A model generated the notes under the pieces. That model had not been told where the DNA came from, did no database searches, and saw only the letters and a program-made list of their open reading frames with translations. From Actinomycetota bacterium (GTDB lineage: Bacteria; Actinomycetota; Thermoleophilia; Solirubrobacterales; 70-9): DNA of 35,797 nt. This document shows positions 1-35,797 of the stretch, one piece after another (within the stretch, counting starts at the first letter, position 1; the number at the start of each line of letters is the position of its first letter). The stretch covers positions 1 through 35,797 of the forward strand of contig JAFDWB010000091.1 in NCBI GenBank assembly GCA_018268675.1, written 5' to 3'. The position numbers and the translations under genes are program-made.

Positions 1-1
1 A

Positions 2-1030
2 AAGTCCTGCGAGGACAAGAGCTACTGGAAGGTCATCCCCTTCGTCGAGCGGATGGACTACGTCTCCTACTTCTTCCAGATGGAGGCCTACTGCGGCGCG
101 GTGGAGCGGCTGATCGGGCTCGAGCTGCCGCCGCGCGCCAAGTACCTGCGGACGATCTTCCTGGAGCTGAACCGGATCCACTCCCACCTCGTCTGGCTGG
201 GGACGACGGCGCTCGACCTCGGCGCGATCTCGATGCTCTGGTACTGCTTCCGCGAGCGCGACCGCATCCTCGACCTCTTCGAAATGGCGACCGGGCAGCG
301 GATGCACACGCGCTACTTCCAGGTCGGCGGCGTGATCGAGGACATCCCGCTCGGCTTCGAGGAGCGGTGCCGCCAGTTCGTCCACGACATGCCGATCCGG
401 GTCGGCCAGTACGAAGCGCTGCTCGACCGCAACGAGGTCTTCCTGCAGCGCACCAAAGGGGTCGGGATCGTCGACCACGAGCGGCTGCTCGACCTCGGCG
501 TCACCGGGCCGCTGCTGCGCGCCGCGGGCGATCCTTGGGACCTGCGCAAGGCCTTCGACTACCTCGCCTACCCGGAGATGGACTTCAAGATCCCGGTCGG
601 CACGGTCGGCGACAACTACGACCGCTACCGGGTGCGGGTCGCCGAGATGGTCGAGTCGACGAAGATCATCGGCCAGGCGCTCGACGCGCTCCCGGGCGGG
701 CCGTTCATCGCCGAGGACCGTAAGTACGTGCTGCCGCCGCGCTCGGAGCTCTCCACCTCGATGGAGTCGCTGATCCACCACTTCAAGCTCGTCACCGAGG
801 GCTTCCGGGTCGACCCGGGCGAGATCTACTACGCGATCGAGGGACCGCGCGGTGAGCTCGGCTGCTTCGTCCTCGCGGACGGCTCCTCGAAGCCGGCCCG
901 GGTGCACTTCCGCGACCCTTCCTTCGTCAACTTGCAGTCCTTCCGCGACATGGCCGTCGACTCCTACGTCGCCGACATGATCTGCAGCCTCGGCATGCTC
1001 GACCCGATCCTCGGCGGGGTCGATCGATGA
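2..1030 (+). CDS. nuoD: NADH-quinone oxidoreductase subunit D (5' partial)
   Basis: Subunit D of complex I (49-kDa type) lies in the peripheral arm and helps form the quinone-binding pocket near the terminal Fe-S cluster. The reading frame is open from base 2, before the first internal ATG at 53, and the upstream codons read like the family (CEDKSYWKVIPFVERMDY), so the gene starts outside the window. The visible 342 residues include the conserved stretches YFFQMEAYCGAVERL, FLELNRIHSHL and the C-terminal LGMLDPILGGVDR. The stop overlaps the nuoE start as ATGA (1027-1030). It is the first visible gene of a continuous nuo operon; nuoA-C are expected just upstream. Identity is certain at family level. 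Confidence 0.96.
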   Translation, partial: KSCEDKSYWKVIPFVERMDYVSYFFQMEAYCGAVERLIGLELPPRAKYLRTIFLELNRIHSHLVWLGTTALDLGAISMLWYCFRERDRILDLFEMATGQRMHTRYFQVGGVIEDIPLGFEERCRQFVHDMPIRVGQYEALLDRNEVFLQRTKGVGIVDHERLLDLGVTGPLLRAAGDPWDLRKAFDYLAYPEMDFKIPVGTVGDNYDRYRVRVAEMVESTKIIGQALDALPGGPFIAEDRKYVLPPRSELSTSMESLIHHFKLVTEGFRVDPGEIYYAIEGPRGELGCFVLADGSSKPARVHFRDPSFVNLQSFRDMAVDSYVADMICSLGMLDPILGGVDR

Positions 1031-1656
1031 CCCCGGTCGACGGCGCGGGCGCCTCGAACCCGAACCTGCCGGTCGACCGCGCGGTCACCGTCGGCCGCGA
1101 GCCGAGCTCGAGCCCGGAGCAGATCCCGCAGCTCGCCGAAGTCGACTGCCCGCCGGAGCTGCAGGAGCGGATCGAGGCCCTGATGGCCCGCTACCCGGAG
1201 CGCAAATCGGCCTCGATCCCGGCCCTCTGGGCGGTGCAGGAGCGCTACGGCTGGTGCACCCCGGAGGGCATCCGCCAGGCCGCCGCGGTGATGCGCGTCA
1301 CCCCCGCCTACCTCGAGTCGGTGGCCAGCTTCTACGACCTTCTGCACACGAGCCGCGTCGGCGCGCACCGGATCGAGGTCTGCACCAACATCAGCTGCTG
1401 GATGCGCGGCGGCGACGAGCTGCTCGACGCCTTCCGCGCCGCCGCCGAGGGCGAGGACGTCTTCGTCACCGGCTTCGAGTGCCTAGGCGCCTGCGACATC
1501 GCCCCGATGGCCTCGATCGACCAACGCTACTTCGGCCCGCTCGTCCCCGGCGAGGCGCAGACGGCGATCGACCAGCTGCTGAGCGAGGACGCCGTCCTGC
1601 CGGAGAAATCGCTGGAGCGCCGCCCGCTGGCCGGCGACACCGAGGTGCCACGGTAA
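1027..1656 (+). CDS. nuoE: NADH-quinone oxidoreductase subunit E (24 kDa, 2Fe-2S)
   Basis: NuoE holds the [2Fe-2S] cluster N1a and pairs with NuoF in the NADH-oxidising module. The 209-residue protein has the thioredoxin-like fold pattern with four cysteine ligands: C119 and C124 (CTNISC) and C152 and C156 (CLGAC). Family features such as SIPALWAVQERYGW, and VASFYDLL before the first ligand pair, are present. The N terminus has an extra low-complexity stretch of about 35 residues ahead of the domain. The ATG overlaps the nuoD stop by 4 bases, and the TAA overlaps the nuoF ATG by one base (TAATG), consistent with coupled translation. Confidence 0.96.
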   Translation: MTPVDGAGASNPNLPVDRAVTVGREPSSSPEQIPQLAEVDCPPELQERIEALMARYPERKSASIPALWAVQERYGWCTPEGIRQAAAVMRVTPAYLESVASFYDLLHTSRVGAHRIEVCTNISCWMRGGDELLDAFRAAAEGEDVFVTGFECLGACDIAPMASIDQRYFGPLVPGEAQTAIDQLLSEDAVLPEKSLERRPLAGDTEVPR

Positions 1657-2990
1657 TGCCGCACGCGCTCGAGACCCGCGTGCTGCTGGAGCACGCCGAG
1701 GACCCGCGGCTCGCCACCCTGCAGGGGTACAAGGAGCTGGTCGACGGCTACTCGACCCTGGAGAAGGCCTACCGGTCGATGGAGCAGGACGAGGTCCTGA
1801 AGGCGCTCGAAGACTCCGGTCTGCGCGGCCGCGGCGGCGCCGGCTTCGCGATGGGCAAAAAGGCGAGCTTCCTGCCGCGCGGCGACATGGAGAAGTACCT
1901 CTGCTGCAACGCCGACGAGTCCGAGCCGGGCGCCTTCAAGGACCGTGAGCTGATGCAGCGCAACCCGCACCAGCTGATCGAGGGGATCGCGATCGCGGCG
2001 CTCGCCGCGGGCATCGGCCGCGCCTTCATCTTCATCCGCGGCGAGTACGACCGCCAGGCCGACATCCTCGACGCGGCGGTGCTCGAAGCCTACGAGGCGG
2101 GCTACCTCGGCGAGGACATCCTGGGCACGCACCGCAACCTCGAGCTGGTCGTCCACCGCGGCGCCGGCGCCTACATCTGCGGCGAGGAGACGGCCCTGCT
2201 CGACGCGCTCGAGGGCAAGCGCGGCAACCCGCGCCTGAAGCCGCCCTTCCCGGCGGTGCAGGGGCTCTACGGCGGCCCGACGCTGATCAACAACGTGGAG
2301 ACGCTCTCCAACGTGCCACGAATCGTCGCCAAGGGCGCCGACTGGTTCCGCCAGTACGGCACCGAGCAGTCGCCCGGCACCAAGGTCGTCTCGATCTCCG
2401 GCGGCGTGCGCCGCCCCGGCAACTACGAGATCTCGCTCGGGCTGCCGACCCGCGACCTGATCTACGAGCTCGCCGGCGGCCCGCTCCCCGGCCGCAGCGT
2501 GAAGGCGATCTACCCCGGCGGCTCCTCCTCCCCGGTGTTGACGGCCGCGGAGGCGATGGACCTCCCCTACAGCTTCGAGGCGATGGCCGAGGCGGGCTCG
2601 ATGCTCGGCTCCGGCTCGGTGATCGTCGCCGACGACACCGTCTCGATCCCCCACATGGCGCTGCGCACGGCGCGCTTCTACCACCACGAGTCCTGCGGCA
2701 AGTGCACCCCCTGCCGCGAGGGGACCAACTGGACGGTGAAGATGCTGGAGCGGGTCGTCCGCGGCGAGGCGACGCCGATGGACCTCGACATCATCAGCTC
2801 GGTCCAGGAGAACATCATGGGCCACTGCCTCTGCGTGCTCGGCGACTCGATGGCGATGCCGGTCTCGGCGATGGTGCGCAAGTTCCGCGGCGAGTTCGAG
2901 CAGGTGATGGCGGCGGGCGAAGCCGAGCACGGAATCGACCCGCACCTCGTCGTCGACCTCTCGCCCGAGGCCCTGGGGGCGGCATCGTGA
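1656..2990 (+). CDS. nuoF: NADH-quinone oxidoreductase subunit F (51 kDa, NADH/FMN)
   Basis: NuoF binds NADH and FMN and carries the N3 [4Fe-4S] cluster, so it is the electron entry point of complex I. The ATG at 1656 gives 444 residues, normal for the family; the frame is open further upstream, but that part overlaps nuoE out of frame. Nucleotide-binding glycine motif LRGRGGAGF is at 56-64, the NADH/FMN region (CNADESEPGAFKDR) near 87-100, and cluster ligands are C347, C350 and C353 (CGKCTPC) plus a downstream cysteine in HCLCVLGD (C393 has the best spacing). The stop overlaps the nuoG GTG (GTGA). Confidence 0.97.
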   Translation: MPHALETRVLLEHAEDPRLATLQGYKELVDGYSTLEKAYRSMEQDEVLKALEDSGLRGRGGAGFAMGKKASFLPRGDMEKYLCCNADESEPGAFKDRELMQRNPHQLIEGIAIAALAAGIGRAFIFIRGEYDRQADILDAAVLEAYEAGYLGEDILGTHRNLELVVHRGAGAYICGEETALLDALEGKRGNPRLKPPFPAVQGLYGGPTLINNVETLSNVPRIVAKGADWFRQYGTEQSPGTKVVSISGGVRRPGNYEISLGLPTRDLIYELAGGPLPGRSVKAIYPGGSSSPVLTAAEAMDLPYSFEAMAEAGSMLGSGSVIVADDTVSIPHMALRTARFYHHESCGKCTPCREGTNWTVKMLERVVRGEATPMDLDIISSVQENIMGHCLCVLGDSMAMPVSAMVRKFRGEFEQVMAAGEAEHGIDPHLVVDLSPEALGAAS

Positions 2991-5545
2991 GTCACGAGAA
3001 GCGCGAGGTGACGGTGACGATCGACGGCCGCGAGGTGACCGCGATCGAGGGCGAGATGCTGCACGACGCGGCCCGCAAGGGCGACGTCGAGATCCCGGTC
3101 TTCTGCTACGAGCCGAAACTCGGCGCCCCGGTCGGCGCCTGCCGGATGTGCCTGGTCGAGATCGAGGGGATCCCGAAACTGCAGACCTCCTGCTCGACCC
3201 CGGTCCGCGACGGGATGGTCGTCCACACCCGCACCGACCAGGTGAAGAAGGCCCAGAACGCGGTGGTCGAGTTCCTGCTCGTCAACCACCCCCTCGACTG
3301 CCCGGTCTGCGACAAAGGCGGTGAGTGCCCGCTGCAGGACATCACCCAGGGCTGGGGCCCGGGCAAGTCGCGGGTGATCGACGAAAAGCGCCACTTCGAG
3401 AAGCCGATCGAACTCTCGCCGCTGGTGGCGATCGACCGCGAGCGCTGCATCCTCTGCTACCGCTGCGTGCGCTTCAGCCAGGAGGTCTCCGAGGACGCCC
3501 AGCTGCAGCTGCTGGAACGGGGCGACCGTACCTATGTCGGGACCTTCGACGACCGGCCCTACGTCTCGCCCTTCCACGGCAACATCACCGACCTCTGCCC
3601 GGTCGGCGCGCTGACCAACTACACCTACCGCTTCCGCGCCCGGCCCTGGGACATCGAGCAGGCGGGCTCGGTCTGCACGCTCTGCCCGAGCCAGTGCAAC
3701 GTCAGCTTCACGGTCCGCGACGAGAAGGTGAAACGGGTGCTCGCGCGGGAGAACCCGGGCGTCGACGACGGCTGGATCTGCGACCGCGGGCGCTACGGCT
3801 TCGAGATGTTCGCCGCGGCCGAGCGGGTCACCGAGCCGCGGACCAAAGGCGGCACCAAGGTCTCCTACGAGGACGCGATCGCGCGGGCGGCGGCGGGCCT
3901 CGCGGCGCGCGACGGCAAGGTCGCGGCGATCGTCGGCGACGCCTCCAACGAGGAGGGCTTCCTCGTTCAGGGCATCGTCCGCGGCGCCCTCCACTCGCCG
4001 CACCTCGACTCGCGTCCGGCGGCCGGCCCGGGGATCGACGCGATCCTCGACCTGGCGCGGCCAGAGCTGCAGGCCACGGTCACCGACATCGACGACGCCG
4101 ACGTGATCTTGGTGCTCGGCACCGACCCGCTGCAGTCCTCGCCGATCCTCGACCTGCGGATCCGCAAGGCGATCCGGCGCAGCGGCGCGCGGCTCGCGGT
4201 GGCGACCGAACGGCCGACGGCGCTCGACGGCGGCGCCGAGGCGATCGCCCGCTACGCGCCCGGCCAGGCCTCGTACTTCATCGGCGCCCTGACCGCGGCG
4301 GTCGCGAGCGGCGCCGAGAACGTGGCGACCCCGCTGGCCGAGAGCCTGCGCGACGCCGGCAAGATCGTGATCGTCTGGGGCGAGCGCCTCGGCGCCTCCG
4401 CCACGAACGAGCTCCTCGGCCTCGCCCGCGCCCTCGATGTTGATGGGCCGAAAACCGGACTATCTGACGGGTTTTCGGCCCATCAACAGGTGGGGCTGCT
4501 GGAAGTGCCGGAGGTGGCCAATGCTCGGGGGCTGCGCGAGGCCGGGGTGCTGCCGGACGCCGGGCCGGGGCTGGCGGCGCTCGCGGTCAACGGCTATGGC
4601 ACCGAGGCGATCCGCGAGGCGCTGATCGACCGCTCTCTCGACGGCCTGATCCTGGTCGGCGTCGATCCGCTTCGCGACTTCGCCGACACCTCGCGCTGGG
4701 AGGAAGCGATCAACGCCGCCTCCTTCGTCGTCTGCTTCTCGACCTTCGCCACCGCGACCGCCGCCAAGGCCGACGTGCTCTTCCCGCTCGAGACCCACGC
4801 CGAGAAAGACGGCACCGTCACCCACCCCGACGGCCGCCTGCAGCGTGTCCGCCCCGCCGCCGGCCGCCCCGGCGACATCCGCCCCGGCTGGCAGACCCTC
4901 GCCAACCTCTCGCTGGCCCTGGGCCACGACACCGGCGTCACGTCCCAGCCAACGGCTTTCGCAGCTTTGACCGCCGCGGTCCCGTTCTACGCCTCGATCA
5001 CCGAGAGCAACATCGGCGGCCGAGGCATCCGCTGGCAAGAGACGGAGAGCGGTGCGAGCGTGCCAGATGCCGGCATCGCCTCGGCGGACGCGCGTTCGCG
5101 CAGAGTGTCCGGCGAGTCGACGCCGGCATCTGGCACGTCCACGGCAGCCCCCGGCGCCGCGACTGATTCGCCGGACACTCAGCGCGACAGCGCGTCCGCC
5201 GAAGCAGTCGCGGCGCCGGGGGCCCCGGAACTCACCCTCGGCACCTACAGAGACCTGTGGGCGGGGCCGATCACCGAACTCAATCCCCCGCTGAAATTTC
5301 TCAAGCCCTCCCAGCGCCTCGAACTCTCCCCGGAGGATGCCGAGCGCCTGGAACTTGCTCCCGGCGACCCGGTCCGCGTCTCCCAGGGAGACAAGAGCAT
5401 CGACGCCACCGTCACCGTCCACGAACGGATCCCCGCGGGCGTCTGCTTCCTCGCCGAGGGCATCGCCGGCGCCAACGCCAACGCGCTGCTGAACGGCCAC
5501 CAGGTCAACGTCCAGATCGAGAAGCGCAGCGAGGTCCCGGCGTGA
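2987..5545 (+). CDS. nuoG: NADH-quinone oxidoreductase subunit G (75 kDa) with palindrome-encoded inserts
   Basis: NuoG carries several Fe-S clusters in the peripheral arm. The GTG at 2987 overlaps the nuoF stop and gives 852 residues, starting directly with the ferredoxin-like domain (C40, C52, C55, C69). Next come the His-Cys motif [18 protein letters not shown] and the CILCYRC four-Cys set. A molybdopterin-oxidoreductase-like domain begins with C230, C233, C237 and C265 (C-x2-C-x3-C-x27-C), the spacing expected for the extra N7 cluster. Odd: residues about 484-501 and 691-746 are encoded by long DNA palindromes (4438-4488, 5059-5137, 5147-5223) and are low in complexity; the second block sits in a linker just before the C-terminal dinucleotide-binding-like domain. 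The frame stays open throughout, so the gene is probably functional. Confidence 0.95.
4438..4488 (+). repeat. 19-bp perfect palindrome inside nuoG
   Basis: The arms 4438-4456 and 4470-4488 are perfectly complementary over 19 bases (TGTTGATGGGCCGAAAACC and its reverse complement), around a 13-base centre (4457-4469). The A-rich part of the arm is unlike the surrounding codon use. The element is read in frame as part of NuoG (about residues 484-501), in a segment where a linker would tolerate insertion. The right side of the tip reads TGACG, at the position where related hairpins in this window have TGAGT or TGTGG; that resemblance is weak. Confidence 0.85.
5059..5137 (+). repeat. Bulged palindrome, copy 1 in nuoG
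   Basis: The outer arms 5059-5074 and 5122-5137 are perfectly complementary (16 bp). Inside is an inner arm pair 5080-5089/5107-5116 (10 bp, one mismatch), then a 4-bp GC hairpin (5090-5093/5098-5101), with an unpaired AGAGT (5102-5106) only on the right. The core is nearly the inverted copy of the next element at 5147-5223, nine bases away. It is translated in frame within NuoG. Confidence 0.88.
5147..5223 (-). repeat. Bulged palindrome, copy 2 in nuoG (inverted)
   Basis: The outer arms 5147-5165 and 5205-5223 are perfectly complementary over 19 bp. The inner arms 5167-5176/5194-5203 pair over 10 bp with one mismatch, at the same place as in the neighbouring copy. A 4-bp GC hairpin (5182-5185/5190-5193) forms the tip, and the unpaired ACTCA (5177-5181) is on the left, so the element is the TGAGT type in the opposite orientation. 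The outer arms are unrelated to those of the neighbouring copy although the cores match. Confidence 0.88.
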
Positions 5546-6549
5546 CCCACCTCATCCCCCTGGCCGACACCCAGTTCGCCGAAGCGATCTGGATCATGGT
5601 CGCCAAGTCGATCGTCATCTTCGCCGTGATCTTCGGCATCCTGCCCGTGCTCACCGTGGTCGAGCGGAAGCTGATCGGCCGCTTCCAGCATCGCTACGGC
5701 CCCAACCGGGTCGGCCCGTTCGGGCTCCTGCAGCCGCTCGCCGACGTCGGCAAGCTCATCTCCAAGGAGTCGTTCCGCCCCGAAAACGCGATCTCGACGC
5801 TGTTCATATTGGGCCCGCTGCTGCCGGTCCTCTCCGGCGTCCTCGCCCTCGCGATCATCCCCTGGGGGGACGTCAAGGGCGGCGTCGGCTTCTACGGCAT
5901 CGACGTCCCGATCGGCATCCTCTACTTCTTCGCCGTCGGCTCGATCGCCTTCTACGGCCTCCTCCTCGGCGGCTGGTCCTCGGGCTCCAAATACAGCCTC
6001 CTCGGCGCGATGCGCTCGGCCGCCCAGCTGATCTCCTACGAGGTCGCGATGGGCTTGGCGCTGCTCGGCGTGATCATGATGAGCGGCTCCCTCTCGCTGG
6101 TCTCGATCGTCAACTCGCAGAGCGGCGTCTGGTTCATCGGCCCGCAGTTCGTCGGCTTCCTGATCTTCATGCTGGCCGGCTTCGCCGAGACCAACCGCAC
6201 CCCGTTCGACATGCCCGAGGCCGACGCCGAGCTCGTCCAGGGCTTCATGACCGAGTACGGCGGCATGCGCTTCGGCTCCTTCCTGCTGGTCGAATACATG
6301 GAGATCCTGGTCGTCTCCGGGATCGCCGCGGCGATGTTCCTCGGCGGCTGGATGGGCCCCGGGCCGGGCTGGCTCGACCCGATCTGGATGCTGATCAAGA
6401 TGCTCGCCCTGGTGCTCGTCTTCATCTGGGTGCGGGCGACGCTGCCGCGCCTTCGCTACGACCAACTGATGACCCTGGGGTGGAAAGTGCTGCTTCCTTT
6501 GGCGACCTTGAACGTCCTCGTCACCGCGGTCCTGGTGGTGGTCACGTGA
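5542..6549 (+). CDS. nuoH: NADH-quinone oxidoreductase subunit H
   Basis: NuoH (ND1) is the membrane subunit that joins the two arms of complex I and lines the quinone channel. The GTG at 5542 overlaps the nuoG stop and gives 335 residues, the usual size, with about eight hydrophobic segments. Recognisable conserved stretches are [20 protein letters not shown] after the first helix, [30 protein letters not shown], and the acidic loop [20 protein letters not shown], where the quinone-site carboxylates lie, followed by [14 protein letters not shown]. The stop overlaps the nuoI GTG. No anomaly seen. Confidence 0.97.
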
Positions 6550-7127
6550 GCGAGCAGAGCTTCTACCGGCAGGCGGGGTCCTACCTCGACTCGATCGACG
6601 TGGTCGAGGTGCAGCGCGGCCCCGAGCCGGGCGGCCTCGGCGGCGCCTACCGCGCCTTCGGCGAGACCCTGCGCGGGCTGAAGACGACGATGTCGCGGCT
6701 GATCGAGGGCCCGCTGACGATCCAGTACCCGGAGGAGAAGACGCCGGTCTACCCGCGCTTCCGCGGCCGCCACAAGCTGCACCGCTTCGAGGACACCGGC
6801 CTCGAGAAATGCGTCGGCTGCTCGCTCTGCGCGGCCGCCTGCCCGGCCGACTGCATCCGCGTCGTCGCCGCCGAGAACATCCCCGGCGAACGGGTCTCCT
6901 CGGGCGAGCGCTACGCGGCGGTCTACGAGATCAACCTCTCGCGCTGCATCTTCTGCGGCTACTGCGAGATCGCCTGCCCGTTCGACGCGATCACGATGGG
7001 CCACGACTACGAGATGGCCGACTACGACCGCACCGACCTGATCTTCACCAAGGAGATGCTGCTGGCCGAGCCGATCGAGCGCACGCCGCTGAAAAGCGAG
7101 GGCGAAGACGTGAAGGGCGCCCTCTGA
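6546..7127 (+). CDS. nuoI: NADH-quinone oxidoreductase subunit I (two 4Fe-4S)
   Basis: NuoI (TYKY) carries clusters N6a and N6b, which pass electrons towards N2 and quinone. The protein has 193 residues from the GTG at 6546. Two ferredoxin motifs are complete: C89, C92, C95, C99 ([12 protein letters not shown]) and C134, C137, C140, C144 ([12 protein letters not shown]). The N-terminal extension ahead of [14 protein letters not shown] is longer than in many homologues. GTGA overlap with nuoH upstream and TGATG overlap with nuoJ downstream. Confidence 0.97.
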
Positions 7128-7819
7128 TGGAAGCCGTGATCTTCTTCCTCGCCGCGATCGGCGCCGTGGTCGGGGCGATCGGCGTGGTCGCGTCGCGCAA
7201 CCCCTTCTACAGCGTGCTGGCGCTGGTCGCCCACCTGTTCTCGTTGGCGGTGCTGTTCCTGCTCCTCACCGCGGCCTTCGTCGCCGCCGCGCAGGTGGTC
7301 GTCTACGCGGGCGCGGTGATGGTGCTCTACGTCTTCGTCGTCGCCTATGTCGGCAGCACCCACGAGCCGACCTTCGACCCGATCCCCGGCCAGCGCCTCT
7401 TCACCTTCCTCCTCGCCTTCTTCCTCTTCGTCGAGATCTCCGCCGCCGTCCTCTCCTCCGCCCTCAAGGCCCTCGGCACCCACGGCCCCGACGTCCCCGC
7501 CGGCTTCGGCAACCCCGCCGCGATCGGCAACCTCCTGCTCGAAGAGTTCCTCGTCCCCTTCGAGGCGTCATCAGTTCTTCTGCTGATCGCCGCGGTCGGA
7601 GCAATCGTCCTTGCCAACCGCAAGCGCCAGGCCGGGGGTGGGGCAACCCCCTCCGGACGCCCCTTCGGGGCTGAGTGTCCGGAGGGGATCACCCCACCCC
7701 CGGCTCCACGAAGCGGGGATCCCGTGGTGTCCTCCGGACACTCAAGCGCCGCAGGCGCGTCCGGAGGGCAGCACGGGATCCCCGCCCTCGCAAAGCAGAA
7801 CCCCGGGAGCGCCCAGTGA
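7127..7819 (+). CDS. nuoJ: NADH-quinone oxidoreductase subunit J with repeat-encoded tail
   Basis: NuoJ (ND6) is a membrane-arm subunit with five predicted helices, ending here near residue 165 ([20 protein letters not shown]). The mid helix [20 protein letters not shown] is characteristic. ATG at 7127 overlaps the nuoI stop (TGATG). Odd: residues about 169-220 of 230 form a Gly/Pro/Ser-rich tail encoded by two inverted long palindromes (7631-7704 and 7713-7785). This tail is not part of the family fold and probably came from insertion of those elements before the original stop. The end still overlaps nuoK (GTGA), so coupling is kept. Confidence 0.94.
7631..7704 (+). repeat. Bulged palindrome, copy 1 in nuoJ
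   Basis: Outer arms 7631-7643/7692-7704 (13 bp, perfect), a 4x4 internal loop, inner arms 7648-7658/7677-7687 (11 bp, CCCCTCCGGAC type), then a GCCCC-TTC-GGGGC tip (7659-7671). The five bases TGAGT (7672-7676) are unpaired on the right only. The element is translated in frame in the NuoJ tail. It could also fold in the mRNA upstream of nuoK. Confidence 0.9.
7713..7785 (-). repeat. Bulged palindrome, copy 2 in nuoJ (inverted)
   Basis: Outer arms 7713-7726/7772-7785 (14 bp, perfect), a 4x4 internal loop, inner arms 7731-7739/7759-7767 (9 bp, CCTCCGGAC), and a GCGCC-GCA-GGCGC tip (7746-7758). The unpaired ACTCAA (7740-7745) is on the left, i.e. TTGAGT on the minus strand, so this is the same element in inverted orientation eight bases from copy 1. 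The outer arms of the two copies are different sequences. Confidence 0.9.
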
Positions 7820-8115
7820 ACATCTCTTGGTACATCGTCCTCAGCGCCCTGCTGTTCACCATCGGCGCGATCGGGATCTTGATCCGCCGCAGCCCGATGG
7901 TGATCCTGCTCTGCCTCGAGCTGATGCTGAACGCCGGCAACCTGGCGCTGGTCGCCTTCAGCCGCGAGGTCGGCAACGGGCAGGGCCAGGTCTTCGCCCT
8001 GGTCGTGATGGTGGTCGCCGCCTGCGAGGTCGTCGTCGGCCTCGGCCTGATCGTCGCGATCTTCCGCCGCAAGCTGCCGCTCGACGTCGACGACCTGCGG
8101 GAGCTGCGCGGATGA
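7816..8115 (+). CDS. nuoK: NADH-quinone oxidoreductase subunit K
   Basis: NuoK (ND4L) is a three-helix membrane subunit of the proton-pumping arm. The GTG at 7816 overlaps the nuoJ stop and gives 99 residues, exactly the family length. The two membrane glutamates expected for proton transfer are visible in [16 protein letters not shown] and in [17 protein letters not shown]. The ATGA overlap with nuoL continues the coupled series. Confidence 0.97.
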
Positions 8116-10124
8116 GCGCCACCGCCTGGGCCTGGCTGGTCCTGCTCTTCCCGCTGGCCGGCTCGATCCTGATCGCGCTCGGCTTCCGCCGCACCTCCTG
8201 GCGCACCGCCGGGATCATCGGCACCGCGGCGATCGTGCTCGCCTTCGCCTGCGGCATCCTCGCCCTGGTCGAACTGCTGGGCGAAAGCCCCGACGCCCGC
8301 CACCACGCCTCGGCGCTGTGGGAATACGCGAGCGTCGCCGGCCTGCAGATCAAGCTCGGCATCTACGTCGACCCGCTCTCGGTCTTCATGGTCCTCGTCG
8401 TCACCGGCGTCTCGGCCCTGATCCACCTCTACTCGTTCGGCTACATGCAGTCGGACGAGGGGTACCACCGCTTCTTCAGCTACCTCAACTTCTTCGTCTT
8501 CTCGATGCTGCTGCTGGTGCTGGCGGGGAACTTCGTCCTGCTGATCGTCGGCTGGGCCTTCGTCGGCTTCGCCTCCTACGCGCTGATCAGCTACTGGTAC
8601 CGGCGCCAGACCGCGACCAAGGCCGGGATGAAGGCCTTCGTGATCAACGTGATCGGCGACATCGGCCTGGTCTTGGCGGCCTTCCTGATCTTCCAGCACC
8701 TGGGGACCTTCGAATACACCGAAGTCTTCGCCAAGGCGCCGCACGTCTTCCACAGCAACGAATGGTCGGTGACCGCGATCTGCCTGCTGCTCCTGGTCGG
8801 CGCCTTCGCCAAGTCGGCGCAGCTGCCGTTCCACACCTGGCTGCCCGACGCGATGGAGGGCCCGACCCCGGTCTCCTCGTTGATCCATGCGGCGACGATG
8901 GTGACCGCCGGCGTCTACCTGATCGCCCGCACCCACGCGCTCTTCGTGCTCGCCCCGACCGCCGCCGACATCGCCGCCTTCGTCGGCCTCGCCACGCTCC
9001 TGGTCGCCGCCTCGATCGCGCTGGTGATGACCGACCTGAAGCGGGCGATCGCCTACTCGACGATGAGCCAGATCGGCTACATGGTGGTCGGCGTCTCGAT
9101 CGGCGCCTACAGCGCCGGGATGTTCCACCTGATGACCCACGCCTTCTTCAAGGCGCTCCTCTTCATGGCGGCCGGCTCGATCATCGCGGCGATGGCGAAC
9201 GAGCAGAACATCGACAAGATGAGCGGCTTCGGCAAGGCGATGAAGTTCACCTCGGTGACGATGCTCTGCGGGGCGCTGGCGCTGGCCGCGTTCCCGTTCA
9301 CCTCGGGCTTCTTCTCCAAGGACGAGATCCTCGCCTACGCCACCGCGCGCGGCGGCATGTACCTGATCTTCACGGTCCTCGGGTACTTCGGCGCGCTGCT
9401 GACCGCGATCTACACCTTCCGGCTGATCTTCCGGGTGCTGCGCGGGGAGCCCTGCGCCGAGGCCCAGGAGCTGATCGACACCGGCCACGTCCACCACGCC
9501 GCGCCGTTCAACCCGGCCACCGGTGAAGAGGAGGACACCGAGGTCGGCTTCCCGGGGCCGGAGCACCACATCGCCGAGGGCTCGCCGCCGATGAAGGTCG
9601 CGATGGGCATCCTCGCCTTCCTCGCCCTGTTCGCCGGGTTCATCCAGGTTCCGGGCGTCGACGAGACCGTCACCCACTTCCTCGATCCGGTCTTCGCCGA
9701 CTCGCCACTGGCGGCGATCCACCCGACGACCGCCGAAGCCTGGGTCGGCCTGCTGATCGGCGGCCTGATCTCGCTCGGCGGGATCGGCATCGCCTACTGG
9801 CTCTACGTGGTCAGCCCGGAGACGCCGCGCCGCCTCCAGCAGCGGTTCGCCGCGGTCCACACCTTCCTCTACAACAAGTGGTACTTCGACGAGGCGATCG
9901 ACTTCCTCGTCGTGCGGCCGGCGCTGGCGATCGGCCGCTTCGCCAACCGGGTCTTCGAGCGCTACGTGATCGACGGCGCGATCACCGGCGGCACCGAGGA
10001 CACCGTCGACCGCGCGGGCGGGATCGTCCGCACCTTCCAGAACGGCATCGTCCGCACCTACGGCCTCTTCGTCGTCTTCGGCGCTGTCGGCCTCGCCCTC
10101 TACTTCCTCATCCAACAGTCATGA
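8112..10124 (+). CDS. nuoL: NADH-quinone oxidoreductase subunit L
   Basis: NuoL (ND5) is the distal antiporter-like proton pump of complex I, with a long lateral helix at its C terminus. 670 residues from the ATG at 8112, with many transmembrane segments. Family hallmarks include [57 protein letters not shown], and [18 protein letters not shown] polar loop after residue 440 ([13 protein letters not shown], then an acidic stretch) is variable in the family. The stop overlaps the nuoM ATG (ATGA). Confidence 0.97.
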
Positions 10125-11662
10125 TCAACGCACTCCTCTGGGTCCCTCTGGCGTTCGGCTTCGTCGGCCTCTTCCTGCCCAAGCGGGCGGTCGGCTGGTG
10201 GGCGACCGCGGGCGCCGTGGCGACGCTGGCGATCGGCGTGATCATGGCCTTCGGCTTCGAAAGCGGCGCCGCGGGCCTGCAGGACACGGTGAACACGACC
10301 TGGATCTCGGGGCTCGGCGTCGACTACAGCCTCGGCATCGACGGGCTGAACCTGTTCCTGGTCCTGCTGACGGCGCTGCTCTGGGTCGGCGGCATCGCCT
10401 TCGCCGCCTTCCGCGAACAGGAGCGGCCGCAGCTCTTCTTCTTCCTCATGCTCGCCGCCGAGACGGCGACGCTCGGCTCGTTCCTCGCCCAGGACCTGTT
10501 GCTCTTCGTCCTCTTCTTCGACCTGATGCTGGTGCCGTTCTACTTCCTCTTCGGCGGCTGGGGGGTCGATCGCTCGGCCGAAGGCGGCCCGACCGCGCCG
10601 CAGGCGACGCTGAAGATGATGATCTACACGCTGATCGGCTCGCTGCTGATGCTGGTCGGCGCGATCGCCACCGCGATCATCTCCGCCCACGGCGGGCACA
10701 TCACCTTCTCGATCGAAGCGATCCAGCACCAGGGCGTGCCGGTCGGCAGCCAGCGCTGGATCTTCTGGTTCTTCGCCGCCGCCTTCCTCGTCAAGATGCC
10801 CGCCTTCCTCGTCCACGGCTGGATGCCCGACGCCTACAAGGCGGCGCCGCTGCCGGTGCTGGTCGTCTTCTCCGGGGTGCTGGCGAAGGTCGGCGCGTAC
10901 GGGTTCCTGCGGGTGGTGCTGCCGCTCTTCCCCGCCGCGACCTCGCAGTTCCAGACCGTGATCCTGCTGGTCGCGCTCGCGTCGATCCTCTACGGCTCGG
11001 TGATGGCGTTCACGCAGACGAACATCCGGCTGATCGCCGGGTACTCCTCGGTGGCGCAGCTCGGCTTCATCACCGCCGGGATCTTCGCCCTACGCGCCGA
11101 CGGGTCGGACGGGGCGATCCTACAGATGGTCAACCACGGTCTGGTCGTCGCGCCGCTCTTCATCATCATCGCGATCCTGGTCGAGCGGACCGGGACCGAG
11201 GACCTGCGCTCGATGGGCGGGATGGCGATGCGGGCACCGGTGCTCGCGGCGGTCTTCCTGATCGTCGCCCTGGCCACCCTGGCGATGCCCGGGTCGGCCA
11301 ATTTCATCGGCGAGTTCTACATCCTGAACGGGCTCTTCCAGTCGAAGATCGTCTTCGCCTTCATCGCAATCTCCGGGGTGGCGATGTCGGCGTACTACGC
11401 GCTCCGCCTCTACATCGGGACGATGCACAACCGCCCCCCATCACAACAGAATCACGGGATCGCCTCGCGTGAGATCAGCCTCCGCGACGGCATCGTGCTG
11501 GCGCCGCTGGTGCTCTGCATCCTCGGCCTGGCGCTCTACCCGCAGCTGATCCTCCACCGTGCCGACCCGAGCGTGCAGCGGTCGGTCTCGGCGGTGACCG
11601 AAGGCGGCGCGCCCTCCTCCCCCTCGTCCTCGGAAAGTGAAGAACTGGCGGTGACCAAGTAA
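10121..11662 (+). CDS. nuoM: NADH-quinone oxidoreductase subunit M
   Basis: NuoM (ND4) is a second antiporter-like proton-pumping subunit. 513 residues from the ATG at 10121, with about 14 hydrophobic segments. Recognisable motifs are YSLGIDGLNLFLVLLTALL, the helix with FFDLMLVPFYFLFGGWG, KMPAFLVHGWMPDAYKAAP and QTNIRLIAGYSSVAQLGF. The C-terminal tail after the last helix is Ser/Glu-rich and not conserved. The TAA shares one base with the nuoN ATG (TAATG). Confidence 0.97.
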   Translation: MINALLWVPLAFGFVGLFLPKRAVGWWATAGAVATLAIGVIMAFGFESGAAGLQDTVNTTWISGLGVDYSLGIDGLNLFLVLLTALLWVGGIAFAAFREQERPQLFFFLMLAAETATLGSFLAQDLLLFVLFFDLMLVPFYFLFGGWGVDRSAEGGPTAPQATLKMMIYTLIGSLLMLVGAIATAIISAHGGHITFSIEAIQHQGVPVGSQRWIFWFFAAAFLVKMPAFLVHGWMPDAYKAAPLPVLVVFSGVLAKVGAYGFLRVVLPLFPAATSQFQTVILLVALASILYGSVMAFTQTNIRLIAGYSSVAQLGFITAGIFALRADGSDGAILQMVNHGLVVAPLFIIIAILVERTGTEDLRSMGGMAMRAPVLAAVFLIVALATLAMPGSANFIGEFYILNGLFQSKIVFAFIAISGVAMSAYYALRLYIGTMHNRPPSQQNHGIASREISLRDGIVLAPLVLCILGLALYPQLILHRADPSVQRSVSAVTEGGAPSSPSSSESEELAVTK

Positions 11663-13188
11663 TGGCAGGCGAAGGCTTCGTAGCCCCCCACGTCGACTAC
11701 GCGGCGCTGGCGCCGCTGATCGCGCTGACCGTCGGGCTGATCGTGATCCTGATGAGCGGCGTCTTCGAGACGACGAAGCGCTGGGCACCGGGGCTGGCGG
11801 TGCTGACCCTGGGCGCGACCGCCGGGCTTCTGATCTGGCACTGGAACGAACAGATCGACCTCGTCGCGGGGGCGCTGCGGATCGATGACCTGGCGATCTC
11901 GATCTCGCTGATCGCGACCGTCACGGCCTTCTTCACGGTCCTGCTGTCGGTGCGCGAGCGGGCCGCCGAGGAAGCCGGGCAGGGCGAGTACTACGCGCTG
12001 CTGATCGGCTCGGTGCTGGGGATGGTGCTGCTCGCCGAGGCCGAGAACCTGGTCACCTTCTTCGTCGCCCTGGAGACGCTCTCGATCCCGCTCTACATCC
12101 TCTGCGCGACCAACCTGCGGCGCGAGCGCTCGCTCGAGTCGGGGCTGAAGTACCTGATCGTCGGCTCGCTCGGCTCGGCGACGCTGCTCTACGGGATGGC
12201 GTTCGTCTACGGTGCCACCGGCTCGACCGACTTCGCCGGGATCGCCCATGGGATCGCCGCCAAGGGGATGCTGCACGACCCGCTGCTGCTGATCGGGATC
12301 GCGCTGGCGGCGGTCGGGCTCGCCTTCAAGACCTCGATCGCGCCCTTCCACCAGTGGACGCCGGACGTCTACCAGGGGGCGCCGACGCCGATCACCAGCT
12401 TCATGGCGGTGGCGACGAAGGCGGCCGCGTTCGCCGTCTTCGTGCGCTTCTTCGTCGTCGCGCTCGGCCCGGAGACCGGCGACTGGCAGACGGGGCTGGC
12501 GATCCTGGCGGCGATCTCGATCGTCGTCGGCAACGTCGGCGCGCTCCGCCAGACCTCGCTGAAGCGCCTGCTCGGGTACTCGGGCGTGGCGCAGGCCGGC
12601 TACATGCTGGGCGGGATCGTGGTCGCCTCCGAAAAGGGCATCAGCTCGCTGGTCTTCTACCTCGCCGCCTACCTCTTCATGAACCTCGCCGCCTTCGCGG
12701 TGATCGTCGCGCGGGAGCGCGAGACCCCGTACGGCGACGACATCCGCGGCGTCCGCGGCCTCGGCGCCGAGCGCCCGGCCCTCGCCTGGTCGCTGACGAT
12801 CTCGATGCTCGCCCTCGCCGGCCTCCCGGCCACCGCGGGCTTCATCGGCAAGCTCTACCTGATCGAGGCCCTGGTCGAAGGCAACTACCTCTGGCTCGCG
12901 GTCTTCATCGCGGTCGGCACGATGATCTCCCTCGCCTACTACCTGCGGGTGGTGGCGGCGATGTGGATGACCCCGGGCCAGGCCGTCGCGGGCGGTCCCG
13001 GTGGCCCCGAACCGACCCCGGTCATCTCCGGCGCCTCCCCCGAAGTCGACCCGGTCGACCCCCGCGCCGGCACCCGCTGGTACCTGGTCGCCCCCGCCGT
13101 CCTCGCCGCCGCCATCACCGTCTTCTTCGGCGTCATCCCCCAGCCGCTGGTGGAATTCGCCAGCCACGCCGGCGCTTCGCTGTTCTAA
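11662..13188 (+). CDS. nuoN: NADH-quinone oxidoreductase subunit N
   Basis: NuoN (ND2) is the third antiporter-like subunit and the last gene of the operon. 508 residues from the ATG at 11662. Motifs seen: VTFFVALETLSIPLYIL, FKTSIAPFHQWTPDVYQGAP, QTSLKRLLGYSGVAQAGYM, and AGLPATAGFIGKLYL. A Gly/Pro-rich insert (GGPGGPEPTP) lies in a loop before the final helix. No gene follows closely on the same strand: a hairpin starts 39 bases after the stop, so transcription probably ends there. Confidence 0.97.
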   Translation: MAGEGFVAPHVDYAALAPLIALTVGLIVILMSGVFETTKRWAPGLAVLTLGATAGLLIWHWNEQIDLVAGALRIDDLAISISLIATVTAFFTVLLSVRERAAEEAGQGEYYALLIGSVLGMVLLAEAENLVTFFVALETLSIPLYILCATNLRRERSLESGLKYLIVGSLGSATLLYGMAFVYGATGSTDFAGIAHGIAAKGMLHDPLLLIGIALAAVGLAFKTSIAPFHQWTPDVYQGAPTPITSFMAVATKAAAFAVFVRFFVVALGPETGDWQTGLAILAAISIVVGNVGALRQTSLKRLLGYSGVAQAGYMLGGIVVASEKGISSLVFYLAAYLFMNLAAFAVIVARERETPYGDDIRGVRGLGAERPALAWSLTISMLALAGLPATAGFIGKLYLIEALVEGNYLWLAVFIAVGTMISLAYYLRVVAAMWMTPGQAVAGGPGGPEPTPVISGASPEVDPVDPRAGTRWYLVAPAVLAAAITVFFGVIPQPLVEFASHAGASLF

Positions 13189-13226
13189 CGACGCCCGCCG
13201 GGCGCCCGAGCCAGCTGGCGCCGCCG

Positions 13227-13276
13227 GCCGTTTGGTGAGTTGGCCCCGCTGGGGTGTGGTCAACTCACCAAACGGC
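13227..13276 (+). repeat. Bulged palindrome downstream of nuoN; possible terminator
   Basis: Arms 13227-13242 and 13261-13276 are perfectly complementary over 16 bp (GCCGTTTGGTGAGTTG), extended by a G-T wobble. The tip is CCCC-GCT-GGGG (13244-13254), and TGTGG (13255-13259) is unpaired on the right. The core matches the element at 29235-29286. Its place 39 bases after nuoN suggests a transcription-ending role, but there is no T tract. Confidence 0.9.
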
Positions 13277-13296
13277 GGGGACCCCACGCACGGGAG

Positions 13297-13327
13297 CGTG
13301 ACTTCTCCCGCCTTCGTGACTTTTCCC
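13297..13327 (+). repeat. Short direct repeat CGTGACTTYTCCC
   Basis: CGTGACTTCTCCC at 13297-13309 recurs as CGTGACTTTTCCC at 13315-13327, 18 bases further on. The first copy also lies in a small hairpin (CGGGAG 13291-13296 with CTCCCG 13305-13310). Two copies close to one and a half helical turns apart could be a protein-binding site. No function can be shown. Confidence 0.5.
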
Positions 13328-13337
13328 CACCTCACAT

Positions 13338-13395
13338 GAGCCGCGGATGCCGGGCCGACCTCAGCCAGCCCGGGTCGGACCGGCATCCGCGGCTC
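13338..13395 (-). repeat. Long palindrome in the nuoN-AEC intergenic region
   Basis: Outer arms 13338-13353/13380-13395 (16 bp, perfect, GAGCCGCGGATGCCGG), a 1x1 mismatch, then inner arms 13355-13360/13373-13378 (6 bp) and a 12-base tip. Read on the minus strand, TGAG sits next to the inner arm, where related elements have their TGAGT bulge. The tip hairpin itself is weak, so membership of the family is likely but not certain. Confidence 0.8.
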
Positions 13396-13453
13396 TCGCA
13401 ACGCCTCGCGTCCCTCGGCGTCCCTGTGTCCCTTGGCCGTCCCGCTCCCAAAC

Positions 13454-13486
13454 CGACGCTTGTCCTCGTATCGAGGACAAGCGTCG
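13454..13486. repeat. 15-bp perfect hairpin with 3-base loop
   Basis: CGACGCTTGTCCTCG (13454-13468) pairs perfectly with 13472-13486 around a TAT loop. It has no side bulge, so it differs from the main hairpin family. The sequence CCGACGCTTGTC at its left edge also starts the palindrome inside the RibD-like gene (23245-23277). No T tract follows. Confidence 0.85.
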
Positions 13487-13709
13487 AACGGTGCCCCAAG
13501 GGGGCCGCTCGGCATGCCCCGGCAGAGGCCTATCCCTTCCCCATGGCGAGCCGGTCGCCTTGGCCCAGCAAGCCTCCGATTCCCGCCGTCCCTGACAAAC
13601 GACGCCGCGCCCGGCCAGGCCCGCATAACTCGCCGGCCGCCCCGCCATCCACGCCTCCATGCCATCCGGCCGACCACCGAGCCGCCGGAGCCGGTATATC
13701 TGCGGCCCG

Positions 13710-14633
13710 ATGGGCGTCCTGCTGACCGCCGCGCTGATCATCGCCGGCACCGCGGTCGGGGTCGGCGCCGAGCACCGTTACCCGACCGCCGCGGTCGCTC
13801 TTGCGCGCCGGTTCCTGAAGTCGATGCTCTACTTCGCGGTCCCGGTCATCATCTTCTTCAACCTGGCGAAGGCGTCGATCAGCCTCGACAACGGGATTGG
13901 CCTGGTCCTCGCGCTGGTGATGGTGGCGCTGGTCGGGACGTTCGCCTGGTTCGTCTCGAGCCGGGTGCTGAAGCTCGGCCGAGCGCAGACCGGCGCCGTG
14001 ATCGTCGCCTCGATCGTCGCCAACACGACCTACCTCGGCTATCCGCTGACCGTCGCCCTGCTGGGTCACGACCACCTCTCGACCGGGGTGCTCTACGACG
14101 TCCTGGTCGGTGGCCCGGCGCTGATGCTCGGGGCGTTCGGGGTCGGGGCGGCGTTCGGCGATCAGGCCGGTGAAGGCCTGCGGCAACGGTCGAAGGCCTT
14201 TCTGACCCGCAACCCGCCCCTCTATGCCGCGATCCTCGGGCTGCTCGCGCCGCGCTCCCTCGCGCCGACCGGGGTGGTGGACGCCACCCAGGTCCTCGCC
14301 GTGGCGATCCTGCCGGTGGGCTTCTTCGCGGTCGGGGCGACGCTCGCCGAGGGTGCGGAACACGGCGAGCTGCCCTTTCCCCCTCCCGTCAACGCGCCGG
14401 TGGCGCTTGCTGTCCTCTCCCGGATCGCCCTCGCCCCGGCCGTCCTCATGCTCCTCGCGGCGCCCCTGATCGACCTGCCGTCGGCATACCGACTCATGTC
14501 GGCGATGCCGACGGGACTGAACGCCATGATCGTCTCCCATGCATACGGCCTCGACAACCGCACCGTCGCCGAGGCGATCACCTGGTCGACCGCGATCGTG
14601 GTCGTCGCCGCATTAATCTCACTCCTGCTTTGA
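13710..14633 (+). CDS. AEC-family (auxin efflux carrier-like) permease
   Basis: A 307-residue membrane protein with about ten hydrophobic segments, matching the auxin efflux carrier/malonate permease pattern. Typical pieces are YFAVPVIIFFNLAK early on, the crossover helix region VASIVANTTYLGYPLTVALLG with its Asn/Thr/Gly break, and MSAMPTGLNAMIVSHAYG near the C terminus. Such proteins move organic anions by secondary transport; the substrate here is unknown. I chose the ATG at 13710 because the upstream in-frame ATG (13659) would add a basic non-membrane leader, and a TATATC box ends 10 bases before 13710, suggesting a short or absent leader. The stop overlaps the next gene (TTGA). Confidence 0.85.
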   Translation: MGVLLTAALIIAGTAVGVGAEHRYPTAAVALARRFLKSMLYFAVPVIIFFNLAKASISLDNGIGLVLALVMVALVGTFAWFVSSRVLKLGRAQTGAVIVASIVANTTYLGYPLTVALLGHDHLSTGVLYDVLVGGPALMLGAFGVGAAFGDQAGEGLRQRSKAFLTRNPPLYAAILGLLAPRSLAPTGVVDATQVLAVAILPVGFFAVGATLAEGAEHGELPFPPPVNAPVALAVLSRIALAPAVLMLLAAPLIDLPSAYRLMSAMPTGLNAMIVSHAYGLDNRTVAEAITWSTAIVVVAALISLLL

Positions 14634-14986
14634 CCCTCCAGCACGCCGGCATCGAGGTTTCGCCCGCCGACCTGGAGCGCACCATCGAGTTCTTCGCCCT
14701 CCTCGGTTTCGTCCCGGTCCCAGATCCCTTCGACGCCGGCTTCACCTGGCTGGAGTGTGCGGGCACCCAGATCCACCTCATGCACGAGGACACCCCGATC
14801 GTTCCCCCCCGCGCCCACGTCGCCGTCGTCTGCCCCCAGATCGACGCCACCCTCGCCCGCCTCCAAGAGCACGGCTTCGAGGTCGAACGCCGTCGCGAAC
14901 ACTGGGGCGAGCCCCGCGCCCTCGCCATCGCCCCGGGCGGCCACCGCGTCGAGCTGATGAAGGCACCGCCCCCACGCGCCGCCTGA
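14630..14986 (+). CDS. VOC (glyoxalase/bleomycin-resistance fold) protein
   Basis: A 118-residue protein of the vicinal oxygen chelate superfamily. It starts with LQHAGIEVSPADLERTIEFF and has LLGF, HLMHED, HVAVVC and a late PGGHRVELM, the usual spacing of the beta-alpha-beta-beta-beta repeats and of candidate metal ligands (an early His and a late Glu). The substrate cannot be told. The TTG start overlaps the stop of the AEC permease gene (TTGA), so the two are probably co-transcribed. 92 bases of nothing recognisable separate it from the next gene's end. Confidence 0.82.
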   Translation: MTLQHAGIEVSPADLERTIEFFALLGFVPVPDPFDAGFTWLECAGTQIHLMHEDTPIVPPRAHVAVVCPQIDATLARLQEHGFEVERRREHWGEPRALAIAPGGHRVELMKAPPPRAA

Positions 14987-15077
14987 CTCCTCCGCGCGGT
15001 CAGGCGTTGGCCCGCACCCATCCCGATTCGGGAAAGGCAGCCTCGTGACCACCGCGATAACGCCACGGCCGGAGCGT

Positions 15078-16202
15078 TCATCTGGCACTCTCGAGGTGGA
15101 CGCCGCCGAGCCACTGGCCGGGCGTGTCGAGGCAGGCGTAGTCGCCACGCGACCGACCGAAGAGCAGGGCGAGGCAGGCGCCCATCACCCGCTGGCCGTA
15201 TGCGTTGGGATGGAGAGATTCGCGGGTCGAGCCCTGGCCGAACGACAGGCGCCGGAACCACTCCGCGGTCAGCGGCGACGGCCCCTCGGTCCCGACCCGC
15301 GCCGCGCGACGGTCACAGATCTGGTGCCCGTCGAAGGCACCGGCCAGGTCCAGATACTCGGCGCCGGTCGCCGTCGCGGCCCCCTCGAGTGCCGACGCCA
15401 GATCGGCCGTCGCCCCCTCGGCCGCCCAGTTCGCGTCGGCATCCCAGACCGGGCAGCCCCCCTCGGTGAGCCGCCGCCACCCGTCCTCCGGGTAACGGAA
15501 CCGGCGCCCCTCCGGGAAGGGTGAGGCGTAACCCAGCGCCACGAGGCGGTAGTCAGAGCGCGAGTAGCCCGCCTCCCCCATCGTCCTGCGCACCGCGCGG
15601 AACGCCTCGGTGATGCGCCGCGTCGCCCCGGGCAGCGCCGCCCGGATGTGCGCCTCGGCGTCGCGATGGCAGGTGGTCGGTTCGTCGGCCGGGCTCCGCG
15701 CCCAGTCGAGCGCGCATTCGGCGACCAGTTCGCCGAAACCGACGTCGTTCGCACCCACGGTCACCGCCACCATCCGCACGTCGTCCCGCCTCGCCACCGC
15801 CGCGAGCTGGTCGGCCTCCGGGGGCTCACCGAAGTGCGCCGTCCCGCCTTCGTCCCCGCGCCAGAGATCGCGCGCCTTCGCCCCCGAGCAGGCCAGGTTC
15901 ACCTTCTCGTCGACCCCGATCGGCGCGCTCGCGATCGGCGCCACGTCGGAGCGGTGGCAATCGTTCCCGTCGCTCGCCCCGTAGACCCGCGCCGGGTCGT
16001 ACTCGCAGCCGAGTGCACCGCACCCGTGGGCGGCGCGATCGGTCCCCGAGCGGGTGCCGAACGGCTCCGAGCCGTTCCCGAGCCAGCGGCCGCCCTCGCC
16101 CGAGATGAAGCTGTCCCCCATCGCGACGATCGCCGTCGGCCGCGCCGGCGCCGGGGCGGCGAGGAGGAGGAAGACGAGTGGGGCGAGGACGGCGATCCGC
16201 AT
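15078..16202 (-). CDS. Secreted SGNH-family hydrolase (lipase/esterase-like)
   Basis: A 374-residue protein. The ATG at 16202 begins a clear signal peptide (MRIAVLAPLVFLLLAAPAPA). Block I AMGDSFISGEGG holds the nucleophile S31, block III is GANDVGF, and block V has SLHPNAYG with H331. Several cysteines fit a disulfide-bonded exported enzyme of the Streptomyces-esterase type, in which a Ser-His pair does the work. The substrate (lipid or sugar ester) is unknown. The frame stays open far upstream across thyX, but that part has no family signal and is a shadow. Divergent from thyX, with a repeat-bearing region between. Confidence 0.88.
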   Translation of the reverse strand: MRIAVLAPLVFLLLAAPAPARPTAIVAMGDSFISGEGGRWLGNGSEPFGTRSGTDRAAHGCGALGCEYDPARVYGASDGNDCHRSDVAPIASAPIGVDEKVNLACSGAKARDLWRGDEGGTAHFGEPPEADQLAAVARRDDVRMVAVTVGANDVGFGELVAECALDWARSPADEPTTCHRDAEAHIRAALPGATRRITEAFRAVRRTMGEAGYSRSDYRLVALGYASPFPEGRRFRYPEDGWRRLTEGGCPVWDADANWAAEGATADLASALEGAATATGAEYLDLAGAFDGHQICDRRAARVGTEGPSPLTAEWFRRLSFGQGSTRESLHPNAYGQRVMGACLALLFGRSRGDYACLDTPGQWLGGVHLESAR

Positions 16203-16247
16203 GAAGGCCACCCAAGCGAGCGGGCCGCGGCGAGTCAAGCGACGCGC

Positions 16248-16305
16248 GTGAATTGATTCAAAGCGGGGGTGAATTGATCCAAAGCAGGCGTGATCTGACA
16301 CATTC
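16248..16305 (+). promoter_or_regulatory. 21-base tandem repeats plus GTGATCTGACACATTC motif
   Basis: Two copies of GTGAATTGATYCAAAGCRGG start at 16248 and 16269, exactly 21 bases apart, and the next 21-base step begins GTGATCTGACACATTC (16290-16305). Variants of the last motif occur at 19975-19990 and 25686-25701. The region is between the divergent SGNH hydrolase and thyX-like genes. Two readings fit: a multi-site operator, or the remnant end of an insertion sequence whose ends carry spaced transposase sites (IS21-like ends do this). No transposase is seen. Confidence 0.55.
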
Positions 16306-16352
16306 GGTGACCCCGGCAGCCCGTCCCACGGCAGGCGTACGATGGCCCACCC

Positions 16353-17954
16353 ATGCGCTACCCCGCCGAACGATTCACACCCGAGGAGGAGGCCCTCCTC
16401 GCGCCCCACTTCACCAATCTCGATCGGCCGGTCTTCGCTCTCGTCAACCTCCCCGAGACCGTCAAGGGCGCGCTTTTTGCCCGCTATTCGCGCTATTCCG
16501 GATCGGTCCGCCGCCTCTACCTCGACGAGTTCGCCGCCGACGCGCCCGCCGCCGGCCGCCCCTTCGACGCCGAGGAGGGGGCCCGCGCCGCGCAGCTCTA
16601 CGAGCGCGTCTTCGTCGGCTACGGAGACGACTCGATCGCCCAGGTCGGCGGCGCTCACGTCGCCTGCGAGTGGGTCTCGAACATCCTCACCAAGGTGCTC
16701 CAGCGCGGCCGCCTCGCCGCCTATCTCGAGCAGTCGACCCGCTACATCCCCTACGACAAAGCGCTGCCCGGCGGCGGCTACCGCTTCTACCGCGATGCCG
16801 AGCTCGGCCCCGAGTTCGTCGCCGCGATGGACGAGCTCTTCGTCATCTACTCGCGCTCGCTCGGCCGGGTCGAGGAGTGGGCGGCGCACCGCTGGCCACG
16901 CGGCGACGACGAGCCGGAGGCGGCCTGGCGGCGCTCGATCCGCGCCAAGGCGCTCGACCTCCTGCGCGGGCTCCTGCCCGCGGCGACGCTCAGCCACGTC
17001 GGCATCTACGCCTCCGGGCAGGCATACGAGCAGCTGCTGCTGCGGCTGATGGCCTCGCCGCTCCCCGAGGCGCGCGAGTTCGGCGCGATGATCCTCGCCG
17101 AGCTGCAGCAGGTGATGCCGAGCTTCGTCTCCCGGATCGAGCGCCCCGACCGCGGCGGCGAGTGGGTCTCCTACCTGCAGGCGCGCCGGGGCGGGACCGA
17201 GCGCTGGGTCGAGCGGCTCGGCCTCGGTCGCCGCGAGGAGGACGACGCGGCGCCCGCGGTCGAGCTCCTCCAGGTCGAGGGCAGCGAAACCGACCTCCTC
17301 GCCGCCTCCCTCTACGAGGCGGCAGCCGTCCCCGAGCCGGAGATCCGCGCCCGCGTCGAGGGCCTGGACGAGGACGAGCGGGGCGCGGTCCTGGCCGCGG
17401 TGGTCGGCGAGCGCACCAACCGCCGCCACCGCCCCGGACGCGGCTTCGAGGCCCTCCGCTACCGCTTCGAGATCGTCTCCGACTACGGCGCCTTCCGCGA
17501 CCTCCAGCGCCATCGCCTCCTGACCGTGCAGTGGCAACGGCTCGGGCCCGACCTCGGCGCCGGAGTCCCCGAGGAGGTGCGCGAAGCAGGGGTCGGCGGC
17601 GAATTCGAGCGGGCGCTGGAGATCTCCCGCGGCGAGTTCGAGCGGCTCGCCGCCCGCGGGCTCGACGAGCTCGCCCCCTACGCGCTCAGCCTCGCCTTCC
17701 GGATCCGCTACGTCCTCGACCTGAACGCGCGCGAGGCGATGCACCTGATCGAGCTGCGCTCCGGCCGCGAGGGGCACCCGACCTACCGCGCCGTCGCCCA
17801 GGCGATGCACGAGCAGATCGCCGCGGTCCATCCCGGCGTCGCCGCCGCGATGCGGTTCGTCGACGAGTCGACCGAGCCGCGCCTCGAGCGGATGATGAGC
17901 GAGATCCGCACGCACCGCAAACGGGTCGCGGCCGAGGCGCGATCGGGGGACTGA
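16353..17954 (+). CDS. Tandem-domain ThyX-like (FAD-dependent thymidylate synthase family) protein
   Basis: A 533-residue protein, about twice the length of a usual ThyX. The N-terminal half has GYGDDSIAQVGG and R118-G-R120 followed after seven residues by S128 in the block EQSTRYIPYD. The C-terminal half has R386-H-R388 but R396 where the signature serine belongs, then ELRSGREGHPTYR. ThyX makes dTMP from dUMP with methylene-tetrahydrofolate and FAD, through the motif RHR-x7-S. Here each half keeps only part of it: the histidine is missing in the first, the serine in the second. The protein may form a pseudo-tetramer with composite sites, or may have another flavin-dependent role. TACGAT at 16338-16343 could be a -10 box giving a very short leader. 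Confidence 0.82.
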   Translation: MRYPAERFTPEEEALLAPHFTNLDRPVFALVNLPETVKGALFARYSRYSGSVRRLYLDEFAADAPAAGRPFDAEEGARAAQLYERVFVGYGDDSIAQVGGAHVACEWVSNILTKVLQRGRLAAYLEQSTRYIPYDKALPGGGYRFYRDAELGPEFVAAMDELFVIYSRSLGRVEEWAAHRWPRGDDEPEAAWRRSIRAKALDLLRGLLPAATLSHVGIYASGQAYEQLLLRLMASPLPEAREFGAMILAELQQVMPSFVSRIERPDRGGEWVSYLQARRGGTERWVERLGLGRREEDDAAPAVELLQVEGSETDLLAASLYEAAAVPEPEIRARVEGLDEDERGAVLAAVVGERTNRRHRPGRGFEALRYRFEIVSDYGAFRDLQRHRLLTVQWQRLGPDLGAGVPEEVREAGVGGEFERALEISRGEFERLAARGLDELAPYALSLAFRIRYVLDLNAREAMHLIELRSGREGHPTYRAVAQAMHEQIAAVHPGVAAAMRFVDESTEPRLERMMSEIRTHRKRVAAEARSGD

Positions 17955-17963
17955 GCGTTCGCC

Positions 17964-18971
17964 TCAGTTCCGGCGCTTGCGCTTGCGCCGCGTTCCGCCG
18001 CCGCCCGGGGTCGAGCCGCCCGGCGATGACGATCCGTTGCCGTTCGGCTTCGGCGCCTTGCCGGGCCCCGGCGCGTCGTCCCCGTCGTCGGGGCCCGGAC
18101 CGCCGTCCTTCGGTTCGAGCTCTTTCGCCATCCGCTCGCCCGGCGTGGGCCAGGGGATCGCTTCGCCCGCCGCCCACGCCGGCGGGCGTCCGCCGGGCAA
18201 TTTGCCGACCAGGAGCAGGGCGAAGTAGATGAAGAAGATCAGTGAGAACTGGACGAGGAGGAGCAGGGCGGCGACGCCGAGGGCCATGCCCAACGAGCCC
18301 CAGAAGCGCGTGAGCAGGCCGACCCGCATCGCCCATAGGCAGCTGTAGATCAGGGCCACGGCGAGGCCGATGCGCCCCGCCAGCCCGAAGCCGGTTGCCG
18401 CATTGCGCAGCGAGGCTTCGCTGAGTGCGTTCTTCGCCTTGCTTTCTTCCTGTTCCTGGGCTTCGCAGTCCTTCAGCGGACTCGTGCCGGAGTTGTACTT
18501 TTCGCCAAATTCCTTGGCGCCCTTTTCGCGTTCCTGCGCGCGACATTCTTCGGCGCCCTTTTCCGCGCTCAGCGTCGACTTCGCTTCGCCCTTGTGGAAG
18601 GTGTCGGCCGCTTCGTTGGTCGCGATCCCGTTCAGCACCCCGCTGATCGCGAAGAAGATCGGCGCAACCACGATCACCCCGACCAGCTGGCTTTTCATTT
18701 TCGCGCCCGCGCGCGAGAGCGCCGCGCGGAAGAGGAAGTACAGCGGCACCGCGAGAAGCAGGAAGCCGATCCCCTCGAGGATCGAAGAAATCGTCACCGA
18801 GGACGCGTGTTCGTGTGCCGAGATCAGCAGTTCGGCTTCGCCGGTCCCGTTGACGTTCGCGATCACGATCGCCGAGACGATCAGGATCACGACCGCGGCG
18901 AAGGTCAGCAGCCCGGCGGGCAGGCTCCACCGTGACTCCCAGGCCAGGACGTCCTCTTTACGGCGGCTCAA
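17964..18971 (-). CDS. Multi-pass membrane protein with polar C-terminal tail
   Basis: No known family recognised. About 335 residues with five hydrophobic segments (for example AVVILIVSAIVIANV, LLLAVPLYFLF, VVAPIFFAISGVL, GVAALLLLVQFSLIFF), a Lys/Glu-rich loop of about 75 residues between the third and fourth, and a disordered Gly/Pro/Asp tail ending in TRRKRKRRN. The loop has two cysteines (EECRAQ, KDCEAQ). Start uncertain: I prefer the TTG at 18971 after an AAAGGG box, because the upstream ATG at 19013 would overlap the start of the divergent zinc-ribbon gene. Ends 9 bases from thyX (convergent). Confidence 0.65.
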   Translation of the reverse strand: MSRRKEDVLAWESRWSLPAGLLTFAAVVILIVSAIVIANVNGTGEAELLISAHEHASSVTISSILEGIGFLLLAVPLYFLFRAALSRAGAKMKSQLVGVIVVAPIFFAISGVLNGIATNEAADTFHKGEAKSTLSAEKGAEECRAQEREKGAKEFGEKYNSGTSPLKDCEAQEQEESKAKNALSEASLRNAATGFGLAGRIGLAVALIYSCLWAMRVGLLTRFWGSLGMALGVAALLLLVQFSLIFFIYFALLLVGKLPGGRPPAWAAGEAIPWPTPGERMAKELEPKDGGPGPDDGDDAPGPGKAPKPNGNGSSSPGGSTPGGGGTRRKRKRRN

Positions 18972-19011
18972 CTCGGGGTGCCCTTTCGCACGGGCCCGTA
19001 CGCTACATCGC

Positions 19012-19644
19012 ATGGATGAATTGACGACGCGCGCACCCACGGTCCCGCTCGAGGCGGGCGCCGGGCCCGACAACCCGCCCTGCCCCGCCTGCGGGGAGCC
19101 GCTCTTCGGCTGGCTCGCCGACGAGGAGCAGCTCGGCGCCCCGGTGCGCCGCTGCGAGAGCTGCGGGCTCGGCATCGTCGGCAAGTCGGCCGGAACCGAG
19201 GAGGCGCTCGCGGCGCTCGACCGGCTGGGGGACCAGGAGCGGGCGCGGATCGTCGACCGGGCGAGCGTCGCCTGCGCGATCGGCGGCGCCGGCTGGGCGG
19301 GGCTCGAGCCCGGCGCCCACTACCTCTTCACGGTCGAGTCGGTGCGGCGCCTCGTCGCCCGCCGCGACCAGGTGGTGCGCCGCCGCCGCTGGGTGCCGGG
19401 CCGGAGCCTCGCGATCACCTGGCAGACGCTGCTCAACTCGGTGACCTTCGGGCACAACGTCGCGCTCGCGGCGCTCGGCTCAGCCGCCGCCGCGCCCGCC
19501 GGAAAGCGCTGGCAACGGCGCATCGATGCCCTCGCCAGCATCGTCCTGGCGATCCCCGCGGCGCTCGTCGCGGTCCCGGTCGAGCTCTCCGGCGCCCTCT
19601 TTCGCCGCGGCGCGGTGGTCGACCTGCGCTACGAACTGCTCTAG
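19012..19644 (+). CDS. Zinc-ribbon protein of unknown function
   Basis: A 210-residue protein. Residues about 24-50 form a zinc ribbon with two CxxC pairs (CPAC and CESC), followed by an alpha-helical acidic stretch, an FTVESVRRLVARRDQV segment with a cluster of arginines, and hydrophobic stretches near 150-195 (ALASIVLAIPAALVAVPVEL). The ending ALFRRGAVVDLRYELL resembles a membrane-proximal tail. The mix suggests a membrane-anchored Zn protein, but no function is assigned. The start lies about 40 bases from the divergent membrane-protein gene, so both promoters must overlap. Confidence 0.65.
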   Translation: MDELTTRAPTVPLEAGAGPDNPPCPACGEPLFGWLADEEQLGAPVRRCESCGLGIVGKSAGTEEALAALDRLGDQERARIVDRASVACAIGGAGWAGLEPGAHYLFTVESVRRLVARRDQVVRRRRWVPGRSLAITWQTLLNSVTFGHNVALAALGSAAAAPAGKRWQRRIDALASIVLAIPAALVAVPVELSGALFRRGAVVDLRYELL

Positions 19645-19669
19645 GTCTCCGGGACCCTCGGGCGCGCGC

Positions 19670-19939
19670 TCAGCTCAGGCCTTCGCGGGCCTCGCGGACC
19701 AGCGTCACGGCCTCCGGGAAGAGGACGCGGATCGCATCGCGCACCTGCATCGCCTGCTCGTCGGCGGTGCCGGTGAGGTCGAGCCGGTTGATCGAGGCGA
19801 CGGTCATCTCGACCGCCAGCTTGATCGCGTTGTCGGCCCAGGCGACACGCTGCGAGGACTGCATCTGCTCCGAGAGCTCCTCCATCCGGGCGCGGAACTC
19901 GTCGGGGTCGCCGAAGAGGTTGAAAGGGCTTCCCTCCAT
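19670..19939 (-). CDS. Small hypothetical protein
   Basis: An 89-residue protein, not recognised. It begins MEGSPFNLFGDPDEFRARME, is predicted mostly helical and acidic, and contains a central segment (AIKLAVEMTVASINRLDL) that could pack as an amphipathic helix. The codon pattern (G/C at third positions) supports real coding on the minus strand. Its stop faces the end of the zinc-ribbon gene 25 bases away. A GTGTCAG...CTTTGATT segment lies just before the ATG and resembles the repeated motif seen upstream of thyX. Confidence 0.6.
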   Translation of the reverse strand: MEGSPFNLFGDPDEFRARMEELSEQMQSSQRVAWADNAIKLAVEMTVASINRLDLTGTADEQAMQVRDAIRVLFPEAVTLVREAREGLS

Positions 19940-19974
19940 CGCCCAATCAAAGCAGAACTGACACTCCGCCGACC

Positions 19975-19990
19975 TTGATTTGGCACATTC
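19975..19990 (+). promoter_or_regulatory. TTGATTTGGCACATTC motif
   Basis: A variant of the 16-base motif at 16290-16305 and 25686-25701, differing at four positions from the former. It lies 41 bases before the ATG of the TadE-like gene and in the divergent region with the small gene at 19670-19939. A second, weaker AACTGACACTCC lies at 19957-19968. Function unknown. Confidence 0.45.
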
Positions 19991-20031
19991 TGCGCACCAC
20001 GCGTGCGCATTCGCCGCCTAGCGTCGGCGGC

Positions 20032-20703
20032 ATGGCGAGAGGGCGGGCGAGGAGACGCGGCGACGAGGGCGGGCAGGCGACGATCGAGAGCGCCGGCCTG
20101 GCGGCGCTCCTTGCGCTCATCCTCGTCGCCGTGATCGCGGCGATCGCCGGTGGCGGCGAAGTCGACGCGGGGCGCGAGCTCGCGCGGGCGATCGGCCGCC
20201 GGATCGTCTGCGCCCCGCACCTCCCCGACAGCTGCCGGCACGAGCCGCTCGTCCCTGCCTACGGTTGGCCGCTGGCGCGCCTCGCCCGGGCGCTCGCCCC
20301 CGTCCCCGCGGCGCTCCCCGGCCCCGACGGCCTGCCCCTGGTCCCGGTCGACTTCCGCCGCTGCCGGCGCGAGAGCTGCGCCGTCGCCGCCGGCACCCAC
20401 CTGACCGCCTCCGGCCGCCGTACCACCGCCTTCACGCAGCTGTTCGACCGCCGCCGCTCCCGGGGGACGGTCGCGCTCGTCTACTGGGAGTACCGCCCGA
20501 GCCTCGGCTGGCGCGCCGTCCGCCGCGTCGCCACCGCGGCCGACGTCGAGGCCGCCGCGGGCACCGAGGTCCTCGCGTCCCAAGACCCCGCCCTGGTCCC
20601 GCTCGAGACCCTCCCCGGCCGCAACCACTACGACTTCCCGGCCGCCGAAGCCCCGCCCTGGCGGTGGCACGTCGACCCCCGTTACCCGGGGTGGTCAGAT
20701 TGA
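20032..20703 (+). CDS. TadE-like / pseudopilin-like secreted protein
   Basis: A 223-residue protein starting with a basic leader and then GGQATIESAGLAALLALILV, the pattern of TadE/TadG-like pilus proteins (Gly-Gln-Ala-Thr-x-Glu followed by one hydrophobic helix). The remainder is extracytoplasmic, with four cysteines in the first third (CAPH, SCRH, CRRESC) that could pair. The ATG at 20032 fits better than one at 19975, which would put 19 unrelated residues before the leader. No other Tad genes are next to it, so it may be a stand-alone surface protein. Converges on the next gene with 10 bases between stops. Confidence 0.62.
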   Translation: MARGRARRRGDEGGQATIESAGLAALLALILVAVIAAIAGGGEVDAGRELARAIGRRIVCAPHLPDSCRHEPLVPAYGWPLARLARALAPVPAALPGPDGLPLVPVDFRRCRRESCAVAAGTHLTASGRRTTAFTQLFDRRRSRGTVALVYWEYRPSLGWRAVRRVATAADVEAAAGTEVLASQDPALVPLETLPGRNHYDFPAAEAPPWRWHVDPRYPGWSD

Positions 20704-20713
20704 GCGCCCGCGC

Positions 20714-21760
20714 TCACGCCGAGCTCGGCGTCGCCGCCTCGCTCCCGGCCCCCTCGCCACCGGCGCCGCCTTCGTCTTCCCGGCTCGCCTCGTCCTGCGC
20801 CTGTTTGATCAGGCCACGCCAGTCGGTGGTGCGGAAGACGAGCAGGATCGCGGCGAAGCCGAGCACGATCGACCAGGCGCCCATCGCGATCTGCGTGCCG
20901 ACCGAGAAGGAGAGCACCGCGGCGCGCGAAGGGCCGTTCAGGGTGGCGACGAGGAGGGCCTGCTGGGCGCCCGCGCCCCCCGGCGTGAAGGGGATGATGT
21001 TGGCGATCGCCTGCACGCTCATCACCAGCATCACGTTGCCGATCGATCCCTGCAGGCCGAAGGCCTCGAGGAAGAACCAGAAGGCGGCGAAGCGGAAGAG
21101 CCAGCCGACCCCTTGCCAGGCGAAGACCTGGCGCATGTAGTCACGCGGCCGGGAGAGGATCACGACGCCCTGCCGGACCCGCGCCCAGAAGCGCCGCACC
21201 CGGTGGGCGAGGAGCCAGACGCCGACGACGATCGCGAGGATCAGGACGCCGGCCGCGATCGCCAGCGTCTGCGGGTGGCTGGCCCAGAAGGAGACCTCGA
21301 AGGCCGGCAGGTGGGGCAGCTCGGGCAGCGGCGGCAGCAGGCCCTGGCTGAACGCGTAGAGGAGGACGAGGATGCCGACCGAGGTGTCGAAGACGGTCTG
21401 CACGAGGAACGACGAGGTGACCGCGGGATAGGAGGAGTCAGGGATCTGCCGTTTGACCAGGAAGACTTTGGTGACGTCGCCCGCGTGCGCCGGGATCACC
21501 GCGTTGATCCCCGACCCGACCAGGTAGGCGGCCGCGACCCGCGTGTACCCGACCCGCTTCCCCGGGTACGCCGCCTGGAGGACGTTGCGCCACGCCCAGG
21601 AACGCGCCAACTGCATCCCGAGCAGGCAGAGGAGCGCCAATCCGAACGGCGTCCAGTGCACTTCGGAGAGGTGGCGGAAGAATTCCGTCGCCGCGTTGAA
21701 GAACTCCTGGAGGCTCGAGGCGAGATCGCCGAGCGGCAGCTGAACGAGTGAAACCGGCAT
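20714..21760 (-). CDS. YbhN/UPF0104-type membrane protein (LPG synthase TM-like)
   Basis: A 348-residue protein with about eight hydrophobic segments, matching the lysylphosphatidylglycerol synthase transmembrane-domain family. Typical pieces are GSGINAVIPAHAGDVTKVFLVKR near residue 90, SSFLVQTVFDTSVGILVLL, and ANIIPFTPGGAGAQQALLV near the C terminus. No aminoacyl-transfer domain is attached, so this is the stand-alone flippase-like form whose substrate is unknown (a lipid is likely). ATG at 21760. A C-terminal Glu/Gly-rich tail follows the last helix. Divergent from the sulfotransferase with 22 bases between starts. Confidence 0.8.
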   Translation of the reverse strand: MPVSLVQLPLGDLASSLQEFFNAATEFFRHLSEVHWTPFGLALLCLLGMQLARSWAWRNVLQAAYPGKRVGYTRVAAAYLVGSGINAVIPAHAGDVTKVFLVKRQIPDSSYPAVTSSFLVQTVFDTSVGILVLLYAFSQGLLPPLPELPHLPAFEVSFWASHPQTLAIAAGVLILAIVVGVWLLAHRVRRFWARVRQGVVILSRPRDYMRQVFAWQGVGWLFRFAAFWFFLEAFGLQGSIGNVMLVMSVQAIANIIPFTPGGAGAQQALLVATLNGPSRAAVLSFSVGTQIAMGAWSIVLGFAAILLVFRTTDWRGLIKQAQDEASREDEGGAGGEGAGSEAATPSSA

Positions 21761-21782
21761 CACAGCTAGACTAGCCACGCTC

Positions 21783-22775
21783 GTGCCGGACACCGACACG
21801 CACACCCTGCCGCCGCAGCTGCCGCCTGACCCCGCCGACGAGGCGATGTGCGCGCGCGCCCGCGAGCGCTACAGCGCCGACCGCAAGAGCAGCTTCCGCC
21901 GCCGCCGCAAGGCCCACGCGGCGATGCCGAACCTGATCATCATCGGCGGCCTCAAGTGCGGCACGACGAGCATCCACCACTACCTCGGCCTCCATCCCGA
22001 GATCCAGATGTCGAAGCCGAAGGAGCTCAACTTCTTCGTCGCCGAGCTGAACTGGGACCTCGGCCTCGACTGGTACGCGAGCCGCTTCGACGACCGCTTC
22101 CCGGTGCGCGGCGAGTCCTCCCCGCACTACACGAACCTGCCCCGCTACGACGGCGTCGCCGAGCGCATCCGCACCCACTGCCCGGACGCCAAGCTGATCT
22201 ACATGGTGCGCGACCCGATCAAGCGCATCCTCAGCCACTGGGTTCACGCGACCGGCGCCGGCTACGAGACCCGCGAGATGGTCCCGGTCCTCTCCGACCC
22301 CGAGACCCAGTACGTCAACCGCTCCCGCTTCTGGATGCAGCTCCAGCCCTACCTGGAGCGCTTCGACCGCGATCAGATCGAGGTGATCACCCAGGAGGAG
22401 CTGCAGCGCGACCGCGACGCGACGATGCGCAAGGCGTTCGCCTACGCCGGCGTCGACCCCCACTTCACCTCCGAGCAGTTCGACCGCGAGTGGGAGAAGT
22501 CGGCGGCGAAGTCGGGTGACAAATACCAGTTCATGGAGAAGCTGATCAAGCTGCCGGGCTTCCGCTCCTTCGACCGCAACTTCGACCGCCTGCCGGAGCG
22601 CCTGCGCTGGGTGGTCGAGAAGGTCGTCCATGACCCCGACAAACCGTCGGCGCCGAAGCCCGAGCTCCCCGCCGACCTCTTCGAGACGCTGCGCGGCCGC
22701 TTCGGCGAGGAAGTCGAGGAGCTGCAGAAGTTCGCCGGCCGCGAGTTCGCCGGCTGGAACGACTACTCGGGCTGA
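21783..22775 (+). CDS. PAPS-dependent sulfotransferase
   Basis: A 330-residue protein with the sulfotransferase fold signatures: the 5'-phosphosulfate loop GGLKCGTTSIHHYL at about 55-68 (K58) and the 3'-phosphate motif YMVRDPIKRILSHW near 140-153. It moves a sulfo group from PAPS to an unknown acceptor, probably a lipid or glycan given the YbhN-like neighbour. A basic extension (RRRRK near residue 40) precedes the domain; an internal ATG (M48) would start exactly at the domain, so the GTG at 21783 is not certain. The next gene starts 9 bases after the stop. Confidence 0.88.
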   Translation: MPDTDTHTLPPQLPPDPADEAMCARARERYSADRKSSFRRRRKAHAAMPNLIIIGGLKCGTTSIHHYLGLHPEIQMSKPKELNFFVAELNWDLGLDWYASRFDDRFPVRGESSPHYTNLPRYDGVAERIRTHCPDAKLIYMVRDPIKRILSHWVHATGAGYETREMVPVLSDPETQYVNRSRFWMQLQPYLERFDRDQIEVITQEELQRDRDATMRKAFAYAGVDPHFTSEQFDREWEKSAAKSGDKYQFMEKLIKLPGFRSFDRNFDRLPERLRWVVEKVVHDPDKPSAPKPELPADLFETLRGRFGEEVEELQKFAGREFAGWNDYSG

Positions 22776-22784
22776 GCGGCGCGC

Positions 22785-23549
22785 GTGCGGCGCCTCCTCC
22801 CCGACCCCGGACCGACCTCGGTCCCCGCGCAGCTCGACGCCTACCGGCCCTGGGAAGACGCGCCCGCCGACCGCCCCCACGTCGCGCTGAACTTCGCCGC
22901 AACGCTCGACGGGCGCGCCACGATCGATGGGCGCTCCGGCGCGATCGGCGACGACACCGACACCGCGATGCTGGTCGGGCTGCGCGGGCGCTTCGATGCG
23001 GTGATGATCGGCGCCGGGACGATGCGGGCGGAGCGCTACGGGCGGATCGTCTCCGACCCGGCCAAACGCGCGGCCCGCGAGGCGCTCGGCCTCCCCGGCG
23101 ACCCGCTGATGGTGCTCGTCGGCAGCCTCGACCTTCCCTGGGACACGGCGCTCTTCACCGACGGCGGCGGCGAAGTGCTCGTCTTCACGGCCGAGGATGG
23201 CGAGCCGCCCGCGACGTCGACCCCGGTCGAGGTGGTCCGCGAACCGACGCTTGTCACCGACAGGGATACGAGCGTCGCCGGCGGCGGGTACGTAGACCTT
23301 GCCGCGGCGCTGCGCCATCTCCGCCGCGAGCGCGGCGTCCGCGCCCTGCTCTGCGAGGGCGGCCCGCGCATCCACTCCCAGCTGCAGGGCGCGGGGCTGG
23401 CCGACGAGCTCTTCCTGACGATCGCGCCGAAGCTCGTCGGCAGCGGCCCGTCGATCCTCGAGGGAGCCCTCCCGGCGGTCGCCGAGCTCGACCTCGCCTG
23501 GCTGCTGGCGGACGACAGCGAGCTCTTCGCCCGCTACCGGCGGCGATGA
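22785..23549 (+). CDS. RibD C-terminal-type (DHFR-fold) reductase
   Basis: A 254-residue protein of the RibD-C family, which reduces pyrimidines in riboflavin synthesis or, as here without a deaminase domain, related substrates. Signatures: LNFAATLDGRATIDGRSG, IGAGTMRAERYGR, and RALLCEGGPRIHSQL, with NADPH-binding features. GTG start at 22785. Residues about 154-165 (PTLVTDRDTSVA area) are encoded by a palindrome (23245-23277) and look like a short insertion before GGYVDLAAAL. Close to the upstream sulfotransferase (9 bases), so probably the same transcript. Confidence 0.83.
   Translation: MRRLLPDPGPTSVPAQLDAYRPWEDAPADRPHVALNFAATLDGRATIDGRSGAIGDDTDTAMLVGLRGRFDAVMIGAGTMRAERYGRIVSDPAKRAAREALGLPGDPLMVLVGSLDLPWDTALFTDGGGEVLVFTAEDGEPPATSTPVEVVREPTLVTDRDTSVAGGGYVDLAAALRHLRRERGVRALLCEGGPRIHSQLQGAGLADELFLTIAPKLVGSGPSILEGALPAVAELDLAWLLADDSELFARYRRR
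23245..23277. repeat. Palindrome inside the RibD-like gene
   Basis: CGACGCT (23245-23251) pairs with AGCGTCG (23271-23277), and TGTC-ACC-GACA (23252-23262 region) forms a tip. The unpaired GGGATACG lies on the right. CCGACGCTTGTC at the left is also the left edge of the hairpin at 13454-13486, and TACGAGCGTCG on the right recurs at 34344-34354. It is translated in frame. Confidence 0.6.
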
Positions 23550-23589
23550 ATTAGATTCGGCGCGACCGGGTCACCGAGCAGGAGGGCAG

Positions 23590-24855
23590 ATGGACTTCGA
23601 ACCGACCCCCGAGGTCGCCGCGCTGCGCGAGCGCGTCCTCGACTTCATGGACGCCGAGATCTACCCGGCCGAGCGGGAGCTGGGCGAGGCGCTCGACGCG
23701 GAGGTCGGCCCCGGCGTGCCCTACCCGGCCAACCTCACCGCGGTCCGCGAGCGGGCCCGCGCCGCCGGCCTCTGGAACCTCTTCATGCCCGACGAGCGCT
23801 TCGGCCCGGGCCTCAAGAACTGGGAATACGGCCTGCTCTGCGAGGAGATGGGCCGCAGCCCGATCGCCGCGCCGATGGCCTTCAATTGCTCCGCCCCGGA
23901 CACCGGCAACATGGAGATCCTCGCCGAGCATGGCTCCGCGGAACAGCGGCGACGCTGGCTCGAGCCGCTGCTCGAGGGGCGGATCCGCTCCTGCTTCTCG
24001 ATGACCGAGCCCGAGGTCTCCGGCTCCGACCCCACCCTCCTGCGGGGCCGCGCGGTCCTCGACGGCGACGAGTGGGTGATCGACGCGCACAAGTGGTACA
24101 CGACCGGTGCGGTGGGGGCGGACCTGGCGATCGCGATGGTCGTCACCGACCCCGACGCGCCGCCCTACGCGCGCGCCTCGATGATCTGCGTGCCGACCGA
24201 CGCGCCCGGGTACGAGCTGGTGCGGCCGATCCCGGTGATGGGCCACGACAAGGGTCCCGGCCACTGCGAGATCCGCTACACCGCCTGCCGGGTGCCGGCG
24301 GAGAACCTGCTCGGCGGGCGCGGCGCGGGCTTCGCGATCGCCCAGGACCGCCTCGGGCCGGGCCGCATCCACCACTGTATGCGGGCAATCGGGACCGCCG
24401 AGCGCGCCCACGAGATGATGTGCCGCCGCGCCAACGAGCGCCACGCCTTCGGCGGCCCGCTCGCCGACAAGCAGTTCGTCCAGGAGTCGATCGCCACCTC
24501 GCGGATGGAAATCGACCAGGCCCGCCTGCTCACCCTCTACGCCGCCTGGAAGATGGACACTGAGGGCAAGCGCGCCGCCCGCCAGTCGATCTCCGCGATC
24601 AAGGTCGTCGCCGCGAACATGGTGATGAAGGTGCTCGACCGGGCGATCCAGATCCACGGCAGCCTCGGCATGACCGACGACACGCCGCTCGCCCCGATGT
24701 GGCGCTTCAGCCGGATGTTGCGGCTTGCCGACGGCCCCGACGAGGTCCACAAGATGGTCCTCGCCCGCCGCGAGCTGAACCGCTGGGCGAAGCGCGCCGA
24801 GGCGGAAGCGGGTGGCGAGCCGCTCGACCCGCGGCACGCCACCCGGATGGTCTGA
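23590..24855 (+). CDS. Acyl-CoA dehydrogenase
   Basis: A 421-residue flavoprotein of the acyl-CoA dehydrogenase family, which makes an alpha,beta double bond in acyl-CoA. Seen: the FAD/substrate region CFSMTEPEVSGSDPT, the middle beta domain DEWVIDAHKWYTTGA, and the C-terminal helices with LGPGRIHHCMRAIG, RHAFGGPLADKQ and IQIHGSLGMTDDTPLA. The catalytic base cannot be placed with certainty. It resembles the long-chain/ACAD10-11-like group, which fits the aminoglycoside-phosphotransferase-like gene at 26450-27523 (the two domains are fused in some eukaryotes). A strong ribosome site (AGGAGGG, 23579-23585) supports the ATG. Confidence 0.93.
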   Translation: MDFEPTPEVAALRERVLDFMDAEIYPAERELGEALDAEVGPGVPYPANLTAVRERARAAGLWNLFMPDERFGPGLKNWEYGLLCEEMGRSPIAAPMAFNCSAPDTGNMEILAEHGSAEQRRRWLEPLLEGRIRSCFSMTEPEVSGSDPTLLRGRAVLDGDEWVIDAHKWYTTGAVGADLAIAMVVTDPDAPPYARASMICVPTDAPGYELVRPIPVMGHDKGPGHCEIRYTACRVPAENLLGGRGAGFAIAQDRLGPGRIHHCMRAIGTAERAHEMMCRRANERHAFGGPLADKQFVQESIATSRMEIDQARLLTLYAAWKMDTEGKRAARQSISAIKVVAANMVMKVLDRAIQIHGSLGMTDDTPLAPMWRFSRMLRLADGPDEVHKMVLARRELNRWAKRAEAEAGGEPLDPRHATRMV

Positions 24856-24877
24856 GAGCGCCGGAGCGGCGCCGGCG

Positions 24878-25633
24878 CTAACCCAGGCAGACCGCCTGGA
24901 CGGTCAGGGTGTTGGTCGCCGCGGTGCCGTTGAAGGCACGGACGAACGCGACGGTGCCGAGGTAGAACTGCGCTTCGATCGTGTTTTTGGCGTCCGGGGC
25001 GAGCCACGCCTCGCCGATCCCGATCAGCTTTTCGCCGCTCAGGCAGGGGGAGCTGGCCAGGCCGACGCTTTCTTTGCCGATTTCGGTGTTCTGCGAGCGG
25101 ACGTTGACGTTCAGCTTGCCCGCCGTCACCGCACCTTCGGCGATCTTGCTCGCGGTGACCGAGTTGTCGGCGAGCGCCCCGGTCGTCACCGCGTTCGCCC
25201 CCAGCTTCGGCGCGGTCACCGAGCTGTTGGCGATCTTTTCGGCGTTGACCGAGTTCGCCGCCAGTTTTTCGGCGTTCACCGCGGCTTTGGCGATCTTCGT
25301 CGTGGTCACCGCGTTGTTGGCGAGCGCCGTGGCAGTCACCGCGTTCGGGGCGAGCTGCTGGGGCCCGACCGCCCCGTTCACGATCTTCGCTTCCGAGACC
25401 GAGCCGTTGCGGAGGCGGTCGGTGGTGACCGAGTTCTTCGCCAGCTTCCCGGCCGTCACCGCCTGGCTCGCGATCTTGCCGGTGACCACCGCGTTCTTCT
25501 GAATCTGGTTGGTACCGACCGAGTTCTTCCCGAGCTGGCCGGCCGCGAGCGCCGTCGCGCCGCCGATCGCGAAGAACACGGCGACGGTCGACATCACGTT
25601 GGCATAGCTGAGTCGCTTGCGGAATCTGTTCAC
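24878..25633 (-). CDS. Decapeptide-repeat surface protein
   Basis: A 251-residue protein from a GTG preceded by AAGGAG. After a hydrophobic signal/anchor segment (VMSTVAVFFAIGGATALAA), residues about 37-176 are fourteen contiguous ten-residue repeats of the type N-[AS]-V-T-x-x-K-[IL]-A-x. The C-terminal 75 residues form a separate domain with two cysteines (SPCLSG, QAVCLG). The regular hydrophobic positions suggest a solenoid on the cell surface; similar repeats are common in uncharacterised proteins of Solirubrobacter-like bacteria. No enzyme signature. Faces the acyl-CoA dehydrogenase gene 22 bases away (convergent). Confidence 0.75.
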   Translation of the reverse strand: MNRFRKRLSYANVMSTVAVFFAIGGATALAAGQLGKNSVGTNQIQKNAVVTGKIASQAVTAGKLAKNSVTTDRLRNGSVSEAKIVNGAVGPQQLAPNAVTATALANNAVTTTKIAKAAVNAEKLAANSVNAEKIANSSVTAPKLGANAVTTGALADNSVTASKIAEGAVTAGKLNVNVRSQNTEIGKESVGLASSPCLSGEKLIGIGEAWLAPDAKNTIEAQFYLGTVAFVRAFNGTAATNTLTVQAVCLG

Positions 25634-25662
25634 CTGAGGGCTCCTTGAGAGAGAGGACCGCA

Positions 25663-25731
25663 CCGGTCCGGTTGACGAAACACGAGTGATCCGACACTTT
25701 CAGCGGACACCGATCGCGTCAACCGGACCGG
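25663..25731. promoter_or_regulatory. 15-bp inverted repeat enclosing the GTGATCCGACACTTTC motif
   Basis: CCGGTCCGGTTGACG (25663-25677) is the perfect reverse complement of 25717-25731. The 39 bases between contain GTGATCCGACACTTTC (25686-25701), a variant of the motif upstream of thyX. The element is in the divergent region between the decapeptide-repeat gene and the toxin-antitoxin pair, so it may be an operator or a leader hairpin. TTGACG in the arms resembles a -35 box on both strands. Confidence 0.6.
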
Positions 25732-25754
25732 ACAAAAGGCTCGCCCGCGCGAGG

Positions 25755-25781
25755 TAGCTAGGAATCTAGCTAGCTGCTAGC
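25755..25781. promoter_or_regulatory. Probable autoregulatory operator of the toxin-antitoxin pair
   Basis: TAGCTAG (25755-25761) and CTAGCTA (25766-25772) form a perfect 7-bp palindrome around GAAT, and GCTAGC follows twice (25769-25774, 25776-25781). The AT-rich palindrome lies 10-37 bases before the antitoxin ATG, where Phd/VapB-type antitoxins usually bind. Inferred from position and symmetry only. Confidence 0.55.
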
Positions 25782-25791
25782 CTGGGGACCG

Positions 25792-26031
25792 ATGGCGCGA
25801 ATCGGGATGCACGAGGCGAAGACTCAGCTCTCGAAGCTGGTCGAGCGCGCGGAAGGCGGCGAGGAGATCGTGATCACGCGGCGCGGCGAGCCCGCGGCGC
25901 GCCTCGTACCGGCGCGGAATGGCGACGGCTTCGCGGCACTCGCCGGTGCCTGGAAGGGCCAGGTGAGGATCGGCGAGGACTTCGACGAGCTCCCGGACGA
26001 CCTTGCCGAGTCGCTCGGCATGGAGCCCTGA
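25792..26031 (+). CDS. Phd/YefM-type antitoxin
   Basis: A 79-residue protein. MARIGMHEAKTQLSKLVERA is the DNA-binding N-terminal motif of the Phd/YefM fold, followed by GGEEIVITRRGEPAARLVP. The acidic C-terminal part (IGEDFDELPDDLAESLG) would wrap the toxin's active site. The next gene is a PIN-domain toxin that overlaps the stop, giving a type II module. Autorepression through the palindromes just upstream is likely. The ATG is 7 bases after a GGGG run (25784-25787), which is a weak ribosome site. Confidence 0.88.
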   Translation: MARIGMHEAKTQLSKLVERAEGGEEIVITRRGEPAARLVPARNGDGFAALAGAWKGQVRIGEDFDELPDDLAESLGMEP

Positions 26032-26402
26032 CACTCCTGCCGGACACCCATGCCGTCCTCTGGTGGTTGGCGGGGGAACCGAACCGGATCGGCAAGAAGG
26101 CCCGGGCGGCGATCGCCGACGACGCCCCGATCGTGATCAGCGCCGTCGTGATCTGGGAGGTCGCGATCAAGCGCGGGCTCGGCAAGCTCGACGCCCCCGC
26201 CGACCTTCTCGTCCAGCTCGAACGCGCGGGCGTCGACCTCCTGCCGATCACCGCCCGCCACGCCGCCCGGGTCGGCACCTTGCCGATGCACCACCGAGAC
26301 CCCTTCGACCGCCTCCTCGTCGCCCAGGCCGAGATCGATGGCCTGACGCTCGTCAGCGGCGACAGGCTGGTGCGTCGCTACGGGATCGACGTGCTCTGGT
26401 AG
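26028..26402 (+). CDS. vapC: PIN-domain toxin (VapC family), probable CTG start
   Basis: The toxin is expected to be a metal-dependent RNase. The only ATG/GTG/TTG in frame is a TTG at 26067, which lies after the first catalytic aspartate. Reading from CTG at 26028 (CTGA overlapping the antitoxin stop) gives 124 residues beginning TLLPDTHAVLWWLAG, the normal start of the family. Acidic residues are D6, E44, D91/D94 and D112, the usual four-acid PIN centre. So the start is probably CTG, coupled to the antitoxin. The overlap and order (antitoxin first) are standard for such pairs. Family assignment is firm; the CTG is inferred from alignment with the family pattern. Confidence 0.85.
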   Translation: MTLLPDTHAVLWWLAGEPNRIGKKARAAIADDAPIVISAVVIWEVAIKRGLGKLDAPADLLVQLERAGVDLLPITARHAARVGTLPMHHRDPFDRLLVAQAEIDGLTLVSGDRLVRRYGIDVLW

Positions 26403-26449
26403 TGCGCGGGCGCTGTCAAGCGAACATTCGGCTCTACAGGCGGGTTTTC

Positions 26450-27523
26450 CTAGGCGCGAGACTCGATCGACTCGGCCGTGTCGGCGAGGCGCTCGACCAG
26501 GCGGGCAAACTCCTGGACACCGGAGTCGGCGTCGAGCTTGCCGTAGCCGCCGGCGGTGTAGCGGGCGTACACGCCCTCGAGGATGATCGCCAGCTTCCAG
26601 TAGCCGAGCGCGGTGTAGAAGTCGAGGTCGGCGAGGTCGCGGCCGGAGGACTCGGCGTAGCGGGCGGCGAGCTCAGCGCGGGTCGGGAAGCCTGGCGCCA
26701 GGTTGGCGGGCAGGCCCATCCCGAGGTCCTCCTCGCCACGGTCCGGCCAGTAGGCCATCAGGGTGCCGACGTCGGCCAGCGGGTCGCCGAGGGTGCACAG
26801 CTCCCAGTCGACCACCGCGGCCACCTCGCCGGACTCGGTGAGGATCATGTTGTCGAGGCGATAGTCGCCGTGGACGATCGAGGCGCCGAGCTGGGCGGGG
26901 ATGCGGGCGGCGAGGCGCTCGTGGACGCGGTCGATCGCGGGCAGCTCGCGCGTCTTCGATTTCTCCCACTGGCCGTACCAGCGGCGCAGCTGGCGCGCGA
27001 CGTAGTCCTCCTTGCGGCCGAGGTCGCCGAGCCCGACCGCGTCGGGGTCGACCGCGTGGATCGCGGCCAGCGTGTCGGCGACCCGCATGCCGATCTCGCG
27101 CCGATCGCCCTCGTCGGGAAAGAAGGCCTCCGCCTCGCCGACGCCGCGCAGGACCGGCCCGCGGACGAACTCCATCACGTAGAAGGGCGCCCCGTTCACC
27201 GACTCGTCCTCGCAGATCCCCGCCACCGGCGCCACCGGGACCGACGTCCCGCCGAGCGCGGCCACCACCCGATGCTCACGCACCATGTCGTGGGCGGAGC
27301 TGAGCGTCTTACCGAGCGGCGGCCGGCGCAACGCCCACTCGCGCCCGTCGGCGTCGACCACCCGGTAGGTGAGGTTCGAGCGGCCGCCCGCGATGCGCTC
27401 GTAGGCGAGCGGCGGCTGCGCCGCGGGCACGTGCTCGCCGAACCACACCCCGACGCTCGCCGCGTCGATTCCCTCGACCTCCGCCGCGGCGCCGTCGGCG
27501 CGGTCTGTAGCCTCGTTCCCCAT
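26450..27523 (-). CDS. Aminoglycoside-phosphotransferase-like kinase (ACAD10/11-type)
   Basis: A 357-residue protein of the APH/phosphotransferase fold. Seen: a glycine/serine ATP loop (AGGRSNLTYRV), an early lysine-bearing stretch (RRPPLGKTLSSAHDM), the catalytic loop SIVHGDYRLDNMIL and the metal-binding VVDWELCTLGDPLADVG. In the related eukaryotic ACAD10/11 proteins this domain phosphorylates 4-hydroxyacyl-CoA and is fused to an acyl-CoA dehydrogenase; the dehydrogenase at 23590-24855 may be its partner. ATG at 27523. The frame is open to 27619, but that part is arginine-rich and overlaps the divergent kinase gene. Confidence 0.85.
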   Translation of the reverse strand: MGNEATDRADGAAAEVEGIDAASVGVWFGEHVPAAQPPLAYERIAGGRSNLTYRVVDADGREWALRRPPLGKTLSSAHDMVREHRVVAALGGTSVPVAPVAGICEDESVNGAPFYVMEFVRGPVLRGVGEAEAFFPDEGDRREIGMRVADTLAAIHAVDPDAVGLGDLGRKEDYVARQLRRWYGQWEKSKTRELPAIDRVHERLAARIPAQLGASIVHGDYRLDNMILTESGEVAAVVDWELCTLGDPLADVGTLMAYWPDRGEEDLGMGLPANLAPGFPTRAELAARYAESSGRDLADLDFYTALGYWKLAIILEGVYARYTAGGYGKLDADSGVQEFARLVERLADTAESIESRA

Positions 27524-27611
27524 CGTCGCGCAAGCATATTCACGCCCGGGCCGACGCCTCAGTCCCTCGCTTGCCAACCGCCTCCGGATCGGCTTCGCGA
27601 TCGCGTTCGCG

Positions 27612-28817
27612 GTGCTCACCGCGGTGACCGTGATCGGCGTCGGCCGGCTGATCGTGCAGCGGCAGAACTACGAGAACTCGATCGAACGCTCCTATCAGCG
27701 CGAGATCGCGGCCCGGGTGCAGTTGGCCGAAGGGGTCAGGCCGGCGGTGGCGCGGGCGACGATCCGCCGCGAAGAAGCCAACCGCGCCCAGCTGCGCGAA
27801 TCGATCTCCGGCGACACCCGCGACACCGTGATCCTGGTCGGCGCCGGGCTGATCGCCGGGCTGCTCGGCGCCCTGCTGCTCTTCGTCGGGCTGATCACGG
27901 CGATGCGGCGGCCGCTCGAGGCGCTGGTCGCGGCGGCCGGTCGGCTGGCGGGCGGGGATCGCAGCGCCCGGGTCAAGGTCGGCGGCGTCTCCGAGGTGGC
28001 GACGCTCGGGACCGCCTTCAACGAGATGGCGGCGGAGCTCGAGCTCGAGGCGTCCGAGCGCGACCGGCTGGACCGGATGAAAGACGAGTTCGTGCTGACC
28101 GCGTCACACGAGCTGCGCAGCCCGCTGACCTCGGTGCAGGGCTTCGCCGAGCTGCTGATGATGGACCGCGACTCGCTGACCCCGCGCCAGGTGGAGACGG
28201 TCGAGATCATCCTCGACAACTGCCGGCATCTCGTGCGCCTTCTGAACGACCTGCTCGACCTCGCGCGCTCCGACGCCGGGCGCCTCTCGATCCGGCCCCA
28301 ACCGACCGCTCCGGGGCCACTGGTCGAAGATGTGGTGCGCACCATGCGCGCCCAGACCGCCGCGACCGACCAGACGCTGACGCAGCGAATCGACCCGAAT
28401 CTCCCCCTGGTCAACGTCGAGCCGGATCGGATTCGCCAAATACTGGTGAATCTGGTTACGAATGCGCATGACTACTCGCCCGAACGGGCGTCTATCCAGG
28501 TCAGGGCCCGGGTAGCCGACAATGGAGTGGAGATCAGCGTGATCGACGACGGCCCCGGCATACCCCCTTCCCAGTTGGACCACATCTTCGAGCGATTCGT
28601 GCGCGGCGACGCCGGCCTGACCCAGCGGGTCGGGGGCACCGGCCTCGGCCTGGCGATCTCGAAATCGCTGGTCGAGCTGCACGGCGGCACGATCACCGCG
28701 ACGTCGGAGGCCGGCCGCGGCTCGACCTTCACGGTGACCCTGCCGGTCGCCGGGCCCGAAGCGCTCCAGGCGCCGCCGGTCGGGACCCCGGTGCTGGGCG
28801 AAGGCGGCCGGCGATGA
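27612..28817 (+). CDS. Membrane sensor histidine kinase (start uncertain)
   Basis: A two-component kinase. Order: transmembrane segment, about 50-residue outside loop, second segment (VILVGAGLIAGLLGALLLF), a HAMP linker, then HisKA with H166 in ASHELRSPLTSVQGF, and a HATPase domain with NLVTNAHDYS, DDGPGIP and GGTGLGLAISKSLVELHGG. The first start codon in frame is the GTG at 27612, but the frame upstream reads LANRLRIGFAIAFAVLTAV, which completes the first membrane helix. The real start may therefore be a rare codon between 27540 and 27612. The stop overlaps the response regulator ATG (ATGA). Confidence 0.88.
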   Translation: MLTAVTVIGVGRLIVQRQNYENSIERSYQREIAARVQLAEGVRPAVARATIRREEANRAQLRESISGDTRDTVILVGAGLIAGLLGALLLFVGLITAMRRPLEALVAAAGRLAGGDRSARVKVGGVSEVATLGTAFNEMAAELELEASERDRLDRMKDEFVLTASHELRSPLTSVQGFAELLMMDRDSLTPRQVETVEIILDNCRHLVRLLNDLLDLARSDAGRLSIRPQPTAPGPLVEDVVRTMRAQTAATDQTLTQRIDPNLPLVNVEPDRIRQILVNLVTNAHDYSPERASIQVRARVADNGVEISVIDDGPGIPPSQLDHIFERFVRGDAGLTQRVGGTGLGLAISKSLVELHGGTITATSEAGRGSTFTVTLPVAGPEALQAPPVGTPVLGEGGRR

Positions 28818-29191
28818 CCACGGTCCTGGTCGCCGACGATTCCGAGACGATCCTGCTGCTGATGCGCACGCGCCTCGAGCTGGCCGGCTACGTGGTCGAA
28901 ACCGCGGCCGACGGCCAGGAGGTCACCGAGCTGATCGACCCGGCCTCCACAGAAGGCCCCGACATCCTCCTGCTCGACGCGATGATGCCGCGCAAGTCCG
29001 GCATCGACGCGCTCCGCGAGCTGCGCGCCGCGGGCGTCTCGACCCCGTGCCTGATCGTCAGCGCCCACCAGACCCCCGGCGACGCCGACGCCCCCGCCGA
29101 CCTCGAGATCAGCGGCTACGTGACCAAGCCGATCGACTTCGACCTCCTGCTAGGCGCCGTCGCCGAGCTGACTGCGAAGGAAGCTGCGTAG
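28814..29191 (+). CDS. Single-domain response regulator
   Basis: A 125-residue receiver domain without an output domain. D8 and D9 form the acidic pocket, D55 (LLLDAMMP) is the phosphorylation site, and K108 is in the YVTKPID motif. ATG overlaps the histidine kinase stop, so the two are one operon and a cognate pair. Lacking DNA binding, it must act by contacting another protein, as CheY/Spo0F-like regulators do. A strong hairpin follows 43 bases after the stop. Confidence 0.92.
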   Translation: MTTVLVADDSETILLLMRTRLELAGYVVETAADGQEVTELIDPASTEGPDILLLDAMMPRKSGIDALRELRAAGVSTPCLIVSAHQTPGDADAPADLEISGYVTKPIDFDLLLGAVAELTAKEAA

Positions 29192-29234
29192 GCCGGGATT
29201 GGGACGCCGGCCGGCGCCGCGGAGCTAGCGCCCG

Positions 29235-29286
29235 GGACGGTTGGTGAGTTGACCCCTTCGGGGTGTGGTCAACTCACCAACCGTCC
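29235..29286 (+). repeat. Bulged palindrome between convergent genes; possible terminator
   Basis: Arms 29235-29252/29269-29286 are perfectly complementary (18 bp, GGACGGTTGGTGAGTTGA). The tip is CCCC-TTC-GGGG (29253-29263), and TGTGG (29264-29268) is unpaired on the right. The core is the same as at 13227-13276, while the outermost arm bases differ but remain paired. It lies between the response regulator (+) and the helicase (-), so could end both transcripts. No T tract. Confidence 0.9.
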
Positions 29287-29335
29287 AGGCGGTTTCAGGG
29301 ATGGGACGGCTTCGAGGCCTCAGCGAGACCCGGCG

Positions 29336-30832
29336 TCAGTTCTTCGCCACCTCGAGGCGGATCTCTTTGCCTTTCAGCTTGGTGCCGTCGAGGAATTCGA
29401 CCGTGCGCTCGGCCTGGTCGGGGTCGACCTCGACGAAGGAGAAGCGATGGAGGACGCGGACGTCGTGGACGGCCTCGTCGGGGAGGACGGCGCCCTCGCG
29501 GAGAGCCCAGCGGAGGTCCTCCTCGTCGATGCCGGAGCGCTCGCCACGGTTGACGAAGAGCTTGGTGGTGGCCGGCTTCTTGCCGCCGTCGCCCGTCCCG
29601 TCGCTTTCGCCACCGCTCGCGCCGTCGGCGGCGGGGTCGCCCGCCGGCTCCTCGCCGGCCTCGCGCCGCCGGCGCTCGCCGCGCTCCCGCCGGCGCGGGC
29701 GCGGCGCGTGCTCGAGCCGGTCCTCGGGGCTCTCCCACTCGCCGATCGTCGTGTTGACGTCGCGCTCGATGCGGCCGATCTCGTCGCGCTCGGCCGGCGT
29801 CACGATGGTGATCGCGCGGCCGGTCCGCCCGACCCGGCCGGTGCGGCCGATCCGGTGGACGTAGATCTCCGAGGAGTTGGGGACGTCGTAGTTGATGACG
29901 TGGGTGACGTGCTCGACGTCGAGCCCGCGGGCGGCGATGTCGGTCGCCACGAGCAGCTTCACCCGGTGGTCCTTGAAGGCGATCATCACCCCGTCGCGCG
30001 AGCCCTGGCTCATGTCCCCGTGCAGCGCTTTCACGTCGAGGCCTTTGTCCTTCAGCGTCTTCTCCAGCCGCGAGGCGCCGATCTTGGTGCGGGTGAAGAT
30101 GATCGCCTGCTCCGGTTCTTCGATCTTCAGCAGCTCGACCAGGCGCGCCGCCTTCTCCCGCGCCGGCACCTCGAGGAACGCCTGCTGGATCGCGTCGACG
30201 GTGAGTGTCTTCGGCGTGATCCGCACCGTCACCGGGTCGTACATGTACCCCTCGGCGAGCTTCTGGATCGGCGGCGGCATCGTCGCCGAGAAGAGCGCCG
30301 TCTGGCGCCCGCTCGGGCACATGCGGAGGATCTTCTCGACGTCTTCGATGAAGCCGAGGTCGAGCATCTCGTCGGCCTCGTCGAGGACCACGAAGCGCGC
30401 CGCGGTCAAGACCAGCGAGCGCCGCGACATCAGGTCCATCATCCGCCCCACGGTGGCGACGACCACGTGCGCCCCGGAGCGCAGCTGCGACTGCTGCGAG
30501 CGGATCGGCGCGCCGCCGAAGACGGCCACGATCTCGATGTCGAGGTGCTCGGCCATCGAGCGCAGCGCCTGCGTCACCTGGATGCAGAGCTCCCGGGTCG
30601 GGGTGAGGACGATCGCCTGCACCTCGTCGTCGGCCGGGTCGAGGTACTGCAGCAGCGGCAGGCCGAAGGCGGCGGTCTTGCCGGTGCCGGTCTGCGCCTG
30701 GCCGATCACGTCGTGGCCGGCGAGCAGCTCCGGGATCGCCTCCTCCTGGATCGGCGTCGGGTCCTCGTAGCCGAGCTCGTCGAGCGCCTGCTGGATCGCA
30801 GGGGACAGGCCAAGTTCTTTGAAGGTGGTCAT
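29336..30832 (-). CDS. DEAD-box RNA helicase with DbpA-type RNA-binding domain
   Basis: A 498-residue helicase of the DeaD/CsdA type, which unwinds short RNA duplexes in ribosome assembly and mRNA turnover. Seen: Q motif (Q29), motif I GTGKT (K52), PTRE (78-81), DEAD at 151-154, SAT, DIAARGLDV and HRIGRTGRVGR. A disordered Arg/Glu-rich linker leads to a C-terminal domain (FVNRGERSGI to EIRLEVAKN) of the DbpA RNA-binding type. Motif Ib reads ATVGR instead of the usual TPGR. ATG at 30832. The next gene starts only a few bases upstream of its end, so they may be co-transcribed. Confidence 0.94.
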   Translation of the reverse strand: MTTFKELGLSPAIQQALDELGYEDPTPIQEEAIPELLAGHDVIGQAQTGTGKTAAFGLPLLQYLDPADDEVQAIVLTPTRELCIQVTQALRSMAEHLDIEIVAVFGGAPIRSQQSQLRSGAHVVVATVGRMMDLMSRRSLVLTAARFVVLDEADEMLDLGFIEDVEKILRMCPSGRQTALFSATMPPPIQKLAEGYMYDPVTVRITPKTLTVDAIQQAFLEVPAREKAARLVELLKIEEPEQAIIFTRTKIGASRLEKTLKDKGLDVKALHGDMSQGSRDGVMIAFKDHRVKLLVATDIAARGLDVEHVTHVINYDVPNSSEIYVHRIGRTGRVGRTGRAITIVTPAERDEIGRIERDVNTTIGEWESPEDRLEHAPRPRRRERGERRRREAGEEPAGDPAADGASGGESDGTGDGGKKPATTKLFVNRGERSGIDEEDLRWALREGAVLPDEAVHDVRVLHRFSFVEVDPDQAERTVEFLDGTKLKGKEIRLEVAKN

Positions 30833-31780
30833 CTAAAGGGAGGGGTCGAGGAGCAGCTTGCCGGTGGTGGCGCGCGATTCGAGCGCCTCGTGCGCGCGCG
30901 CCGCTTCCGACAGAGGGTAGACGCCACCGATCGTCACGCGCAGTGCGCCTGACCCGAGCGCCCCCAAAAGCTCGCCGATCAGCGGCACCGCGAGGTCGCG
31001 CCGCAGCAGCAGGTGGACGAGCCAGAAGCCGATCACCGCCTTCGATCCCTGCAGCAGCGCGCCGGTGTTCACCTCGCGGTGTTCACGCGCGGCGTTGCCG
31101 AAGACGACCAACCGCCCGAGCGGCGCCAGCGCCGCCAGCTCGGCGTCGAAGGCGTCACCGCCGGCCATGTGGAGGACCGCGTCGACGCGCTCGCCGGCGT
31201 TGGCCTCGAGGATCGCGGCGCGGAGGTCGGCGGCGCGCGAGTCGACCGTCGCGTCGGCGCCGAGCCCTTCGACCGCGGCGCGCTTCTCGGCGCTCGAGGC
31301 GAGCCCGATCACGCGCGCCCCCGCCGCCTTGGCGATCTGCACGGCGAGCGTGCCGGTGCCTCCCGCGGCGGCCTCGACCACGATCGTCTCGCCCGCCTCG
31401 ATCCGCGCCATCCGCTTCACCAGCGCCATCGCGGTCAGACCCTGGAGGAGCGCCCCGGCGGCCTGCTCGTCGTCGACCTCGTCCGGGATCGGGATCAGCG
31501 AGGACTCCGGGACGAGGACCTTCTGCGCGTACCCGCCCGTCCCGACCAGGGCGACGACGCGGTGCCCGTCCGCGGTCCGCCCGGCGATCTCGGCGCCCGG
31601 CACCAGCGGCAGCCGCTGCTCGGCCAGATAGTCGTTGTGGGTCGCGTGGGTGTCGGCGAAGTTGACCCCGGAGCGGGTCACCTCGACCAGGACCTCGCCG
31701 TCCCCCGGGCTCGGGTCGTCCAGCTCGACGTACTCGAAGGCGTCGGCGCCGCCGAACTCCCGCAGCTGGATCGCTTTCAT
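30833..31780 (-). CDS. Zinc-free quinone oxidoreductase-like (MDR family) enzyme
   Basis: A 315-residue medium-chain dehydrogenase/reductase of the NADPH:quinone oxidoreductase type. Start VTRSGVNFADTHATHNDY and PLVPGAEIAG are typical, the nucleotide-binding loop is VVEAAAGGTGTLAVQIAKA, and VFGNA follows later. No structural zinc cysteines are visible. The ATG at 31780 has a strong ribosome site (GGGAGGG). Its stop abuts the start of the helicase gene, same strand, so both probably form one transcript. The natural substrate is unknown. Confidence 0.88.
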   Translation of the reverse strand: MKAIQLREFGGADAFEYVELDDPSPGDGEVLVEVTRSGVNFADTHATHNDYLAEQRLPLVPGAEIAGRTADGHRVVALVGTGGYAQKVLVPESSLIPIPDEVDDEQAAGALLQGLTAMALVKRMARIEAGETIVVEAAAGGTGTLAVQIAKAAGARVIGLASSAEKRAAVEGLGADATVDSRAADLRAAILEANAGERVDAVLHMAGGDAFDAELAALAPLGRLVVFGNAAREHREVNTGALLQGSKAVIGFWLVHLLLRRDLAVPLIGELLGALGSGALRVTIGGVYPLSEAARAHEALESRATTGKLLLDPSL

Positions 31781-31861
31781 CGTCCCTCCCCTCGCCGTTC
31801 CATCGCCGCCCGCAGTCTCGCAGACCCGGCGTCGGTGGAATCCAACTAGTCTGCGGTCGAC

Positions 31862-32815
31862 GTGGCCCTCACCGTCGTCGGATCGATCGCCTTTGACGCC
31901 GTCAAGACCCCGTTCGGGGAGCGCGAGCGCATGCTCGGCGGTGCCGCCGTCCACTTCTCCCTCGCGGCCAGCTTCTTCACCGAGGTGCGCCCGGTCGGCC
32001 CGGTCGGCGACGACTTCGGCGACGAGCACATCGGGCTGCTGGAGTCGCGCGGCATCCTCACCGAGGACATCGAGCGGGTGGAGGGCGGCCAGAGCTTCTT
32101 CTGGCGCGGTCACTACGACTTCGACCTCAACGTCGCCCACACCGACGACACCCAGCTCGGCGTCTTCGGCGAGTTCGAGCCGAAGCTCTCCGACGCGGCC
32201 AAGGCCGCCGACACGCTCTTCCTCGCCAACATCCAGCCCGACCTGCAGCGCCAGGTGCGGGCCCAGTGCGGCGCCGGGTTCAGCGGCCTCGACTCGATGA
32301 ACCTCTGGATCGAGATCGCCAAGGACTCGCTGCTGGCCGCGGTCGGCGAGGTCGACTGCCTGGTCGTCAACGACGCCGAGATCCGCATGCTGACCGGCGA
32401 GTCGAACCTCGCCCGGGCGGCGCGCGCGGTGATGGACATGGGCCCGCGGGCGGTCGTCGCCAAGCGCGGCGAGTACGGCGCCGCCCTGTTCACCTCCGAA
32501 CCGGGCACCGACACGGGCGACGGCGGCACCTTCTTCGCCCTGCCCGGCTTCCCGCTCGAGGACGTGCGCGACCCGACCGGCGCCGGCGACAGCTTCGCGG
32601 GCGGCTTCTTCGGCTACCTGGACGGGACCGGCGGCGATCTCGACGAGGCGAATCTGCGCCGGGCGATGGGCTACGGCACCGTGCTGGCCTCCTTCAACGT
32701 CGAGGAGTTCGGCACCGAGCGCGTCGCGCGGCTGGGTCGCGAGGAGATCGACGAGCGCTTCGAGGCGCTCCGCCGGATGACCCAGTTCGAGGGCCTCCCG
32801 GCCCGGCGCGACTGA
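31862..32815 (+). CDS. PfkB-family sugar/nucleoside kinase
   Basis: A 317-residue kinase of the PfkB (ribokinase-like) family. N terminus MALTVVGSIAFDAVKTPFGE, GGAAVHFSLAAS sugar-contact region, VVNDAEIRMLTGES, and the family signature DPTGAGDSFAGGFFGY with the catalytic base D243. It phosphorylates a sugar or nucleoside that cannot be named from sequence. GTG start at 31862. An 80-base divergent region separates it from the quinone oxidoreductase-like gene. 74 bases separate it from citrate synthase. Confidence 0.9.
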   Translation: MALTVVGSIAFDAVKTPFGERERMLGGAAVHFSLAASFFTEVRPVGPVGDDFGDEHIGLLESRGILTEDIERVEGGQSFFWRGHYDFDLNVAHTDDTQLGVFGEFEPKLSDAAKAADTLFLANIQPDLQRQVRAQCGAGFSGLDSMNLWIEIAKDSLLAAVGEVDCLVVNDAEIRMLTGESNLARAARAVMDMGPRAVVAKRGEYGAALFTSEPGTDTGDGGTFFALPGFPLEDVRDPTGAGDSFAGGFFGYLDGTGGDLDEANLRRAMGYGTVLASFNVEEFGTERVARLGREEIDERFEALRRMTQFEGLPARRD

Positions 32816-32847
32816 TCAAAACCGGTAACAGGTCGGCGGCGCCGAAC

Positions 32848-32866
32848 TGGAATACTAGGTACTCCA
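32848..32866. promoter_or_regulatory. Palindromic site upstream of citrate synthase
   Basis: TGGAATAC (32848-32855) pairs with GTACTCCA (32859-32866) with one mismatch around TAG. It is the most AT-rich part of the 74-base gap and lies 24-42 bases before the citrate synthase ATG. It could be an operator or contain the -10 region. Inferred from symmetry and position only. Confidence 0.4.
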
Positions 32867-32889
32867 GACGATGCAGGAAGAGGAGGGTG

Positions 32890-34290
32890 ATGGCCACCGA
32901 GCAGCAGACCAGCGACGCCAGTGCCGACAACGGGGCCGCGGCCGGGACGGAGACCCTGACCGTCACCGACAACCGGACCGGCAAGACCTACGAGCTGCCG
33001 ATCACAGACGGGACGGTGCGCGGCCTCGATCTGCGCCAGATCAAGGTCGACGACGAAGACTTCGGGCTGATGTCCTACGACCCGGCCTTCACCAACACCG
33101 CCTCCTGCCGCTCGTCGATCACCTTCATCGACGGTGAGAAGGGCATCCTCGAACACCGCGGCTACTCGATCGCCGAACTGTGCGAGAAGTCGACCTTCCT
33201 CGAGGTCGCCTACCTGCTGATCTGGGGTGAGCTGCCGACCAAGGCGCAGCTCGAGCGCTGGGTCTTCGACATCACCCACCACACCTTCGTCCACGAGGAC
33301 CTGAAGCACCTGTTCGAGGGCTTCCGCTACGACGCCCACCCGATGGGGATGCTGCTGTCGGGCGTCGGCGCGCTCTCCACCTTCTACCCCGACGCGAAGC
33401 AGATCAAGGACGAGGAAGAGCGCTACATGGCCGCCGTCCGCCTGATCGCCAAGGTGCCGACCCTCGCCGCCTTCTCCTACCGGCACAACATGGGGCTGCC
33501 CTACGTCTACCCGGACAACGACCTCGGCTTCGCCGAGAACTTCCTCTCGATGGTCTTCCGCAAGACCGAAGCCAAACACGTGCCGAAGCCGGAGCTCGCC
33601 AAAGCGCTCGACGTCCTCTTCATCCTCCACGCCGACCACGAACAGAACTGCTCGACCAACGCGGTGCGCGGCGTCGGCTCCTCCGACGTCGACCCGTACT
33701 CGGCGGTGGCGGCCGGGGTGGCGGCGCTCTACGGGCCGCTGCACGGCGGCGCCAACGAGGCGGTGCTGCGGATGCTGCGGCGGATCGACCGGATCGAGAA
33801 CATCCCCGACTTCCTCCAGCGGGTCAAGGACCAGGAAGAGAAACTGATGGGCTTCGGCCACCGGGTCTACAAGAACTACGACCCACGGGCGCGGATCATC
33901 CAGGAGCACATGCCCGCCGTCTTCGAGGCGACCGAGTACAACCCGCTGGTCGAGATCGCGCGCGAGCTGGAGAAGCAGGCGCTCGCCGACGAGTACTTCA
34001 CCTCGCGCAAGCTCTACCCGAACGTCGACTTCTACTCGGGGATCATCTACGAGGCGCTGGGGATCCCGACCGACATGTTCACGCTGCTCTTCGCGATCCC
34101 ACGGACGGCCGGCTGGGTCGCCCAGTGGATGGAGATGCAGGAAGACCCGGACAAGAAAATCGCCCGCCCGCGGCAGATCTACACCGGTGAGCGCGAGCGC
34201 TCCTACGTCACCGTCAACGACCGGCAGGGGGCGGAGAAAATCGTCGGCCCGCCCGCCCGCCGGCCCAAACGTCCGCGCCGGGGGGCCTGA
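32890..34290 (+). CDS. gltA: Citrate synthase
   Basis: Makes citrate from oxaloacetate and acetyl-CoA at the entry of the TCA cycle. 466 residues, the length of the type II bacterial enzyme, with a low-complexity N-terminal extension of about 20 residues. Active-site residues H250 (HADHEQNCST), H285 (GPLHGGANE), H324 (GFGHRVYKNYDPRA) and D380 (NVDFYSG) match the family in order and spacing. The ATG at 32890 has GGAGG/AGGAGG just upstream; a GTG directly before it (32887) is in frame as well. A short Pro/Arg-rich tail ends the protein. The three genes that follow are separated by 75 bases. Confidence 0.96.
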   Translation: MATEQQTSDASADNGAAAGTETLTVTDNRTGKTYELPITDGTVRGLDLRQIKVDDEDFGLMSYDPAFTNTASCRSSITFIDGEKGILEHRGYSIAELCEKSTFLEVAYLLIWGELPTKAQLERWVFDITHHTFVHEDLKHLFEGFRYDAHPMGMLLSGVGALSTFYPDAKQIKDEEERYMAAVRLIAKVPTLAAFSYRHNMGLPYVYPDNDLGFAENFLSMVFRKTEAKHVPKPELAKALDVLFILHADHEQNCSTNAVRGVGSSDVDPYSAVAAGVAALYGPLHGGANEAVLRMLRRIDRIENIPDFLQRVKDQEEKLMGFGHRVYKNYDPRARIIQEHMPAVFEATEYNPLVEIARELEKQALADEYFTSRKLYPNVDFYSGIIYEALGIPTDMFTLLFAIPRTAGWVAQWMEMQEDPDKKIARPRQIYTGERERSYVTVNDRQGAEKIVGPPARRPKRPRRGA

Positions 34291-34365
34291 GCGCGCCGCG
34301 ACGGCCCCGCCCCGGTGCTCGCTTCCCGAAGGGTACGAGCGTCGGTGCGTTTGTAGGCTGGGGAC

Positions 34366-34725
34366 GTGGCCCGTCCGAGGTGGAAGTTAACCGTCCGCGC
34401 AGGCGCCAAAGTCGACCATGACGGCTTCGACGATCTCGGCGCGGCGGTCGCGACGATGCGCGAGCGAGCGCTCCAGATCCGCGCCGAGGGCCCACCGAAG
34501 ACCGCCAACTTGCTGCGCACGTTCAAACCGGCGGATCAGGTGACGGCGCGGTTGGAGCTGAGCGGGCGCGGCCTGCTGCACAAGCCGGTCGCCGGGGTCG
34601 ACGTGCGCGGCGACGGCACCTTCGTCCCCTACCGGGGCGGGCTGCGGCGGGAGGAGCTCGACCCGAGCGGCCACGACACGCCTTTCGACCTGGTACGCGA
34701 GACTTTGGAGGGAACCGATCGATGA
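34366..34725 (+). CDS. Hypothetical protein, first of a three-gene cassette
   Basis: A 119-residue protein, not recognised. It starts MARPRWKLTVRAGAKVDHDG, has an alpha-helical stretch (AAVATMRERALQIRAEG) and then a beta-rich part (VTARLELSGRGLLHKPVAGV, GTFVPYRGGLRREELD). The overall look is a small globular cytoplasmic protein. GTG start at 34366; TTTGTAGGCT shortly before it might be a -10 region with little or no leader. Its stop overlaps the next gene (ATGA), so the cassette is one unit. Confidence 0.62.
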   Translation: MARPRWKLTVRAGAKVDHDGFDDLGAAVATMRERALQIRAEGPPKTANLLRTFKPADQVTARLELSGRGLLHKPVAGVDVRGDGTFVPYRGGLRREELDPSGHDTPFDLVRETLEGTDR

Positions 34726-35084
34726 CCGACCACATGAACAGCCCCGGCGTGCCCAAGGGAAGCTACGCCGCCGGCGAGCGGGTGAAGATGCCCGCCGGCG
34801 CCGAGCCGCCCTACACCGTCTACATCAACGGGGTCGTCCAGACCGAGGGCGAGGACTTCGACATCGAGGACCGCGAACTGGTGTTCACGCGGCCGATCGT
34901 GAAGGAGGAAATGGGCACCAGCCGCTGGCTGGCGATGTACCTCGGACTGTGGGGGACCTACCGCAAGGACGAGAAGGTCGACCTTCAGTTCCAGCGCGGC
35001 GGCAAGATCGAAGTGGTGCCCGACCTGCCGGTGACGCCCTACCCGGGCACCGAGGGCAAGGGCAAGAAGAAGGGCGAGGAGTGA
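34722..35084 (+). CDS. Hypothetical protein, second of the cassette
   Basis: A 120-residue protein, not recognised. Hydrophilic N terminus, then YTVYINGVVQTEGEDFDIED, an acidic beta-like stretch, and a hydrophobic/aromatic patch ending in WLAMYLGLWGTYRK before a basic Gly/Lys tail (EGKGKKKGEE). The pattern NGVVQTEGEDFDI followed by LVFTRPI resembles tail-fibre or adhesin beta repeats only vaguely; I do not assign it. ATG overlaps the previous stop, and its own stop overlaps the next GTG. Confidence 0.58.
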   Translation: MTDHMNSPGVPKGSYAAGERVKMPAGAEPPYTVYINGVVQTEGEDFDIEDRELVFTRPIVKEEMGTSRWLAMYLGLWGTYRKDEKVDLQFQRGGKIEVVPDLPVTPYPGTEGKGKKKGEE

Positions 35085-35503
35085 ACATCGGCTTCCTCAT
35101 GCTCACCGACTACTCCGAGGCGGTGAACGGGAAGCTCTACCTGACCGGGGGCGGCTGGAACGTCCTCCGCCTGCCCGAGATGCCGCACGAGTGGTCCTTC
35201 CACATCGGCCTCGGCATCGACGTCGCCTGGCACGAGACCAACAGCCCGCACGAGCTGGTGGTGACGATCCAGGACCCCGACGGGGTCGAGCTCGGCGACG
35301 GCCTGACCGCCAACTTCGAGACCGGCCGGCCGCCCGGCATGCCCCAGGGCCAAGAGCAGCGCCTGGTGATGTCGATCGCCGCCACCGCCACCTTCACCAC
35401 CGCTGGCCCCCACGCCGCGGTGGTCGAGGTCAACGGCGAGGAGCTGGGCCGGGCCCGCTTCTACCTGATGGAGGGCGTGCCCGAGGGGGGCGAGCTGGGG
35501 TAG
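35081..35503 (+). CDS. Small beta-rich protein of unknown function, third of the cassette
   Basis: A 140-residue protein. It reads NIGFLMLTDYSEAVNGKLYL with TGGGWNVLRLPEMPHEW, then alternating hydrophobic strands (HELVVTIQDPDGVELG, AAVVEVNGEELGRARFYLME), the look of an Ig-like or beta-sandwich domain. Similar domains of unknown function occur in bacteria, but I cannot name one securely. The GTG at 35081 overlaps the previous stop (GTGA). Followed by the hairpin-rich end of the window. Confidence 0.58.
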   Translation: MNIGFLMLTDYSEAVNGKLYLTGGGWNVLRLPEMPHEWSFHIGLGIDVAWHETNSPHELVVTIQDPDGVELGDGLTANFETGRPPGMPQGQEQRLVMSIAATATFTTAGPHAAVVEVNGEELGRARFYLMEGVPEGGELG

Positions 35504-35547
35504 GTGGGTGGCCGGGGCCCTGGGGTGCTCCGGCGGGACGCGTAAGG

Positions 35548-35607
35548 GACCCGGCCTTTTCGGAGGCGACCCTGGCAGGCTGTGGCCGCCTCCGAGAAGG
35601 CCGGGTC
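35548..35607 (+). repeat. Bulged palindrome after the three-gene cassette
   Basis: Arms 35548-35568/35587-35607 pair over 21 bp with one G-T wobble. The tip is CCT-GGC-AGG (35571-35579), and TGTGG (35581-35585) lies on the right, in the same place as in the copies at 13227-13276 and 29235-29286, although the tip stem has lost some pairs. It is 45 bases after the last gene of the cassette, so it may end that transcript. Confidence 0.82.
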
Positions 35608-35633
35608 ATGGGGGGACGGCGGAAGGCCCTACG

Positions 35634-35680
35634 CTCCGCTGTTCCTTATGCCGGGATGGTGGGCATGAGGAACAGCGGAG
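35634..35680. repeat. 19-bp palindrome with short tip
   Basis: CTCCGCTGTTCCTTATGCC (35634-35652) pairs with 35662-35680 with one G-T wobble and a 9-base centre (GGGATGGTG). It lacks the tip hairpin and clear bulge of the neighbours, so it is a related or degenerate hairpin. Confidence 0.75.
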
Positions 35681-35797
35681 GGCGATGTCGCCGGGTCCGT
35701 GAGGAAGACGCCGGGAAGTGCGCGGGTGACGTGAGGGAGACGTCACGGGCTCCACGCTTCCTCCACGGTCACAGAGACGTGACCACGGTCTGACCCC

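Follow-up and report, generated by a model that had tools for sequence, protein, structure and literature searches.

The gene at positions 16353 to 17954 of the window (the whole stretch of 35,797 nucleotides that was analysed) probably encodes a working flavin-dependent thymidylate synthase that arose by duplication and fusion of ThyX, and whose dimer would form a pseudo-tetramer in which two active sites are composite and the other two vestigial; we put the probability of this reading at about 0.8. The function of the tandem protein as a thymidylate synthase is well supported, if by indirect argument; catalysis, the dimer, and the division into two live and two dead sites are inferred. We read the protein as a new form of a known enzyme that is open to experiment, and not as an enzyme with a new job. 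The tandem arrangement is common in related bacteria and is not confined to one genome.

Canonical ThyX is a homotetramer in which the RHR motif with a dUMP-binding Arg, further FAD contacts, and a Ser/Arg/Tyr dUMP loop come from three different subunits (PMC6514825). In Mycobacterium tuberculosis ThyX, the site is composed of R95-H96-R97 and R199 (subunit A), S71 and R190 (subunit B), and R87, S105, R107, and Y108 (subunit C) (PMC6514825), and we use A, B, and C below for these three roles. The tandem gene has the following features, with residue equivalences given to the M. tuberculosis (Mtb) enzyme.

16353..17954, + strand: tandem ThyX gene, coding for 533 aa from an ATG start, with two Thy1 domains; stop codon included.
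16353..17213, + strand: N-half (residues 1-287), ThyX domain with the dUMP/active-site loop; hhalign to canonical ThyX E 2e-13, alpha/beta order in the AlphaFold2 model.
16632..16634, + strand: S94, equivalent of Mtb Ser71 (FAD, role B); Ser in 107/107 N-halves and 0/107 C-halves.
16704..16745, + strand: R118-G-R-LAAYLEQ-S128-T-R130-Y131, a degenerate RHR that lacks its His, ahead of an intact E-x-S-x-R-Y dUMP loop; S128, R130, and Y131 in 107/107.
16965..16967, + strand: R205 in RxLLP, corresponding to Mtb R172; Arg in 107/107 N-halves and 1/107 C-halves.
17214..17252, + strand: linker, residues about 288-300; reduced pLDDT between the two folds.
17253..17951, + strand: C-half (residues 301-533), ThyX domain with the FAD motif; hhalign to canonical ThyX E 1e-15, structural match to 3g4a.
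17508..17516, + strand: R386-H387-R388, intact RHR FAD motif (role A); first R and H in 107/107.
17724..17759, + strand: N458-A-R460-EAMHLIEL-R469, second ThyX motif (Mtb N188, R190, R199); R469 in 107/107, R460 in 103/107.

Pfam Thy1 (PF02511) matched both halves above its cut-off in the genome search (43.4 and 59.3 bits), and the whole protein scored 104 bits over both domains against a cut-off of 24.8. With the NCBIfam thyX equivalog model (TIGR02170) it scored 46.5 bits and did not reach the cut-off of 87.9, a shortfall that is expected because the ThyX motifs are split between the halves; given this score, the protein should not be labelled "canonical ThyX". The profiles of the two halves barely matched each other (hhalign E 0.12). 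An AlphaFold2 model made with 91 sequences (whole-protein pLDDT 91, pTM 0.89) was used rather than one made with 27 close sequences, which gave a pLDDT of 59.8. The order of strands and helices in this model is alike in both halves, and residues 299-507, in the C-half, match Thermotoga maritima ThyX (3g4a) with a Z of 17.1 and an rmsd of 2.2 Å over 192 residues. The rows of the structural alignment were taken up by the C-half; for the N-half, a ThyX fold is suggested by its profile match (E 2e-13) and its strand and helix order. The neighbouring genes (glyoxalase-like, GDSL lipase, and transporter) give no pointer to nucleotide metabolism. Two copies of TTGATYCAAAG, 21 bp apart, lie at window positions 16253-16284, about 70-100 bp upstream of the start codon; the pair was considered as an operator and dropped, being absent upstream of the relatives checked.

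The first-pass annotation had proposed that the RHR-x7-S signature of ThyX is divided, with a different part lost from each half, and this can be read directly in the 533-aa ORF: residues 118-128 (RGRLAAYLEQS) form RGR-x7-S in the N-half, and residues 386-396 (RHRLLTVQWQR) form RHR-x7-R in the C-half. The full motif is missing from either half, and all of its parts are present across the two. The losses extend further than had been noticed, as the C-half lacks the entire S-x-R-Y loop and not its Ser alone, and the N-half lacks the N-x-R of the second motif. The same split was fixed in all of 107 aligned tandem proteins, drawn from Actinomycetota, Bacteroidota, Bacillota plasmids, and one jumbo phage. 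Equivalences to Mtb residues were assigned with hhalign and MAFFT, the least certain being the N-half counterpart of R199 (R231; some proteins have H or K).

Among the 103 tandems from Actinomycetota and Bacteroidota, equivalents of S105, R107, Y108, and R172 were present in every N-half and in 9, 0, 0, and 1 C-halves, respectively. H96 and R190 were distributed the other way, each in 103 of 103 C-halves and in no N-half, where Gln takes the place of R190. Every C-half and 72 N-halves carried the R95 equivalent, whereas R97 was found in both halves and R87 in neither (N110 in the window protein). The conserved His53 of T. maritima (His75 of M. tuberculosis) was likewise missing from both halves in all 103 (V98 and A367 in the window protein), so some mechanistic detail must differ from canonical ThyX. 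Residues for all three subunit roles are present in the window protein: those of A in the C-half (R386, H387, R388, R469), those of C in the N-half (S128, R130, Y131), and those of B shared across the halves (S94 in the N-half, R460 in the C-half). As an independent check of this division, the tandem profile was run over genomes with canonical ThyX. In seven of them, one ORF of 224-250 aa matched in two pieces, first to the loop region of the N-half (about 69-167) and next to the C-half helix and N-x-R (about 406-497), so that what is conserved in one normal ThyX is distributed over the two tandem halves.

The Bacillus/Paenibacillus and phage tandems follow this scheme with one exchange. In three Bacillus/Paenibacillus plasmid proteins, A-role residues occur solely in the C-half and B- and C-role residues solely in the N-half; in these three and in phage Tunturi_5, the R190 equivalent is in the N-half alone. 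Exactly one half carries this Arg in 107 of 107 proteins, which is consistent with either position serving, and its exchange between halves in different lineages complicates the architecture that we propose. The third RHR Arg of the C-half is kept in Actinomycetota, Bacteroidota, and Tunturi_5 members; in the Bacillus/Paenibacillus C-half, the alignment sets this Arg after an inserted Asn, and without the insertion the motif would read RHN.

A ThyX homologue that has lost key canonical residues from each of its halves and scores under the NCBIfam equivalog cut-off could have another job (for example UMP or tRNA uracil methylase, or flavin reductase), with thymidylate coming from elsewhere. The family has members with different roles, in that PolB is a UMP/dUMP methylase according to the title of PDB 4p5b and Corynebacterium glutamicum ThyX is not required for thymidylate synthesis according to the title of PDB 3ge9. 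We nevertheless consider such a job quite improbable. The only Thy1 matches in the genome that carries the window were the two halves of the tandem ORF, and searches of that genome for a second ThyX, ThyA, or thymidine kinase gave no match. A thyA or second thyX was what the first-pass annotation had advised looking for, as part of the evidence (with a lack of dUMP/FAD binding) that would argue against a synthase role, and neither was found. Because this genome (4.2 Mb) is 96.65% complete, a gene may have been missed, though 61 genomes (60 relatives and the genome itself) agree. Thy1 was found in 58 of the 61, as a tandem in 54 (four seen in part), as canonical ThyX in 3, and as a canonical ThyX with an intein-like interruption in one (G057). 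Tandem and canonical ThyX occurred together in none of the 61 genomes, and ThyA likewise in none of them.

The exchange of one form for the other extends across the class. A sample of 150 genomes, sorted by hand on match number, E-value, and frame length, comprised 61 with tandem ThyX, 73 with canonical ThyX, and 16 without Thy1. G127, counted among the 61 tandem genomes, looks mixed, with an additional canonical copy. Full-length ThyA was found in 8 of the 16 genomes without Thy1, a weak ThyA-like match in 4, and nothing in the remaining 4. Even within a single genus (g33), species G159 and G173 are canonical while G171 is tandem. Use of ThyX displaces ThyA and lessens the need for much dihydrofolate reductase (DHFR) (PMC1971073). 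Of the 16 genomes without Thy1 in the class sample, just the 8 with full-length ThyA had DHFR; the 73 with canonical ThyX all lacked it, and 1 of the 61 tandem genomes had a borderline match at 25.2 bits. In a phylum sample of 246 genomes, tandem ThyX (called at E below 1e-100) was present in 71 and full-length ThyA (E below 1e-70) in 29, all of them with DHFR and none with a tandem. Pieces of ThyA were found in three tandem genomes (G295, G352, G373); two of these, G295 and G352, are the sole tandem genomes of the phylum sample with DHFR above the cut-off, in each case sharing a contig with the ThyA piece. In displacing ThyA and in its DHFR pattern, the tandem behaves as a ThyX. The swap of tandem for canonical ThyX across 150 genomes and the near absence of DHFR from tandem genomes, as from canonical ones, weigh against another job, and the new flavin-linked job that had been offered as an alternative is unlikely for the same reasons.

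Some genomes in these sets have synthase genes of other kinds. The interrupted gene of G057 (L008, G057:C8:620592-623975) is a canonical thyX broken by about 360 codons right before THELVRHR; the insertion ends VVSGN|T and looks like an intein. In G160, G172, and G176 the Thy1 match is split, and these genes may resemble this case. In several class and phylum genomes (G064, G074, G079, G089, and others), ThyX is missing and ThyA gives no more than a weak match (35-47 bits, on ORFs of about 220-300 aa); their synthase is possibly a divergent or archaeal-type ThyA. G143, which is 100% complete, has two tandem thyX genes.

Duplicated enzymes often retain one live copy, and one half of the protein might accordingly be catalytic alone, with the other a structural or regulatory remnant. 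We regard this as likewise quite improbable because the residue set of studied ThyX enzymes is complete in neither half, because purifying selection acts on the two to a similar degree (7 comparisons with relatives gave a dN/dS of about 0.14-0.36, and the more distant L028 up to 0.42), and because each half retains a different invariant subset in the 107 proteins. Although long overlapping frames occupy both strands at 16353-17954, as is usual for such GC-rich DNA, a pseudogene, assembly artefact, or chance ORF is refuted by the conservation of this two-domain ORF, which recurs in about 54 of the 61 genomes and in 71 of the 246 from the phylum, with dN/dS far below 1 and Pfam matches in frame.

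The suggestion that the two halves complement each other is strongly supported by the division of residues according to subunit role in 107 proteins, in what is the only recognisable thymidylate synthase of a genome with no detected thymidine kinase. For a fused ThyX that works as a thymidylate synthase, we propose fixed roles, the C-half acting as A and the N-half as C. The RHR of the C-half would hold FAD, with R386 and R469 contacting dUMP, and S128, R130, and a Tyr131 lid of the N-half would close over the reacting atoms. Two chains would make a pseudo-tetramer with two complete composite sites, and its remaining two positions (RGR, no S-x-R-Y) would be vestigial and dead. Role B may come from the N-half (S94, Q223), as the invariant Ser71 equivalent and the plasmid and phage lineages suggest, or from the C-half, as R460 suggests in the lineage of the window protein. 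The enzyme would convert dUMP and methylene-THF, with FAD, to dTMP and release THF; with THF as the product, DHFR would be unneeded at the dTMP step. We lean toward the stricter form of this proposal, an obligately asymmetric ThyX in which each chain joins two individually dead, specialised copies, the dimer has exactly two live and two vestigial sites, His53 has been dispensed with, and large parts of Actinomycetota rely on the protein as their sole thymidylate synthase.

Compared with canonical ThyX/FDTS (T. maritima TM0449, M. tuberculosis ThyX), the tandem shares the fold of the C-half, the RHR, S-x-R-Y, and N-x-R...R motifs, and the niche without ThyA or DHFR. It differs in having two diverged domains per chain with the motifs divided between them and His53 lost from both, and in a predicted two active sites per assembly instead of four. 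ThyA with DHFR fills the same metabolic role through an unrelated fold, and full-length ThyA was found solely in genomes without the tandem. The ThyX of most Chloroflexi has a domain duplication and was called uncharacterised (Valas and Bourne 2009, PMC3224940). That protein also occurs in ThyX-only genomes and is probably of the same type; PMC3224940 gives no residue partition, distribution, or mechanism. The thymidylate synthase of Microcystis phage Ma-LMM01 (A0A7D4, predicted structure) aligns with the tandem model at 21% identity and is probably also two-domain because the alignment spans 520 columns. Our literature search, made mostly outside subscription journals, found no description of a divided ThyX active site.

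ThyX supplies a DNA building block by an essential route that humans lack, and it is a target for antibiotics. Subunit roles that are locked in separate halves can each be mutated alone, which is hard to do in a homotetramer, and, if the asymmetric reading is true, the tandem is a natural separation-of-roles form of a drug-target enzyme that is widespread in Actinomycetota. It would explain thymidylate supply in lineages without ThyA and without a motif-complete ThyX. It is also a warning that motif-based annotation or a single-domain model may misjudge an essential enzyme, as the NCBIfam score illustrates.

Tandem relatives are found on Euzebya, Miltoncostaea, Parabacteroides, Bacillus, and Paenibacillus plasmids, where they have about 516-565 aa and are annotated "FAD-dependent thymidylate synthase", and in phage Tunturi_5, where the annotation is "thymidylate synthase". 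Scans of viral contigs with the window protein, A1, and the phage protein as queries found no relatives. The plasmid and Tunturi_5 copies are 23-46% identical to the window protein and share its two-domain architecture and partition; unlike it, members of the Bacillus group have His53 and the Arg190 equivalent in their N-half, and their C-half reads RHN if aligned without the insertion. A tree built from 23 N-halves, 23 C-halves, and 12 canonical sequences placed the N-halves in one clade (SH-aLRT 99) and the C-halves in another (97), with the Bacillus plasmid, Parabacteroides, and phage copies included. This topology fits one ancient ThyX duplication behind all tandems, the deep order being unsure from long branches. 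The phage copy adjoins a dCMP deaminase gene, with a dUTPase gene near, and a plasmid copy lies near dcd. On Parabacteroides distasonis plasmid 45 (L145), a 278 kb record with house-keeping-type genes, a dihydrofolate reductase gene lies about 3 kb away from the tandem thyX.
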